A stretch of DNA of 64,000 bases from Pseudomonadota bacterium. Lineage in GTDB: Bacteria > Pseudomonadota > Gammaproteobacteria > Burkholderiales > Sulfuriferulaceae. Below, piece after piece: positions 1 through 64,000 of the stretch. The stretch is from NCBI GenBank assembly GCA_021795395.1, contig JAJYPN010000003.1, positions 1 through 64,000 of the forward strand, in the 5' to 3' direction. Below the pieces are notes generated by a model. That model was not told the origin of the DNA, ran no database searches, and was given only the letters and a program-made list of their open reading frames with translations. The position numbers were made by a program, and so were the translations under genes. Numbering within the stretch: position 1 is the first letter of the stretch; every line of letters starts with the position of its first letter.

Positions 1-16
1 GCAGCTTGCGCAGCAA

Positions 17-984
17 GTTTCAATCCTCGCCCATCCCGAAGGACGGGCGCTACTATCGCGCAGCGTGTTGAACAGTTGCGCACGGTTGTTTCAATCCTCG
101 CCCATCCCGAAGGACGGGCGCTACCGTGGACAGATCGATCATGGGTAACGATGCAGCCGTTTCAATCCTCGCCCATCCCGAAGGACGGGCGCTACCAATA
201 AATCCGGACATTTTATTAGCGTTATTGGGGTTTCAATCCTCGCCCATCCCGAAGGACGGGCGCTACCTGCCAGATTTTCATACTGACAGATCGCGGTAGT
301 AATGTTTCAATCCTCGCCCATCCCGAAGGACGGGCGCTACCTCTGGCAATTGGTGCATTGTTAATCTCACAAAAAGTTTCAATCCTCGCCCATCCCGAAG
401 GACGGGCGCTACTTGCGTTCGTTTGGCATAGAACGGTTGACGCATCTGTTTCAATCCTCGCCCATCCCGAAGGACGGGCGCTACGGAAATAAGAGCCAGC
501 TGCTGCCGAGGCAATATCGTTTCAATCCTCGCCCATCCCGAAGGACGGGCGCTACTATGGAACGGTTTACGGAACGGTTCTAAACGCTGGTTTCAATCCT
601 CGCCCATCCCGAAGGACGGGCGCTACACAACGTGCAGGTATTGCTGGACAGCGCCAGTACGTTTCAATCCTCGCCCATCCCGAAGGACGGGCGCTACCCG
701 TGCAGCCTGTACAGCAGCCTGCACGGTCGCCTGTTTCAATCCTCGCCCATCCCGAAGGACGGGCGCTACCTGCATTTTAATATACCTCTACCCAAGTTGT
801 AAGTGTTTCAATCCTCGCCCATCCCGAAGGACGGGCGCTACGCTTGCTGGGCTTGTACCGTGATAGCGGATAGCGGTTTCAATCCTCGCCCATCCCGAAG
901 GACGGGCGCTACTTCTCATGCGCATGCCGAATAGAAGGTTAAGGTCGGTTTCAATCCTCGCCCATCCCGAAGGACGGGCGCTAC
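17..984 (-). CRISPR. CRISPR array, type I-C, 14 repeats, truncated by window edge
   Basis: Fourteen copies of a 37-bp repeat appear identical by eye, with starts at 17, 88, 159, 230, 304, 376, 448, 519, 590, 661, 733, 805, 876 and 948. They are separated by 13 spacers of 34-37 bp. Bases 1-16 are the end of a further spacer, so the array continues to the left. Read on the minus strand, the repeat ends in GAGGATTGAAAC, the usual 3' end of type I-C repeats. The cas operon lies to the right on the minus strand, so crRNA is taken to be transcribed leftward with repeat 948-984 next to the leader. In RNA form the repeat folds into a 9-bp stem with one G-U pair, closed by a C(UUCG)G tetraloop. Cutting at the 3' base of that stem would leave an 11-nt 5' handle, as known for Cas5d. 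Confidence 0.97.
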
Positions 985-1164
985 AGTACAGTTGCAAAGT
1001 TATGATACCAAAAAAGGTTCTTGATAGGGGGCGCGAACATCGATAATTCTGGCGATGCTGAGATCGGAATATGCTGGATTTGTTTAAAAATATCAATATT
1101 TTCAAAGCGTTGTGTTGTGCGCGAACTCATCTGGGTTTTGCCGCCGCTCAGGGTTCGCGCGTAG
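985..1164 (-). promoter_or_regulatory. CRISPR leader region
   Basis: This is the gap of about 180 bp between the last repeat and the cas2 stop codon. By position it should hold the leader, the array promoter and the integration site for new spacers. It is AT-richer than the array, especially at 985-1110. No clear -35/-10 pair was assigned, and the short ORFs across it look like chance. Confidence 0.6.
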
Positions 1165-1461
1165 CTATATGACCAAGGGAGCATTGAAGTCGATAGCTCG
1201 TACATTTCCGAATTCCTTGACGTGCAAATCAGTTGGTTCAGTCAGGCGATATAGCCGTAAGCTATCTTCCTTTTCGTTGATTTCCGCGAGTAAACGGCGT
1301 TCTAGTTCCTCGAATTCCATCAGATTAACCCTGCATTCGAATACCGATTTCTGCACTCGTTGCCCGGTACTTTCGCATACTTTGGCGACGCGGCGTAAAC
1401 GTTTCCTGCCTGCTGGGGTATCGGTTGAAACATCGTAAGTTATTATGATCAACATATTCAT
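1165..1461 (-). CDS. cas2: CRISPR-associated endonuclease Cas2
   Basis: A 98-residue protein of usual Cas2 length. It begins with a hydrophobic first strand and the conserved Asp (IITYDVS, about residues 6-12), followed by the RRVAKVCE and VQKSVFEC segments typical of the ferredoxin-like Cas2 fold. Cas2 is the dimeric core of the Cas1-Cas2 integrase that inserts new spacers at the leader end. The start overlaps the cas1 stop in an ATGA arrangement, so translation is likely coupled. It is the last gene before the leader. A second ATG two codons in is an alternative start. Confidence 0.96.
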
Positions 1462-2492
1462 TTCGCGAGAAAAGGTAAATAAACTTCCATCTCGCCTCGA
1501 ATGACGCGAGCCATGAAGCGGGCCTGTAACAGGGGGAGCAATCCAAGCGGGATTTTGGTTTCGAGCAAGGGATGCATGATTTCTTCCTGCTTACGTTCTT
1601 GATAAGCTACCACTACAGTGCGGCGTGCATCGTCTTCGAGCAGCACTGCACCGCCTTCCCGTTCGGCAAAATCGTTGGCACCGATTTGTCCCCGGTTAAT
1701 TAAAGTAAGTGCCAACCGGTCAGCAAATATGGCACGAAATTCTTCCATCAGGTCCAGCGCAAGCGCTGCTCTCCCTGGACGTATCGCATGTAGAAATCCC
1801 AATTGCGGGTCAAGCCCGACGCTTTCCAGGGCAGATCGGCAGTCGTTCATCAACATCGAATACAAAAATGAAATCAGTGCATTAAAACGGTCTCTCGGCG
1901 GCCGTCGGGTGCGCCCGTCCATCGTGAAGCTATCACGTGCCTCTTGCTTGACCAAAAACGGCAAAGCTGTGAAATAATTTTTCGCTGCGTCGCCCTCTAT
2001 GCCGCGCACAGAATCCAGGTCGCCCGACAGCGGAAGATTGCGGAGGGAAATCGCCAGCGATTCCGCAACCCTGCTTAATATTTCCCGATCCGCATCATTA
2101 ACGGATTCCCGCGCGCCACGCAAAACGACCTGTCGGGAATTGCGGATTTTTCCGGCAATCGCGGAACGTGCGATTGCCAGCGTAAATGGCTCATTCAATG
2201 CCTGACGATACTGCGCTTGACGCAACAGAATATTTCCAGAAACAGCTCCTTCCAGTCGGGCTTTGAAACGTCCGTTGCGGTCGAGGAAAACCAGAGAAAT
2301 TCCTTCATCGGCGCAGCGGCACATTAACGCAGGGGAAACCAGAATGTCGCCGAAACATACTACACTACCGAGGTGGTGCAGCGGCACCCGCAGTTTCGTC
2401 TCGCGTTCCACCTCTATCCGTACCGTGTCGTTCTCCAGATGAAGATAAGACTGTGGCGTCATGACGTAAAGGGTGTTAAGTATCTGGCGCAT
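1458..2492 (-). CDS. cas1: CRISPR-associated integrase Cas1 (type I-C)
   Basis: A 344-residue Cas1 of normal length for subtype I-C. The metal-binding active-site residues are visible: Glu in [12 protein letters not shown] (about residue 166), His in [10 protein letters not shown] (about 235) and Asp in ALDLMEEF (about 249). It catalyses integration of protospacers into the array together with Cas2. The gene starts nine bases after the aspartic protease stop, with only a weak GAAG ribosome site, so it probably depends on read-through or coupling from upstream. Its end overlaps cas2 by four bases. Confidence 0.97.
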
Positions 2493-2501
2493 GCTACTTC
2501 G

Positions 2502-2882
2502 CTATTTTACGGTTGCGGTAGGAATGTTCGGGCTTTCCGGGTTGACCGTCAACTTTTGTTTGGAAGGATGAACGATCAAGTCCATATCTTCCATCGGAAT
2601 CGCCCCCATCAGAACGCCGTCCCCCAGCACTAACGCGCCGGTGTAGCAATGTCGTCCATGAAATTCCACAGTAACCGGCCCTACATAGGCGCAAAGTTGC
2701 CGTCTGCCATCAGCAGTCACCACTTCGCGTTGTTCCAGCTCGCATAATTGAAGTTGTAGCGCAACATGCTCGGGGATGCACAAATGCACGGCGCCGGTAT
2801 CCACCAGTGCGGATATTTCGAGTTCGTCCAGTTTTGGATTCGCCGGATTGCCAAGCCGGATATCGGCATATATGAGTCCCAT
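2502..2882 (-). CDS. Retropepsin-like (clan AA) aspartic protease inside the cas operon
   Basis: A 126-residue protein with the hallmark of single-domain clan AA aspartic proteases: a hydrophobic strand leading into the catalytic ALVDTGA motif (residues 25-31), and a C-terminal MGAIPMEDMDLIVHP stretch (about 92-106) resembling the second hydrophobic-glycine psi-loop motif of retropepsins. Such enzymes act as homodimers, each subunit giving one Asp. No signal peptide or membrane segment is seen, so it should be cytoplasmic. It sits between cas4 and cas1 on the same strand, with GGAG eight bases before the ATG and only nine bases to cas1, so it is co-transcribed with the adaptation genes. This is not a standard type I-C component. 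The substrate is unknown. Confidence 0.82.
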   Translation of the reverse strand: MGLIYADIRLGNPANPKLDELEISALVDTGAVHLCIPEHVALQLQLCELEQREVVTADGRRQLCAYVGPVTVEFHGRHCYTGALVLGDGVLMGAIPMEDMDLIVHPSKQKLTVNPESPNIPTATVK

Positions 2883-2912
2883 GTTTATCTCCAGTAGATG
2901 GTGTTGAAGATT

Positions 2913-3563
2913 CTAACCCGCTTCGGGTTCGAACAACTGATTAGACAATGCCCGATATTTTGAGCGATTTGCAACTGCTTCCGGCTGACAAATTTCCTTC
3001 AGTGAGCATTCCTTGCACCGTTTATCGTTAACTGGAGACGGTAATTGACCGGAATCCAGCATGGTGCGGATGGCGTTCACGGTATCGGTAACTTGATTGC
3101 GCAAAGCTTGCGTAATCATTACCTCACGCCTGCGCCGTGAACCATGGTGGTAAATCGCGCCATGCGTGATAATTTTCCCTGTCATTTCTTCCAGGCACAG
3201 CGCTTGCGCGGCGAGTTGAATGTCGTCGTGGGATTTTTCGCGCTTTTTGCCATGCTTGTATTCGACAGGATAAATGCTTCCATCTGGATGAAATTCAACC
3301 ACATCGCATTTGCCTATTAGACCCAATCGCTCCGACCAAACCGGCAATGCCCGTTCGGTACGCACCCTTTCAAAGGTTTCAAATCCCGGGTTATCCACCC
3401 GTTCGTGCGCTGCATTTCCGCGCATGGTGTGGACATTCTCATCGAATGCCTGTTCAACATGAATCAATGCGCACTGGCGCGGACAATAACTCCAGTGCTG
3501 GAGCGCGGAGAGCATGAGTGGATCGGGGGGCGGCAAAGAGCGAGCATGTTCAAGGTCGTCCAT
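2913..3563 (-). CDS. cas4: CRISPR-associated exonuclease Cas4
   Basis: A RecB-family nuclease of 216 residues. The iron-sulfur cysteines are seen as YCPRQC near the N-terminus (Cys27, Cys31) and CKECSLKEIC near the C-terminus. The nuclease core shows GKCDVVEF and YPVEYKHGKK, the acidic and lysine motifs of the RecB/Cas4 fold, followed by a Gln-rich QLAAQAL helix. Cas4 trims and selects PAM-proximal ends of prespacers with Cas1-Cas2. I chose the ATG at 3563 because AAGGGAGAG lies about six bases upstream; an in-frame ATG at 3602 has no such site. The start overlaps the end of the nucleotidyltransferase gene by 14 bases. Confidence 0.93.
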   Translation of the reverse strand: MDDLEHARSLPPPDPLMLSALQHWSYCPRQCALIHVEQAFDENVHTMRGNAAHERVDNPGFETFERVRTERALPVWSERLGLIGKCDVVEFHPDGSIYPVEYKHGKKREKSHDDIQLAAQALCLEEMTGKIITHGAIYHHGSRRRREVMITQALRNQVTDTVNAIRTMLDSGQLPSPVNDKRCKECSLKEICQPEAVANRSKYRALSNQLFEPEAG

Positions 3564-3909
3564 GCAATACTCTCCCTTCACGGTGAGCCCTGCCAACAAC
3601 ATGGTTCAAGGAATTTTTCCAGTGATCGAATTCTTCCCGGCTGTACAGGAGAATATCCTTGGAAATCGCCAGGCTTCTTAATGCCATATACAAGCGAGCA
3701 GCTTCCTTGCGACGGCTGCGCTGGGGAGAAAACGGCTCGGTTTCCACTACGAGCAAGTCAACATCGGAATCAGGTCGTGCATCGCCTCGCTCACGAGAGC
3801 CAAAGAAAATAATTATCTCCGGGGAAACTTCACGAACGATGGTTTCCACCATTTGGTGTAGCAGGGCTACTTCATTGGCAACCATGTCGCCGTGTTCCAT
3901 TGTCGTCAT
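3550..3909 (-). CDS. MNT-type minimal nucleotidyltransferase
   Basis: A 119-residue protein with the nucleotidyltransferase signature IIFFGSRERG followed by DSDVDLLVV (residues about 34-55), where the GSR turn and the two Asp of DxD bind nucleotide and metal. The C-terminal HREGRVLHGR tail is typical of minimal MNT proteins. In many bacteria MNT is the antitoxin that AMPylates a HEPN RNase toxin encoded next to it. No HEPN gene is present here: the next gene is cas4, overlapping by 14 bases. It overlaps the upstream PIN gene in an ATGA arrangement. It could be an orphan antitoxin, a modifier of the PIN or Cas proteins, or a remnant of a HEPN/MNT pair. Confidence 0.85.
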   Translation of the reverse strand: MTTMEHGDMVANEVALLHQMVETIVREVSPEIIIFFGSRERGDARPDSDVDLLVVETEPFSPQRSRRKEAARLYMALRSLAISKDILLYSREEFDHWKNSLNHVVGRAHREGRVLHGRP

Positions 3910-4310
3910 TCCCCGAAAGGGTTAAGGATTTGCAGCGTCGGCGTAACCCACAAGCCGTGGTGCATATCTTCGCTGTAAAGTGTGCCGCAACCGGCTCGCA
4001 ATGCTGTCGCCACAATCAGCGCATCCCAGTGAGAAAGCGAATACTGGCGTGTCAGTTCGATGGCCTGCTGTATATCTTGTGGTTCGAGCGAGGTCACCTC
4101 GCAACTCTCCATCAAAAAAATCGCCACCCCTTGCGCGGCAGCAAGCGGGCGCTTGAGTTTGCGCACCTGTACATTGATTGTTTCGTTGACCACTTGCACA
4201 CTGATGACAGGGCGCTGAAGCAACAATTCCATCGCTATCGTGTATTGAGGCAAGGTTGCATTCAAGCCATAAATTACGACATTGCTATCAACGAAAACCT
4301 TATCGGTCAT
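3906..4310 (-). CDS. PIN-domain ribonuclease toxin (VapC-like)
   Basis: A 134-residue single PIN domain. The acidic residues expected for metal binding are visible: Asp8 in VFVDSNVVIYG, Glu in the VVNETINV helix (about 43), Asp96 in LSHWDALIVATAL and Asp in LYSEDMHHG (about 115). VapC-type toxins cut tRNA or rRNA and stop growth until neutralised by their antitoxin. The gene begins 11 bases inside the end of a small antitoxin-like gene and overlaps the MNT gene by four bases, a compact toxin-antitoxin layout. It is embedded between cas7 and cas4. Confidence 0.9.
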   Translation of the reverse strand: MTDKVFVDSNVVIYGLNATLPQYTIAMELLLQRPVISVQVVNETINVQVRKLKRPLAAAQGVAIFLMESCEVTSLEPQDIQQAIELTRQYSLSHWDALIVATALRAGCGTLYSEDMHHGLWVTPTLQILNPFGE

Positions 4311-4509
4311 ACAACTCGTCCCGATTAAATTTCAGGTCGGTAGTTGATATCTGATGCTTGGCAAAGAACGTTTCAATTTCTTTGCGCCGCTGTTCAATTG
4401 ACTCGTATGGCACCGGCACCACCATAATTTCAACCGGATGGTTAAGGAAAGATTCTGGAATCTCTACCGTTACGGTACGTTCGGTTGGTGTGAAAGTATG
4501 AATGAACAT
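4300..4509 (-). CDS. Antitoxin-like protein (VapB-type) paired with the PIN toxin
   Basis: A 69-residue protein. The N-terminal half (TVTVEIPESFLNHPVEIMVV) looks like the small beta DNA-binding half of VapB-type antitoxins. The C-terminal KFNRDELYDR motif resembles the toxin-binding tail of many such antitoxins. I chose the ATG at 4509, which has AGGAAA about nine bases upstream, over an in-frame ATG at 4713 that would run through the likely promoter. It overlaps the PIN gene by 11 bases. It probably neutralises the PIN protein and represses its own promoter, as VapB proteins do; here that promoter would also feed MNT, cas4, the protease, cas1 and cas2. Confidence 0.72.
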   Translation of the reverse strand: MFIHTFTPTERTVTVEIPESFLNHPVEIMVVPVPYESIEQRRKEIETFFAKHQISTTDLKFNRDELYDR

Positions 4510-4640
4510 GGTGCCATTTCCTTTTGTGCTAAATATATAGTCGAACAACAAATTCATGCGAAGAATTCGGGTGCATCGGGTTGCTGTCTGGTTCTCGTCG
4601 AAATGGCGATGTGTCGCGCCCGGCACCATCGAGCATAACT

Positions 4641-4653
4641 TTATACAGTATAA
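4641..4653. promoter_or_regulatory. 13-bp palindrome, candidate autoregulatory operator
   Basis: The sequence TTATACAGTATAA is a perfect palindrome around its centre base. It lies in the 200-bp gap between cas7 and the antitoxin gene, about 130 bp upstream of the antitoxin start. The half-sites also look like -10 boxes (TATACT and TATAAA on the minus strand), so it may overlap a promoter. Toxin-antitoxin complexes usually bind such inverted repeats. The gap also contains a leftward 5' untranslated region; no terminator was seen. Confidence 0.45.
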
Positions 4654-4709
4654 TCCGCAAAATCTCGTGGGCGGCAATACCTCATTGAGTTTAGGCTGAA
4701 TACGGGCAA

Positions 4710-5558
4710 TCAAAACCCTTCGATGATTTCAGGCTTAAGGCCTTCCAGTTCCCCAAGCTCGAAGCTACCATCAGGCTGAATCGTCTCTTGAAGCGTCCGA
4801 TGTACTTTGGCTGAGGAATGCTGGCCTGATTTGCAGTTGTGTTTCCACCAAATTACTTTCAGTATTTCCATACTTCCCGCTGGCCTAGCGGATGACTCAT
4901 CGTTCTCGATTAGCTTTGGAAGCAACTGCTTGATGGTTTCGGCATCGGCATCGCTGAATCCTGTTCGTTCAGCCAGCTGCGGATTTATGCTGCCATAGAA
5001 AACATAAACGCCTTTATCAACCCTGTGTTTCATGCCCATTGTGTCGGAACCGCGCTTGCTTCCGTCGCCCTCGCCGCTAACGCTTTTGGTGATCTGTGTG
5101 CTGCTGACATCGACTGGTTCCACGCTGAATGCAGATTGAACAGTGACAGGGCCGCGAATGCCAATGGATACGCCGCTATCGCCTTCGGTGTCAGTATCCT
5201 TTTTCTTCTTGTCAGCCTTAAATGCAAAAAGCTGACCAAATGCACGAACGTCAAACCATTGCTCACACGCCAACTTGGCTGTTTCGCTTGAGCCCAGTTT
5301 TTTGCCAAGCGCGGCATCTGCTCTTGCCTTGAGGCTCTTGAAATCGTCATTTTTTCGATCATCGGACTGTACAAAAATGTTTTGCCCGCTTTCCAATAGC
5401 CTGTCTCTGAGCTTACGTTTAATACATACATCAGTAATTTCTCCGTACCCGTCATAGTCTGCGCGTGGGCGATTACCGTTAAGCGGATCACCGTTAGGAT
5501 TGGCGTGTGTGACGCGAAGAACAACGGCAAAGTCGATTTTGTTTTGCAATGTGCTCAT
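4710..5558 (-). CDS. cas7c: Cascade backbone protein Cas7 (Csd2, type I-C)
   Basis: A 282-residue Cas7 of the Csd2/Csh2 family. Visible marks are the N-terminal RVTHANPNGDPLNGNRPR stretch, VCIKRKLRDR, and IGIRGPVTVQSAFSVEPV, all characteristic of the RRM-fold Cas7 that forms the crRNA-binding filament of Cascade. AAGGA lies seven bases before the ATG, and the start is ten bases after the cas8c stop, so it is in one operon with cas3, cas5 and cas8c. A Lys/Asp-rich loop (KKKKDTDTEG) occurs mid-protein. Confidence 0.96.
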   Translation of the reverse strand: MSTLQNKIDFAVVLRVTHANPNGDPLNGNRPRADYDGYGEITDVCIKRKLRDRLLESGQNIFVQSDDRKNDDFKSLKARADAALGKKLGSSETAKLACEQWFDVRAFGQLFAFKADKKKKDTDTEGDSGVSIGIRGPVTVQSAFSVEPVDVSSTQITKSVSGEGDGSKRGSDTMGMKHRVDKGVYVFYGSINPQLAERTGFSDADAETIKQLLPKLIENDESSARPAGSMEILKVIWWKHNCKSGQHSSAKVHRTLQETIQPDGSFELGELEGLKPEIIEGF

Positions 5559-5568
5559 GATGTCTTCC

Positions 5569-7539
5569 TTAATTGATTTTGGCAGCGGTGGTTTCAGTAT
5601 TTTCGTCTTGTTCCGTTTCGGGCTTGGCTCGGAGTGCCTGTCGTTGGCAGTGATAACCTAGCAAAAACTCACCCGACAGCTTTCTGTCTTCCATAAAATC
5701 ATCTGCCTGAAATAAATTCACCACCTCATCAAGCTGTTTTTCCATAATGGCGAGAAATGCCGGACGTCTGGCTCGTAAACGTGTTTTGTATGGACTTAAT
5801 GAAAGCTCAATCGTTCTCCATGTTGAAAACGGGTGATCTGCAAAACGTTGCATCAGTTTTGCGGCACTGGTATCACGTCTCTCATCGGCAACATGCAACG
5901 CTCGATCTTCGACGTTTTCCGCAATCGCCAGAAGTCGGCCATACAAGTAATCGCGGCTGGTCCGATTCAGTTCTAATGCCATTTGGTAATCCTCTTTTTT
6001 GTGATAGCCCTTAAATAAGGCACAGGCAATGCCCAGTGCTTTTTCCCACTCATCCTCATATGTTTTGCCATTGCGTTTTTTTCTTTCCATGCCTAATCTG
6101 TTGCAAGCTCTTCTGGTTACTGATTCCATCAAATCACGAGGAATTAATTGCCCATCAATAATGCAAGGCAGTAAACGCTCTACTGTTGCATTGCGCAGTT
6201 TCTCATTCAATCTGCGACCAAAAGCAGCTTCGGCAATATCTTTGGGCGCAGGTGCGCCGATAAATTTCATTTCCTTGCCAAAGTCCTGACCATAATTTTG
6301 ATACCAAGCATGGTCTTTATGCCATACTTCAATCCTCTCAAGAAACTCAGAACACCCAAGTTCCCGATAGTAGGTTATTGCCATGCGGCCCGGGGTGGCC
6401 GAATCCAGGCCCATAACAACAATCTCGTTGGTGAAACCGAGTTCTGCCCGATATCCGGCAAGGAGCTTTGCAAGCCGCTTACCAAAGGCTTGAGCTGCAT
6501 CACCTTGATGCTCATGTATTTGTGTATTTTCTGTATTTTCTGATTCAATACTAAATAGCTCAAAAGAATTGTCTGTTGGGGCAGGTATCCGTTTGCCGGA
6601 TACAGCCCACGCAACTACAGCTTGATCGCCATTTCGGTAAGCTTGGCGTGCAATTAGCCAGCGCAAAGCGTTGTGCGCCTTTTGCGTGACCTCGAAGCCT
6701 AGACCGCAGGCTTGGGCTGCATCAATAAATCTTCCTCGAAACGTGAAACCGCTAGTATCGTTGGATGAAATAAATTTGGCTTTATCCGCGCCATGTCTGA
6801 GTTTGGCGGGATGTTGCTCTGCCAAATTCAGAATTTTACCTGTGACCAAACAAAGCCCTTTACTATCTTTTTGGCTGCTGTAGAAACCAATCCAGGCATC
6901 TATCAAACTCTGATCTTTCCAGGTTTCTGGCAAGGGTTCGTTGGGTATTTCCACCCGCCAGCGAATGACTGCTCCATCGGGTGAGTTGCCATTGGGCATG
7001 ATGTCGAAAATCGCGGGCGTTTCTTTTTTGTCGCCTACCCACTTTGCCAGCAACTGACCATCCTCATTGATGGGCAAGATTTTTTCTCGCACAAGGTCGT
7101 GAATTAAATTTCCTTTCTGCACATAAGTTTGAATCGCGATTATTTTGGGATGCGTAAAAGAAGTGTTCGTCCAATCGGACAAATTAGATAGGTAAGTAGC
7201 GTGGGGTTCTGTTGGTGTGCCTGCAAACCCTGATGTCACTACACCGCCAAACTTGAGGAAGTCACCCGCAAGATATTGCAGCTTGTCACATAATGGATGA
7301 TTGCTGGGTTTGCTTCCAGCCCGTCCAGCAGATGCTTCTGTGCATGGCACCAGCGTCACTCCTTGCCCTTTTGGAATTACATTGGCACGTAAGAAGCGAC
7401 CTTTATCGTCAAGGCTTACCTCGATGTGAGCCTGTTGGGAGGTGTGGCATATTGGTTCCAGCGATGACCCACTATTCGACAAGTCAGTTCGATCAGCACA
7501 CTGCTCATACGTATCATAGAGTTTCTGAATCCAGCTCAC
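5569..7539 (-). CDS. cas8c: Cascade large subunit Cas8c (Csd1)
   Basis: A 656-residue Csd1-family protein, near the usual 580-660 range. The N-terminus ([10 protein letters not shown]) and the [14 protein letters not shown] segment fit the family. Cas8c recognises the PAM and, in type I-C, its mRNA is known to give an internally translated C-terminal Cas11c subunit. The start is GTG at 7539 with GGAGG seven bases upstream, overlapping the cas5 stop (GTGA). The ORF contains internal Met codons in its last third, but I could not assign the Cas11c start from sequence alone. Confidence 0.95.
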
Positions 7540-8267
7540 GTCATATCCTCCAATGACAATGGTTCTTCTTTTTCTACGCCAAGAAGATTCTGTCCACGCT
7601 CAAATTTCTTCATGGGCATTTCTCTGATGGGCTTACGGACTTTGCAGTCCTCAGGACGAGTAAATCGAATCACGCCATTTGTCATCGTGGGTTGCCAAAA
7701 ACGAGCATGAAGTTTGTTGTCGCCAGTTTCGTCAGGGTAATCAAATCCATGAAACATGAGACCATAAGCAAGTTCGTCATCGGTGTCGTAAGCTCCTTCA
7801 CCTGAGCCAAACTTGCAGGGTTCGACATAACCTTGACAGTCACGGGTGCCAAGAAAAATGTCTTGGCGTCCGCCTCGTTCCAGCATACGTTTGGCGACGA
7901 TGTGATGTTTGGCTTCGTTGTGGTCTTCCGCCAGTTCAGGCCGGTGCATATTCCATTCAAAATGCGCTTTCACCTGATATTCAACATCCGACAGAAAGGT
8001 GTAGATCGCCAAGGTGTTGCCACCGCCATATTCCAATGGTTTTGTGCCTTTGGTCTGAGTACGAATACGCTTCATCACCCGAACTTCGTCAATCACCCAA
8101 ACAATAGTGGGCTTCCAGTAGATCGACTTGGTAACACCTTTGAGCGCCTCGTAAGTTGGAATATGGTAGGAACATTTCTCGCCGCCGATTTTTGTCAAAG
8201 GGTCAGTGAAGAGGGCGAATCGCCCCCACACCTTGAATTCAATGTTGCTTCTTCTGAAATCAGACAC
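7536..8267 (-). CDS. cas5c: Cas5d (Cas5c), crRNA-processing endoribonuclease
   Basis: A 243-residue Cas5 of subtype I-C. The start [13 protein letters not shown] and [15 protein letters not shown] match the RRM-fold Cas5d family. In type I-C, Cas5d replaces Cas6 and cuts pre-crRNA at the base of the repeat hairpin. Tyr50 and Lys120/His121 lie where the catalytic Tyr, Lys and His of characterised Cas5d enzymes are expected. The start is GTG at 8267, with GGAGG six bases upstream, inside the end of cas3 (8-base overlap). It overlaps cas8c by four bases. Confidence 0.95.
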
Positions 8268-10746
8268 AGTGAACCTCCATTTTTCCTTCTGGGATTAAGC
8301 TCAACCCGAAATCTTCGTTGTAGTAGCGTGCATCTGCAAGATAGAGAATATCCACCCCTGTTTGTATTTCATGCAAGATTTTTTCGTCTAGGAACTTTTT
8401 CATCTGCTGAGGAAATACGTTGACAGTATATTGTTGCGCCCGGCGCAAAAGTTTAAATTGGTTTTCAACCTCGTATGCCCCGCAAAGTTCGCCAATCAAG
8501 TTTTTGCCCTCAATTCCGTAGGGAACGATAACGCCCCGAGTTGGCGCATCAATCGACTTAAAAGCATTGGCAGCGGCCATGAATGACTGACGAAGATATA
8601 GATTGAAAGGCTTACCCTGACAACGGTGAAATTCCTCAACTGCATTGATATTGCCGGCAAGCAGATTTAGCAGAGTATCGTCATGCCCCAGCACCTTATT
8701 GCTTATCGGGTAATCCATTTCGCCACGACGTTCCGCAAAATAGTAGTTGAAGTAGCACGTTATAGCAGTCGGCCCAAGCAAGTCGTTGTCAAACCGAGCT
8801 GGGTCTTTTTCAAATTCGTCGAGAAGCCGCTCCGTAACGCGCTGCCCACAAGCTATGTCCACGAGCATATCCACTTGCTCTTCGCTGAGATTGACGATAT
8901 GAACATGCCCAATATCCCGCAGCCCGTTCCGGTTGCATCTACCCGCCGCCTGGGCAATGGAGTCCAGCCCTGCAACTGAACGAATAACGGCACCGAAATC
9001 TACATCCACGCCAGCTTCAATTAACTGGGTGCTGACGCATAATATTCGCTCTTTGGCTTCAAGGCGTTGCCGGATTTCTGCCAAAATTGCGCGCCGGTGA
9101 GCTGGGCACATGCTCGTGCTCAGGTGGTAAATCGGCATGGCTGTCTCCATGTCGTGGCATAATTGAAATATTGTTTGAGCCGATTTCTTGGTATTGACGA
9201 TCACCAAGCAACTATTGGCTTGTTTGGCTTCTTCCATTGCAAGAGTTGCGACTTCCTTATCTGACCAGCCTCCAGGCTTTCTTCGATTGAGAACTCTGAC
9301 TCGTTTGAGCTTTCTGAAAAGCTCGCCCACATCAGGCATGATTTCATTGTCCGGTGGAATGCGTAGCGCGCCTTTAGATTGCTCAACCATGTTCATGAGT
9401 GGTTGGGTTGCTGTACACAACACTACTGTCGTGCCGCAGCGCTCAACAAGGAAATTGATAGCGTTACAGAAGAGATGGATGCAATTGATAGGGAGGGTCT
9501 GTATTTCATCAAAAACCAATACAGCATTCGCCAGTTGATGCAGACGACGTGGCCCGCGTGTACCAGCGCCAAACAGCGTCTCAAGCATCTGTACATTGGT
9601 GGTGTAAATAATTGGCGCATCCCAATTTTCGACCAACATTTTGGTTTTCCAATTTTCTTCTTCGGGCATGAGGTTTGAATGGTGCTCAAGCACAATGCCG
9701 TTAGACTGCACACCATCCGGCTCAAGAATTTTCCGAACGACATCCGCGTTCTGGTCAATGATGGAAGTAAATGGAATAGCGTAAATTATTCGTTCCATCA
9801 TGTTTTTTTCCGCGTGATGTAAGGCAAAGCGCAAACTAGCGAGTGTCTTACCTCCGCCTGTAGGGACCGTCAGAGTGTAGATGCCCTTTTCATTCTCTGC
9901 CTTGTCACGACAATGCTGAGAAATATTAACGCGAAGCACGTCGATAGGTTTGTTGGCGGCAAAACTTGATAGGTGGCTATCAAGTCGAGTTATCAAGTGC
10001 GACCATTCACCATATTGCCCGTGTTGCCTGGCCTTTGCAGCGTGTGGCTTCTCAAAATCCGCACTGTTGGTACGGTCGGCATCAATCAGGCAACTGAATA
10101 GATAGCGAACAAGCAGCCCCACTTTAAACCGGACGATCTGTTCATCCCCGCGCTTTTTCTCCAACTCCGCAATTTGTTGGAGAGATTTTGTAAGGCCATC
10201 TACGACCTCTGGGTTGTTCACCAATTCACGAAAGCGCGCCTCAATGGTTTTGTCCATCTTGGCGATAGCCTCCCGAAAATGAGTGAATTCATCGTGCTTT
10301 GTAATTCGTTTTGTAAAACGGTCTTCGCCAAAGCTGTTGGTGTCAGAAGATAGGCAATCAATCAAACCGGAATGGTGAGAGGCAATGCACAAGGATAGCA
10401 TCTGCCCAACAATGGGCCCCATTTTGCCGCGAGGGGAAAGTTCCCGCCAAACGAGCTGTGCGCCAGCCGTGGAATGATCCACCTTCCCTTTTTGGCTTTT
10501 TGCATCAACATAGTTGTCTTCGTCCTGTTCGATCAAACCAACCGCAGATTTCAGATAAGCTTGAAACTCCTCGCTGTACTTACCCAAATCATGGAGCAAG
10601 CCAATCAATTCCCCCTGTTCATGCAAGCCGATTTTGGCTGCTAGTGACTGCGCAATCCTTGAGACCCCAAGTAGATGGTTTTCCAGGCTTTGGACGACCC
10701 CATCAGACTTTCGTTGATGCGCGATGTAGAGAGTGGTTTTGTTCAT
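8260..10746 (-). CDS. cas3: Cas3 helicase-nuclease (HD plus DExH)
   Basis: An 828-residue fused Cas3. The HD nuclease is seen as His24, LLHDLGK (residues 50-56), His91 and SHHSG (123-127). The superfamily 2 helicase has Walker A PTGGGKT (295-301), Walker B VFDEIQ (411-416), TATQP (445-449) and motif [12 protein letters not shown] (599-608). It is recruited by Cascade to unwind and degrade target DNA. It is the first gene of the effector part of the operon. The ATG at 10746 has no good ribosome site of its own; a mini-ORF with a strong site lies just upstream. Confidence 0.97.
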
Positions 10747-10764
10747 AACAGTTGGTATTCATAT

Positions 10765-10801
10765 TTATTGTTTATTGTTTATGTCGGCCATGCTACACCT
10801 C
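10765..10801 (-). promoter_or_regulatory. Mini-ORF with strong ribosome site upstream of cas3
   Basis: On the minus strand GGAGGTGTAGC leads into an ATG at 10791, opening an 8-codon ORF (MADINNKQ, stop at 10765). It is in the same frame as cas3 but closed by TAA 18 bases before the cas3 ATG. The ORF spans about three tandem 7-mers (AATAAAC type). cas3 itself lacks a clear Shine-Dalgarno, so ribosomes ending on this mini-ORF might re-initiate at cas3. The reading is inferred; it could also be chance. Confidence 0.35.
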
Positions 10802-10955
10802 CACCGTCTCAAAACATGAGCCTGCCGATTGCCTTTCAAATATTTTTCGGGTGCTTTTCAATCAAGCAACAAAATCACGACAAGCTTTTAATACCTCATA
10901 CGATTATCGCCTACTAACTTAAAATTCTATCGCGGCTCCCCAGATGCCACTTCAT

Positions 10956-11930
10956 TTATCCCGCACCATACGGCCCCCAAGCCCGACCCAGCTCTTCAGC
11001 GACACGCTGCCGCAAACTCGGCGGCGAGAGCACTTCAACATCCCCACCGTACTTTAAAATATCCATGATCAGTTCGCGCGGGTCGGAGTAGGGGATCTGC
11101 AATTCGTAGCTGCCGTCGTCCAGGACCTTTCCCTGTTGTTGCGGGTGCCATTGTTCGCCGGCGACCCAGCGGGCGCGTTCCGGGGTGAAGCGTAATACGG
11201 CGGTATGTTCGGCTTGGCCGGCGAAGATGCCGTAGCTTGAGGTAAAATGCGTGTTTAGCCGATCTTCGTCAATGTCTTTGCAGGGCAGTTCCAGTACGTG
11301 TGCGTCGCTGATGCGTTCGACGGCGAAGCTGCGGAGCGCGCCGCGCAGTTCGCACCAGGCATCGAGGTACCAGTTGTCGCGGTAGTGGATGAGGCGTTGC
11401 GGGGAGAGGGTGCGGTGGCTGTCTTCGCCTTTGGTTCGGGATGAGTAGTGTATGGCTAATTGTTTGCGCTGTACCAGTGCGTCTGCCAGAGTCTGGAAGC
11501 GCTCAGGGTCGATGTCGCGTCCGGCCATGCGCAGGATTTTGATGCGTTTCGGAATTTCTCCTGCGCCGAGATGTTCTGCGGCGAGCAGTTTTTCGATGTG
11601 TTGCTTGAGGGAAGCCAGTTGGCTATCGAACAGTCCGGGTTGGGATTTTTCGAGTATCTGCTGCAAGGTGAGCAGCGCGAGCAGTTCGCCGGGGCTGAAC
11701 CAGACTCCCGGCAATTCGAAACCGCTGCCGTTTTTTTGCGCGTAATGATAGCCGTTGTGGCCGCGGTCGTATTCGATGGGGGCGGAAAAGTACAGCCGCA
11801 TATCCTGGATAATACGATTAACGGTAGCTCGCGAGCATTCGAGTTTGTCCTGGAGGAGTTTTCCGGAAACCGGGTACCGACAGTCGTTCAGAATACGATG
11901 CAAGCGATAGATTCTCTGCAGCTTTTCCAT
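10956..11930 (-). CDS. WYL-domain transcriptional regulator (DeoR-like HTH)
   Basis: A 324-residue regulator with an N-terminal winged helix-turn-helix (GKLLQDKLECSRATVNRII, about residues 23-41), a WYL core (LIHYRDNWYLDAWCELRG, about 179-196) and a C-terminal WCX-like extension (SDPRELIMDILKYGGDVEVL). WYL domains sense ligands, often nucleic acids, and WYL regulators are recurrent next to CRISPR and other defence loci. It lies 209 bp upstream of cas3 on the same strand and reads towards it, so control of the cas operon is plausible but inferred. Confidence 0.9.
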   Translation of the reverse strand: MEKLQRIYRLHRILNDCRYPVSGKLLQDKLECSRATVNRIIQDMRLYFSAPIEYDRGHNGYHYAQKNGSGFELPGVWFSPGELLALLTLQQILEKSQPGLFDSQLASLKQHIEKLLAAEHLGAGEIPKRIKILRMAGRDIDPERFQTLADALVQRKQLAIHYSSRTKGEDSHRTLSPQRLIHYRDNWYLDAWCELRGALRSFAVERISDAHVLELPCKDIDEDRLNTHFTSSYGIFAGQAEHTAVLRFTPERARWVAGEQWHPQQQGKVLDDGSYELQIPYSDPRELIMDILKYGGDVEVLSPPSLRQRVAEELGRAWGPYGAG

Positions 11931-12072
11931 GAATTCCGATCGAAGGTGACGAAATTAATTCTATAACGACAAGAAGTTACATATATTTAACCGTTGATGG
12001 GGCATTTTCATATTAAGTATCGTTTAAGAATGCCTGGTTATACTATGCGATAGCGAAAATGAAGGGAGAGCC

Positions 12073-13428
12073 ATGGGGTTGCGGGGAATTGGCGCGTTAT
12101 TGGGTGGGTGTCTGCTGTCGGCGTGTACGAGTTACGCGCCGCAGGCATTGCCGACACGGGTGAATCTGCCTGCTTCGGCGGCGGCAGTGTCGGTCCATCC
12201 CGCGCAATTGCCGTTCCGGCAATTGACTACGCATATCTATAATCCGGCCGATGGGCTGGATAGCGACGAGGTGGCGATGCTGGCGGTCGCCAACAATCCC
12301 CAGCTGCGGGCGGCTCGCGATGCCTTGGGTCTGGCTCGGGCGCAAGCCTTTTCGGCGGGTTTGCTACCGGACCCGCAGCTGGATTACGGCGCGGATCATC
12401 CTACCAATTATGTCCCGGGGGGGGCGTACAACAGCTACGGGACGGTACTGACTTACGACGTCAATGCCTTGCTGTTGCGGTCTTCGCGCAAGCAGGCCGC
12501 AGAGTACGAAGCGCAACGCGTCAATGATGATTTGCTGTGGCAGGAGTGGCAGGTGGTGAGTCAGGCGCGTTTGTTGTTTGCGCGGCTGCTCGCGCAAGAC
12601 GCGCTGATGCAGTCTTTGCAGCGGTCGCGTACTTTGCTGTCCGGGCGTTATCAGGCCAGCCGGCTGGCGTTGGCGCAAGGCAATGCGACGGCGGATTTTG
12701 TCGGCAGCGATTTGCTGGCACTGCAGGTGGTCGATCGCCAATACCGCGATCTGGAGCGCGCCCGTCTGCAGAACCGGGCGGCTCTGAATGCGGTGCTCGG
12801 GCTGGCGGAATCGGTCGAGCTGCATCTGGTCGCCGAAACGTCGCCGCCAGCGCTCGATGTTGCCGCATTGCAGGCGAATATCCCGCAATTATTGCAGCAG
12901 CGTCCCGATATCCGTGCCTTGCAGGCGGGATATCAATCGCAGGAAGAAAAATTTCGCGGCGCGGTGCTGGCGCAATTTCCCGCCTTGAATGTCGGGGTGA
13001 CGCGGGCGCGGGATAATACCGGCATCGATTCGCTGGGTTTTGCCATCAGTCTGAGCCTGCCCATTTTCAATCGCAATCGCGGCAATATCGCCATCGCCAA
13101 GGCCAGCCGTAAAAAGCTGTACGACGAATATCAGGAGCGCTTGAACAGCGCCGACAGCGAAATCGCTCTGGCGCTGCAAAATCTGCCGCTGCTGCAGGCG
13201 CAGCTGGCACGTACGGAGCTGGGCAGTACTGATTTGCAGACGCTGGCGCAACGCGCAACGGCGGCCTATCGGGCGGGTAACCTGACGGCGCCCGATTATG
13301 TGCGCATACGTACCGCTTTGCTCGACAAACAGAATGAAGCGATTAATTTGAGGGAAAGCTTGGAGGAACAGCGCATAGCGCTGACTACCTTGCTTGGGCC
13401 CGATTTGCCGGAACGGAGCAAGCCATGA
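12073..13428 (+). CDS. RND-type outer-membrane efflux lipoprotein (TolC/NodT-like)
   Basis: A 451-residue outer-membrane factor. The N-terminus has a signal peptide ending in a lipobox (LLSAC, Cys18), so it is lipid-anchored. Two copies of the outer efflux protein pattern follow, the first with VAMLAVANNPQLRAARDALG and the second with QRPDIRALQAGYQSQEEK, then LNVGVTRARDN and SLPIFNRNRGNIAIA, typical of TolC trimers. A strong GAAGGGAG precedes the ATG. The stop overlaps the next gene (ATGA), so it forms an operon with the adaptor and the pump. Confidence 0.92.
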   Translation: MGLRGIGALLGGCLLSACTSYAPQALPTRVNLPASAAAVSVHPAQLPFRQLTTHIYNPADGLDSDEVAMLAVANNPQLRAARDALGLARAQAFSAGLLPDPQLDYGADHPTNYVPGGAYNSYGTVLTYDVNALLLRSSRKQAAEYEAQRVNDDLLWQEWQVVSQARLLFARLLAQDALMQSLQRSRTLLSGRYQASRLALAQGNATADFVGSDLLALQVVDRQYRDLERARLQNRAALNAVLGLAESVELHLVAETSPPALDVAALQANIPQLLQQRPDIRALQAGYQSQEEKFRGAVLAQFPALNVGVTRARDNTGIDSLGFAISLSLPIFNRNRGNIAIAKASRKKLYDEYQERLNSADSEIALALQNLPLLQAQLARTELGSTDLQTLAQRATAAYRAGNLTAPDYVRIRTALLDKQNEAINLRESLEEQRIALTTLLGPDLPERSKP

Positions 13429-14462
13429 AGTTCGGAGTGATTTTATTTTTTGTAATGCTAATCCTGTCTGGCGCCCGGGCTGATAATGACGCTCCCACCG
13501 CCGAACCCCAGGCAGAAATCAGCGCTGCGGTACGAGTGGCGGCGTTGCAGCGGCAAACCGTCAGCGCTACGGTACGGGCGTACGGCGTGGTGACTAACGA
13601 TCCGCGACAAATTCAGACAGTGAGTGTGCCGCGCGCCGGGCAAATTGCGGAAATTGATATCGCCGTCGGTCAGCGGATAAGCAAAGGAGAGCCGTTGCTC
13701 GTTTTTGCTACCAGCCCGGAAGCCGCATCGGCTTACCGGCAGGCTGGTGCAGCACTGGACGAAGCGCGGGCGCAAGGCCGCAGCGTAGCGCAATTATTGC
13801 AGCAGCAACTCGCTACGCAGTCGCAACTGGCGGCGGCGGATAAAATGCTGGCGGATGCGCAAGCCAATCTGGCCGCCTTGCAAAGGGATGGCGCAGGCAA
13901 GACGGTACAGCGGCTGGTCGCGCCCTTCGATGCGCTGGTGGCAGCGGTTGCCGTACATCCCGGCGATCGGGTCGCGCCCGGCGCCACGTTGGCGTTGCTG
14001 GCCAGATCGGGTGCAGAGCGCGCCAGGCTGGGAGTCGAGCCGGAAGATGCGGCGCGCGTGCGGCCCGGAATGCCGGTCGCGATCCGGTCGGTATTCGGTG
14101 ACGTTCATGTCGAAGGTCAGGTCGCACAGGTAAGCGGGGGGCTCGACCCGATTACCCAACTGGTCGATGTGTGGGTATCTTTGCCGGCGGCGGCTTTGTT
14201 GCCGGGATCGCAAGTACGGGGCGAAATACGGCTGGACCGGTATACGGCTACGGTCGTGCCGCGTTCGGCGGTATTGCGCGACGACCGCGGCGCGTACTTG
14301 TTTCAGGTAGTGCGCGGCAAGGCGCAAAGAATAGCGGTAAAAACCGGTCTGGAGCAGGATGGCGTGATCGCAGTCAACGGCGCCCTGATCGCCGATGCGC
14401 CGATCGTCGTACTAGGCAATTACGAATTGCGCGAGGGTATGCAAGTCAGGGTATCCCGATGA
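13425..14462 (+). CDS. RND efflux periplasmic adaptor (membrane fusion protein)
   Basis: A 345-residue HlyD/CzcB-type adaptor with an N-terminal signal peptide (about residues 1-20, ending near GARA). Next comes a biotinyl-lipoyl-like half (VPRAGQIAEIDIAVGQRISKGEP... region about 67-95), a coiled-coil hairpin rich in Ala and Gln (residues about 103-150), and beta-barrel and membrane-proximal parts (VEPEDAARVRPGMPV). It bridges the inner-membrane pump and the outer-membrane channel. It overlaps both neighbours by four bases. Confidence 0.92.
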   Translation: MKFGVILFFVMLILSGARADNDAPTAEPQAEISAAVRVAALQRQTVSATVRAYGVVTNDPRQIQTVSVPRAGQIAEIDIAVGQRISKGEPLLVFATSPEAASAYRQAGAALDEARAQGRSVAQLLQQQLATQSQLAAADKMLADAQANLAALQRDGAGKTVQRLVAPFDALVAAVAVHPGDRVAPGATLALLARSGAERARLGVEPEDAARVRPGMPVAIRSVFGDVHVEGQVAQVSGGLDPITQLVDVWVSLPAAALLPGSQVRGEIRLDRYTATVVPRSAVLRDDRGAYLFQVVRGKAQRIAVKTGLEQDGVIAVNGALIADAPIVVLGNYELREGMQVRVSR

Positions 14463-17400
14463 ATTTTACCGCATGGATGCAGCAGCATCGCCGATCGATC
14501 CTGTTCTTGTTGATATTGCTGGCGGTGGCGGGCGGCATCGCCAGCTTCCGATTGCCGGTTACCTTGTTTCCCAATGTCGATTTTCCGCGTGTCGTCGTTT
14601 CGCTCGATGCCGGCGACCGGCCGGCCGACATGATGGTGCTGGCGGTGACCCAACCGGTAGAAGAAGCGGTGCGCCGTGTTCCCGGCGTACGCGAAGTGCG
14701 GTCTACCACCAGTCGCGGCGCGGCGGATATATCGATCAGCTTCGATTGGGGTATCGACATGGGTCTGGCGACGTCGCAGATCGGCCAGGCCATTACCCAG
14801 GTTTTGCCGAGTCTGCCGGTCGGCACGCAGATGCTGATACGGCGGATGGATCCGACGGTATTTCCAATACTGGCTTATAGCCTCACTTCCGCTGCAGAGA
14901 CGCAGTCGCAACTCTACGATCTGGCGCGCTATCAGCTCCGACCTTTATTGCTCGGCGTCAATGGCGTGGCGCGGGTCGAGGTGATCGGCGGTGCTCAGCA
15001 GGAATATCGGGTCAGCGTCGATCCGGCGAAATTGAATGCGCTCGGCCTGACATTGAGCGACATCGCGCAAACCCTGAACGCGGCGAATGTCGTGACGGCG
15101 GTGGGCCGTTTGCAGGATCATTACAAGCTGTATCTGGCGATAGCCGATACGCGCCTGCAATCGTTGCGGCAGATCGAGGATACCGTGATCAAGACCGGTA
15201 CCGGAACGATCGTTCGGCTCGCCGATGTGGCGACCGTCAGCAATAACGTGAAACCGCTCTGGACGCGGGTGACCGCCGACGGACGCGAGGCGGTGCTGTT
15301 CAATATTTACCAGCAGCCGGGCAGCAACAGCGTGCAGATCGCCCGCGATGTCGCGGCCCGGCTGGCGGCTTATCGCTCGCAGATACCGGCGTCGGTCAAG
15401 CTGGCGAACTGGTACGACCAGAGCGTGCTGGTACTCGACTCCGCCGCCAGCGTGCGCGATGCGATCCTTATCGGTACCGGTCTTGCGGTGCTGGTGTTGT
15501 TGCTGTTTTTGCGCAATTTGAAGATTACGTTGATCGCTGCAATCGTAGTGCCCGCGGTATTATCGGCGACGGTGGTGCTGCTGTACGGTCTGGGGATGAG
15601 TTTCAATATCATGACGCTGGGCGGCATGGCGGCGGCAGTGGGCCTGATCATCGACGATGCGATCGTGATGATCGAGCATATCGTGCGGCGTCTGCGCGGT
15701 GCCCGCGGCGAACATCACGGCCGGGTGATGGCGGCGGCCGCCGAATTCATCCGCCCGCTGTCGGGTTCGTCGGCATCGACGATAGTCATCTTTGTGCCGC
15801 TGGCGTTTTTGACCGGCGTGACCGGTGCATTTTTCAAGGCACTGTCGTTGACGATGGCGGCCGGACTGATTATTTCGTTTCTGGTGACCTGGCTCGCGGT
15901 GCCTTTGCTGGCGGATTATTTTTTGACCGAAAAAGACGCCGCGCAGGAAGAGGGCGGCCGCTATACCGCCGTTCTGCACCGCCAATACGACAGGCTGATG
16001 CGGCGCTGGCTGGCGCAGCCTGCATGGATACTGGTGTTGATCGTGCCTTTGCTCGGCGTTGGATATTTTGCGTTCAATCAGGTCGGGTCGGGCTTCATGC
16101 CGGCGATGGATGAAGGCGGATTCACGCTGGATTACCGTTCCGCACCGGGTACTTCGCTGGCCGAAACCGACCGTCTGCTGCGTCAGGTCGAGGCGATCAT
16201 CAAGGCCAATCCCTACGTGGATACCTATTCGCGCAGAACCGGTACGCAATTGGGCGGCGGTATTACCGAAACCAATGAAGGCGACTTTTTCATACGGCTG
16301 AAATCGGGGTCGCGACCGCCGATTAGCGCGGTGATGGACGATATACGCGGGCGTATCGAACGTTTCGTGCCGGGTTTGCATATCGAGATGGCGCAACTGA
16401 TGGAAGACGAAATCGGCGATTTGACGGCGGTGCCGCAGCCGATAGAAATCAAATTGTACGGCGACAATCCCGAGCAGCTGGAAGCAACCGCCCATCGCGT
16501 GCAGGTGGCTATCGATCAGGTGCCCAATGTAGTCGATACGCGCGACGGGATCAATCCGGCGGGCGATGCGCTGGTCATTCATGTCGACCCGGTCAAGGCG
16601 GCGTTGCAAGGCGTGACCGTAGCGTCTATTACCCAAGCCGCGCAGGCGTACCTGGCCGGGACTGTGGCGACGCAAATCCAGAGCGGCCCGAAACTGGTCG
16701 GCGTGCGCGTATGGGTTCCGTCGGCGCAACGCGCCATCGTGCCCGATGTGGGCGCAATGCTGATCCGTGCGCCGGACGGCCATCTATTCCCGCTGCGCCG
16801 GGTCGCGACCATTTACCCGGTAAGCGGGCAACCCCAGATCGAGCGCGAGAATCTGAAGCGCATGGTGGCGGTGACCGGGCGTATTTCCGGACGGTCGATG
16901 GGAGCGGTCATGGCGGATGTCAAGCGGCTCATGGCCAAACCGGATTTATTGCCGCGAGGAATCTACTTTGAACTGGGCGGCATGTACGAGCAGCAGCAAA
17001 TCGCTTTCCGGGGTTTGATCGCGGTGTTTGTGGCGGCGACCGGGTTGGTGTTTCTGTTGCTGCTGTTCATGTATGAGAGTTTTCTGATCGCGCTCGCTAT
17101 CCTGGCGATGCCTTTGCTGGCGGTGGCCGCTGTATTTGCCGGCTTGTGGATCAGCGGCATCGAGCTGAACATCTCCGCGATGATGGGAATGACGATGATC
17201 ATCGGCATTGTTACCGAAGTCGCGATATTCTATTTTTCCGAATACCGCGATGTAGCGGCAGAATTACCGCTGGATGATGCGCTCATCGCCGCCGGGAAAA
17301 ATCGCATGCGGCCCATCGCCATGACCACGTTCGCGGCTATATTGACCTTGCTGCCGCTGGCATTCGCTATCGGTCAGGGCTCTGCCATGCAGCAGCCGCT

Positions 17401-17503
17401 GGCGGTGGCGATTATCGCCGGGCTGCTGGTGCAGTTGCCGCTGGTGTTGCTTGTCATGCCGTCGCTCTATAGTATACTGCTGGGCAAACAGCGCCGTAGC
17501 TGA
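14459..17503 (+). CDS. RND efflux pump, inner-membrane transporter
   Basis: A 1014-residue proton-driven transporter of the HAE1/AcrB type. The first membrane helix lies at residues 10-30 (SILFLLILLAVAGG). The TM4 proton relay reads GLIIDDAIVMIEHIV, with two Asp as in HAE1 pumps rather than the single Asp of CzcA metal pumps. FMPAMDEGG and a duplicated C-terminal membrane half are present. I use the ATG at 14459, which overlaps the adaptor stop; an in-frame start at 14171 lies inside the adaptor gene and is not real. The substrate cannot be told from sequence; no metal-binding motif stands out. Confidence 0.93.
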   Translation: MNFTAWMQQHRRSILFLLILLAVAGGIASFRLPVTLFPNVDFPRVVVSLDAGDRPADMMVLAVTQPVEEAVRRVPGVREVRSTTSRGAADISISFDWGIDMGLATSQIGQAITQVLPSLPVGTQMLIRRMDPTVFPILAYSLTSAAETQSQLYDLARYQLRPLLLGVNGVARVEVIGGAQQEYRVSVDPAKLNALGLTLSDIAQTLNAANVVTAVGRLQDHYKLYLAIADTRLQSLRQIEDTVIKTGTGTIVRLADVATVSNNVKPLWTRVTADGREAVLFNIYQQPGSNSVQIARDVAARLAAYRSQIPASVKLANWYDQSVLVLDSAASVRDAILIGTGLAVLVLLLFLRNLKITLIAAIVVPAVLSATVVLLYGLGMSFNIMTLGGMAAAVGLIIDDAIVMIEHIVRRLRGARGEHHGRVMAAAAEFIRPLSGSSASTIVIFVPLAFLTGVTGAFFKALSLTMAAGLIISFLVTWLAVPLLADYFLTEKDAAQEEGGRYTAVLHRQYDRLMRRWLAQPAWILVLIVPLLGVGYFAFNQVGSGFMPAMDEGGFTLDYRSAPGTSLAETDRLLRQVEAIIKANPYVDTYSRRTGTQLGGGITETNEGDFFIRLKSGSRPPISAVMDDIRGRIERFVPGLHIEMAQLMEDEIGDLTAVPQPIEIKLYGDNPEQLEATAHRVQVAIDQVPNVVDTRDGINPAGDALVIHVDPVKAALQGVTVASITQAAQAYLAGTVATQIQSGPKLVGVRVWVPSAQRAIVPDVGAMLIRAPDGHLFPLRRVATIYPVSGQPQIERENLKRMVAVTGRISGRSMGAVMADVKRLMAKPDLLPRGIYFELGGMYEQQQIAFRGLIAVFVAATGLVFLLLLFMYESFLIALAILAMPLLAVAAVFAGLWISGIELNISAMMGMTMIIGIVTEVAIFYFSEYRDVAAELPLDDALIAAGKNRMRPIAMTTFAAILTLLPLAFAIGQGSAMQQPLAVAIIAGLLVQLPLVLLVMPSLYSILLGKQRRS

Positions 17504-17543
17504 TTATTCATGACACAGCAACCGGATTCAACAAGGTCGATCT

Positions 17544-17927
17544 ATGAACAAGCACATCATCCATACCGAGTCTGCGCCCGCAGCGATCGGTAGTTATTCT
17601 CAAGCCGTCAGGGCAGGCGATACCGTATATCTTTCCGGCCAGATCGGTCTTGACCCGATGTCGATGCAAATGGCCGACGGTATCACCGGGCAAATCCATC
17701 GGGTATTCCAGAACTTGCAGGCCGTAGCGGCGGCGGCGGGCGGGTCGCTGGACGATATCGTCAAACTCAATCTCTATCTGATCGATCTGGGCCATTTTTC
17801 CAGGGTGAACGAGATTATGGCCGAATACTTTACCCAGCCTTATCCGGCGCGTGCCGCAGTCGGCGTAGCGAGTTTGCCGCGCGGAGCGGAATTCGAGGCC
17901 GATGGAGTGCTCGTTATCGGCGTGTAG
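17544..17927 (+). CDS. ridA: RidA family enamine/imine deaminase
   Basis: A 127-residue YjgF/YER057c/UK114 protein. [24 protein letters not shown] near the start, and [20 protein letters not shown] at the end, containing the active-site Arg, are diagnostic. It hydrolyses reactive 2-aminoacrylate and other enamines made by PLP enzymes and is cytosolic and trimeric. AAGG lies about eight bases before the ATG. recG follows after six bases, so the two are probably co-transcribed. Confidence 0.96.
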
Positions 17928-17932
17928 TCCGT

Positions 17933-19969
17933 ATGCCGGCCTCTTCAGCTTCGGAAGACCTGATGCGGCCCTTGCCGGCCGCCTTTGCCAAGCTGGGTCT
18001 GGCGGTATTGGCCGACCTGTTGCTGCATCTGCCGCTGCGTTACGAAGATGAAACGAGGATCACGCCGATAGACGATTTGCGTCCCGGATATCTGCAGCAG
18101 GTACAAGGCGTGGTAACACACTGCTCGGTGCAATACAAACCGCGCAAGCAACTTGTTGTCCGGATCGCGGATCAGCGTGGGGAGCTGAGTCTGCGGTTTT
18201 TGCATTTTTACGCCAGCCAGGCCGCGCAATTCGCGACCGGGAACGTCATCCGCGCGATAGGAGAAGTGCGCAGCAGTTTGCTCGGCGATGAAATGGTCCA
18301 TCCGCGGTATCGGGTGGTGAACGAAGAGACGGCTTTGCCCGACAGCCTTACGCCGATCTATCCTGCCGCTGCCGGCGTATCGCAGACTTTGTTGCGTAAA
18401 TATATCGCGCAGGTATTGGAGCGGGGCGATCTGGTCGACACCCTGCCGGAGTCGTTGCGACGCACTTATGCTCTGGCCGATTTTGCGGGCAGCGTCCTGA
18501 CCGTACACCGGCCGCCGCCGGATACTTCGCTGGCGGCATTGAGCAGCCGGCAGCATGCAGCCTGGCAACGGATCAAATTCGACGAGTTGCTGGCGCAACA
18601 ATTGTCCCTGCGTCTGGCGCGGCAGTCGCGGCGTGCGCTGGGGGCGCCGGAAATTCCTGCCGTTTCTGCGCTGGCGGAACGCTTGCTGGGCGGATTGCCG
18701 TTTGCCTTGACTGCCGCGCAACAGCGCGTCTGGTCGGATATAAAGCGCGATATGTGGGCATCTTACCCGATGCAGCGCTTGCTGCAAGGCGATGTGGGCA
18801 GCGGTAAAACCGTGGTCGCGGCGCTGGCGGCAGCGCAGGCGATGGACGCCGGTTATCAGGTGGCGTTTATGGCTCCAACCGAGATACTGGCCGAACAGCA
18901 TTACCATAAGCTGCGTTCATGGTTCGAGCCGCTCGGCGTTGGCGTGGTTTGGCTTGCCGGCAGTCTGTCGAAAAAAAACAGGGATCTCGCGCTGGCGCAA
19001 TTGCAAAGCGGCGAGGCGAGGCTGGCCGCCGGCACGCATGCTTTATTTCAGTCGCAAATCGAATTTTCCCGTCTCGGTCTGGCGGTGATCGACGAGCAGC
19101 ATCGCTTTGGCGTAGCGCAACGTCTGGCATTGCGGCAAAAGGGCGTGCAGCCGCATCAGCTGATGATGAGCGCCACGCCGATACCGCGGACGCTGGCGAT
19201 GAGTTATTACGCCGATCTGGATGTGTCCGTCATCGATGAGCTGCCGCCGGGACGCAGCCCGATCACGACAAAATTATTGAGCGAGAACCGGCGCCAGCAG
19301 CTGGTGAACACGATACGCGCTCAATGTCAGGCGGGCGCGCAAGCATACTGGGTCTGTCCGCTGATCGAGGAATCGGAGAAGCTGCAGTTGCAGACGGCGA
19401 TCAATACGCAGGCTGCATTGCAGGCGGCGTTGCCGGCGATGCGCGTCGGCCTGATACACGGGCGGATGAAACCCGCAGAAAAAACGGCGATGATGGCGGC
19501 GTTTGCGGCGGGGGAAGTGAATCTGCTGGTGGCGACAACGGTGATCGAAGTCGGCGTTGATGTGCCGAATGCGACGCTGATGGTGATCGAGCACGCTGAA
19601 CGCATGGGTCTTGCGCAACTGCATCAATTGCGCGGGCGGGTAGGGCGCGGTACCGGCAAAAGCACCTGTGTGCTCTTGTATCAGCAACCTTTATCGGAGT
19701 TGGCGCGCGCTCGTCTGAAAGTGATTTTCGAATGCGCGGACGGTTTTGCTATCGCCAGTGAAGATTTGAAGCTGCGCGGCCCCGGCGAATTTCTCGGGGC
19801 ACGGCAATCAGGTGCGCCGATGTTGCGTTTCGCCGATCTGACGACGGACGCGAATTTGCTTGAGTCGGCGCAAGCTGCGGCCCTGGAAATGCTGGAATCG
19901 TACCCGGCCGAGACTGCGGCACATCTGGCGCGCTGGCTGGGAAGCAGGCAGGAATACGTCAAGGCGTGA
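17933..19969 (+). CDS. recG: ATP-dependent DNA helicase RecG
   Basis: A 678-residue RecG (E. coli protein 693). The N-terminal wedge/OB domain carries LLLHLPLRYED and the helicase domains carry Walker A GDVGSGKT (about residues 285-292), motif II DEQHR, SATPIPRTL and QLRGRVGRG. RecG reverses stalled replication forks and remodels branched DNA. It is preceded by ridA and followed by ubiC, a common order in betaproteobacteria. No strong ribosome site is visible, suggesting coupling to ridA. Confidence 0.97.
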   Translation: MPASSASEDLMRPLPAAFAKLGLAVLADLLLHLPLRYEDETRITPIDDLRPGYLQQVQGVVTHCSVQYKPRKQLVVRIADQRGELSLRFLHFYASQAAQFATGNVIRAIGEVRSSLLGDEMVHPRYRVVNEETALPDSLTPIYPAAAGVSQTLLRKYIAQVLERGDLVDTLPESLRRTYALADFAGSVLTVHRPPPDTSLAALSSRQHAAWQRIKFDELLAQQLSLRLARQSRRALGAPEIPAVSALAERLLGGLPFALTAAQQRVWSDIKRDMWASYPMQRLLQGDVGSGKTVVAALAAAQAMDAGYQVAFMAPTEILAEQHYHKLRSWFEPLGVGVVWLAGSLSKKNRDLALAQLQSGEARLAAGTHALFQSQIEFSRLGLAVIDEQHRFGVAQRLALRQKGVQPHQLMMSATPIPRTLAMSYYADLDVSVIDELPPGRSPITTKLLSENRRQQLVNTIRAQCQAGAQAYWVCPLIEESEKLQLQTAINTQAALQAALPAMRVGLIHGRMKPAEKTAMMAAFAAGEVNLLVATTVIEVGVDVPNATLMVIEHAERMGLAQLHQLRGRVGRGTGKSTCVLLYQQPLSELARARLKVIFECADGFAIASEDLKLRGPGEFLGARQSGAPMLRFADLTTDANLLESAQAAALEMLESYPAETAAHLARWLGSRQEYVKA

Positions 19970-20058
19970 AACGCAAAAATGCCTCAGGCAGTTAACATTC
20001 GTTATGAAATAGGGCATGATGACTGATTATAATTCGAATAAACGGATTGAAGGTGTAC

Positions 20059-20589
20059 GTGGGATCGTCGTCTGGCTGGCAGGAAGAATTGATAGGAGTG
20101 TCTGCAATAACCCGTCGCTGGCTTGCGGATCAAGGTTCGCTTACCGAAAGAATCTCGCAGCGCTGCGCCGGTTTCAATGTAAGCCGGGTAGCTCAGCGCA
20201 GAGGGCAGGTATTGCTGGATGAAGCGGCGATAGCGGGAGTAGCGGCGAAAGAACGGGCATTGTTGCGCGATGTGTATTTGTGTTGCGGAACCCGGCCGCT
20301 CGTATTTGCGCACAGCGTATTGCCGCAAACCAGCCTGACCGGACATTGGTCCCGGCTGGCGCAGCTGGGAAATCGCAGTCTGGGTGCAATCCTGTTCGCC
20401 GACCCGCTGGTGCGCCGAGGTTCGCTGCAATTCAGGCGACTCGACTTCCGGCATGTGCTTTATCGCCAGGCGGTGCTGGGTTTATCGCTGCCGCCGCGTT
20501 ATTTATGGGCGCGGCGTTCGTTGCTGATGTTGGCGCAACGTCGGATTCTGGTGACGGAAGTTTTCTTGCCGGGTGTATTTGAATTATGA
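20059..20589 (+). CDS. ubiC: Chorismate pyruvate-lyase UbiC
   Basis: A 176-residue protein that converts chorismate to 4-hydroxybenzoate and pyruvate, the first committed step to ubiquinone. RRWLADQGSLTERI, the VYLCCGTRPLVFAHSVLP block, LGNRSLGAILF and the C-terminal ARRSLL...LVTEVFLPG segments align with E. coli UbiC. Its start is uncertain: GTG at 20059 has GAAGG five bases upstream, while TTG at 20047 is in frame. A TATAAT-like box at 20028-20033 would favour the later start. Its stop overlaps the ubiA start, coupling the two consecutive steps. Confidence 0.88.
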   Translation: MGSSSGWQEELIGVSAITRRWLADQGSLTERISQRCAGFNVSRVAQRRGQVLLDEAAIAGVAAKERALLRDVYLCCGTRPLVFAHSVLPQTSLTGHWSRLAQLGNRSLGAILFADPLVRRGSLQFRRLDFRHVLYRQAVLGLSLPPRYLWARRSLLMLAQRRILVTEVFLPGVFEL

Positions 20590-21449
20590 CTTTTATCGAA
20601 CGGATACGCGTATACGAAAAATTGATGCGTCTGGATAAGCCGATAGGTATATTGTTACTGTTGTGGCCTACCCTGTGGGGATTATGGATGGCCGGGGACG
20701 GACATCCGAACTGGATCATCGTGTGGGTATTTGTGCTCGGCACCGTACTGATGCGGTCGGCGGGCTGCGTGATCAACGATTATGCCGACAGGGATTTCGA
20801 CGCGCATGTCGCGAGAACCCGGGATCGTCCTATGGCCACCGGCCGCGTTTCCACCAGCGAAGCGCTGGTTCTGGCGGCATTTCTAAGCCTGCTGGCTTTT
20901 GGTTTGGTGATGCCGCTTAATAGTCTGGTCAGATGGCTGTCGATCCCGGCCTTGTTTCTGGCGGCGAGTTATCCCTTTACCAAGCGTTTTTTTGCCCTGC
21001 CTCAAGCCTATCTCGGGATTGCCTTTGGTTTCGGCATTCCTATGGCATATGCCGCCGAACTCGGCAATATCCCTGCGCAGGCGTGGGTATTGCTTTTAGC
21101 AAACATTTTCTGGGTAATCGCTTATGATACGGAATATGCTATAGTTGATCGAGTTGATGATCTCAAAATCGGGATAAAAACCTCGGCCATAACATTCGGT
21201 CGATACGATGTGCTGGCGGTGATGCTATGCTACGGAATGGCGCTGGGTCTGCTCGCATTGCTAGGTTGGCAGGCACATTATGGAACAGGCTTTTATTTGT
21301 CCTTGCTATGCGCCGCCGGGATTGCGCTTTATCACTACACGCTCATTCGGAAACGCGACCCGGCTAAATGCTTTCGCGCATTTTTGCATAATAATTGGTT
21401 CGGCGCAGTAATATTTGCCGGTGTGATATCGAATTATTTCTTCAGGTGA
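20586..21449 (+). CDS. ubiA: 4-hydroxybenzoate polyprenyltransferase UbiA
   Basis: A 287-residue inner-membrane prenyltransferase. The two Asp-rich motifs are NDYADRDFDAHVART (first, about residues 66-80) and DTEYAIVDRVDDLKIGIKT (second, about 185-203), both binding the prenyl diphosphate through magnesium. LLWPTLWGLWMA and further hydrophobic helices give about eight membrane spans. It attaches the polyprenyl tail to 4-hydroxybenzoate made by UbiC. It overlaps ubiC by four bases. Confidence 0.97.
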   Translation: MTFIERIRVYEKLMRLDKPIGILLLLWPTLWGLWMAGDGHPNWIIVWVFVLGTVLMRSAGCVINDYADRDFDAHVARTRDRPMATGRVSTSEALVLAAFLSLLAFGLVMPLNSLVRWLSIPALFLAASYPFTKRFFALPQAYLGIAFGFGIPMAYAAELGNIPAQAWVLLLANIFWVIAYDTEYAIVDRVDDLKIGIKTSAITFGRYDVLAVMLCYGMALGLLALLGWQAHYGTGFYLSLLCAAGIALYHYTLIRKRDPAKCFRAFLHNNWFGAVIFAGVISNYFFR

Positions 21450-21453
21450 TCAG

Positions 21454-21912
21454 GTGATACTTTCACGAACTAGTCAATATGCCGTGCAGGCGATGATTTA
21501 TATGGCGACTCAGCCGCCGGAAACGCCCGTGCTAAATAAAGACATAGCAGAGCGGCTGAATGTTCCCGCGCCTTATCTTGCCAAAATACTGCAAAGTTTG
21601 AGCAAGGGTGGATTGCTTTCTTCCTTTCGCGGCCGTCTCGGCGGATTTTGTCTTCGTCAGGATGCCGCTTCGGTCTCATTGATGCATTTGCTGCAGTTGA
21701 CGGAAGGCCCCGATTTTACCCAAAGCTGTTTGTTGGGTCTGAAGCGCTGCAGCGATGAAACGGCGTGCCCGGTCCACGTGCGCTGGTTGCCGATCAAGGA
21801 AAAAGTCATAGCGATGCTGAATGAAATGACCTTGGCGGATTTGGCGATAGCGGTACAAAGCGGTCGCTACCGGCTGGCGGATATGCCTTTGGGTATGATG
21901 GCCGAAGCTTAG
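21454..21912 (+). CDS. Rrf2 family iron-sulfur transcriptional regulator
   Basis: A 152-residue Rrf2 protein. The winged helix begins MILSRTSQYAVQAMIYMA, with the recognition part VPAPYLAKILQSLSKGGLL. Three Cys are arranged as C-x6-C-x5-C (CLLGLKRCSDETACPVH, about residues 90-107), the layout that binds an iron-sulfur cluster in NsrR/IscR-type sensors. The GTG start lies four bases after ubiA. It directly precedes the cbb3 oxidase genes, so it is a good candidate for a redox or nitric-oxide regulator of them; this link is inferred. Confidence 0.9.
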   Translation: MILSRTSQYAVQAMIYMATQPPETPVLNKDIAERLNVPAPYLAKILQSLSKGGLLSSFRGRLGGFCLRQDAASVSLMHLLQLTEGPDFTQSCLLGLKRCSDETACPVHVRWLPIKEKVIAMLNEMTLADLAIAVQSGRYRLADMPLGMMAEA

Positions 21913-21933
21913 GTTATGTTGGAAACCAGGCTT

Positions 21934-21954
21934 GCCTTGTTGTATCGACAAGGC
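21934..21954 (+). terminator. Hairpin after the Rrf2 gene, possible terminator
   Basis: GCCTTGT and ACAAGGC form a perfect 7-bp stem around a 7-base loop, 21 bases after the Rrf2 stop codon. There is no real T-run behind it (TCTTCG), so it would be a weak or Rho-assisted terminator. Confidence 0.4.
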
Positions 21955-22035
21955 TCTTCGTAATGATAATCGGATAAGCTGTTTATCATGTACTTCAGAG
22001 GCATGTATTAAAACTTGATAAATCTCAGATACCGG

Positions 22036-22075
22036 GATATTATTATCATGATTTACAGAGTGTTGGCATAATATC
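22036..22075. promoter_or_regulatory. Inverted repeat upstream of ccoN
   Basis: GATATTAT (22036-22043) and ATAATATC (22068-22075) are perfect 8-bp inverted arms, 24 bases apart, in the 270-bp gap between the Rrf2 gene and ccoN. A half FNR-type site (TTGAT at 22015) lies just before. These are candidate sites for control of the cbb3 operon by the Rrf2 protein or FNR; no match to a known consensus is complete. Confidence 0.35.
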
Positions 22076-22184
22076 GGGATTAATCCATAATTATCGGTTA
22101 ATTGGACTTGCATGGCGCCTATCGCCGCGAGTAAAATGCCCGCAGTATATCTTTTTTGGACAAGCGGCGTAGGAGGCTCACAAA

Positions 22185-23645
22185 ATGGCTACGGAAGTTA
22201 TCGGTAGTACTGAGCAATACAATTTTGAAATAGTGAAAAAATTCTCGATCATGGCGGTAGTCTGGGGCCTGATCGGGATGAGCATCGGTGTATATATCGC
22301 ATCGGAACTGGCGTGGCCCATGCTGAACATGGATATTCCCTATATCACGTTCAGCCGATTCAGGCCTGCTCATACCACCAGCGTCATATTTGGATTTGGC
22401 GGCAGCGCGCTATTCGCCACTTCGTATTATATCGTGCAACGAACCTGTCAGGCGCGGCTTTTCGGCGATGGATTGGCCACCTTCACCTTCTGGGGATGGC
22501 AAGCTGCAATTTTTCTGGCGGATATCAGTTATATGCTGGGATATACCCAGAGCCGCGAATACGCCGAAATGGAATGGCCGATCGACATACTCATCGAAGT
22601 GGTCTGGCTTTCCTATCTCGCAGTTTATGTCGGCACGATCATGAAGCGCAAACAGCCGCACATTTATGTCGCCAACTGGTTCTTTCTGGCATTCATACTG
22701 GCTACTGCGCTGTTGCATACCTTTAACAACCTCGCCGTGCCGATCAGCATGTTCTCGATGAAATCCTACAGCCTGTTTGCGGGTACGCAGGATGCGATGA
22801 CGCAATGGTGGTACGGTCATAACGCAGTAGGATTCTTCCTGACCGCAGCATTTCTCGGAATGATGTACTATTTCGTGCCCAAGCAGGCAGGTCGTCCGAT
22901 ATTCTCGTATCGTCTGTCCATCATTCACTTCTGGGCTCTGGTGTTCCTGTACATGTGGGTCGGAGCGCACCATCTGCACTGGACGGCTCTGCCTGACTGG
23001 ACTTCCACTTTGGCCGCTACATTTTCCATCATGCTGCTCCTGCCGTCATGGGGCGGTATGATCAATGGCATACTGACCCTGTCCGGCGCCTGGGACAAGC
23101 TTCGCACCGATCCGGTCATGCGCTTCCTGATCGTGGCTCTGTCGTTCTACGGCATGGCGACCTTCGAAGGTCCGCTGATGGCGCTGAAAGATGTGAACGC
23201 GTTGTCGCATTACACCGACTGGACCGTAGGACACGTCCATTCCGGCGCTTTGGGATGGGTGGCAATGATCACGTTCGGCTCCATGTACCATATGATTCCG
23301 CGTTTGTGGAATACAAAAATATGGAGCGAAAAGCTGATCGGCACGCACTTCTGGCTGGCTACTATCGGCGTACTGCTCTATATCACGGCCATGTGGATTT
23401 CGGGTATCACTGCCGGTTTGATGTGGCGCGCTTATGACCAATACGGCAACCTGCAATATTCGTTCGTCGATTCGGTCGCTGCCATACATCCCCTGTATGT
23501 CATGCGGGCGGTGGGAGGCGCGTTTTTCTTGACGGGCATGGTGCTGATGGCGATCAATGTGTTTATGACCATACGTCAGGGTGATCGTGAAGCTGCACGC
23601 TTGCGTGCGACTTCACCGACCAAAATGACTGCGGCTAGCGCGTAA
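22185..23645 (+). CDS. ccoN: cbb3-type cytochrome c oxidase subunit I CcoN
   Basis: A 486-residue heme-copper oxidase core subunit with about twelve membrane spans. [16 protein letters not shown] holds the first heme-ligand His. [14 protein letters not shown] and the [15 protein letters not shown] segment hold the copper-B His ligands. [15 protein letters not shown] carries the heme b/b3 His ligands. It reduces O2 to water with high affinity and pumps protons. GGAGG lies about eight bases before the ATG. It is first in the ccoNOQP operon. Confidence 0.97.
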
Positions 23646-23663
23646 TTTAGTGGGGCATGATAA

Positions 23664-24407
23664 ATGTTTAATTTCAAGCACGAATGGATAGAAACCAACA
23701 TCGGACTATTGCTGGTCCTCACAATGCTGGCGATCAGCGTAGGCGGAATGGTGGAAATCGCCCCCCTGTTTTTTATTAAAGGGACAATTGAAAAAGTGGA
23801 CGGAGTCCGGCCCTATACTCCACTGGAGCTTAGAGGCCGGGATATCTACCAGCGTGAAGGCTGTTATTTGTGTCATTCGCAGATGATACGTCCATTCAGG
23901 GATGAAGCCTTGCGTTACGGTCACTATTCACTGGCGGCCGAATCTCAATACGACCATCCCTTCCAATGGGGATCGAAACGTACCGGCCCGGATCTGGCGC
24001 GGGTAGGTAAAAAATACTCCAACGAATGGCATGTTGAGCATCTGGTCAGCCCGCGGTCCGTAGTGCCGCAATCGGTAATGCCTAATTTCCCCTGGTTATT
24101 GACCACGCCGTTGAATATTTCCGATATTACTGAGCGCATGATGGCCTTGCGTAAGGTGGGTGTGCCGTACTCCCTGAACAAGCAGGAATATGACGCCAAC
24201 GTGAAAAAATTCGGCGCGAAAACGGCAGAAATGCTTAATATTGCCGATGCCCGCAAGAATCTGATCAAGCAGGCGCAAGAGGAAAATTATGACGGCGATC
24301 GCAGCAATATTTCGGAAATGGACGCACTGGTAGCCTATCTGCAGGTATTGGGCACTATGGTTGACTTCCGTAAGTACGATGACGATGCGTTTGTCAAATA
24401 TCGCTAA
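23664..24407 (+). CDS. ccoO: cbb3 oxidase mono-heme subunit CcoO
   Basis: A 247-residue membrane-anchored cytochrome c. One N-terminal membrane helix (residues about 10-33) is followed by the single c-type heme site [15 protein letters not shown] (about residues 70-84). Met in the later [10 protein letters not shown] loop is the likely axial ligand. It passes electrons from CcoP to CcoN. It lies 18 bases after ccoN in the same operon. Confidence 0.97.
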
Positions 24408-24421
24408 TTAGGTTACGAGAT

Positions 24422-24613
24422 ATGGGATGGCTGAATTGGTTCATGTCGTTCGAACATGCAAAACCGCTGGCACTGCTGATCCTGTTTGCGACGTTCGTGC
24501 TGATACTGATTTACGTGTTCGGCAATAAACGACGCGGCTCACGCCTGGAAAGCTATAAAGACATGCCATTCCGTGATGAAGAATCCGATACCAAGGAAGA
24601 TAGAATAAAATGA
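24422..24613 (+). CDS. ccoQ: cbb3 oxidase small subunit CcoQ
   Basis: A 63-residue protein with one membrane helix (about residues 14-34, LALLILFATFVLILIYVF) and a charged cytoplasmic tail. Length, position between ccoO and ccoP, and topology fit CcoQ/FixQ, which stabilises the complex. Its stop overlaps the ccoP start (ATGA). Confidence 0.9.
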   Translation: MGWLNWFMSFEHAKPLALLILFATFVLILIYVFGNKRRGSRLESYKDMPFRDEESDTKEDRIK

Positions 24614-25530
24614 GTCAAGACAAAAAAACCAGGCAAGCGCCCCAAACGACAGGCCACGTATGGGATGGCGATTTGCAGGAATATAACAATCCAGTCCCCG
24701 ATTGGTGGCTGATCGCGTTTTATATCAGTATTGCAGCAGCGGTCGGTTACTGGCTGGTATTTCCGGCATGGCCGATCGGCGGCACTTATACCAAGGGATT
24801 TGACACGATAACGTACGTCAACGATAAAGGCGTGACCAAAACGACACATTGGAATACGCGCGCCTTGTTTCTAAAGAAAACCAATGAAGCTGTAGCGGCT
24901 CAAAAGCCCTACTACACAAAAATCGCCAATACGCCTTTTGAACAAATCGCCAAGGATCCCGATCTGAACAGTTTCGTGATTTCTGCTGGCAAGGCCTTGT
25001 TTTCCGACAACTGCGCCCCATGTCATCAACAAGGCGGTGGCGGAAAGATGGGGCTGGCGCCCAACCTGACGGATGACGACTGGCTTTATGGCGGTCATTT
25101 TACTCAGATTCAACAAACGATCACGAATGGACGTCATGGTTACATGCCGCCATTCAAGACGGTGCTCAATGATACGCAGATGACCGAGCTGGCGGATTAC
25201 GTCCTGAGTTTTTCCAAGGTTCCCGTGAATCCGGCTAGTGCGCAGGCTGGCAATGCTTTGTTCCATTCTGAAACGGCAGCCTGCTATTATTGCCATGGCG
25301 CTGACGCCAAAGGTCGTACGGTGATCGGATCGAAAAATCTGACGGATAATATCTGGCTGTGGGCAAATGTGCCGGCTGCGCAGACTGTTGCCGACAAGGA
25401 AAACGTCATTAAAAACGTTATTTACCATGGTTTGGACAAAGGGGTCATGCCTGCCTGGAAAGATCGTTTGTCAGCCGATCAGATCAAATTGTTAACCGTA
25501 TACGAACATGACTTGGGCGGTGGTCAGTAA
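24610..25530 (+). CDS. ccoP: cbb3 oxidase di-heme subunit CcoP
   Basis: A 306-residue protein with the conserved N-terminal WDGDLQEYNNPVPDWW motif, one membrane helix (about 37-58), and two c-type heme sites: CAPCHQQGGGG (about residues 136-146) and CYYCHGADAKG (about 223-233). It receives electrons from soluble cytochromes or the bc1 complex. It closes the structural operon and is followed by a clear terminator. Confidence 0.97.
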   Translation: MSQDKKTRQAPQTTGHVWDGDLQEYNNPVPDWWLIAFYISIAAAVGYWLVFPAWPIGGTYTKGFDTITYVNDKGVTKTTHWNTRALFLKKTNEAVAAQKPYYTKIANTPFEQIAKDPDLNSFVISAGKALFSDNCAPCHQQGGGGKMGLAPNLTDDDWLYGGHFTQIQQTITNGRHGYMPPFKTVLNDTQMTELADYVLSFSKVPVNPASAQAGNALFHSETAACYYCHGADAKGRTVIGSKNLTDNIWLWANVPAAQTVADKENVIKNVIYHGLDKGVMPAWKDRLSADQIKLLTVYEHDLGGGQ

Positions 25531-25574
25531 GCATAGTGCAAGTTAAGTATAATATACTCTCTGCCATGCTCTAG

Positions 25575-25603
25575 CCCCCGCTTTGTGCGGGGGTTTTGTT
25601 TTT
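25575..25603 (+). terminator. Rho-independent terminator between ccoP and ccoG
   Basis: CCCCCGC and GCGGGGG form a perfect 7-bp GC stem around TTTGT, followed by TTTTGTTTTT. It separates the oxidase subunits from the assembly genes and lies just before the ccoG ribosome site. Confidence 0.92.
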
Positions 25604-25616
25604 ATGGAGACGAACG

Positions 25617-27050
25617 TTGGATTCTAATGCGGTTCAGCCTATCCAGTTTTATGAAAAAAAGGCAGCGATAGTCACGAAGTCGGCGAAAGGGAAATTCCGT
25701 AATTTCAAGTCGGCAGTGCTGGCGGTGGCGTATGCGGTCTATTTCGGCTTGCCATGGCTTCCATGGACGCGTAATGACGGCCTTTCGCAGGCAGTGATGT
25801 TTGATGTCGCTGACCGCCGGTTTTATATCTTCGATATGGTGATCTATCCGCAAAATGTTTTTTGGCTTGCATTACTGCTTTTTATAGCTGCTACGTTTCT
25901 GTTCTTCGCCACTGCGTTGATCGGCAGAGCCTTTTGCGGATACTTCTGTTTTCAGACGCTTTGGACAGACTTTTTCATCTGGATAGAGCGGCTGGTCCAA
26001 GGCGAGAGAACGGCACGTCTGCGTTTGCAGAAGCAGCCATGGAATGCCGAAAAAATTGCACGAATCGGATTGACGCACGTACTGTGGATAACCTTCTCAT
26101 TCTGGACCGGCGTGACTTTCGTTTTGTATTTTGGCTATGCTCCCGACCTCCTGCATCGTTTTTTTCTTGGGAACGCCGCCTCGGCTGCCTACGTTACCGT
26201 GCTGGGTTTGACTGTTTCGACCTATCTGGCGGCAGGATTCATGCGCGAACAGATTTGTGCCTTTGTATGCCCATACGGACGATTCCAGAGCGTCATGTAT
26301 GACCCGAGTACGCTGGCCGTAGCCTACGACGCACGGCGCGGCGAGGGCGCGGCTGGCCGGATACCTGCTCGCGGCGCACTGAAAGCGCGCGAGGCACGGC
26401 TCGAACAAGGTCATGGCGACTGTATCGATTGCGGATTATGCGTACAGGTCTGTCCTGCAGGCATAGATATTCGGGAAGGTTTGCAATACCGATGTATTTC
26501 CTGCGGGCTATGTATTGACGCCTGTAATGGCGTAATGAACAGTATTGGCTATCCACAGGGATTGATACGGTACGATTCGGAGAGTAACCTTGCCGCACCG
26601 GTTCCGGCGAAACCGCATCTGGACTGGAAAAGACTGAAGGTCGTAGGCTATCTTGTCGCCCTCGTTATCATGACTGGATTATTGGTGTATAACATCAACC
26701 ATCGTACCGACTTCGAGGTGAGCGTACGACAGGTGCGACAGCCCTTGTTCGTATTCCTGTCCAATGGCGAAATACGAAACCGTTACCAGATTCATCTGGA
26801 AAACGAAACGGATCATGACGTGACCTATAGAATTAGCGAAAAGGGGTTGCCATCCGGGGCGCTCGATCTGGGTTCCATGCGACAAGTGCTGGTACATGGG
26901 GACCGCAGTGTCATCGTACTGGCCAACGTTGCCATGCCGCCAGCCGAGGCTGAAAGCTATAAAACCTTCAGTTTCGTTGTGCAGCCTGTAAATGATCCGC
27001 ATGACCGCATCGTACAAACGGCAAGTTTTTATAATGAAAAGGTAAGATAA
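25617..27050 (+). CDS. ccoG: cbb3 oxidase assembly protein CcoG (FixG), ferredoxin-like copper reductase
   Basis: A 477-residue membrane protein with about five helices. The [4Fe-4S] cysteine motifs CIDCGLCVQVCP and CISCGLCIDACN sit near residues 274-310, with further CPYGRFQ and FCGYFCFQ cysteines in the membrane part. A C-terminal immunoglobulin-like domain is typical of FixG. CcoG is linked to copper reduction for CcoN. I chose TTG at 25617 (GGAG eight bases upstream); an upstream in-frame TTG at 25596 falls in the terminator T-run. Confidence 0.94.
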   Translation: MDSNAVQPIQFYEKKAAIVTKSAKGKFRNFKSAVLAVAYAVYFGLPWLPWTRNDGLSQAVMFDVADRRFYIFDMVIYPQNVFWLALLLFIAATFLFFATALIGRAFCGYFCFQTLWTDFFIWIERLVQGERTARLRLQKQPWNAEKIARIGLTHVLWITFSFWTGVTFVLYFGYAPDLLHRFFLGNAASAAYVTVLGLTVSTYLAAGFMREQICAFVCPYGRFQSVMYDPSTLAVAYDARRGEGAAGRIPARGALKAREARLEQGHGDCIDCGLCVQVCPAGIDIREGLQYRCISCGLCIDACNGVMNSIGYPQGLIRYDSESNLAAPVPAKPHLDWKRLKVVGYLVALVIMTGLLVYNINHRTDFEVSVRQVRQPLFVFLSNGEIRNRYQIHLENETDHDVTYRISEKGLPSGALDLGSMRQVLVHGDRSVIVLANVAMPPAEAESYKTFSFVVQPVNDPHDRIVQTASFYNEKVR

Positions 27051-27850
27051 TGAATTTGTCAGCCAGTTTATTTGGTGGTGCGCTTTTAGTCATCATCATG
27101 CATCTTATATTAGGGCGTATAGGCGTGCCGAACTTTTGGCGCGGCGTGATTTCCGCAGCTGCCGCCAGCTTTCTGATACTTGCGTATAGCCTTACCATAG
27201 GAATGGATATGGATATCGTTTCCATGCATCTGGCGGTATTCCTCTCGGCTGCAACGGTAATGACCCTGATCAGCGGTTCGGGCGCGCGACAATCGGAACA
27301 GGGCGGCCTGCATTGGTCTATCAAGATCATGGTGGCTTTCTTTCTGGTGCTGTTTCTGGTCGATGGGGCATTTGTTTCGATGTCTACCAACGGAATTCCG
27401 CCAGCCATCTCCGCCCTTTTCTTGCCTAATGCACAAAAAAAACCGGTCTATACGGCCTTTTCCGGGGTGACGCGACACGACGAGCAAGCTGCCAGCGCGC
27501 AAAATCAGCATTTGCAGCAGCTATCCAGCCTTAAGGAACTGGCTTGGCATATAGAAATCGATGGCGCCAGGGAATTGACAGCGGGCAAGCAGGCGAAAAA
27601 TACGATCACGGTGAGGTTGGCCGACCGCAATCGGCAACCGATAGATAATGCACATATAAAGATCAGCTTGTTGCGAGCCGGTAATGAGCTCCCGCTGGCG
27701 CAGACGATATTGGGTGATACCGGCAAAGGAAACTATATCGGTGGGATCGCCATTCCGGCTAGCGGAAGCTGGATCTTGCGTACGACAATCTCAGCCGAAG
27801 GAAAATTTATTGAAGTCGAGCGCAATGTCATGGTGAAAAAAGCGGGTTGA
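27050..27850 (+). CDS. ccoH: FixH/CcoH-family assembly protein with N-terminal membrane extension
   Basis: A 266-residue protein, longer than the usual 150-180. The C-terminal half fits FixH: a membrane helix (about residues 92-114, IMVAFFLVLFLVDGAF) followed by a periplasmic beta domain (ITVRLADRNRQPIDNAHIKI). Before it are three extra membrane helices (about 8-27, 29-52 and 58-78). FixH binds and stabilises cbb3 subunits with the copper ATPase CcoI. Its start shares one base with the ccoG stop, and its end overlaps ccoI. Confidence 0.88.
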   Translation: MNLSASLFGGALLVIIMHLILGRIGVPNFWRGVISAAAASFLILAYSLTIGMDMDIVSMHLAVFLSAATVMTLISGSGARQSEQGGLHWSIKIMVAFFLVLFLVDGAFVSMSTNGIPPAISALFLPNAQKKPVYTAFSGVTRHDEQAASAQNQHLQQLSSLKELAWHIEIDGARELTAGKQAKNTITVRLADRNRQPIDNAHIKISLLRAGNELPLAQTILGDTGKGNYIGGIAIPASGSWILRTTISAEGKFIEVERNVMVKKAG

Positions 27851-30282
27851 CAGCACATATTATGCCGGATGTCCCGATTTCAACTTGTTATCATTGCGGC
27901 CTGCCGGTACCTGAACGGATCGACTTGTATGTACAGATCGAAAACATGGCTCGACCGATGTGCTGCCGGGGCTGCCAGGCCGTAGCGCAGGCTATCGCGG
28001 ATAACGGATTGACCGATTATTATCGCAGCAGGACAGCCATGCCGGAAAGCGGACACGAAATAGTGCCTGCCGAGATCCAAAAGCTGGCGCTCTATGATCA
28101 TCCCGATATCCAGCGCAGTTTTGTAATCGATGCAGGCGAGCATCGCAAGGAAGCGGTTCTGATACTGGAAGGGATAACCTGCGCCGCCTGTGTCTGGCTC
28201 AATGAGCGCCATTTGAAACAATTGAGCGGCATACAATCAGTGGAGGTCAATTACGCCAATCATCGAGCTCGAGTCGCATGGGACGAAAGGCAGATAGAAT
28301 TATCCAGAATACTGCAGGAAATACAGTTTCTGGGCTATAACGCGCATCCTTATAGCGCGTGGCAAGCCGATCAGATCAGAAAAACCCAGCGCAAAAGGGA
28401 CTTGCAGCGTATTGCCATCGCCGGAATTGCCGCCGCTCAGGTCATGATGCTGGCAGTCGCCTTGTATGCCGGCGCGTGGTACGGTATCGACATCAATACC
28501 CGTCGTTTACTGCGCTGGTTCAGTTTGTTGCTAACCATGCCTGTCGTCAGCTTCGCTGCATGGCCATTTTATCGTTCGGCGTGGAGCGCTATCAAATCGA
28601 GCCGCCTGAATATGGACGTACCTGTCAGCATCGCTATCCTCAGCGCATTTGCCGGCAGTCTATGGGTCACTTTAACTGGCGGTGCGCAGGTCTATTACGA
28701 CACGGTCAGCATGTTTACCCTATTTCTGCTGGTGACGCGCTTACTCGAATCGGGAGCACGGGAAAAATCGATAGAATCCGCTGAAAACCTGCTGAAACTG
28801 CAGCCGGCTATGACGACGCGGATACGCGACGGCCAGCAGGAATATATCGCTGTGCTGGATTTGCAACAGGGCGATTGCATTTTGGCCAAAGCCGGTGAAA
28901 TCGTCGCCGCTGACGGCTTGATCGTGGAAGGTATGTCAACGGTAGACGAATCGCTGCTCACGGGAGAATCGCATGCCGTGCCGAAACAGACGGGCGACAC
29001 AGTCATTGCAGGCAGCCTGAATCAGGAAGGGCCGTTGACAATACAAGTGACCGACATAGGGGAAAATACTGTTCTGGCAGGTATCGTACGACTGGTTGAT
29101 AAAGCTCAGGCCGAAAAACCCCGCATCGCCCAGCTTGCCGATCGGGTCTCCGTATGGTTTACCCTGGGCCTGCTTATTTTCGCTTTGCTGACGGGAGTGA
29201 TATGGCTATACATCGATGCCGCACGAGCTTTTGAAATCGTGCTGTCGGTATTGGTAGTGACCTGTCCCTGCGCATTATCCCTGGCGGTACCGGCCGCCCT
29301 GGCCGCCGCGGGATCGAACCTGATCAAACGCGGCATTCTGGTCACGCGCGGTCATGCACTGGAAACCTTATCGCACGTGACCTATCTGGTATTCGATAAG
29401 ACCGGCACACTGACTATAGGCAAACCCCGAATCGAAGCGATGGAAATGCTGTCGAATGTCAGTGCCGACCAGTGCGCTGCGATAGCGGCAAGCCTGGAGC
29501 AGGCATCCGAACATCCCCTCGCGTATGCCTTTATGCGCCATGTGGAAAAAGAGCGGTTGTTTCCTGTTACCCAGGCGGGAAATATGCCCGGTCATGGCGT
29601 AACGGGAGACATAGCCGGTACGACGTATACCCTGGGAAATCGCAATTTTGCGAATCTGGGCACGGAAGCTGACGAACGCCGGATACAAGCACGATATCCG
29701 GCCGCGACGCTGGTATGGTTAAGCGATTCGAAACAGGCTTTGGCGGTATTCGTACTGAACGACCCGTTGCGAGACGATGCGAAGATCGCTATCGCCGCTA
29801 TCCAGTCACGCGGCATTAGCGTCGGCATTTTATCGGGAGACAGTGACGCTGCCGTCGCTTATGCTGCCGCAGAATTGGGCGTCGCAGAATTCAGCAGCCA
29901 GCAAAAGCCGCAAGACAAGCTGGCTTTCCTGCAAGCCTTGCAAGTACAGGGCGAAGTGGTGGCAATGGTCGGCGACGGCATCAACGATGCGCCGGTACTG
30001 GCGGGCGCACAAGTATCGTTCGCGATGGGAACGGGTACGGATGTAGCGAGTCAAACCAGTGATATCGTATTGCTGTCGAGCAAATTGAGCGATGTGGACG
30101 CGGCCCTCTCTGCGGGAAAGAACACTTTGCAAGTCATGCGTCAGAATTTATGGTGGGCGGCTATTTATAACCTAGTCGCATTGCCGTTTGCCGCGCTCGG
30201 TTACATTCCTCCCTGGCTGGCTGCCTTGGGCATGTCGCTCAGCTCATTGATCGTTGTACTTAATGCCTTGAGGTTACGTTGA
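27847..30282 (+). CDS. ccoI: Copper-exporting P1B-ATPase CcoI (FixI), cbb3 maturation
   Basis: An 811-residue heavy-metal ATPase. The N-terminal part has a CYHCGLPV/MCCRGCQAV cysteine region and an HMA domain with GITCAACVWLN. The core has CPC in VVTCPCALSLAVP, phosphorylation site DKTGTLT and hinge GDGINDAPVLAGA. CcoI moves copper to the periplasmic side for insertion into CcoN. The start is either TTG at 27847, overlapping the ccoH stop, or ATG at 27862; neither has a strong ribosome site. Confidence 0.95.
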   Translation: MTAHIMPDVPISTCYHCGLPVPERIDLYVQIENMARPMCCRGCQAVAQAIADNGLTDYYRSRTAMPESGHEIVPAEIQKLALYDHPDIQRSFVIDAGEHRKEAVLILEGITCAACVWLNERHLKQLSGIQSVEVNYANHRARVAWDERQIELSRILQEIQFLGYNAHPYSAWQADQIRKTQRKRDLQRIAIAGIAAAQVMMLAVALYAGAWYGIDINTRRLLRWFSLLLTMPVVSFAAWPFYRSAWSAIKSSRLNMDVPVSIAILSAFAGSLWVTLTGGAQVYYDTVSMFTLFLLVTRLLESGAREKSIESAENLLKLQPAMTTRIRDGQQEYIAVLDLQQGDCILAKAGEIVAADGLIVEGMSTVDESLLTGESHAVPKQTGDTVIAGSLNQEGPLTIQVTDIGENTVLAGIVRLVDKAQAEKPRIAQLADRVSVWFTLGLLIFALLTGVIWLYIDAARAFEIVLSVLVVTCPCALSLAVPAALAAAGSNLIKRGILVTRGHALETLSHVTYLVFDKTGTLTIGKPRIEAMEMLSNVSADQCAAIAASLEQASEHPLAYAFMRHVEKERLFPVTQAGNMPGHGVTGDIAGTTYTLGNRNFANLGTEADERRIQARYPAATLVWLSDSKQALAVFVLNDPLRDDAKIAIAAIQSRGISVGILSGDSDAAVAYAAAELGVAEFSSQQKPQDKLAFLQALQVQGEVVAMVGDGINDAPVLAGAQVSFAMGTGTDVASQTSDIVLLSSKLSDVDAALSAGKNTLQVMRQNLWWAAIYNLVALPFAALGYIPPWLAALGMSLSSLIVVLNALRLR

Positions 30283-30474
30283 ATGACTATATCTACCTTA
30301 TTGTTTTTATTGGGAATGACGATGGTTTTCATCGCATTTATCGTGATCGGGATACTGTGGGCTATCCGGTCCGGCCAATTCGAAGATATGGAAGGTCCGG
30401 CGCAACGTATATTGATGGACGACGACGATCCTTTGCTTCCTTCGAACAGGATCGAAGAGGAAAACAAAAAATGA
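30283..30474 (+). CDS. ccoS: cbb3 oxidase maturation protein CcoS
   Basis: A 63-residue protein with one membrane helix (about residues 6-27) followed by the family motif WAIRSGQFEDMEGPAQRIL and an acidic DDDDP stretch. CcoS is needed for heme and copper insertion into CcoN. It starts at the ccoI stop and its own stop overlaps a 17-codon ORF. Confidence 0.95.
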   Translation: MTISTLLFLLGMTMVFIAFIVIGILWAIRSGQFEDMEGPAQRILMDDDDPLLPSNRIEEENKK

Positions 30475-30524
30475 ACAGAATATTTGCAGGATTGCCGCGC
30501 TTGTCGATTTTCGCCAAAAAATGA
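30471..30524 (+). CDS. 17-codon ORF overlapping the ccoS stop
   Basis: ATG at 30471 overlaps the ccoS stop in an ATGA arrangement, with GAGGAAA about eight to ten bases upstream. It would encode MNRIFAGLPRLSIFAKK, a short basic peptide with no recognisable family. It may be a real coupled peptide or chance. Confidence 0.25.
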   Translation: MNRIFAGLPRLSIFAKK

Positions 30525-30639
30525 CTCAAATCCGCTCAAATCCGCATAGTGACTTGACATTCCGGTTTGTGACGCGATTTCGCCACTTATGATCCGGCTC
30601 GCTGCATTGTGCAGGGGATCAAGTTTGATAGTTTTAAAA

Positions 30640-30669
30640 TTGCAGCAAATACCAAGGCTGAGGTACAAT
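30640..30669 (+). promoter_or_regulatory. Candidate sigma-70 promoter for the 34-residue membrane peptide
   Basis: TTGCAG (30640-30645) and TACAAT (30664-30669) are spaced by 18 bases. Transcription would start near 30676, leaving a short leader with GGAGGATAGCAGG before the ATG at 30712. Confidence 0.5.
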
Positions 30670-30711
30670 TACCCGGTTTCCTGGAATTGATATTTTTTGG
30701 AGGATAGCAGG

Positions 30712-30816
30712 ATGATTAAATATATATTCAGCAAATATAATTTGCCGATGACGCTTATCGTTGCTTTGATTGTGTGGTCTTGGATCAGCTTTTTTTCCGT
30801 TATCCTTTTTGCTTGA
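30712..30816 (+). CDS. 34-residue single-helix membrane peptide downstream of the cbb3 genes
   Basis: The ORF starts MIKYIFSKYNLPM and continues as one strong membrane helix (about residues 13-34). TTGGAGGATAGCAGG just upstream is one of the best ribosome sites in the window, and a promoter-like sequence lies before it. It is the last plus-strand ORF before rpoH on the opposite strand. Size and topology resemble tiny cbb3 accessory subunits such as CcoM of Pseudomonas, but I see no sequence match, so the function is unknown. Confidence 0.6.
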   Translation: MIKYIFSKYNLPMTLIVALIVWSWISFFSVILFA

Positions 30817-30880
30817 TCGGTTGGAAATAACTTCCCGTTAGATGGGGCAACTGCGTCTGATGTCGAGATGCGCCAGACAC

Positions 30881-30914
30881 CGACGCGGTACCTTGACCTG
30901 CAATTACCGCGTCG
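30881..30914 (-). terminator. Hairpin downstream of rpoH
   Basis: CGACGCGGTA and TACCGCGTCG are perfect 10-bp inverted arms around a 14-base loop, starting six bases after the rpoH stop. There is no T-run on either side, so it may act as a transcript-end stabiliser or a weak terminator. Confidence 0.4.
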
Positions 30915-30919
30915 AGAAG

Positions 30920-31792
30920 TTAAAAATTATGGCTGGCGCCTTCCGCAGATAAAGTCAATTTCATTTTCTGCATGGCTTTCTGTTCGATCTGCCGTACTCT
31001 TTCCGCCGATATGTTGTACTCAGCCGCCAGATCGTGCAAAGTGGCGGGTTTTTCTTCGTTCAGCCAACGCGATTCGACGATACGGCGACTGCGCGTATCC
31101 AGGCTGTCCAATGCCTCCACCAGACCCGTGCTGGATAAATGTTCATATTCGGCCCGGGCCAGAATTTTGGAAGGCTCGGCTTCGGTATCGGTCAAATAAG
31201 CCAGGGGCGAATAACTGTCCTCGCCATCGTCATTGATGGGTTCCAAAGCGACATCCTGCCCATTGAACCGGGTTTCCATTTCCAGCACTTCTTCGCGTTT
31301 CACGCCCAGACTGCTTGCCATCTCATCGGCCTCGGTAGTGGTCAGGCTGCCGGCGCCGGTTTTGAGGCTGCGCAGGTTGAAAAACAACTTGCGCTGTCCT
31401 TTTGTCGTGGCTATTTTGACCATGCGCCAGTTCCGAAGTATGTATTCGTGCATTTCGGCCTTGATCCAGTGCATGGCAAAGGAAACCAGACGCACGCCGC
31501 GTTCGGGATCGAACCGCTTGACGGCTTTCATCAGGCCGATATTGCCTTCCTGAATCAGATCGGCTTGCGGCAAACCGTAGCCGATATATTTGCGGGCAAT
31601 GCTGACCACCAGCCGCAAATGACTGAGCACCAACCGGCCTGCCGCATCCAGATCGCTGTGATCGCGTAAACGATAGGCGAGACGGGTTTCTTCCTCCTGT
31701 GTCAACATGGGATAACTATTGACCGTATGGATATAATTTTCCAGACTGGTCGCATTATTGCTTAATACCGGTAAGCTCATTGATAACGACAT
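30920..31792 (-). CDS. rpoH: Heat-shock sigma factor RpoH (sigma-32)
   Basis: A 290-residue sigma-32. Region 2 reads LIQEGNIGLMKAVKRFDP and the RpoH box is seen as GQRKLFFNLR. Region 4 ends with LAAEYNISAERVRQIEQKA. It directs RNA polymerase to heat-shock promoters. I chose the ATG at 31792, which has AGGAGG 11 bases upstream; the longer ORF start at 31831 lies inside a CIRCE operator and would hide it. A perfect CIRCE lies about 30 bp upstream, so HrcA control is likely. Confidence 0.96.
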   Translation of the reverse strand: MSLSMSLPVLSNNATSLENYIHTVNSYPMLTQEEETRLAYRLRDHSDLDAAGRLVLSHLRLVVSIARKYIGYGLPQADLIQEGNIGLMKAVKRFDPERGVRLVSFAMHWIKAEMHEYILRNWRMVKIATTKGQRKLFFNLRSLKTGAGSLTTTEADEMASSLGVKREEVLEMETRFNGQDVALEPINDDGEDSYSPLAYLTDTEAEPSKILARAEYEHLSSTGLVEALDSLDTRSRRIVESRWLNEEKPATLHDLAAEYNISAERVRQIEQKAMQKMKLTLSAEGASHNF

Positions 31793-31820
31793 AAACGTAA
31801 TTACCTCCTGGTAGACAATT

Positions 31821-31847
31821 TTAGCACTCACTGTAAGAGAGTGCTAA
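31821..31847. promoter_or_regulatory. CIRCE element (HrcA operator) upstream of rpoH
   Basis: TTAGCACTC-N9-GAGTGCTAA is present exactly, matching the CIRCE consensus at all 18 arm positions. It sits between the rpoH ribosome site and the likely promoter. HrcA repressor binds CIRCE and is released on heat shock. Confidence 0.95.
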
Positions 31848-31985
31848 TTTTTTAAAGTTCCCCCAAGGCGGAAATGGCAGTCAAACTATTTATTGAATTC
31901 GCCCGGCGTAAGCGAAATGAGAAAACGGCAATAAACCCATATTTGCATAAAACCAGCGATGCGGCAATATTCGGCAAGGACTTTT

Positions 31986-32897
31986 TTAAGGACTTTTTTC
32001 GATTTGCGCCAGGGTTCTGCCTACGGCCAGGTAGGCACCGACCCAGCCGATTGCACTGGCACCGAGAAGCAAAATCATGATCTCTTCGATCGACAGCGTC
32101 CGCAATCGGAAAGGACTCGCATAGAGCTGAGTCAATGAGTGGATATAAGGTTCCAGTTGCATCGTTGCAATCGTGACGGCCAACCAGGCGACAAGCCCTC
32201 CAAGCATGCCTTGCAAAGCGCCGAAATATAAAAAGGGGCGACGGATATAACCCGAAGTAGCGCCGATAAGCCTGCTGACTTCGATCTCGTCAAACCGTGT
32301 CAGTATTTGCAGGCGTATCGTATTGCCTGAAATGCTGATCAGGGCTACGGCAAGGATACATGCCAGCAGGGTGAACATGTACCTGCCCAGCGCGAGCAAG
32401 GCTTGCAGACGCTGCGCCCATTGCTCGTCCGATTGTACCAGCGCAACCTTGGGCAAGGTTCGCAAGCTGGCGGCCAACTGTTTAAGGGTTGCCGGTTCCG
32501 CTGTGGACGGTACGATCACCCAGGCGTCAGGCAAGGGATTTTCGGGTAATTCGCTCGCCAGATCGGGTATTCCCATTTGCAGCGAGAGCGCCGCCAGTGC
32601 GGTATTCCGGGATACGAAACGGCTATCGCGGATGCCGGCGATATGTGCCAGTCGCGATTTGAATGCGCTGATATCTCCTGCTCCGGCATCGTTTTGCATG
32701 AACACGGTGATTTCTGTTTGCGCGGGCAGTGCGCCGACGATTTGTGTCATATTTTGCAGCAAAAGATACAGGCCGGCCGGCAAACTCAGGCTTACGCCTA
32801 TTGCCAGCAGCGTAAACAGACTGGCAAACGGCGTTTTGAGCAATTGCGCGAACGATGATATCAGGGCCTGCCGGTGATGCGTCAGCCATGCTTTCAT
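31986..32897 (-). CDS. ftsX: Cell-division ABC transporter permease FtsX
   Basis: A 303-residue protein with four membrane helices: one near residues 27-47, then three in the C-terminal half (YMFTLLACILAVALISISG, GMLGGLVAWLAVTIA and IMILLLGASAIGWVGAYLAV). A periplasmic loop lies between the first and second. FtsEX activates peptidoglycan hydrolases at the division septum. The ATG at 32897 overlaps the ftsE stop (ATGA); the longer upstream reading frame lies inside ftsE and is not real. Confidence 0.94.
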   Translation of the reverse strand: MKAWLTHHRQALISSFAQLLKTPFASLFTLLAIGVSLSLPAGLYLLLQNMTQIVGALPAQTEITVFMQNDAGAGDISAFKSRLAHIAGIRDSRFVSRNTALAALSLQMGIPDLASELPENPLPDAWVIVPSTAEPATLKQLAASLRTLPKVALVQSDEQWAQRLQALLALGRYMFTLLACILAVALISISGNTIRLQILTRFDEIEVSRLIGATSGYIRRPFLYFGALQGMLGGLVAWLAVTIATMQLEPYIHSLTQLYASPFRLRTLSIEEIMILLLGASAIGWVGAYLAVGRTLAQIEKSP

Positions 32898-33547
32898 GTT
32901 TGCAGGCTTCCATGATCCAGGCGGATGATCCGGGTATTGCCAGCAGCTATGGCCGAATGATCGTGAGTGGAGATGACAACCGTGGTTCCCGCTTGATTGA
33001 ATGCTTTGAACATCACCATGATCTCGCTCGCGTATTCGCTGTCCAGATTGCCAGTAGGTTCGTCTGCCAGCAGCAGTGACGGACGCGAGACGATAGCGCG
33101 AGCGATGCACAGACGTTGCTGTTCGCCGCCCGATAAGGTGACGGGATGCGCTTTCTCGCGTTGCAATAAACCTACCTTATCGAGCGCCGCGCGCGCCCGG
33201 GCTGCCGCATCGTGTCGGTTAAAACCGGCGATATGCAGCGGCAGCAGCACATTCTGTATGACGTTGCGATCGAACAAAAGCTTGTGGTCCTGAAAAATCA
33301 GGCCGATATTCCGGCGCAAATACGGCACGGCCCCCCGGCGCAATTTGCCTATGGCTTGCCGGTTTACTGTGATCGTACCTCCGGTTGGGCGTTCGATTGC
33401 GGCGATCAGTTTGATAAGCGTACTTTTTCCGGCGCCCGAATGTCCGGTGACAAATACCATTTCACCGTTAGCGATGTCGAGACTGACATCCTTCAGCGCT
33501 TCGTAACCGCCGGGGTAACGCTTGCTGACATGAGCAAGTGTGATCAT
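32894..33547 (-). CDS. ftsE: Cell-division ABC transporter ATPase FtsE
   Basis: A 217-residue ATPase with Walker [10 protein letters not shown] (residues about 35-43), signature [14 protein letters not shown] and Walker [13 protein letters not shown]. It pairs with FtsX. It overlaps ftsY and ftsX by four bases each, giving the usual ftsY-ftsE-ftsX order with rpoH next. Confidence 0.97.
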
Positions 33548-34578
33548 GCGCCGGCGTCTTCAAACAATGCGTCGACAAAATCCCTGGCGACGAAGGGCCG
33601 AAGATCGTCCAGGCTTTCGCCAACGCCGATGAAGCGTACCGGGCGCGGTCGGGCTTGAGCGATGGCGGCAATGACGCCGCCTTTGGCGGTGCCGTCCAGT
33701 TTGGTCAGGACGAGACCGGTAATCTGCAAGGCATCGTCGAAAGCGATGACCTGGCTTACCGCATTCTGACCTGTATTGGCATCGAGAACGAGCAGGATTT
33801 CGTGCGGTGCTTGCGGATCGATTTTCTGTATGACGCGCTTGACCTTGCGTATTTCTTCCATCAAATGGAGCTGCGTCGGCAAGCGGCCCGCGGTGTCGGC
33901 CAGTACGATATCGATATTGCGGGCTCGCGCTGCGGTTATCGCATCGAAAATGACCGCTGCCGAATCACCGCTGTCCTGGGCAATCACGGCGACGCCGTTG
34001 CGTTCGCCCCAGACGGTGAGTTGTTCCCGCGCAGCGGCGCGAAATGTATCGCCGGCGGCCAGTAACACCGATTTGCCCAGACTCTGGTAATATTTGGCGA
34101 GTTTGCCGATCGTCGTGGTCTTGCCTGCTCCGTTGACTCCGGCCATCATGATCACGAAAGGTTTGTGCGTATCAATGTGCAAGGGCGCTTCCAGCGGCGC
34201 CAGCAAAGCGGTCAAGGCATCCTGCAGGGCGGCATGAAGCTGCGACGCTTCGGTCAGTTTTTCCCTGGCGACCCGTTTGCGCAATTGTTCAAGCATTGCG
34301 CTGGTTGCGCCGATACCCACGTCGGCGGTTAGCAGTATTGATTCGAGTTCCTCGAATAAGCCCGCATCGATTTTGCCGCCTCGGTTGAGCAATCCCGACA
34401 GGCGTTTGCCGAACTGTGCCCGGGTACGGCTGAGGCCTTGCTTGAGCCGCTCGCTCCAGGAGGGTTTTACGCCGCTGGTACCGGCGGTATTATCGGTAGC
34501 TGCCCCGGTTTGTTCCGGCTCGATCGGAGGTTCGGGCGGTTTTGGCGTAACGCCGGGCTTTTTGAAGAAACCAAACAC
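33544..34578 (-). CDS. ftsY: Signal recognition particle receptor FtsY
   Basis: A 344-residue SRP-GTPase. A Pro/Glu-rich N-terminal tail precedes the NG domain, with G1 GVNGAGKTTTIGKLA (about residues 146-160), DTAGRLPTQ (G3) and TKLDGTAKGG (G4). It docks ribosome-SRP complexes at the inner membrane. It is first in ftsYEX and faces a divergent M16 peptidase gene across a 100-bp gap. Confidence 0.97.
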   Translation of the reverse strand: MFGFFKKPGVTPKPPEPPIEPEQTGAATDNTAGTSGVKPSWSERLKQGLSRTRAQFGKRLSGLLNRGGKIDAGLFEELESILLTADVGIGATSAMLEQLRKRVAREKLTEASQLHAALQDALTALLAPLEAPLHIDTHKPFVIMMAGVNGAGKTTTIGKLAKYYQSLGKSVLLAAGDTFRAAAREQLTVWGERNGVAVIAQDSGDSAAVIFDAITAARARNIDIVLADTAGRLPTQLHLMEEIRKVKRVIQKIDPQAPHEILLVLDANTGQNAVSQVIAFDDALQITGLVLTKLDGTAKGGVIAAIAQARPRPVRFIGVGESLDDLRPFVARDFVDALFEDAGA

Positions 34579-34678
34579 GATAAGGATAGTCTTTCAACAG
34601 TTAAGCAAACATAATGACGAAGTTTATTTTATCATGCTACATCAATCCTGATGTCAGTATCTGAATGAAAGGTGAAAC

Positions 34679-36037
34679 ATGAGGCAGTGGGTATGGGTAG
34701 GTCTGATGTGCTGTGCTGTTTTGCCTGCGAGGGCCGAAGTACAGCAATTCGAATTGAGCAACGGTTTGAAAGTGATACTGCAGGAGGATCATCGTTCGCC
34801 TGTAGTCGTATCGCAACTTTGGTATCGTGCCGGCAGTCTCGATGAATTTAACGGAACCACGGGCGTCGCGCACATGCTTGAGCATATGATGTTCAAGGGC
34901 ACCAAAAATGTGCCGGACGGGCAATTCTCCAAGCTGATTGCCGCCGCCGGCGGCAGGGAAAATGCCTTTACCAGCCAGGATGCGACCGTATTTTTCGAAC
35001 AGTTGCAGAAAGATAAGCTGGCGTTGGCCTTCAAGCTCGAAGCCGATCGCATGCAAAATCTGACGCTGGCGCCCGACGCTTACAAAAAAGAGAACCAGGT
35101 GGTCATGGAAGAGCGGCGCATGCGCACCGACGATCAGCCGCAGGCGCTGGTATACGAAAAAATGATGTCGGTAGCATTTCAGACCAATCCTTATCGCCGC
35201 CCCGTCATCGGCTGGATGAACGATCTTGAGAACATGACGGTGGACGATGCTCGTGACTGGTATCATCGCTGGTATTTACCGAATAATGCGACGCTGGTCG
35301 TTGCGGGCGACGTTAGTCTGGGCGAGGTGAAAGATCTGGCGATGCGCTATTTCGGCGGGATTCCGTCCAGACCGTTGCCGGTACGCAAACCGCAAGTCGA
35401 ACCTCCTCAAATCGGAATCAAGCGCATCAATGTCAAGGCGCCGTCAAAACTGCCCTATTTATTGATGGGTTATCATGTACCCGAGCTACGCGATGTCAAT
35501 GATTGGGAACCTTATGCCTTACAGGTTCTGGCCGGCGTACTCGACGGTAATGAAGGGGCGCGTCTCGGTAAATTCGTGGTGCGCGAGCAGCGTATCGCTA
35601 CCCAGGCTGGCGCCAGTTACGATATGGTCGCGCGTGGCCCGGGCATGTTTATGCTGGACGGTACGCCCAGCCAGGATAAAACGGTTGCCGATCTGGAAAC
35701 GGCTTTACGCGCGCAAATCCAGAGCATTATCAAGAATGGCGTGAGCGAAGCGGAAATGAAACGGGTCAAGGCGCAGGTTATCGCGGCGCATGTCTATCAG
35801 CGCGATTCGGTTTTTTATCAGGCAATGCTGCTCGGCGAATACGTCAACGATGGATTACCGGTTACGGCAATCGCCGATGAAGTCGCCAGGATACAAGCGA
35901 TTACGCCTGCGCAGGTGCAGGCTATAGCGGCAAAATATCTGTTGGACGACAACTTGACAGTCGCGACGCTCGATCCGCAGCCTGTGACCAAGGAACTGGC
36001 GAATCCGCCGATATCGGATATGCACAATTTAAAATGA
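34679..36037 (+). CDS. M16 family zinc metallopeptidase, catalytic partner
   Basis: A 452-residue pitrilysin-type peptidase with a signal peptide (about residues 1-19, cut after ARA), so it is periplasmic. The inverted zinc motif HxxEH is visible as HMLEHMMFKGT (about residues 65-75), with the distant second Glu region NQVVMEERRMRTDD. M16 proteins work in two-part clamshells; the next gene supplies the second part. The natural substrate is not known. Confidence 0.93.
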   Translation: MRQWVWVGLMCCAVLPARAEVQQFELSNGLKVILQEDHRSPVVVSQLWYRAGSLDEFNGTTGVAHMLEHMMFKGTKNVPDGQFSKLIAAAGGRENAFTSQDATVFFEQLQKDKLALAFKLEADRMQNLTLAPDAYKKENQVVMEERRMRTDDQPQALVYEKMMSVAFQTNPYRRPVIGWMNDLENMTVDDARDWYHRWYLPNNATLVVAGDVSLGEVKDLAMRYFGGIPSRPLPVRKPQVEPPQIGIKRINVKAPSKLPYLLMGYHVPELRDVNDWEPYALQVLAGVLDGNEGARLGKFVVREQRIATQAGASYDMVARGPGMFMLDGTPSQDKTVADLETALRAQIQSIIKNGVSEAEMKRVKAQVIAAHVYQRDSVFYQAMLLGEYVNDGLPVTAIADEVARIQAITPAQVQAIAAKYLLDDNLTVATLDPQPVTKELANPPISDMHNLK

Positions 36038-36047
36038 AGGAAATGCA

Positions 36048-37361
36048 ATGCGTCTATTGACAGGTTTGATCTTATTCTTGGCCCCGGTGCTGGCTTGCGC
36101 AGGTTTGCCCGTACAGCATTGGCAATTGGCTAACGGCGCACAGGTGTATTTTGTTGAAAACCACGATCTGCCCATGCTCGACGTCAGTGTCGATTTCCCC
36201 GGCGGCAGCGCGTACGATCCCGCCGGCAAATTTGGATTGGCGAGCTTGACTCATCGGCTGCTCGATCAGGGAGCCGGCGGCTTGAGCGATGACGAAATCG
36301 CCAGCGGCTTCGCCGATGTCGGCGCACAGCTGGGTGGCCGCTTCGATGCGGACAGAGCCGGCATGACCTTACGAACTTTGAGCGCTGCCGAGGATCAGAC
36401 TCCGGCTCTGGCATTGTTGGCGAAAGTGTTATCGCAACCGACCTTTGCTCCGAATATCGTTGAACGCGAAAAAACCCGCGTCATCTCCGCCTTAAAGGAA
36501 GCGGAAGGTCAGCCGGCCGATATTGCCGAACATGCCTTTGAAAAAGCCGTATTCGGCACGCATCCGTATGCGCACCGTGAAAACGGCAACATAAGCATGG
36601 TTTCCACGATGAGCAGTGCCGATCTGCAGAATTTTTATCGCAGTCATTACAGCGCGCACGGAGCCGTGATCGCATTGATCGGCGATGTTACCCGCGCTCG
36701 CGCCGACGCAATTGCACAGCAGCTTACCGCCGGATTGCCGCCTGCGAACCTGGCTGCTTCGACTGATATACCGCCGGTACCGCCGTTAACGGCGCCGGTA
36801 CTGCTGACGATACCTTTTCCTGCCCAGCAAAGCCAGATTTTAATGGGGCAGCCCGGCGTCGCTCGCGGCGCTCCCGATTATTTTGCCTTGTATGTCGGCA
36901 ATTACGTATTGGGCGGAGGCGGCTTCGACTCGCGCTTGATGAATGACGTACGGCAGAAACGCGGATTGACTTACAGCGTATACAGCTATTTTATGCCCAT
37001 GAAACAGCCTGGTCCCTTTCAGATAGGGCTGAAAACCAGAACCGGCGTGACCGAAGAAGCCTTGCAGGTCGTTCGCCAGACCCTGGCGGATTTCATGGCG
37101 CAGGGCGTGACGCCGGCCGAACTGACCCAGGCCAAGGACAATATCATCGGCGGTTTTCCGCTGCGTATCGACAGCAACCAGAAAATTCTCGAGTATCTGG
37201 CGATGATCGGGTTTTATCATCTGCCTACCGATTATCTGGACCAGTTTACCCAGCGCGTTAACGACGTCACGGCTGATCAGATCAAACAGGCTTTTGCGAA
37301 TACGGTGTATCCCGACAAAATGGCGACTGTCGTCGTTGGCGATGCGGTTGCGATTAAATGA
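36048..37361 (+). CDS. M16 family peptidase homologue, non-catalytic partner
   Basis: A 437-residue M16 protein with a signal peptide (about residues 1-18). The zinc motif is missing: the matching position reads HRLLDQGAGG. The C-terminal half has GGGGFDSRLMNDVRQKRGLTYSVYSYF, the Arg/Tyr pair that helps bind substrate in the partner subunit. It starts ten bases after the catalytic gene, so the two probably form a heterodimer. Confidence 0.92.
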   Translation: MRLLTGLILFLAPVLACAGLPVQHWQLANGAQVYFVENHDLPMLDVSVDFPGGSAYDPAGKFGLASLTHRLLDQGAGGLSDDEIASGFADVGAQLGGRFDADRAGMTLRTLSAAEDQTPALALLAKVLSQPTFAPNIVEREKTRVISALKEAEGQPADIAEHAFEKAVFGTHPYAHRENGNISMVSTMSSADLQNFYRSHYSAHGAVIALIGDVTRARADAIAQQLTAGLPPANLAASTDIPPVPPLTAPVLLTIPFPAQQSQILMGQPGVARGAPDYFALYVGNYVLGGGGFDSRLMNDVRQKRGLTYSVYSYFMPMKQPGPFQIGLKTRTGVTEEALQVVRQTLADFMAQGVTPAELTQAKDNIIGGFPLRIDSNQKILEYLAMIGFYHLPTDYLDQFTQRVNDVTADQIKQAFANTVYPDKMATVVVGDAVAIK

Positions 37362-37948
37362 CGGTAACGACCCGCAATCGGGTGCGGATAATCGGCGGCC
37401 GCTGGCGCCATCGTTTGCTTGCTTTCCCCGATGCGGAGGGCTTGCGTCCCACTGCCGATGCAGTGCGAGAAAAACTGTTCAATTGGCTGGGACAGGATCT
37501 GGACGGCTGGCGCTGTCTGGATTTATTTGCCGGCAGCGGCGCTCTGGGTTTCGAAGCCGCTTCCCGCGGCGCCAGGCAAGTGGTGCTGATAGAATCGAAT
37601 CCCAGGGTATGTATGGCATTGCGTGCCAGTTTGAGTGCCTTGCATGCCGATAACATTATCATTGAATGTGCCAATGGGGTAGAATTGCTTCAAACGGGTA
37701 ATCCGTTACTTACGGCTGCTAAATTTGATCTCGTGTTGCTCGACCCCCCTTTTTCATTGGGCCTGTCTGAACAATTGCTGGAGAAAACGGCTCAGTTACT
37801 TAATCCGGGAGCATTTGTTTACATTGAGCATGACGGTCATTTCGAGGTGACGGCGAATTGGGATATCTGGCGTCAGGGCAAAGCCGGGCGTGCACATTTT
37901 TGCGTGCTGCGGCCAGCTGAGCAGCTTATCGACCATTCATACGCGTAA
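37358..37948 (+). CDS. rsmD: 16S rRNA (guanine966-N2)-methyltransferase RsmD
   Basis: A 196-residue SAM-dependent methyltransferase. The SAM loop is CLDLFAGSGALGFEAASRGA (split by eye near residues 49-68) and the catalytic motif is LVLLDPPF (DPPF). It methylates G966 of 16S rRNA during 30S assembly. It overlaps the peptidase stop and precedes coaD, the usual rsmD-coaD pair. Confidence 0.96.
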   Translation: MTVTTRNRVRIIGGRWRHRLLAFPDAEGLRPTADAVREKLFNWLGQDLDGWRCLDLFAGSGALGFEAASRGARQVVLIESNPRVCMALRASLSALHADNIIIECANGVELLQTGNPLLTAAKFDLVLLDPPFSLGLSEQLLEKTAQLLNPGAFVYIEHDGHFEVTANWDIWRQGKAGRAHFCVLRPAEQLIDHSYA

Positions 37949-37958
37949 ATAACTATCC

Positions 37959-38441
37959 ATGCCTAACATTGCAGTGTATCCCGGTACGTTCGATCCGCTG
38001 ACCAGCGGTCATGCCGATTTGGTAAAACGCGCAACCCGCATTTTCGATGAAATCGTCGTGGCCGTAGCGCTGGCGGCGCATAAACAGCCTTTTTTCGATC
38101 TGGACGAGCGTGTCGCGATCGCGAAAAAGGTGTTTGCAGATATGCCTAATGTCAGGGTGCTCGGTTTTTCCGGCTTGCTGATGGATTTGGTCGCTGCACA
38201 AAACGCTCATATCGTACTTCGAGGTTTGCGGGCTGTTTCCGACTTCGAATACGAGTTTCAGCTGGCCGGCATGAATCGTAACCTCAATCCGGGAATCGAA
38301 ACGGTATTCATGACCCCGGCCGAACAGTTCATGTTTATTTCCGCCAGTATGGTGCGTGAAATCGCCAGACTGGGAGGCGATGTAAGTCCCTTTGTGCCGC
38401 CGCAGGTGCTGGAAATGCTGAAAAGGAAAATACAGGGCTAG
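37959..38441 (+). CDS. coaD: Phosphopantetheine adenylyltransferase CoaD
   Basis: A 160-residue nucleotidyltransferase. [15 protein letters not shown] has the T/HxGH-type motif, and [20 protein letters not shown] has the ISSSxxR-type motif. It makes dephospho-CoA from 4'-phosphopantetheine and ATP, the penultimate CoA step. It follows rsmD by ten bases. Confidence 0.98.
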
Positions 38442-38521
38442 CATAGCGTTTGCCTGGCGCCGAATATTGTCCCCGCGCCATTTAAGATTTACACTATCGA
38501 TAAAGTTGATTAAGGAAATAA

Positions 38522-38773
<252 letters not shown>

Positions 38774-38778
38774 CCATA

Positions 38779-38793
38779 CCGGCGCTCCGCCGG
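38779..38793. terminator. Hairpin between convergent ferredoxin and esterase genes
   Basis: CCGGCG and CGCCGG form a perfect 6-bp stem with a 3-base loop in the 23-bp gap between two converging genes. It lacks a T-run on either strand. Confidence 0.35.
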
Positions 38794-38796
38794 CGA

Positions 38797-39429
38797 TCAA
38801 TCCATGGGCGGCAAACGAAGCGACAGCCAGCTGCGCAATTCGGCAATTTCTTCCGCACAGATTTCATGCCGCATGGGGTATAAGCGCGTGGTGAGCAGTA
38901 GGTCCGGAAAACCGGCGAAGCTGCGTTGATGAGTTGCCAGCGGTATCACCTCGTCGTCTATCCCGTGCGCGATCCATAGCGGAGGGATCTCGGCGGTTTT
39001 CGTTAGCAGGGGCAAATAAGTGGACAGTCCCGCGATTCCCGCCAAAGGGAGGCCCAAAGTCAGCCCGCTGTAAAGCGCCACAGCGCCGCCCTGCGAAAAA
39101 CCCGCCAGAACAATGCGTTCAGGAGCAATGCCTCGCGCCTTTTCCTGTTCGATCAAATCGGCAATCACCTGACGGGATTCCGTGAAACCGCGTTCATCCT
39201 GGTCGGCGCATATATCGGCCTGCCTGATATCGTACCACGCAGGCATGCGATAGCCGTTATTGACGGTGACGGGTCGGGTTGGCGCGTGCGGAAGAATGAA
39301 ACGCACATCGTTCAATTTCAGTGCCTGCGCCAATGGCGCCAGATCGGCGCCGTTCGCCCCCAGCCCGTGCAGCAGGATAAGGCTGCTTTTTGCCGTACCT
39401 GAAAGAATTTCGATCGGCGGTCTGATCAT
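38797..39429 (-). CDS. Alpha/beta-hydrolase carboxylesterase (YpfH/phospholipase family)
   Basis: A 210-residue serine hydrolase with oxyanion loop LILLHGLGANGADL, nucleophile elbow GFSQGGAVALYSG, Asp in HGIDDEVIPL and His in YPMRHEICAEEI. This is the two-domain-free acyl-protein-thioesterase/carboxylesterase fold. The substrate is unknown. It overlaps the upstream hypothetical gene by four bases. Confidence 0.93.
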   Translation of the reverse strand: MIRPPIEILSGTAKSSLILLHGLGANGADLAPLAQALKLNDVRFILPHAPTRPVTVNNGYRMPAWYDIRQADICADQDERGFTESRQVIADLIEQEKARGIAPERIVLAGFSQGGAVALYSGLTLGLPLAGIAGLSTYLPLLTKTAEIPPLWIAHGIDDEVIPLATHQRSFAGFPDLLLTTRLYPMRHEICAEEIAELRSWLSLRLPPMD

Positions 39430-39854
39430 GCCTGAAATTGCCGGTGTAATGCCAGCAAACGTTGACCGGCCGGACTGTCGATTTTATCGGCCAGGCGTAC
39501 CGCTTCGGTATAGCCGGCAAAAAATTCCGGTAACGCCTTGACGATCAATTGCTTGCGCAGGCGGCTGCTGCCTTGAGCCGGCCATTCGGCGCGATAATTG
39601 GCTTCCGGAATCGCCGAACAGATTTTCATGCTCCAGCTCGGCTGGTGAATTTTCCATTCGTGGGCACGTATGACCATTCGATGGGCAAGCAGCGTTTCCA
39701 CGCCGACATAAGGCCCAAAATACTCTACCTGTAACGCTTCGGCCAAGCCCGCCAGCATATTGTCCAGATGGGTCAAGGCATCGTCCAGACTTGCGTTGAC
39801 GATAACCTGGTCAAGCCGGCTCTGTGAGACGAGATGGTTAATAAAGTTTTTCAT
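39426..39854 (-). CDS. Hypothetical cytosolic protein
   Basis: A 142-residue protein of unknown function. No signal peptide or membrane helix is seen. Notable stretches are LLAHRMVIRAHEWKIHQPSW and RKQLIVKALPEFFAGYTEAV, rich in Trp, His and Arg. The ATG at 39854 is chosen over one at 39899, but neither has a good ribosome site. It is coupled to the esterase gene by a four-base overlap, which suggests a shared role. Confidence 0.7.
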   Translation of the reverse strand: MKNFINHLVSQSRLDQVIVNASLDDALTHLDNMLAGLAEALQVEYFGPYVGVETLLAHRMVIRAHEWKIHQPSWSMKICSAIPEANYRAEWPAQGSSRLRKQLIVKALPEFFAGYTEAVRLADKIDSPAGQRLLALHRQFQA

Positions 39855-40024
39855 GGGCAGGACGCAATCGGACCAGAAAGAAATAAAATATTTTATCACG
39901 AGTGCTTAGCGCGATTACTGCGAAGGTGTTTTTATTGCGGGAATTGAGTCCAAGACTGGAAAGCTTCAAATGGAGATTGTCGGTCTGTGAGCACGATAGA
40001 TCTTAGCCGTTTTGTTCGTAATGC

Positions 40025-40196
40025 TAAGGACTCGCTAATAAATAACTTGCAGTAACCCTTCGGGCTGGGATTGTTTTGGGCGCATACCGGCGTTGCACGC
40101 CGCTTGTTGTGAATGACACAACCGCGCGTCCTGCGCCTTGGTCTGCACCCAAAACAATCCCAGCGTATGTTTAAGTTATTTATTAGCGAGTCCTTA
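40025..40196. mobile_element. MITE-like element with 24-bp perfect terminal inverted repeats
   Basis: TAAGGACTCGCTAATAAATA and four more bases (40025-40048) are repeated exactly in inverse at 40173-40196. A second inner pair, GCTGGGATTGTTTTGGG (40064-40080) and its complement (40148-40164), is also perfect, and the core has GTTGTG/CACAAC around five bases. The 172-bp unit could fold almost end to end. It has no ORF. It sits in the gap between an unknown gene and a KefB-type gene. The layout is that of a non-autonomous transposon mobilised by a transposase elsewhere. TA flanks may be a short target duplication. Confidence 0.8.
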
Positions 40197-40330
40197 TTGC
40201 GTGGCTATGCTACCGCACCTTGATCTCATCCACTACAATGGTTGAAGAGAAGAAATGGGCAATGTCAGTACTATCAGCGGCTACCGGCGGCATCATCGGT
40301 TATCTGGTGCGTAAACAGGAAGTCCTATCC

Positions 40331-42301
40331 TTATCCCTGCAACAGCCGGATTTCCGCTGCCGCCAGCGTTTCCGGCGTACCGCGCAACACCAGTACGTCG
40401 CCGGATAAAATCCGCATTTCAGGCTGCGGGTCCAAACCGCGTATATTACGGCGGCGCACTACCAGTACTTCCACACCCAGTTCCGCCAGTGCCATGTGCT
40501 CTATGGTTTGGCCGACGGCAGCGGCTTGTTCGGTGATGAGTACCGACAACAAGCGCGGTTGCGCGGTTTCGTTCAATTGTGCGTCGGCGTCGCTGGCGCC
40601 GCGAAAAAAGCCGCGCAGCAAGCCGTAACGCTGTTCGCGCACCGTGCGCAATTTTTTCAATACCCGGCTGAGCGGTACGCCCAATAACAATAGCGCGTGC
40701 GACGCCAGCATCAGCGAACCTTCCAGCACTTCCGGTACGACTGCCATGGCGCCGGCCTGTTTCAGGCTATCCAGATCGGTTTCGTCGAGTGTGCGCACGA
40801 TTACCGGTAAATCGGGACGAATTTCTTGCGCCAAACCCAGGATTTTCATTGCGGCGGCATGATCGGCAAAGCTGATGACCATGCCGCGGGCGCGATTTAA
40901 TCCTGCGGCCATCAGCACTTCGCGGCGCGATGCGTCGCCGAACACTACGGTTTCGCCGGCGGCCGATGCCGCCTTCACTCTGGCCGGGTCGGCATCCAGC
41001 GCGATATAACCGATATTTTCCGATTCCAGCAGTCGCGCCAGACTTTGACCGCTGCGACCGTAGCCGCAGATAATCAGATGCCCGTCGGAACTCATGCTTT
41101 TGACAGCGATATCGTGCAGTTCCTGTGCCCGCCCTACCCATTCCGTCCCGCACAAGCGCAGGGTTATGGCATCGGAATATTGAATGATGACAGGGGCGAG
41201 CATCATCGAGATCACCATGACGGCGAGGACGATCTGTAGCGGAGCGCCGGTAATCAAGCCTATATTGCTCGCCAGCGACAGCAGCACGAAACCGAATTCG
41301 CCCGCCTGCGCCAGACCCAGTGCGGTGCGCATGGCGACCGGCGAAGTATTGCCGAAAGCGCGGCCGATCCCCCAGACGACAGCGGTTTTGCTGACGATCA
41401 GCGCGATCAGCACCAGACCGACGCTAAGCCAATGATGCGCGACCTCTTCAGGGTTCAGCAACATGCCTATGGTAATGAAGAACAACCCCAGCAACATATC
41501 CCGAAAGGGTTTGATGTCGTCTTCCACCTGATAGCGGAATTCGGTTTCCGAAATCAGCATGCCGGCCAAAAATGCGCCCAAGGCCAGCGACAGGCCGCCC
41601 TTATCGGTAAAATAAGCCAGGCTCAGGGTGATCAGCAGGACATTCAGCGTAAACAGCTCGGGAGATTTATGGCTGGCAACCCAACTGAACCACGGGCGCA
41701 TCAGTTTTTGCCCGATTACCAGCAATATGATCAAAACAAACACCGCTTTTGCGGTGGCGGCCAGCAAATTCAGCCATGGCTGGTCGGCACCGGCTACCAG
41801 GGTGGGTATCAGAATCAGCAATGGTATCACCGCCAGGTCCTGAAACAGCAGTACCGCTATCATTTGCCTGCCGTGCGTCGATTGCAATGCGAGACGCTCG
41901 GCCAGCATCTTGCTGACGATGGCGGTGGACGACATCGCCAGTGCGCCGCCGAGAGCCAGGCCTACCGGCCAGGAAAATCCCAGACCGACAGCAACGATGG
42001 CGACGAACAATATGAAGCCGAACACTTGCGCGCTGCCGAAACCGAATACGGTTTTTCGTATGGCCTTGAGTCTGGGCAGGCTGAATTCGAGCCCGATGCT
42101 GAACATCAGGAAAACGATCCCGAATTCTCCCAAATTCCGTGTTTCCTGGCTATCCGGCAACCAGTTGAGAGTATGCGGCCCCAATACGATGCCGATGAGC
42201 AAAAAGCCCAGCATGGAAGGCAGGCGCCAGGTACGGAACAGTGCCGAAACCAGCACGGAAGCTGCCAGCAAAACGATGATCAAACCGAGAATTGAGTGCA
42301 T
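40331..42301 (-). CDS. CPA2 potassium/proton antiporter with RCK domain (KefB/YbaL-like)
   Basis: A 656-residue membrane protein. The N-terminal 380 residues hold about twelve helices of the Na+/H+ exchanger fold, with GFLLIGIVLGP near the start. A TrkA-N domain follows, with Rossmann loop ICGYGRSGQSLARLL (about residues 415-429) and DADPARV, then a TrkA-C domain in the last 80 residues. The family exports K+ in exchange for H+ under thiol or electrophile stress; the exact ligand is not clear here. Confidence 0.92.
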   Translation of the reverse strand: MHSILGLIIVLLAASVLVSALFRTWRLPSMLGFLLIGIVLGPHTLNWLPDSQETRNLGEFGIVFLMFSIGLEFSLPRLKAIRKTVFGFGSAQVFGFILFVAIVAVGLGFSWPVGLALGGALAMSSTAIVSKMLAERLALQSTHGRQMIAVLLFQDLAVIPLLILIPTLVAGADQPWLNLLAATAKAVFVLIILLVIGQKLMRPWFSWVASHKSPELFTLNVLLITLSLAYFTDKGGLSLALGAFLAGMLISETEFRYQVEDDIKPFRDMLLGLFFITIGMLLNPEEVAHHWLSVGLVLIALIVSKTAVVWGIGRAFGNTSPVAMRTALGLAQAGEFGFVLLSLASNIGLITGAPLQIVLAVMVISMMLAPVIIQYSDAITLRLCGTEWVGRAQELHDIAVKSMSSDGHLIICGYGRSGQSLARLLESENIGYIALDADPARVKAASAAGETVVFGDASRREVLMAAGLNRARGMVISFADHAAAMKILGLAQEIRPDLPVIVRTLDETDLDSLKQAGAMAVVPEVLEGSLMLASHALLLLGVPLSRVLKKLRTVREQRYGLLRGFFRGASDADAQLNETAQPRLLSVLITEQAAAVGQTIEHMALAELGVEVLVVRRRNIRGLDPQPEMRILSGDVLVLRGTPETLAAAEIRLLQG

Positions 42302-42588
42302 AGCCGAAGATTAGATGCTGTCGAACATTGCTGCAAGTGCGGTGTGTTTTTTGTGGTCTGGTAAGGGGTTAAATCAGCGGGCTTAAGGGAACTTTCGTTG
42401 TGTTATCATTTTTGAGAATGCTTGGCACGATATGGCGTGCACCGCTCAGCTGAGGCGAAAAAGGTCAGGAAACGGGATGTATAAGTAGTGGCATGAGGAT
42501 TTTGAGCCATTTTTTAACAAGAGGGGGTAAACACAGTATCGCGCAAAGCTCTCTTTGAAAATTTCAGCGTATGCGTAAGGAGGATGTA

Positions 42589-43029
42589 ATGGGCACGACC
42601 TATGAAAAAGATATTGTAGCCTGGGCGCAGGAGCAAGCTCAGCTATTGCGTTCAGGCCAGCTTACAGCGTTGGACATTGAACATATTGCAGAGGAGATCG
42701 AGGACGTGGGTAAGAGTGAACAACGAGAGCTGGCGAACCGGATGGCTATTCTGCTTGCCCATCTGCTCAAATGGGAATACCAGCCAGATCTTCGTGGTTC
42801 GAGCTGGGAGTCAACGATTCATACGCAACGCAATAATATTGATCGTCGCATTCGCAAGACACCTAGTCTGAAAGCGTCACTGGACGATCCCGACTGGTGG
42901 GCTGATGCTTGGGATGACGCTGTGGAAGCGGCGTCAAAGGAAACCGGAATGGCCTATACTTGCTTCCCGGAGTTATGCCCATGGCCGACTGATGCAGTGA
43001 TAGATAGAGAGTTTTTCCCGGGGAGGTGA
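42589..43029 (+). CDS. DUF29 family protein
   Basis: A 146-residue protein of the DUF29 family, seen in YEKDIVAWAQEQAQLLRSGQ, ALDIEHIAEEIEDVGKSE and the HLLKWEYQPDLRGSSW helix. The function is unknown; the family is common and often multi-copy in cyanobacteria and proteobacteria, frequently near mobile DNA. The ATG at 42589 has AAGGAGG five bases upstream, so it replaces the earlier in-frame ATG at 42571. It stands alone, with about 290 bp before and 180 bp after. Confidence 0.88.
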   Translation: MGTTYEKDIVAWAQEQAQLLRSGQLTALDIEHIAEEIEDVGKSEQRELANRMAILLAHLLKWEYQPDLRGSSWESTIHTQRNNIDRRIRKTPSLKASLDDPDWWADAWDDAVEAASKETGMAYTCFPELCPWPTDAVIDREFFPGR

Positions 43030-43213
43030 AGGCTTCACGTCCGTAAGAGGATGATAGGATGCCATTGACTTCCGCGTTTACATTCTTATTGATAGCAATG
43101 CCGGGGGATTCTAAAAGTATTGCTGGTTGCGGTTGCGAGCGTCATATATGTCAGGTAAAACTTATTTGCTTCTTTATAAGGTAGAATAATGACTCTGACA
43201 GGATGGATCGATC

Positions 43214-44209
43214 ATGAGCAAATCGTTACAAATTAAATTCGATCCGGTTGCGGCGCTTGAGAGAGCGCGCCGCGTGTTGACGATAGAAGCCGAAGCAGTG
43301 CTGGTGATGCGCGACCGGCTCGATGGCCGGTTTACCGAAGCGATGGCATTGATTTTAAGCTGTCGCGGTCGTGTGGTAGTCAGCGGCATGGGTAAATCGG
43401 GGCATGTCGGCAGCAAGATCGCGGCGACGCTGGCAAGTACCGGTACGCCGGCTTTTTTCGTGCACCCAGGCGAGGCGAGCCACGGCGACCTGGGCATGAT
43501 TACTCATGAAGATGTGTGCATCGCCTTGTCGAATTCGGGCGAAAGCGCGGAATTGACCGCGATTGTACCGCTGATCAAGCGTCGGGGCGCCCTGCTGATC
43601 ACCATTACCGGTAACGCCAATTCCACGCTGGCGCGCGAAGCCGATGTGCATCTTGACGCCAGCGTGGCGCAGGAAGCCTGCCCGCTCAATCTGGCGCCGA
43701 CCGCCAGCACCACCGCAGCCCTGGCGCTGGGCGATGCGTTGTCGATAGCGTTGCTGGAAGCGCGTGGTTTCGGCACCGAGGACTTTGCCCTGACTCATCC
43801 GGGAGGAGCCCTGGGAAGACGATTGTTGATCCATGTGCGTGATATCATGCATCAGGGCGAGCAGTTGCCCAAGGTCGATGCCGGCGCGCTATTGCCGCTG
43901 GCACTGCTGGAAATGACGCGCAAGGGCCTCGGCATGACGGCAGTCGTGGATAGCGAAGGGCAGGTGCTGGGCATCATTACCGACGGCGATTTACGCCGGC
44001 TGCTGGAAAAATCCGTGGATGTGCGGTCAACGCATGTGCGCGAAGTGATGACCCCGGCACCCTATTGCATCACTGCGGACCAGCTTGCGGTGGTTGCGGT
44101 CGAAAACATGCAAAGCCATAATATTAACGGCTTGCTGGTAGTGGATCAGGGCAATAAATTAGTGGGCGCCTTGAATATGCTGGATCTCTTGCGCGCCGGT
44201 GTTGTTTAA
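43214..44209 (+). CDS. kdsD: D-arabinose 5-phosphate isomerase KdsD
   Basis: A 331-residue protein with an N-terminal SIS domain (VVVSGMGKSGHVGSKIAATLAS, about residues 55-75, and HPGEASHGDLGMI) and two C-terminal CBS repeats (VRDIMHQGEQLPKV and VREVMTPAPYCIT). It turns ribulose 5-phosphate into arabinose 5-phosphate, the first step to Kdo. It begins the kdsD-kdsC-lptC-lptA-lptB-rpoN cluster. Confidence 0.97.
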   Translation: MSKSLQIKFDPVAALERARRVLTIEAEAVLVMRDRLDGRFTEAMALILSCRGRVVVSGMGKSGHVGSKIAATLASTGTPAFFVHPGEASHGDLGMITHEDVCIALSNSGESAELTAIVPLIKRRGALLITITGNANSTLAREADVHLDASVAQEACPLNLAPTASTTAALALGDALSIALLEARGFGTEDFALTHPGGALGRRLLIHVRDIMHQGEQLPKVDAGALLPLALLEMTRKGLGMTAVVDSEGQVLGIITDGDLRRLLEKSVDVRSTHVREVMTPAPYCITADQLAVVAVENMQSHNINGLLVVDQGNKLVGALNMLDLLRAGVV

Positions 44210-44230
44210 TCGAAATTCGGTTCAAAATTT

Positions 44231-44761
44231 ATGAATTCAGCTTATCAGAGCGCACTACCGGTCAAACTTGCCATTTTCGATATTGATGGCGTCATGACTG
44301 ACGGCAGCCTTTTCTTCGATGAAGAGGGGCGAGAATACAAGGCATTCAATTCCCTGGACGGACATGGTTTGAAAATGCTCAAGCAAACCGGCATAGAGCT
44401 CGCCATCATTACCGGGCGCGAATCGCAGGTGGTAGTACACAGGGCTAAAAATCTGGGTATCAGCTACGTCTATCAAGGTGCCGGTGAAAAATTGCTGGCA
44501 TACCGGCATTTACTGGCAAAGCTCGGCTTGCAGCCCGAGCAGACAGCCTACATGGGCGACGATGTCGTTGATTTGCCGGTATTGACGCGATGCGGATTGG
44601 CAATCAGCGTACCCTCCGCTCCCGAAGAAGTGCAGCAATACGCGCATATGGTTACCCGACGCGAAGGCGGGCACGGTGCTGTGCGCGAAGCCTGTGAATT
44701 TATCATGAAAGCGCAGGGCAATTATGCGGCTCTGCTTGCGGAATATGTAAGGACGCGCTAA
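44231..44761 (+). CDS. kdsC: 3-deoxy-D-manno-octulosonate 8-phosphate phosphatase KdsC
   Basis: A 176-residue HAD phosphatase. Motif I is FDIDGVMTDGSLFF, with the nucleophile and acid Asp at about residues 18 and 20; motif II is IITGRES and motif III MGDDVVDLPVL. It releases Kdo from Kdo 8-phosphate. It follows kdsD by 21 bases. Confidence 0.97.
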   Translation: MNSAYQSALPVKLAIFDIDGVMTDGSLFFDEEGREYKAFNSLDGHGLKMLKQTGIELAIITGRESQVVVHRAKNLGISYVYQGAGEKLLAYRHLLAKLGLQPEQTAYMGDDVVDLPVLTRCGLAISVPSAPEEVQQYAHMVTRREGGHGAVREACEFIMKAQGNYAALLAEYVRTR

Positions 44762-44858
44762 TGACTGGCGCTATCGGAACGGATGTGGGCGAATTTTGTT
44801 ACTGCAGACTTGCTGCATCAGACTCCTCACGGAATTCTTGCGCCCGGTATGTGTTTCC

Positions 44859-45431
44859 ATGAACAATCGCCCGTTATATTGGTTTCCGCTGGTAATAATA
44901 GCGGCGCTGGCAGGATTGAGCATGTGGCTGCAATATACGATACAAAGTCATAAATCCAATTTTTTGATCAGCGGCCCGCGCATAGTCGATTACATGATCG
45001 AAGATTTTCGGGTGTCGCGCACGAATTTGGCGGGTCAGATCATCTATACGCTGCATGCCAAATTTGCGGAACATTTTCTGGAAACCGACACCGCGGAACT
45101 GACCATGCCGCATCTGGTCGCTTGGGACGCGCAGCAAGGAACGGTCGATATCCGTTCCAGGCAGGCATATGTCACTTCCAGGGGCAAGCAGGTGAATTTT
45201 ATTAAACATGTAGTGCTGGTGCGCGATATGCACGACAAGCAAGGGCCGTTGACCCTGACCACCGATTACCTGGAAGCATTTCCGGATCAACAGCTGATAC
45301 AAACCAGTCATCCGGTGCAAATACGCGGCAATAATCTGCAAATGGCGGCTGGTGCGTTAAAATTAAACAATCGAACTCAAACCATGCTGCTCACAAATCA
45401 TGTCAAGGCACGTTATGAACCCGTTCGCTAA
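44859..45431 (+). CDS. lptC: LPS export protein LptC
   Basis: A 190-residue protein with one N-terminal membrane helix (about residues 6-25, YWFPLVIIAALAGLSMWL) and a periplasmic beta-jellyroll (YMIEDFRVSRTNLAGQIIYTLHA). It receives LPS from the LptBFG pump and passes it to LptA. I use the ATG at 44859 because the membrane helix starts there; the longer frame from 44796 adds nothing like a signal. Its end overlaps lptA by 17 bases. Confidence 0.93.
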   Translation: MNNRPLYWFPLVIIAALAGLSMWLQYTIQSHKSNFLISGPRIVDYMIEDFRVSRTNLAGQIIYTLHAKFAEHFLETDTAELTMPHLVAWDAQQGTVDIRSRQAYVTSRGKQVNFIKHVVLVRDMHDKQGPLTLTTDYLEAFPDQQLIQTSHPVQIRGNNLQMAAGALKLNNRTQTMLLTNHVKARYEPVR

Positions 45432-46050
45432 AATCGGCATAGCCGTTTTCGGGCTGGCTTTATTGGTATCGGCTCCCGTCGTATCGGCCGAGCAAGCCGA
45501 TCGGACCAAGCCCGTCAATATTGAAGCCAATAGCGTGGATATGGACGATTTGCATAAGATCGGCATCTATCGCGGCAATGTCGTGTTGACGCAAGGCACG
45601 TTGCTGCTGCATGCCGATAAACTGGAGGTACATCAGAACGGCGACGGTTTCAGCACGGCGGTAGCCTACGGCAATCCTGTCAGTTTTCGGCAAAAACAGG
45701 ACGGTAGCGATGAATATATCGAAGCGTACGCCGATCGCATAGACCTCGATAATCAACAAAATACAGTATTGCTGACTGGCAATGCCAAACTGAAAAAGGG
45801 TGCCGACGTTTTGCACGCCAATACCATGTTTTATAATACCGTAACCGAGCGATTCTGGGCTAAAAACGAAGGCAATGCACCCGGAGCGAACGGTGTCAAT
45901 CGCGTGCATACGTCTATTTATCCAAAAAAAGCGCAATCCGGCGTTCCCGCTGGTACTGGGGGTACCGTTGCTCCTGCTCCTGCTGCGCCTGCTGCCGCTC
46001 AACCCGTACTCCAGCCGACTACAGTAATGCCGTCCCTGCCAAGTAGGTAG
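45415..46050 (+). CDS. lptA: LPS transport periplasmic protein LptA
   Basis: A 211-residue protein with a signal peptide (about residues 1-25, ending near VSAEQ) and an OstA-type beta-jellyroll ([30 protein letters not shown]). The C-terminal 35 residues are a Pro/Ala tail. It forms the bridge carrying LPS across the periplasm. The ATG at 45415 has AAGG six bases upstream; an earlier in-frame ATG lies at 45400. Confidence 0.93.
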
Positions 46051-46052
46051 TT

Positions 46053-46775
46053 ATGAGCGAGCTCAAGGCCATGCATCTGAAAAAAAGCTATCGTACCCGT
46101 CTCGTAGTCAAGGATGTATCGATCAGCGTGAGCAGCGGCGAAGTCGTCGGCTTGCTCGGCCCGAACGGCGCTGGAAAAACCACCTGTTTTTATATGATAG
46201 TCGGCTTGATCAAGCTCGATGGCGGTGAAATCCGGCTCGACGAACACGATTTGGGAGCCATGCCTATCCATAAGCGGGCCGATCTCGGCTTAAGCTATTT
46301 GCCTCAGGAAGCATCCATTTTTCGCAAATTGACGGTATCCCAGAACATTTGCGCCATTCTCGAATTAAAGGATTACAGCGAAGACGAAATAGAAATCCGT
46401 CTGAATAACTTGCTGGTCGATTTGAATATCGAACATCTCGCCGATGCCGCGGCGGTCAGCCTTTCCGGCGGTGAGCGCCGTCGCGTGGAGATCGCCAGAG
46501 CGCTGGCCATGAATCCGCGTTTCGTATTGCTCGATGAGCCTTTTGCCGGGATAGATCCGATTGCCGTGATCGATATACAAAAGCTTATTCGTTTTTTGAC
46601 GGAGCGCGGAATAGGAATCCTGATTACCGATCACAATGTGCGGGAAACGCTGGGAATTTGCGATCGCGCGTATATTATTAATGACGGCACGGTTCTTGCT
46701 GCGGGAAGACCGGAAGATCTGATCGATAATGAAGCCGTGCGTAAGGTTTATCTTGGAGAGCATTTCCGCCTTTAA
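46053..46775 (+). CDS. lptB: LPS export ABC transporter ATPase LptB
   Basis: A 240-residue ATPase with Walker [10 protein letters not shown] (about residues 36-44), Q-loop [12 protein letters not shown], signature [15 protein letters not shown] and Walker [13 protein letters not shown]. It powers LPS extraction by LptFG. The gene lies two bases after lptA and three bases before rpoN. Confidence 0.98.
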
Positions 46776-46777
46776 TC

Positions 46778-48199
46778 ATGAAACAAGGTCTCCAATTAAA
46801 ATTCAGTCAGCAGCTTACACTGACTCCGCAACTTCAGCAGTCGATACGTTTGTTGCAATTATCGACAGTGGAAATGAACCAGGAGCTGGAGTTGATCGTC
46901 CAGAGTAATCCGCTGCTCGAACGCGTCGATACGATGGACGATGGCGAAGCTCGGGTGACGGAATACGAAACGTCGACAGTCGGTAACGAAACCGCGGAAG
47001 CGCCAGTCGAAGCTGCGCCTCGGGAACTGACGGAAATGGACTGGAACGAGACGCCCGCTTTCAGCCAGAGCGGCGAAGAAAGCGATGACGATTTCGAAAC
47101 GCAATCGTCGCAAGCGACTATCGGTTTGCGCGAGCATCTGATCTGGCAACTGAATCTGACCTGCCTGGTCGACAGGGACAAGCAATTGATATTGCTGCTG
47201 ATCGATGCGCTGGACGATAGCGGGTATTTGACGCAAAGCCTGGAAGAAATCGCCGACATGTTGCCGGACGAACTTGAAGTCGGTCTCGACGAATTGCAAA
47301 TCGGCCTTAAATATCTGCAAAGTCTCGACCCGATCGGGATAGGCGCCCGCGATCTCGCCGAATGCCTGTCGCTTCAATTGCAGGTTTTTCCCAGCGATAC
47401 GCCGTGCCTTGCGCTGGCCAAAACGATAGTCGGCCAGGAATTGACTGCGCTGGGAGGACGTGATTATGCAGGCCTCAAACGCAGATTGCATTGCGACGAT
47501 GAAACCCTGCGCAATGCCTGCGACCTGATCACACAGCTCAATCCGAGGCCGGGACAGGCGTTTGGCGGCAGCGACACCCGCTATATCATTCCCGATGTCA
47601 TCGTCGGTAAGGTAAAAGGCGTATGGATTGCGCGTCTCAATCCCGAAGCGATGCCCAAATTGCGCATCAACCAAATGTATGCGGATATTTTGTCGCGTAA
47701 TCGAGATGTCAGTCACCAGCAGTTGTCGGGGCAGTTACAGGAAGCAAAGTGGCTGATCAAAAATATCGTCCAGCGCTTTGATACCATCTTGCGCGTCACG
47801 CAAAGTATCGTGGATCGGCAAAAACATTTTTTCGAGCACGGCGAAGTAGCGATGAGACCGCTGGTGTTACGCGAAATCGCCGATGCGGTCGATTTGCACG
47901 AATCCACCGTCTCGCGCGTTACCACGCAAAAATTCATGATGACGCCACGCGGCATCTTTGAATTGAAATATTTTTTCGGCAGCCACGTAAATACCGATGC
48001 AGGTGGGGCTTGCTCAGCGACCGCAATTCGTGCGTTAATCAAGCAATTGATTGCTGCGGAAAATATCAGGAAACCTTTATCGGATGGACAACTTGCGGAA
48101 GTACTGGCCGAGCAGGGTATCGTTGTAGCCAGACGTACCATTGCAAAATATCGGGAATCTCTGCAAATTCCGCCGGCTAACCAGCGCAAAGCGCTATAA
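46778..48199 (+). CDS. rpoN: RNA polymerase sigma-54 factor RpoN
   Basis: A 473-residue sigma-54. Region I is Gln/Leu-rich (QLKFSQQLTLTPQLQQSI), followed by an acidic region II, and the RpoN box ARRTIAKYRESL is near the C-terminus (about residues 452-463). It needs AAA+ activators for transcription. The position after lptB and before hpf-ptsN is standard in proteobacteria. Confidence 0.98.
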   Translation: MKQGLQLKFSQQLTLTPQLQQSIRLLQLSTVEMNQELELIVQSNPLLERVDTMDDGEARVTEYETSTVGNETAEAPVEAAPRELTEMDWNETPAFSQSGEESDDDFETQSSQATIGLREHLIWQLNLTCLVDRDKQLILLLIDALDDSGYLTQSLEEIADMLPDELEVGLDELQIGLKYLQSLDPIGIGARDLAECLSLQLQVFPSDTPCLALAKTIVGQELTALGGRDYAGLKRRLHCDDETLRNACDLITQLNPRPGQAFGGSDTRYIIPDVIVGKVKGVWIARLNPEAMPKLRINQMYADILSRNRDVSHQQLSGQLQEAKWLIKNIVQRFDTILRVTQSIVDRQKHFFEHGEVAMRPLVLREIADAVDLHESTVSRVTTQKFMMTPRGIFELKYFFGSHVNTDAGGACSATAIRALIKQLIAAENIRKPLSDGQLAEVLAEQGIVVARRTIAKYRESLQIPPANQRKAL

Positions 48200-48220
48200 C
48201 CAGAAAATGAAAGGAATGCC

Positions 48221-48556
48221 ATGAACCTAACGATTACAGGCCATCATCTGGAGATCACTCCCGCCATTCGCGACTACGTTTTGTCAAAAATCGACAGGAT
48301 CAAGCGTCATTTCGATCATGTAATCGATATAACCGTCATCATGACGGTAGAAAAGCTCAATCATAGCGTAGAAGCCAATGTTCATTTAAGCGGAAAAGAC
48401 ATTTTCGTTCAGGCGGAAGATGCCGATATGTACGCCGCCATCGACTGCCTGGCCGATAAACTGGATCGGCAGATAGTGAAGTACAAGGAAAAACACAGCC
48501 AGTCGCACCAGACGAATGGCGGTCTCAAACATCAGATGGTAGCGAACGAAGAATAA
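48221..48556 (+). CDS. hpf: Ribosome hibernation promoting factor (short HPF)
   Basis: A 111-residue protein of the short HPF/YfiA type: MNLTITGHHLEITPAIRDYV, then KIDRIKRHFDHVID and a DMYAAIDCLADKLDRQI helix. It binds the 30S decoding centre and helps form inactive 100S ribosomes. A GAAAGGAA lies before the ATG. Confidence 0.96.
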   Translation: MNLTITGHHLEITPAIRDYVLSKIDRIKRHFDHVIDITVIMTVEKLNHSVEANVHLSGKDIFVQAEDADMYAAIDCLADKLDRQIVKYKEKHSQSHQTNGGLKHQMVANEE

Positions 48557-48564
48557 TTTCCGTC

Positions 48565-49035
48565 ATGAACCAGATTGCCTCTTTGCTTACGCTGCCTCGA
48601 ATAATGCTGGATGTCGAGACAGATAACAAGAGGCAGCTTTTTGAATTCGTAGGTCAACACTACGCTGAGGATATGGGCGTAGTGCCGGCCATGATAGTCG
48701 ATAGCCTGCTCGCACGCGAAAAGCTGGGATCGACCGGACTGGGACAGGGCGTGGCTGTTCCGCACGGGCGTATCAAAGGTTTGAAATTGGCAATCGGCGT
48801 TTTGATCCGCTTGAATCCGGCCATCGATTTCGACGCGCCGGATCGCTTGCCTGTAAAACTGCTTTTTGTATTGTTCGTTCCCGCCAATGCCACCGATCAG
48901 CATTTGCAGATTCTGGGCGAACTGGCGCAGCTATTCAGCGACAAGGAATTGCGCCAGGCATTATTATCAAGCAGCGATAGCGGCGAGGCGTTCGAACTGA
49001 TACGTCATTGGCAAGCCTGGGTTGATCATGACTAA
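48565..49035 (+). CDS. ptsN: Nitrogen-PTS EIIA component PtsN
   Basis: A 156-residue EIIA-Ntr protein. The phosphorylated His is in GVAVPHGRIKGL (His67). It takes phosphate from NPr and regulates potassium and carbon/nitrogen responses. It starts eight bases after hpf and overlaps hprK. Confidence 0.96.
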   Translation: MNQIASLLTLPRIMLDVETDNKRQLFEFVGQHYAEDMGVVPAMIVDSLLAREKLGSTGLGQGVAVPHGRIKGLKLAIGVLIRLNPAIDFDAPDRLPVKLLFVLFVPANATDQHLQILGELAQLFSDKELRQALLSSSDSGEAFELIRHWQAWVDHD

Positions 49036-49972
49036 TTCCATCACCGTCAATCGGATGTTTACGGCGCTGGCACAGATGCTGGCTTTGACCTGGGTATCCG
49101 GGCATGCGGGCGGGGATAAGCAATTGCGCAGCGATATGGTGCAAAAACCGTCTCTGGCCCTGATCGGACACCTCAATTTTGTGCATCCTAACCGCGTACA
49201 AGTGCTGGGTTGCGCAGAAATGGATTATCTGGGGAAGCTCAATTTCGACGATTTGAGACTCGCCATCGAAAACCTGTTTTCCACTGAACTCGCGGCAGTA
49301 ATTGTGGCTAACGGCGAAAGCGTGCCCGAACCGTTAAGAGCGGCTTCGCAACGGACTAATACGCCCTTGTTCGCGACACCTTTGCCCAGCCCTGAGCTGA
49401 TGGCGGTACTGTCGCATTATCTGGTGAATGCGCTTGCCGAGTCGATCAGCGTGCACGGAGTAATGCTCGAAGTCAATGGCATCGGCGTCATGCTTACCGG
49501 CGAATCTTCCGCGGGAAAAAGCGAATTGGCGCTGGAATTGCTGACGCGAGGACATCGTTTTGTTGCCGACGATGTGGTCGATCTCTATAAAACTGCGCCC
49601 GATACCCTGTCGGCGCAAAGTCCGGCAATGCTGCAGGATTATCTGGAAGTAAGAGGTTTGGGCGTGCTGGATATCCGCGCTTTATTTGGCGAACTGGCCA
49701 TCAAAATGAAAAAAAATCTCAAATTGATCGTGCATTTGAAACCGTTGGAAGAAGCCGTTTCCGATAACATTTCGCGGCTCGATATGCTCGCTTCCACCGA
49801 GACGATACTCGGCATAGACGTACCCAAGGTTCAAATTCCGGTCGCGATCGGCAGAAATCTGGCGGTATTGGTCGAAGTCGCCGCGCGAAATCATATATTA
49901 AGGATGCGCGGGGTAAATAGCGCGGAAGTGTTCATAGCGCGGCAGAAAAAAATGCTGGAGGCCGGCGAATGA
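49028..49972 (+). CDS. hprK: HPr kinase/phosphorylase HprK
   Basis: A 314-residue protein. The P-loop is [15 protein letters not shown] (about residues 157-171) and the HprK signature [16 protein letters not shown] follows (about 206-221). It phosphorylates and dephosphorylates HPr at Ser46. ATG at 49028 overlaps the ptsN stop; TTG at 49022 is also in frame. The ptsN-hprK-rapZ trio is typical of betaproteobacteria. Confidence 0.95.
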
Positions 49973-50823
49973 GCAGCTATCTGAGTGCAATGCAATTGAT
50001 ATTGATTAGCGGATTATCCGGTTCCGGGAAAAGCATTGCGCTGCATGTACTGGAAGATGCGGGCTATTACTGCGTGGATAATCTGCCGGTAGACATGCTT
50101 GAAGGTCTGCTGCAGTTTCTGGCGCAACGCGGCGATCATCGCGTCGCGATCAGCATCGATGCGCGTAGCGGCGATTCGCATCAGTCATTGCCGGCCGTGG
50201 TGCGCAAGCTGCGTCTGCAGGTCGATGTGCGTTTATTATTTCTGGAATCGAAAACGGAAACGCTGGTTCGGCGCTTTTCCGAAACCAGACGGCCTCATCC
50301 CTTGAGCAACGATCAGCGCGCTTTGCATGAAGCGATCCTGTTCGAGCGCGATTTGTTGGAACCGGTTGCGCAACTGGCACATCGTATCGATACCAGCGAT
50401 TTGTCGCCGGCAACGCTCAGGCACTGGATCAACGATATTGCCGCGCTGGGCAACCAGCGTTTGACTTTGTTGTTTGCATCCTTCGGCTTCAAGCACGGCA
50501 TACCGCTGGACGCGGATTTCGTCTTCGATGTCCGATGCTTGCCCAATCCGCATTATGATCCCGTGTTGCGTCCACAGACCGGCCGCGATCCGGCTGTGAT
50601 GGAATTTCTGGCGCAAATTCCGGAAGTGATGGAGATGATGGCCGACATACGTCATTACGTCAGTAAATGGCTGCCATGTTTCGTGCGCGATAACCGGGCG
50701 TATCTAACGGTGGCGATCGGCTGTACGGGCGGCCAGCATCGATCCGTCTACATCTGCGAACAATTGGCGCAGTATTTCTCGGCACGCGAGCAAACGCTGG
50801 TGCGCCATCGGGAATTGATGTGA
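49969..50823 (+). CDS. rapZ: RNase adapter protein RapZ
   Basis: A 284-residue P-loop protein: Walker [17 protein letters not shown] (about residues 14-29), the VDNLPVDML motif and C-terminal [18 protein letters not shown]. In enterobacteria it guides RNase E to small RNAs for glucosamine 6-phosphate control. It starts inside the hprK stop (ATGA). An internal Met8 may be the true start. Confidence 0.96.
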
Positions 50824-51206
50824 ATATCGTCCGGCTGGCGCCGACGCTGTTACGGCGCGGCGATTTGGGTGTCTTGTTTGCCGGAATCCTGGCGATTGCC
50901 ATGCTGGGTATCCATTACTGGACCGGGCCGGTCGGAGACCGCGTAGTGATTAAACGTGCCGGAACCGTATTTTTGAATGCTTCGCTCGACCGCGCTTTTA
51001 ATGTCAGCGTGCCCGGACCGCTAGGCATCACACGAATAGAAGTAGCGCAGAAAAAGGCGAGGGTGCTCAGCGATCCCGGACCGCGGCAATTATGCGTGCG
51101 CCAGGGCTGGATCAGCCGCGTCGGCGAGGTGGCGATATGTTTGCCCAATCAGGTAAGTATGGAAATTGTGGGACGGGTGCGGCCATATGACAGTCTTGAC
51201 TATTAA
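50820..51206 (+). CDS. NusG domain II-containing membrane-anchored protein
   Basis: A 128-residue protein with one N-terminal membrane helix (about residues 14-34, [19 protein letters not shown]) and a NusG domain II-like beta barrel, including [26 protein letters not shown]. The start is GTG, overlapping the rapZ stop. It overlaps the Gx gene by about 20 bases. The pair is common, and a role linked to membrane redox or quinone functions is suggested in other genomes, but the function is unproven. Confidence 0.85.
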
Positions 51207-51711
51207 TTCCACCGCTGAAGATCACAAACTCGCTTATCTGGCAGCTCTCGCCATTTCATTGATGTGGGTAGAGGCTGCCATACCTTCGCCGCTGCCGGGA
51301 GTCAAGCCCGGCCTGGCCAATATCGTCACTTTGCTGGTCCTCAGGCAATACGGTTTGCGTACGGCATTCTGGGTGGCCGGTTTACGCGTTGTCGCGGGCA
51401 GCATCTTGCTGGGCAGCTTTTTGACCCCCGGTTTCGTAATGAGCCTGGGCGGAGCGATGGCCAGCCTCGCGGTGCTATCGCTGGCGCAATATTTGCCGCA
51501 GCGTTATTTTGGCGCGGTCAGCTTGAGCGTGCTGGCGGCGTTTGCGCACATCGCCGCGCAACTGGCGATCGTTTCGGCATGGCTGATGCCCGATGTGAAC
51601 GTATTTTATTTGAGTCCGGTATTTGCTGCTGCGGCATGGGTATTCGGTTTGAGTAATGGTCTGATCGCCGCTCAGCTGTTACAGAGGAGCAGTCATGAAT
51701 CCGCCGCGTAG
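51187..51711 (+). CDS. Gx transporter family protein (heptaprenyl diphosphate synthase component I-like)
   Basis: A 174-residue integral membrane protein with about five helices. The motif [19 protein letters not shown] (about residues 29-47) marks the Gx family. It was named after a heptaprenyl synthase subunit but looks like an ECF-type substrate-binding component. ATG at 51187 is preferred to an upstream start at 51166 in the previous gene. It overlaps ubiX by 17 bases. Confidence 0.88.
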
Positions 51712-52306
51712 CGTGACCTTGGCCTTGACCGGAGCGTCCGGCATGCCTTACGGTATCCGTTTGCTGGAAAACCTGCTGGCAGCCAATGTGGCGGTGTATC
51801 TGCTGGTTTCCAGTGCGGCGAGGATAGTCGCCAGACAGGAAATGGATTTGAGCTTACCGGCTCGCGCGCAGGAATTGCAGTCATATCTGATGCAGCGCTA
51901 TTCGACGGCCCCCGGTCAATTGCAGGTTTTCGGGCGCGAAGACTGGTTTGCGCCGGTTGCTTCCGGTTCCAATCCAGCCGATGCCATGGTGGTTTGCCCT
52001 TGCAGCATGGGCAGTCTTGCGGCGATCGCACAGGGTTTGTCGGATAATCTGATCGAGCGTGCGGCCGATGTGTGTCTGAAGGAGCAGCGCAAATTGATAC
52101 TGGTGCCGCGCGAGACCCCTTATTCGGCATTGCATCTGGAAAATATGCTGAAGCTGGCGCGTATCGGCGCGGTCATCCTGCCGCCGAATCCAGCGTTTTA
52201 TCATCACCCGAAAAGCACGGATGACATGATCGATTTTGTCGTAGCGCGCATTCTCGATCAATTATTCATTCCCCATCATCTCATGACCCGATGGGGCGCG
52301 CAATGA
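51695..52306 (+). CDS. ubiX: Flavin prenyltransferase UbiX
   Basis: A 203-residue flavoprotein. [16 protein letters not shown] is the flavin-binding start and [20 protein letters not shown] the substrate loop; [16 protein letters not shown] follows. It makes prenylated FMN for UbiD, the ubiquinone decarboxylase. Its stop overlaps the next gene. Confidence 0.97.
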
Positions 52307-52947
52307 GGTGGTTGAAACAGGCGTTGCCACTGTTATTCGACCGCTTGTCTCGCAGCGAACTACATTGCAGGATACCGATATTTCCGCTTGATACGGTGTT
52401 ATTTCCGGATGGTTTGTTGCCGTTAAGAATATTCGAAATGCGCTACATTGATATGATCAAGGCGTGCATGAAAGACGGCTCGCCATTTGGAGTATGCCTC
52501 ATACAAGCGGACGCGGAAGCCGGAATGCCGGCAGCGCCGTGCCGGGTCGGTACGCTGGCAATCATAGCGGATTGGAATATGACACAATTGGGTATACTGA
52601 ATATAACCGCGAAGGGGACTCGACGATTTTTGATAGAAAGCATTGATACCAGGGAAGACGGCTTGCTGGTGGCGGACGTGACGATGATAGCTGCCGAATC
52701 TTCCTATACCGTGAGCGAGAAATATGCCCTTTGTACTACCGTATTCGATACCATTTTGCATCAAGTCGGCGAAGACCGGTTTTCCCGGCCTATGCATCCG
52801 GAACTGATGCCTTGGCTTGGTTATCGGCTGGCGGAAAGCTTGCCGATCAAAGTTGCTGCAAAACAGGATTTGCTCGAAATGAACGACAGCGAAATGAGAT
52901 TAAGAATATTGTTGGCTTTTTTACGCAGACAAGGTGTGCACGGATAA
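52303..52947 (+). CDS. LON substrate-binding-domain protein
   Basis: A 214-residue protein with only the Lon N-terminal domain: [25 protein letters not shown] (split near residues 24-48), [10 protein letters not shown] and GTRRFLIES. It has no ATPase or protease domain. Such stand-alone LON proteins are of unknown function, perhaps adaptors or recognition proteins. The start overlaps the ubiX stop (ATGA). Confidence 0.9.
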
Positions 52948-53125
52948 TCGGCAACTATTCCCCGAAATGCGAAATTATCGGATACATACAGCCGCTGCCG
53001 GGGAGCGCAAGCTCGCCAGATAGCCGGTGCTCCGTTATCATCCCGCTTTGCATTGCTGTTTTTTGGTTGTCGGGTAATAATACCAAGTTAGTGATAATCG
53101 TTGATATAATTTAAGGCCAGGTGAA

Positions 53126-54313
53126 TTGGATTTCTCTTCTTTTTTTTCGCGTAAGGATAAGAAACCCTCCGCTCATGTGTCGGCGACTCCTGCTGTAAAA
53201 CCCAAAAGCAAAGAACAGGTGATCGCGGAAATAGACGAAAAGCCCATTACCGAGCAGCAGTTCGAGTCGGGTATTGCCCAGGGTAATATCGTCGTCACCG
53301 AAATCGAATCGAATTTTGCCCCCGGAGTAGAAGATGCCGCGATGCTCTACGCCAATGGCCGTATCGAAGAAGCGATCAGCCTGTTAAAGCTGTTCATCGT
53401 TCAGTCGCCGCAGGAAGATAGTGTGTGGTGGATGTTATTCGATTTATACTGGGTAGTTCGCAGGCAACAGGAATTCGAGCAACTGGCTATGGAATATGCG
53501 GTAAAACGCGAAAAATCGCCACCTGTCTGGCTAGGCGGACATGCAAGCATCACCGAAGAAATTCCGGTTCGCGCCAATAAAAAAACCACTGCCGAAGGTC
53601 AGTTGTTCAGCCTGAAAGGGCGGTTGGATCCGCACATGGCCGACCGCATTCATCTGCTGGAAACCGCAGCCACTGGCAGTGTCGTGCAATTGGATCTGTC
53701 GGGCATTACCGAAGTCAGCCCTGAAGGATGTACGCTTTTGCAAACCGCCTTGGCGAAATTGCAGAAACAGCAGTCAAAACTTCAAATTGCCAGTGGTGCC
53801 CTGGTCGGATTGCTGCAGCAATATATCGGTCGGACTGAAGGAAATACGCCCGAACAATGGTTGCTATTATTGCAGCTATATCAACTGCAGGGCAGGCAAG
53901 TCGAGTTTGAAGATCTGGCCGTGGCGTTTGCGGTACATTTCGAGTTGTCGCCGCCGTCGTGGGAGGCGCCGACCCAGATCGCTCAGATTGTGGCGGTCGA
54001 GCCGGAAGAAGAAAAAACTTCTGACCCGGAAAGCAGCTGTTTTAAAATCCGTGGCACCATCAATAATTCGTGTGCAATGGTTTTCAACGAGTTAAAGTCA
54101 TTTTCTGAAGCGCACAAGGAAATAGTAATCGATCTGTTCGAGGTTGATCGCATCGAATTCGCCAGCGTGGGTTTATTAATGGACGCACTGATGGCATTGA
54201 TTCCCAGTGGGAAAAAAGTCGCCATTATCGGCAGCAATATGATGGTATACGTATTGCTCGTAGTAATGGGCATAGATCAAATGGCGCAGATCGCGCCACG
54301 CCGGCTGAACTGA
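53126..54313 (+). CDS. STAS-domain protein upstream of hslVU
   Basis: A 395-residue soluble protein. Two STAS-like segments are seen: VQLDLSGITEVSPEGCTLLQ (about residues 190-209) and VIDLFEVDRIEFASVGLLMD (about 333-352). Two helical repeat blocks (AAMLYANGRIEEAISLLKLF and EQWLLLLQLYQLQGRQVEF), similar to TPR-like units, precede them. The start is TTG with AGGTGAA upstream. The function is unknown; STAS domains often bind anti-sigma or signalling partners. hslV follows after about 145 bp. Confidence 0.8.
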   Translation: MDFSSFFSRKDKKPSAHVSATPAVKPKSKEQVIAEIDEKPITEQQFESGIAQGNIVVTEIESNFAPGVEDAAMLYANGRIEEAISLLKLFIVQSPQEDSVWWMLFDLYWVVRRQQEFEQLAMEYAVKREKSPPVWLGGHASITEEIPVRANKKTTAEGQLFSLKGRLDPHMADRIHLLETAATGSVVQLDLSGITEVSPEGCTLLQTALAKLQKQQSKLQIASGALVGLLQQYIGRTEGNTPEQWLLLLQLYQLQGRQVEFEDLAVAFAVHFELSPPSWEAPTQIAQIVAVEPEEEKTSDPESSCFKIRGTINNSCAMVFNELKSFSEAHKEIVIDLFEVDRIEFASVGLLMDALMALIPSGKKVAIIGSNMMVYVLLVVMGIDQMAQIAPRRLN

Positions 54314-54457
54314 AGGTTTGAGAGCCCGAGGTTACCGTTCGGCTCCGTTTCCGGATTTCGATCAGATAGCGGGATCGGGTGCCATCCTTATGCATAATTA
54401 TTTGAGCGGATCACGAGTTTGCCTTGGGTCCGTTGACATTCAATGACAGGAATCAGT

Positions 54458-55003
54458 ATGGAGCAATATCGAGGTACAACTATACTTTCAGTAAGGCGCG
54501 GCAAGCAGGTAGCGCTGGGAGGAGACGGTCAGGTCACGCTCGGCAATGTCGTGATCAAAAGTACTGCGCGCAAGATCCGTCGTATTTATCAGGACCAGAT
54601 ATTGGCCGGCTTTGCCGGCGGTACGGCCGACGCGTTCACCCTGTTCGAGCGCTTCGAGGAGAAGCTGGAAAAACATCAGGGAAATTTGCTGCGATCGGCG
54701 GTCGAATTGGCCAAGGATTGGCGCACTGACCGAATGTTGCGACGTCTTGAAGCGATGCTGGCGGTAGCCGATCGCGAACATTCGCTGGTCATAACCGGTA
54801 ACGGCGATGTGCTCGAACCCGAATTCGGTATCGTAGCCATAGGCAGCGGCGGCGCGTATGCCCAATCCGCAGCGAAGGCCTTGCTGGACAATACCGAACT
54901 GTCGCCGGAGGAAATCGTCGCCAAATCGTTGGCGATTGCCGGAGATATCTGCATTTATACCAATCAAAATCATTTAATCGAAGTTTTGGGGCCTCAGGAA
55001 TGA
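54458..55003 (+). CDS. hslV: ATP-dependent protease peptidase subunit HslV
   Basis: A 181-residue threonine peptidase. The short propeptide MEQYRG precedes TTILSVRRG, so the catalytic Thr becomes the mature N-terminus. GDGQVTLGN and [16 protein letters not shown] follow E. coli HslV closely. The ATG at 54458 has AGGA seven bases upstream and replaces the in-frame ATG at 54443. It forms the HslUV complex with the next gene. Confidence 0.97.
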
Positions 55004-56361
55004 CTTTGGAAAATAATATGGCGTCTTTGACTCCGCAGGAAATCGTCCAGGAACTGGACAAGCACATTATCGGGCAAAATGCCGCCAAACGCGCCGTCGC
55101 TATCGCCTTGCGCAACCGCTGGCGTCGCAGCCGGGTCGCAATACCGTTACGGCACGAAATAACGCCCAAAAACATACTCATGATCGGTCCGACCGGCGTG
55201 GGCAAGACGGAAATTGCGCGCAGGCTGGCAAAACTGGCCAATGCGCCGTTTATCAAAGTCGAGGCGACCAAATTTACCGAAGTCGGTTACGTCGGGCGGG
55301 ATGTGGATTCGATCATACGCGATCTGATGGAAATCTCGATCAAGGAATTACGCGAGCACGATATGATCAAGGTCAAGCATCAGGCCGAAGAGGCGGCGGA
55401 AGAGCGCATGCTGGACGTATTGCTGCCGCCGGCACGCGATGTATCGTCGGCGCTCGATATCGAATCCGGAGTTAAAGCCGACGACAGCACTACGCGGCAG
55501 AAATTTCGCAAAATGTTGCGCGAAGGCCGGATCGACGACAAGATGATCGAAATCGAAGTGGCGGGCGTGCACGGTGGAGCGCAGATCTTTGCGCCGCAGG
55601 GCATGGAAGATTTTACCAGCCAGATTCAGGATATGTTTCAGAACATGGCCAGCCGTTCGCGTAAAACCCGTAAGCTTACTGTTGCCGAAGCCAGAAAACT
55701 GCTGGCGGAAGAAGAAGCGGCATTGCTTGTAAACGAAGAGGATATCAAGTTGCGCGCATTGCTCAACGTCGAGCAGAACGGTATCGTGTTTCTCGATGAA
55801 ATCGATAAAATCACCAGCCGTAACCAGACCGGCAGCGGCGAAGTATCGAGACAGGGCGTACAACGGGATTTGCTGCCGCTGGTCGAGGGTACGACCGTGA
55901 CCACCAAATACGGCATGGTCAAAACCGATCATATCCTGTTCATCGCCAGCGGCGCATTCCATCTCGCCAAGCCATCGGACCTGATTCCCGAATTGCAAGG
56001 CCGCTTCCCCATCCGGGTTGAACTGACTTCCTTGTCGGTGGCTGATTTCGAAGGCATTCTCACTGGCACCGATGCGTGTTTAACGCGGCAGTACCAGGCG
56101 TTGCTGGCTACCGAAGGCGTGAAGCTGGATTTTGCCGCAGACGGCATCCATCGCCTGGCTGAAATCGCTTTTCAGGTGAACGAACGGACCGAAAACATCG
56201 GCGCACGCCGCCTGCATACGGTGATGGAACGTTTGCTTGATGACGTGTCCTTTAACGCATCGCGGCAAAACGAGCAGGATGTGCATATCGACGCCGCATT
56301 TGTCGATATGCGGCTGGCGACGCTGGCGGTGAGCGAGGATCTGGCGCGGTATGTTTTGTGA
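55000..56361 (+). CDS. hslU: HslUV protease ATPase subunit HslU
   Basis: A 453-residue AAA+ unfoldase. Walker A is [15 protein letters not shown] (about residues 63-77), Walker [12 protein letters not shown] (about 261-271), and the family start [17 protein letters not shown] is present. It unfolds substrates for HslV. The start overlaps the hslV stop; an internal ATG at 55018 is an alternative. Confidence 0.98.
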
Positions 56362-56442
56362 GCGGGGGAGTCGGGAGCTAGTTCGTTGACTGTCCAGCCT
56401 TGCTGCGTTGGTACGCAGATGGCGGGGTACCGTGCTCTTTGA

Positions 56443-56622
56443 TTATCGTGTTGGCTTAACCCCGCCCTTACGTTTTATACCAAAGCCGACACGAAAAATA
56501 TCGGGCATATTAATACGATTATCTTCCGTGCGATAAAGAACGGCAAGTTCCACTAAATCATCAATTAATGCCTGAATATCGCCCTTGCGATTAGCGGTCA
56601 AGTAAAATTCTATAAAACGCAA
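56443..56622 (-). pseudogene. C-terminal gene remnant, family not recognised
   Basis: A minus-strand frame of about 58 codons without a usable ATG start encodes RKGDIQALIDDLVELAVLYR followed by NRINMPDIFRVGFGIKRKG. The sequence looks like a real protein end rather than chance. It lies in the 384-bp gap between hslU and the TtcA-like gene, whose other parts (56362-56442 and 56623-56745) are AT-rich and show nothing. It is probably what is left of a lost gene. Confidence 0.4.
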
Positions 56623-56745
56623 ATATTAGTAAATTGCTAAAATTGTTTGATTTCATTATACATTCAAATACTCTGTTGCGGATGTAACTGATTAATTGCT
56701 TGATGTTATATTAAAGAGTTAATTTGGTTGGTTGCAAAATTTCTG

Positions 56746-57498
56746 TTAAATCTGCGGTGCGGTTGAACTCATGAGCGGGCGCATTGCAGTCAGCATGCTG
56801 GCGAATAATTTAGGCTGCGATTTTTCCTGTTCGGCGAGCAGGCGTTTGATGTTTTGACGCTGCATGGGCATGGCGAAACACGCCGGACAGTTTTCCTGTA
56901 CTATGGGTAAGTTCGCGTGTCTGGCGAAGTCGGCGGTTTGCCGTTCGCGCGCGTAAACCAGAGGACGGATAACACGCACGTCGCCGGCATCGTTGGTGTA
57001 GTGCGCCTGCATGGTGCGCAGTTTGCCGCCAAAAAACAGCGACATCATGAACGTTTCTGCCAGGTCGTCGAGATGCTGCGCCAGTGCCAGCACGTTATAG
57101 CGGTTTTCCCGCGCAACCCGATACAGGATACCGCGCCGCATGCGTGAGCAATAGGCGCAGAACGAATCGCCGTCCATTTTCGTTCGGGCGGATTCGAGTA
57201 TCGGCTGGCTTTCGTAAAAGTACGGAACATTCAGCGCGGCGAGGTACGGTTTCAGGACGCCGGGATCGTAATCCGGCGATTGGGGATCGACGGTACAGCC
57301 AGCCAGTTCAAATTTTACTGGCGCTCGTTTTTGCAAATCCAGCAGGATATGCAGGAGCGAGAGTGAGTCCTTGCCTCCCGAAATTCCCAATAAAATGCGG
57401 TCGCCATCGCGTATCATGTCGAAGTCCGCTATCGCGCGTCCGCTTGCCGAGAGCAGGGAACGCGGCGGCTTTACGGTCAGTCCCTGGTCAGCGTTCAT
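56746..57498 (-). CDS. TtcA-like tRNA-thiolation PP-loop protein
   Basis: A 250-residue PP-loop ATPase with ISGGKDS (residues 39-45), CAYCSRMRRGILY (Cys114, Cys117) and CPAC (Cys204, Cys207), the Cys set that binds an iron-sulfur cluster in TtcA. LAQHLDDLAETFMMSLFFGGKL matches the family. TtcA makes 2-thiocytidine at tRNA position 32. It is shorter than E. coli TtcA (311) and may be a related paralogue. It overlaps the ABC transporter gene. Confidence 0.88.
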   Translation of the reverse strand: MNADQGLTVKPPRSLLSASGRAIADFDMIRDGDRILLGISGGKDSLSLLHILLDLQKRAPVKFELAGCTVDPQSPDYDPGVLKPYLAALNVPYFYESQPILESARTKMDGDSFCAYCSRMRRGILYRVARENRYNVLALAQHLDDLAETFMMSLFFGGKLRTMQAHYTNDAGDVRVIRPLVYARERQTADFARHANLPIVQENCPACFAMPMQRQNIKRLLAEQEKSQPKLFASMLTAMRPLMSSTAPQI

Positions 57499-59309
57499 GC
57501 TTGAAACTGCATACGGTGCAATTGGGCATAGATGCCCTTATGCGCGAGCAGTTCGGCGTGGTTGCCGATTTCGACGATGCGGCCTTGCTGCAGGACGGCG
57601 ATGCGATCGGCATTTTCTATGGTCGAAAGCCGGTGGGCGATGACCAGCGTGGTGCGGCCCCGCATCAGGGTTTCCAGCGCGGCCTGTACGTGTCGTTCGG
57701 ATTCGCTGTCAAGCGCCGAAGTCGCTTCGTCGAGAATCAATACCGGCGCATTTTTGAGCAAGGCACGGGCAATCGCGATGCGCTGGCGCTGTCCGCCGGA
57801 CAGCTTGACGCCGTTTTCGCCCACACGGGTTTGCAGTCCTTGCGGCTGCTCGCGGATAAATTCCATCGCGTGCGCCGCTTCCGCCGCCTGGATAATCTCG
57901 TTTTCAGACGCGCCGCTTTGCTGGCCGTAGGCGATATTGGCGGCAATGGTATCGTTAAACAAAATCACATCCTGCGATACCAGCGCGATATTGGCGCGCA
58001 GCGATTCCAGCGTTATATCGACAATATCATGCCCGTCGAGCAGAATTTGCCCGGAGTATTCGGTGTAAAAGCGCGGCAGTAAATTGACCAGGCTGGTTTT
58101 TCCGCTGCCGGATGCGCCGACCAGCGCTAGCGTTTCGCCGGGTTGGATATCGAGGTCGATGTGCTTCAATGCGGGAACGGGTTTTTCCGGATAATGCAGG
58201 GTTACGTCGCAATAGCGGATAGCGCCGTGCGCCCGCTGTAAACGAATAACGCCGCGATCGGCTTCGGTTTCGCCGTCGATGACGTCGAACACCACCTCGG
58301 CGGCTGCCAGACCGCGTTGCAAGGGTTCGTTGATGCCGGTCAGGCGTTTGACCGGGCCGAATATCATCAACATCGCAATCATGTACGAGACGAAGCCGCC
58401 GACGGTCAGTTCGCCATGCAATGCCTGTTGCGTGGCGATATACACGACGAGTGCGACACCGCACGCCGCTACCAGTTGGACGACCGGACCGTTGGCGGCC
58501 GCCGCGGTGACGCCTTTCATGAAATAACGCCGCGCGTCGTTGACGGCGCTGCCGAAACGTTGCAGTTCGTAACGCTGTCCGCCGAATACTTTAACGACTT
58601 TATGCGCGCCGACGGATTCTTCCACCACGTGCGCGATATCGCCCAGATTCTGCTGCGCCTGGCGATTGATCAGGCGCAGGCGATGGCTGACCTTGCGGAT
58701 GATCAGCACGGCGATGGGCGCGATGGCGATGATGACCAGCGTCAGTTTCCAGTTCAGCCACAATAGCCACGCCAGCAGCCCGACGATGGTCAAGGTATCG
58801 CGCACCAGCAGCGTCACCGCGCTGGTAGCGGATTGCGTCACCTGGGTGACGTTGAAGACGATGTGAGCGATCAGCGTTCCGGTCGAGCTGTTGTCGTAAT
58901 AGCGGGTTGGCATGGCGATGAGCTTGTCGAACATCGCCGAGCGCAGATCCATCACCAGCCGGCTGCCTATCCAGTTCATGCCGTAAGTGCTGGCGAAATC
59001 CGCCATGCCGCGAACGAAAAACAGCGCTATCATCAATAATGGAATGATGCGGATAAAAACCGGGTCTTTATGGACGAAACTGCCGTCGAGCAGCGGCTTG
59101 AAAATAGCGGGCACGGCCGGTTCGGCGGCGGCCGTAACCGCCATCGCCAGCAGCGAGCCGGTAAACGTACGCCAATAGGGCCGCACGTGGTGCAACAGAC
59201 GAAAATACAGCGCCATGCCCGCGTGTCGGACCGGAACAGATTCATCGGCGCCGACTTGGATATCGCTGTCGGCGGTGTCCCGAGGTCCGATTCGGGTGGT
59301 TGCGGTCAC
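57495..59309 (-). CDS. msbA: MsbA-type lipid A/phospholipid ABC exporter
   Basis: A 604-residue fused ABC exporter. Six membrane helices occupy the N-terminal 330 residues. The ATPase has Walker A GASGSGKTSLVNLLP, signature LSGGQRQRIAIARALL and Walker B VLILDEATSALD. It flips lipid A-core or similar lipids across the inner membrane. The start is probably GTG at 59309, overlapping the previous stop; the membrane part itself begins at Met 59216, another possible start. Confidence 0.92.
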   Translation of the reverse strand: MTATTRIGPRDTADSDIQVGADESVPVRHAGMALYFRLLHHVRPYWRTFTGSLLAMAVTAAAEPAVPAIFKPLLDGSFVHKDPVFIRIIPLLMIALFFVRGMADFASTYGMNWIGSRLVMDLRSAMFDKLIAMPTRYYDNSSTGTLIAHIVFNVTQVTQSATSAVTLLVRDTLTIVGLLAWLLWLNWKLTLVIIAIAPIAVLIIRKVSHRLRLINRQAQQNLGDIAHVVEESVGAHKVVKVFGGQRYELQRFGSAVNDARRYFMKGVTAAAANGPVVQLVAACGVALVVYIATQQALHGELTVGGFVSYMIAMLMIFGPVKRLTGINEPLQRGLAAAEVVFDVIDGETEADRGVIRLQRAHGAIRYCDVTLHYPEKPVPALKHIDLDIQPGETLALVGASGSGKTSLVNLLPRFYTEYSGQILLDGHDIVDITLESLRANIALVSQDVILFNDTIAANIAYGQQSGASENEIIQAAEAAHAMEFIREQPQGLQTRVGENGVKLSGGQRQRIAIARALLKNAPVLILDEATSALDSESERHVQAALETLMRGRTTLVIAHRLSTIENADRIAVLQQGRIVEIGNHAELLAHKGIYAQLHRMQFQA

Positions 59310-60691
59310 GCGCCGAATACCTGTTCGCTCAGGCCCCATTTGGCGGCCAGGGTTTCCGCGGCGTTCTGAATTTCTTCGCTGCGCGCCGGATGATTGTAAA
59401 AACTGCCGGCAAAACGCGCCAGAGCATCGTCGCGCCCGAATTGTTGGGCGATGCTGTGGATGATTTCCCCGGCTTCGGCACCGACTACTTCCGCTCCGAG
59501 CAAGTCGCCGTTGTCCATATCGGCGATCAGCCGTACGAAACCCGCGGTATCGTCCTGCCCCAATGCGCGCGGATTGCTGTCGAATGCGGCGAAACCGGTT
59601 GCCGCTTCGAGACCGGCATCTTCCGCATCGTCCTCATTGATGCCGATACGGCCCATTTCCACAGCCGAATAGACTAATTCCGGCACCGCCGCAGGAGTTT
59701 GCTTGCGCGAACCGGGTTGGAGGATATTGGCAACGGCGATCGCCGCATCGGCCAGCGCCTGATTTGCGGTCATGCGCGGATTTGCCACATCGCCTATGGC
59801 GTAAATGTGGTGTGCAGCGGTTTGCAGGTGAGCATTTACTTGCACGAAACCCGTTTCGTCAAGCGTTACTCCGGCTCGTTCGGGGTAGAGACCTGCGGTA
59901 TGCGGCAAGCGGCCGGAACCCAGCAAAACCCAGTGCGCCTTTATGCTGGAACCATCGGCAAAACCGAGCTCCACACCGTCTTCCCGTACTTCGACACGGT
60001 TAGCGCGTTCATGCATGCTTATTCCAGCCTGTTTGAGCGCTGTATGCAACACCTTGAGCGCGGGAGATGAAAACCCGCTATTGGACAGCGGTTTGTTGCG
60101 GGCAAGCCACATTACTTCGCAGCCGAGCTGACCGAGTATGAATGCGAATTCACTGCCGATGACTCCGCTGCCGATGATGGCGACTTTTCTTCCGGCGGGG
60201 ACCGGCTGATTGAATAAATCGTCTGTCGTTAATATTCGTCCCGGTACCAATTGATATTCCTGCGGTATGTATGGACTGGACCCGGTCGCAATGATGATAT
60301 GTCCGGCGCTGAGGTGAGTACCGCCGATGTCGAGGGTGTGAGCATCGATAAATGAGGCTGTGCCTTGAAATGCGCTGATACCCAATCGTTTCATGTAATC
60401 GGTATAGCTGTCGCGCACCTTTTCCACTACTTCATGTTGATGCGTCCAGACCTGGTCCAGATTCGCATGCAATTGGCCGAGCACGCCTCGTTCTGCATAA
60501 TGACGATTGTTTGCTATTAATCTGGCCGTGTGGTGCCAGTCCTTTTTGGGCACGCAGCCTCGATTCAGGCAACATCCGCCCCACGCTCCAGCTTCTGCGA
60601 TGGCGACATTCAGACCGCGCAGGGAGGCAAGCACTGCAGCGCGATAGCCGCCCGGACCAGAGCCGATAACGATAAGATCAAACGATTGCAT
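59306..60691 (-). CDS. Dihydrolipoamide dehydrogenase-like flavoprotein
   Basis: A 461-residue class I pyridine-nucleotide disulfide oxidoreductase. The FAD loop is VIGSGPGGYRAAVLA (residues 8-22) and the redox pair CLNRGC is at Cys41 and Cys46. The NAD loop is IIGSGVIGSEFAFILG, and YNHPARSEE supplies the C-terminal His-Glu. The active-site region (GGCCLNRGCVPKKDW) differs from classic Lpd, so it may be a divergent paralogue with another substrate. AAGGAAG precedes the ATG. No PDH or OGDH genes are next to it. Confidence 0.88.
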   Translation of the reverse strand: MQSFDLIVIGSGPGGYRAAVLASLRGLNVAIAEAGAWGGCCLNRGCVPKKDWHHTARLIANNRHYAERGVLGQLHANLDQVWTHQHEVVEKVRDSYTDYMKRLGISAFQGTASFIDAHTLDIGGTHLSAGHIIIATGSSPYIPQEYQLVPGRILTTDDLFNQPVPAGRKVAIIGSGVIGSEFAFILGQLGCEVMWLARNKPLSNSGFSSPALKVLHTALKQAGISMHERANRVEVREDGVELGFADGSSIKAHWVLLGSGRLPHTAGLYPERAGVTLDETGFVQVNAHLQTAAHHIYAIGDVANPRMTANQALADAAIAVANILQPGSRKQTPAAVPELVYSAVEMGRIGINEDDAEDAGLEAATGFAAFDSNPRALGQDDTAGFVRLIADMDNGDLLGAEVVGAEAGEIIHSIAQQFGRDDALARFAGSFYNHPARSEEIQNAAETLAAKWGLSEQVFGA

Positions 60692-60929
60692 GACACTTCC
60701 TTATTTTCCAAAACATAGAGAAATCCTCCCTTGGACACTGGTATGAATGATGTCCCTGCACTCTTTCCTGCGGCATAAAGGTGGCTGTAAATCGTAATTG
60801 TACGGGAATTGACGCACAATATCAGGAGCCGCTGAACGGGCCATCGATATCTTGCCTGTTATCAAACGCTTGCTGAAGCGTACCGTCAGGGTTTCGCCGA
60901 TAGTCGCTGCGCGAGAACAGGTCAAATAA

Positions 60930-61934
60930 TCAGGTCTGCTGTTTTTCCCACTGCTGCCATAATCCCGCTGCCGTCAGCACGATGACCGGACCGATTATCA
61001 AGCCGATCAGGCCGAATACTTCTACCCCGCCTAAAATACTCAATAAGGCGATCATGAAAGGCGTGTGGGTTTTGGCGCCGGTTAAACGCGGTTTGATAAA
61101 AAAATCGGCGCTCAGGGTGATCATATGACTTAGAACCAGCACGCTGATGGCGGCTATCCAGTGTTGGCCGGCCAGCATGACTGCCGAGGCGATGATGATT
61201 ACGATACTCGATCCCATCGGTACCGAGGATAATATGGCGACGGCTATCGTCCATACCGGCCATGAAGGCACATGCGCAAACGCCATGATGACCCCAACCA
61301 GAATGCCGTCGAACAAGGCCCCCCCCAATACGCCCAACACAACGGAGCGTATGGCTTGCGCCGCAATCGCCAGCAAGGATAGCGTGAATTTCTCGTCGCC
61401 GCTGGACCAGAGGATGATACGCTCGACCGCTTCGCCCAAGGTGAGATGATGGCGGGAAACGGCGTCGGCCACCAATAAAGCGATGCCGATATGCGCCAGA
61501 AGTATCCATATCTGATGCGCGTAGGCTTTCAGCACACTGGCGTTATTGGAGGCAAAACCAGCCAGTTTTTCCGATGTCAGAGGCGCCGATAACGCCGTTG
61601 CCGCATGTGCGGTCAGCCATGAACCTATTATGGGTATTCCGGATATCATCGCCAGTATGGAACTCGATGTGGGAGGGTGCCTGAGCAGGTTTATCATTGC
61701 CGGAACTGCCGTTTCAACGATCATCCAGATCGGCAGCGCCAACAGTACGGTCCAGAACAAGGTATGTATCCAAGCCGCTACCCGTGGGGAAAATCCGCGT
61801 CGTTCCAGGTTTATCTGGTACGGCATGCCGGCAATGGACATGCAAACTCCCGCAATTATCGGGACGGCAAACGGAGACAATACATAAGTAGCTAATAAAC
61901 CTATTATGATTATCAAGGATTTTTTGGAGGTCAT
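60930..61934 (-). CDS. AI-2E family transporter (YdiK/PerM-like)
   Basis: A 334-residue membrane protein with about seven or eight helices, including IIIIGLLATYVLSPFAVPII near the start and LIGLIIGPVIVLTAAGLWQQW near the end. The GPVIVLTAAGL motif is typical of the AI-2E/UPF0118 family. The family includes Na+/H+ antiporters and possible signal exporters; the substrate cannot be told. The 240-bp gap to the flavoprotein gene holds nothing further that I recognise. Confidence 0.88.
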   Translation of the reverse strand: MTSKKSLIIIIGLLATYVLSPFAVPIIAGVCMSIAGMPYQINLERRGFSPRVAAWIHTLFWTVLLALPIWMIVETAVPAMINLLRHPPTSSSILAMISGIPIIGSWLTAHAATALSAPLTSEKLAGFASNNASVLKAYAHQIWILLAHIGIALLVADAVSRHHLTLGEAVERIILWSSGDEKFTLSLLAIAAQAIRSVVLGVLGGALFDGILVGVIMAFAHVPSWPVWTIAVAILSSVPMGSSIVIIIASAVMLAGQHWIAAISVLVLSHMITLSADFFIKPRLTGAKTHTPFMIALLSILGGVEVFGLIGLIIGPVIVLTAAGLWQQWEKQQT

Positions 61935-61997
61935 GAGAGCCTGCGCGAATTATGACGCGAATAACGCAAATGGAAACGGAACGGCATGTTTAAAAAT

Positions 61998-62153
61998 TCA
62001 GCGATCCTTTAAATCGGATTTGTTTAGGGATTCCTTTTTATCGACCCTGGTCGAGGAAGCTTTCGATTGCCGATAAACGATAAAGAGGGCAATGACTATC
62101 GAAGCGAGGGCGATTACTATCAAGCCGTATGCAATATCTCCCATGATATTCAT
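61998..62153 (-). CDS. 51-residue single-helix membrane protein
   Basis: ATG at 62153 has GAGGAA about nine bases upstream. The product has one membrane helix (about residues 8-28, GLIVIALASIVIALFIVY) and a charged, Lys/Asp-rich cytoplasmic tail (DKKESLNKSDLKDR). No family is recognised. It lies between the groEL terminator and the AI-2E gene on the same strand. Confidence 0.6.
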   Translation of the reverse strand: MNIMGDIAYGLIVIALASIVIALFIVYRQSKASSTRVDKKESLNKSDLKDR

Positions 62154-62276
62154 TGATGATATTCCTCGATAACGCTGCCTGGCGCAATGAAGGCAATATA
62201 ACACGTTAAGATAGTATGCGGGTATCGCAGCGTTTTCGGCTGATTGCCGGTGAAAAATAATCATCGACCGCGAGGC

Positions 62277-62306
62277 AATAAAAAACCCCGTCATACAGAC
62301 GGGGTT
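62277..62306 (-). terminator. Rho-independent terminator of groEL
   Basis: On the minus strand AACCCCGTC and GACGGGGTT form a 9-bp stem around five bases, followed by a T-run. It lies about 40 bp after the groEL stop. Confidence 0.92.
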
Positions 62307-62344
62307 CCGGTATTGCCGGGTCTACGCAAAGGCGTATCGCTTGA

Positions 62345-63997
<1,653 letters not shown>

Positions 63998-64000
63998 TCA

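Follow-up and report, generated by a model that had tools for sequence, protein, structure and literature searches.

The type I-C CRISPR-Cas operon at the start of this 64,000-nucleotide stretch (the window) contains a small gene for a retropepsin-like aspartic protease between cas4 and cas1, which raises the question of whether the protease is part of the CRISPR machinery or is merely carried by it. The operon lies on the minus strand in the order cas3 (8260-10746, assigned by eye from its position and the translation of the ORF), cas5c (7536-8267, TIGR01876), cas8c (Csd1; 5569-7539, TIGR01863), cas7 (Csd2; 4710-5558, TIGR02589), a small ORF (4300-4509) that by its position is perhaps an antitoxin gene and had no match in the family scans, a PIN-domain toxin-like gene (3906-4310; PIN, 4.8e-12), an MNT-type nucleotidyltransferase gene (3550-3909; NTP_transf_2, 2.5e-9), cas4 (2913-3563, TIGR00372; the longest ORF begins at 3602 and the ATG at 3563 is assumed), the protease gene (2502-2882), cas1 (1458-2492; Cas1c, TIGR03640, 512.5 bits) and cas2 (1165-1461, TIGR01573). 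The CRISPR array (17-984, given without strand) has 14 exact 37-bp repeats in the window, touches the window edge and may continue beyond it. The PIN and MNT genes, cargo of the cas7-cas4 junction, are 0.7-1.4 kb from the protease gene and overlap each other by 4 bp; the MNT-type gene also overlaps the start of cas4 and has no apparent HEPN partner. The protease gene is on the same strand as both of its neighbors, 9 bp from cas1 and 30 bp from cas4; the latter gap (2883-2912) holds a Shine-Dalgarno-like GGAGAT just upstream of the ATG start of the protease. G+C content is 0.528 in the protease gene, 0.529 in cas1 and 0.515 in cas4. A promoter and terminator scan of positions 1000-5800 returned one promoter-like site (1068-1096), with site numbers not above those of shuffled sequences.

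The encoded protein of 126 amino acids matches NCBIfam TIGR03698 ('clan AA aspartic protease') with 73.0 bits (cut-off 57.35) over model positions 2-107 of 107, whereas the matches to Pfam Asp_protease_2 (24.5 bits, cut-off 24.3) and gag-asp_proteas (26.9 bits, below the cut-off of 28.2) are weak. The catalytic DTG (residues 28-30, codons at 2793-2801) is intact. In an alignment of 104 sequences the Asp is kept in 103, Thr or Ser in 103 and Gly in 99: G30 is changed in five sequences, D28 in one and residue 29 in one (to Met). Six residues (H39, Q43, L44, R77, G87 and G93) are invariant; the last of these (104/104) closes an LMG triplet (2604-2612) in the second half of the retropepsin fold, which we take to be the hydrophobic-hydrophobic-Gly motif. 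The C-terminal tail (residues 114-126) is also conserved. An AlphaFold2 monomer model built on an input alignment of 56 sequences has a mean pLDDT of 93.2, and its best solved-fold match is the XMRV protease (3sm1_B; Z 11.8, rmsd 2.5, 103 aligned residues, 15% identity); the best-matching folds are retroviral proteases, Ddi1 domains and the Rickettsia protease APRc. The window protease is confidently predicted to adopt a single-lobe retropepsin fold. By sequence, a search of solved structures with the alignment gave no match at E values up to 10, and a single-sequence search gave weak matches only (NLRP1 chains, 0.24-0.26; Ddi1, 0.84). No signal peptide is apparent by eye, and the genome has no second copy at E values up to 1. 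The family match, the gaps, the gene order and the predicted fold thus bear out the starting observation of the original prediction, namely that a small clan AA protease with an intact DTG lies nine bases before cas1 and after cas4, in the adaptation module of a type I-C system.

The protease was not found at this junction in any of the other I-C loci scored. The phylum sample of 398 genomes contains 25 with a cas1 over the I-C cut-off (TIGR03640); 23 of the 24 loci other than the window have a cas4-cas1 gap of -16 to 12 bp and the remaining one a gap of 299 bp; none (0/24) carries the protease there, nor do the I-C loci of two congeners (0/2). Within the genus, 4 of 18 genomes, the window's included, have a cas1 match, one of which is distant (35% identity). 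The cas4-cas1 junction is empty (2 bp) in congener G007 and is occupied in congener G001 by a PemK/MazF-type toxin gene and an RHH gene on the other strand. Both congeners have a HicA-type toxin gene with a small unplaced partner at the cas7-cas4 junction, where the window has its PIN and MNT genes (cargo at L220:7668-9403 in G001 and L221:3855-4300 in G007; the family scan was run on G001, and the G007 cargo is named by its likeness to it). Since the same junctions hold toxin-antitoxin-type genes, the protease or nothing, the two junctions appear to act as slots for exchangeable cargo, and the congeners represent natural variants of one I-C operon.

A third congener, G009, carries a 120-bp piece of the protease gene, 94% identical at the DNA level, at a contig end (L084:1-806). 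It is followed by what looks like the 3' end of a transposase gene, presumably of the IS30 type, then by a cas2 gene lacking its start and by an array whose repeats are similar; no cas1 is present. The piece apparently derives from the same I-C locus, barring misassembly of the contig, and it seems that cas1 was lost through an insertion-linked deletion or that the contig was misassembled.

Relatives of the protease are widespread and mostly remote from CRISPR loci. A scan of 84,980 species genomes identified 428, of which the best 80 (56-77% identical) were analyzed; these come from Cyanobacteria, Bacteroidota, Acidobacteriota, Proteobacteria and others. None of these best 80 of 428 has cas genes or an array in its available flanks, which extend up to 10 kb and often less, as many contigs end within a few kilobases of the gene; the queries were the I-C, I-D, I-E, III-B, III-D and L185 sets of Cas proteins plus an array finder of our own, which other subtypes may escape, and contigs of metagenome-assembled genomes may be misassembled. 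Starting from 30 of the 80 loci, most of them on longer contigs, 28 genomes were searched, and 14 of these lack a cas1 match, with genome completeness not given. Of 369 genomes of the window's class, 11 give a match over the cut-off; cas1 is on a different contig or was not found in the ten besides the window's own (0/10 with cas1 on the contig of the protease). Since no cas genes were found in the available flanks of the 80 loci and a cas1 match is lacking in half of these 28 genomes, the protease seems not to need an adaptation module.

By single linkage on their neighbors, the best 80 relatives fall into 50 contexts. Neighbors include aconitase B with a histone-deacetylase-type gene, ThiC, MutS, RecQ-type helicases and others, and type I restriction genes adjoin the protease in Cyanobium. 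No neighbor family within three genes of the protease is constant among the relatives' loci, and no constant two-gene pair or antitoxin partner was found, the neighbors varying between loci; proteins matching the window PIN or MNT protein occur in 4 of the 80 loci (L038, L050, L051 and L076). Likewise, the 90 bp upstream of 84 loci and downstream of 81 loci contain no conserved terminal sequences, mobile ends or target motif, the sole shared signal being a weak one at -10/-11 upstream, a position of ribosome binding. No relatives were found in IMG/VR or in phage records, and the plasmid records with relatives (seven) are all from Synechocystis. PADLOC showed no strong enrichment beside known defense genes among 145 neighbors (69 + 76, out of 153, eight spurious-looking frames being left out), with scattered type I and type II restriction-modification matches among those listed (25 of 64 and 25 of 45 families); RecQ-type helicases, scored there as DpdF or PsyrT, were excluded from the defense count. 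A RecQ-like gene directly follows the protease gene, with a 4-bp overlap, in two Methylococcaceae loci (L065:3897-4274 and L072:10001-10378), and one is also found downstream of the acidobacterial copy L005.

The tree of the 104 sequences mixes phyla. The window protein pairs with a Burkholderiales copy, L002 (100/97), that has no cas gene in its available flank, the contig ending at the 3' end of the protease gene. Cyanobacterial copies located in cas operons group apart from the window, with a support (92/59) that is weak by the second measure, and the CRISPR label requires two changes on the tree. A second protein tree places two non-cas copies (L245 and L247) among the cas-operon copies with modest support, which suggests that the gene perhaps entered such operons more than once or was lost from them later; a DNA tree of 18 copies leaves the cyanobacterial group unresolved. 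In hand-picked pairs of relatives dN/dS was computable for 18 of 22 and ranged from 0 to 0.11, with dS over 2 in three of the 18; three of the remaining four pairs, including the window and L002, have saturated dS, and the fourth (L087/L088) has only two differences, both of which change the protein. Pairs of cas-operon copies have values of 0.11 (L185/L196) and 0.08 (L086/L087). Thus, the relatives, including copies in cas operons, are under purifying selection; the window copy lies outside this measure.

Copies inside cas operons were found in Cyanobacteria, in two samples. The first comprises 386 genomes (36 places in 28 genomes) and is centered on a genome, G802, that was picked because it carries the protease gene; the second comprises 340 genomes of one order, partly overlaps the first and adds 15 places. 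The copies in G802 and G820 are also among the best 80 relatives. Five of the 51 places, judged on the available flanks, are inside cas operons: three at the cmr4-cmr3 junction of III-B loci (a G900 plasmid, G933 and G1300) and two at the cas6-cas4 junction of a type I locus (G943 and G969). In all five the cas genes are encoded on the other strand. Among the places of the first sample with about 50% identity or more, 4 of 14 are in cas operons. A rough binomial calculation, made after the data were seen and with cas loci assumed to take up 0.4% of the genome, yields 2.5e-7 (1.0e-3 if the places are collapsed to 2 sites of 12), from few independent events; on these rough odds, the cyanobacterial protease occurs in cas operons more often than by chance. 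In general, insertions may enter defense loci more easily than other parts of the genome. The original prediction is partly supported: the protease does not recur at the cas4-cas1 junction of the 24 other I-C loci scored, but it does recur inside cyanobacterial cas operons at other sites and, as a fragment apparently in the same locus, in G009.

The type I locus of G943 contains cas6, cas4, cas1, cas2 and an array of about 43 repeats, together with (L185:1963-6315) an 861-amino-acid large subunit and Cas7-like and Cas5-like proteins, identified by eye, that have no NCBIfam match at E 0.01; it perhaps represents a poorly modeled subtype. Its own cas4-cas1 junction (L185:11089-11457) holds a lone gene for a four-helix protein of the 23S rRNA-intervening-sequence type (TIGR02436). 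The corresponding locus of G969 is decayed: the protease gene is frameshifted, cas1 is shortened and cas6 is separated from the protease gene by a transposase-like ORF. In three cyanobacteria (L186, L188 and L189), members of a distant subfamily (about 35-45% identical, about 155 amino acids) are located past the array, at a distance of 4-10 kb from cas1; these were left out of the count of copies inside the operon. A tandem pair of proteases of this subfamily, 63 bp apart, is present in G1431 (L256:9363-10229).

The III-B site has a varied history in Synechocystis. Plasmid records of strains PCC 6803, 7338 and 7339 have the protease gene at the junction of annotated cmr4 and cmr3 genes (the G900 plasmid contig C2 is taken to be pSyn7338-1, as the coordinates agree), and in strain B12, where the cmr genes are unannotated, a DNA alignment puts it at this same site. 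B12 and 7338 have DSGA as catalytic motif, but the PCC 6803 copy, closely similar to that of B12, has DSET; in G1300 the motif is DSRA. Plasmid pSYLA of PCC 6714 retains only the first eight codons (MGLVFTEI; L259:3887-3910), between cmr3 and cmr4 and adjoining annotated cas10, cmr3, cmr4 and RAMP genes, and the deletion scar extends into the end of cmr3. This site had looked like one that was empty from the start, but the remaining codons mark a deletion, and no insertion boundary can be read from it. In Picosynechococcus 7002 the cmr genes stand in the same order and the protease gene is absent. Three lineages at the III-B site thus have a changed motif or a deletion of the gene, and the motif changes would be expected to abolish catalysis. 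The III-B system of PCC 6803, the strain with DSET, is reported to be active, so III-B function there probably does not depend on an active protease.

Taken together, the protease is probably an autonomous, horizontally moving single-gene module that rides as a passenger at one of the cargo junctions of the cas operon, with a job of its own and without a part in CRISPR. The relatives are lone genes mostly away from CRISPR loci, and a passenger is therefore likelier than a component of the machinery; this reading rests on the predicted fold and motif, the selection among relatives, the scattered contexts, the lack of a constant partner and the variable cargo of the congeners. The recurrence in cyanobacterial cas operons, the selection on those copies and the piece in G009 count against it. 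Under the passenger reading, the protease, a presumably cytosolic member of the TIGR03698 subfamily, would spread between bacteria as a bare ORF with its own ribosome-binding site and would have settled in the cas4-cas1 slot, where it is probably transcribed with the adaptation genes while having no part in CRISPR. Two 126-residue chains would pair, each contributing one DTG to the active site as in retropepsins, and the dimer may act on a restricted range of substrates, independently of the Cas proteins. Carriage by the operon could be favored because an insertion between one stop codon and the next start does little harm and because mobile defense loci would spread the gene. What remains puzzling is that relatives across phyla are still so similar (among the best 80 of 428), partnerless and in ever different places.

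Alternatively, the protease could act as a toxin-antitoxin-like or abortive-infection module, either harmful in itself or freeing the PIN toxin by cutting its antitoxin, and so guard the operon against loss. Toxin genes are described in immunity operons in passages of Makarova et al. 2012 (PMC3506569); the congeners fill the same two junctions with PemK/MazF- and HicA-type genes, and the window has its own MNT and PIN genes close by. The change of the active-site Gly in 5 of 104 sequences, against six residues that never vary, together with G1300 and several broken copies, would be expected if the activity were costly. However, the low dN/dS speaks against frequent inactivation, and the relatives have neither a constant partner gene nor, in all but four of 80 loci, the window's PIN or MNT type of gene. 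This role is unlikely, and the lack of a constant antitoxin partner likewise gives no support to the proposed processing of a neighboring antitoxin.

Rather unlikely too is a free-standing immune or addiction protease, again a one-gene module spread over many bacterial phyla, that is kept in cas operons as a proteolytic back-up and, for example, cuts a phage protein or closes down the cell upon failure of CRISPR. This reading would account for three kinds of entry site (I-C cas4-cas1, III-B cmr4-cmr3 and type I cas6-cas4) and, if true, would bring an aspartic protease into CRISPR-linked immunity for the first time, judging by the literature searched. In that literature, which leaves most subscription journals outside its coverage, no published CRISPR link of a clan AA or retropepsin-like aspartic protease and no published role for relatives of the protease were found, and the accession TIGR03698 appears in no paper. 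In a paper on pSYSA (PMC9978351), 'peptidase' occurs 0 times and 'protease' in the reference list alone.

A true accessory protease of CRISPR that is expressed together with the adaptation genes and trims or activates Cas4-Cas1-Cas2, or cuts a phage protein during infection, is improbable. It would agree with the same-strand position 9 bp from cas1, with the two further cas-operon sites in III-B and another type I system, with the close kinship of the cyanobacterial cas-operon copies (two non-cas copies stand among them in the second protein tree, though) and with the apparent presence of the piece in the same locus of G009. Set against this are its absence from the 24 other I-C loci scored, the lack of cas genes in the available flanks of the best 80 relatives, the opposite strand of the cyanobacterial cas-operon copies, and the DSET and DSRA motifs and the eight-codon remnant at the III-B site. 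A CRISPR-dedicated role thus has little support, and processing of the Cas1-Cas2-Cas4 complex, one of the functions proposed originally, is not supported: the gene does not recur at the cas4-cas1 junction of the other I-C loci scored, and three III-B lineages have lost it or carry a changed motif. The outcomes that the original prediction named as evidence against itself are largely what was seen: besides this lack of recurrence, the best 80 relatives, spread over 50 contexts, have no cas gene in their available flanks. Finally, that the gene is a decaying, functionless passenger that landed in the operon by chance is very improbable: broken or truncated copies do exist (G969, G1393, G1404, G009 and PCC 6714), but relatives are under purifying selection, and the ORF, motif and ribosome-binding site are intact in the window.

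The variants that occur side by side, namely the empty, toxin-antitoxin-type and protease-bearing I-C operons of the congeners and the intact, motif-altered and deleted copies of Synechocystis III-B loci, make the effect of cas-operon cargo on immunity directly testable.

Among known families, the window protease belongs with clan_AA_DTGF (NCBIfam TIGR03698), whose curated cut-off it exceeds across the whole model; it differs in having DTGA where the model name has DTGF, and in lying inside a cas operon. Its predicted fold (Z 10.2-11.8 among the matches listed) and D-T/S-G motif resemble those of retropepsins (HIV-1, XMRV and FIV) and Ddi1 domains, at about 13-19% identity, but it is a free-standing bacterial gene product, seen here as a monomer model, that is not part of a polyprotein. 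The Rickettsia protease APRc (5c9f), among its fold matches, is also of clan AA. Type III CRISPR systems have protease effectors of another class, the Lon-like CalpL and the caspase-like Craspase; their genes are near cas genes, as in the window, but the 126-residue window protein has no extra domain to bind a second messenger or crRNA. Pseudomonas RimB and RloA are clan AA proteases as well. Passages of the study describing them (PMC12239564) place them in the rim and rlo operons with partners, RimB acting on a product of RimK and RloA having a signal peptide, whereas the window protease has no fixed partner. The closest parallel in position is the toxin-antitoxin cargo of cas operons: the HicA- and PemK/MazF-type genes of the congeners occupy the same junctions, although the window protease, in contrast to them, is a single gene that travels without an antitoxin.
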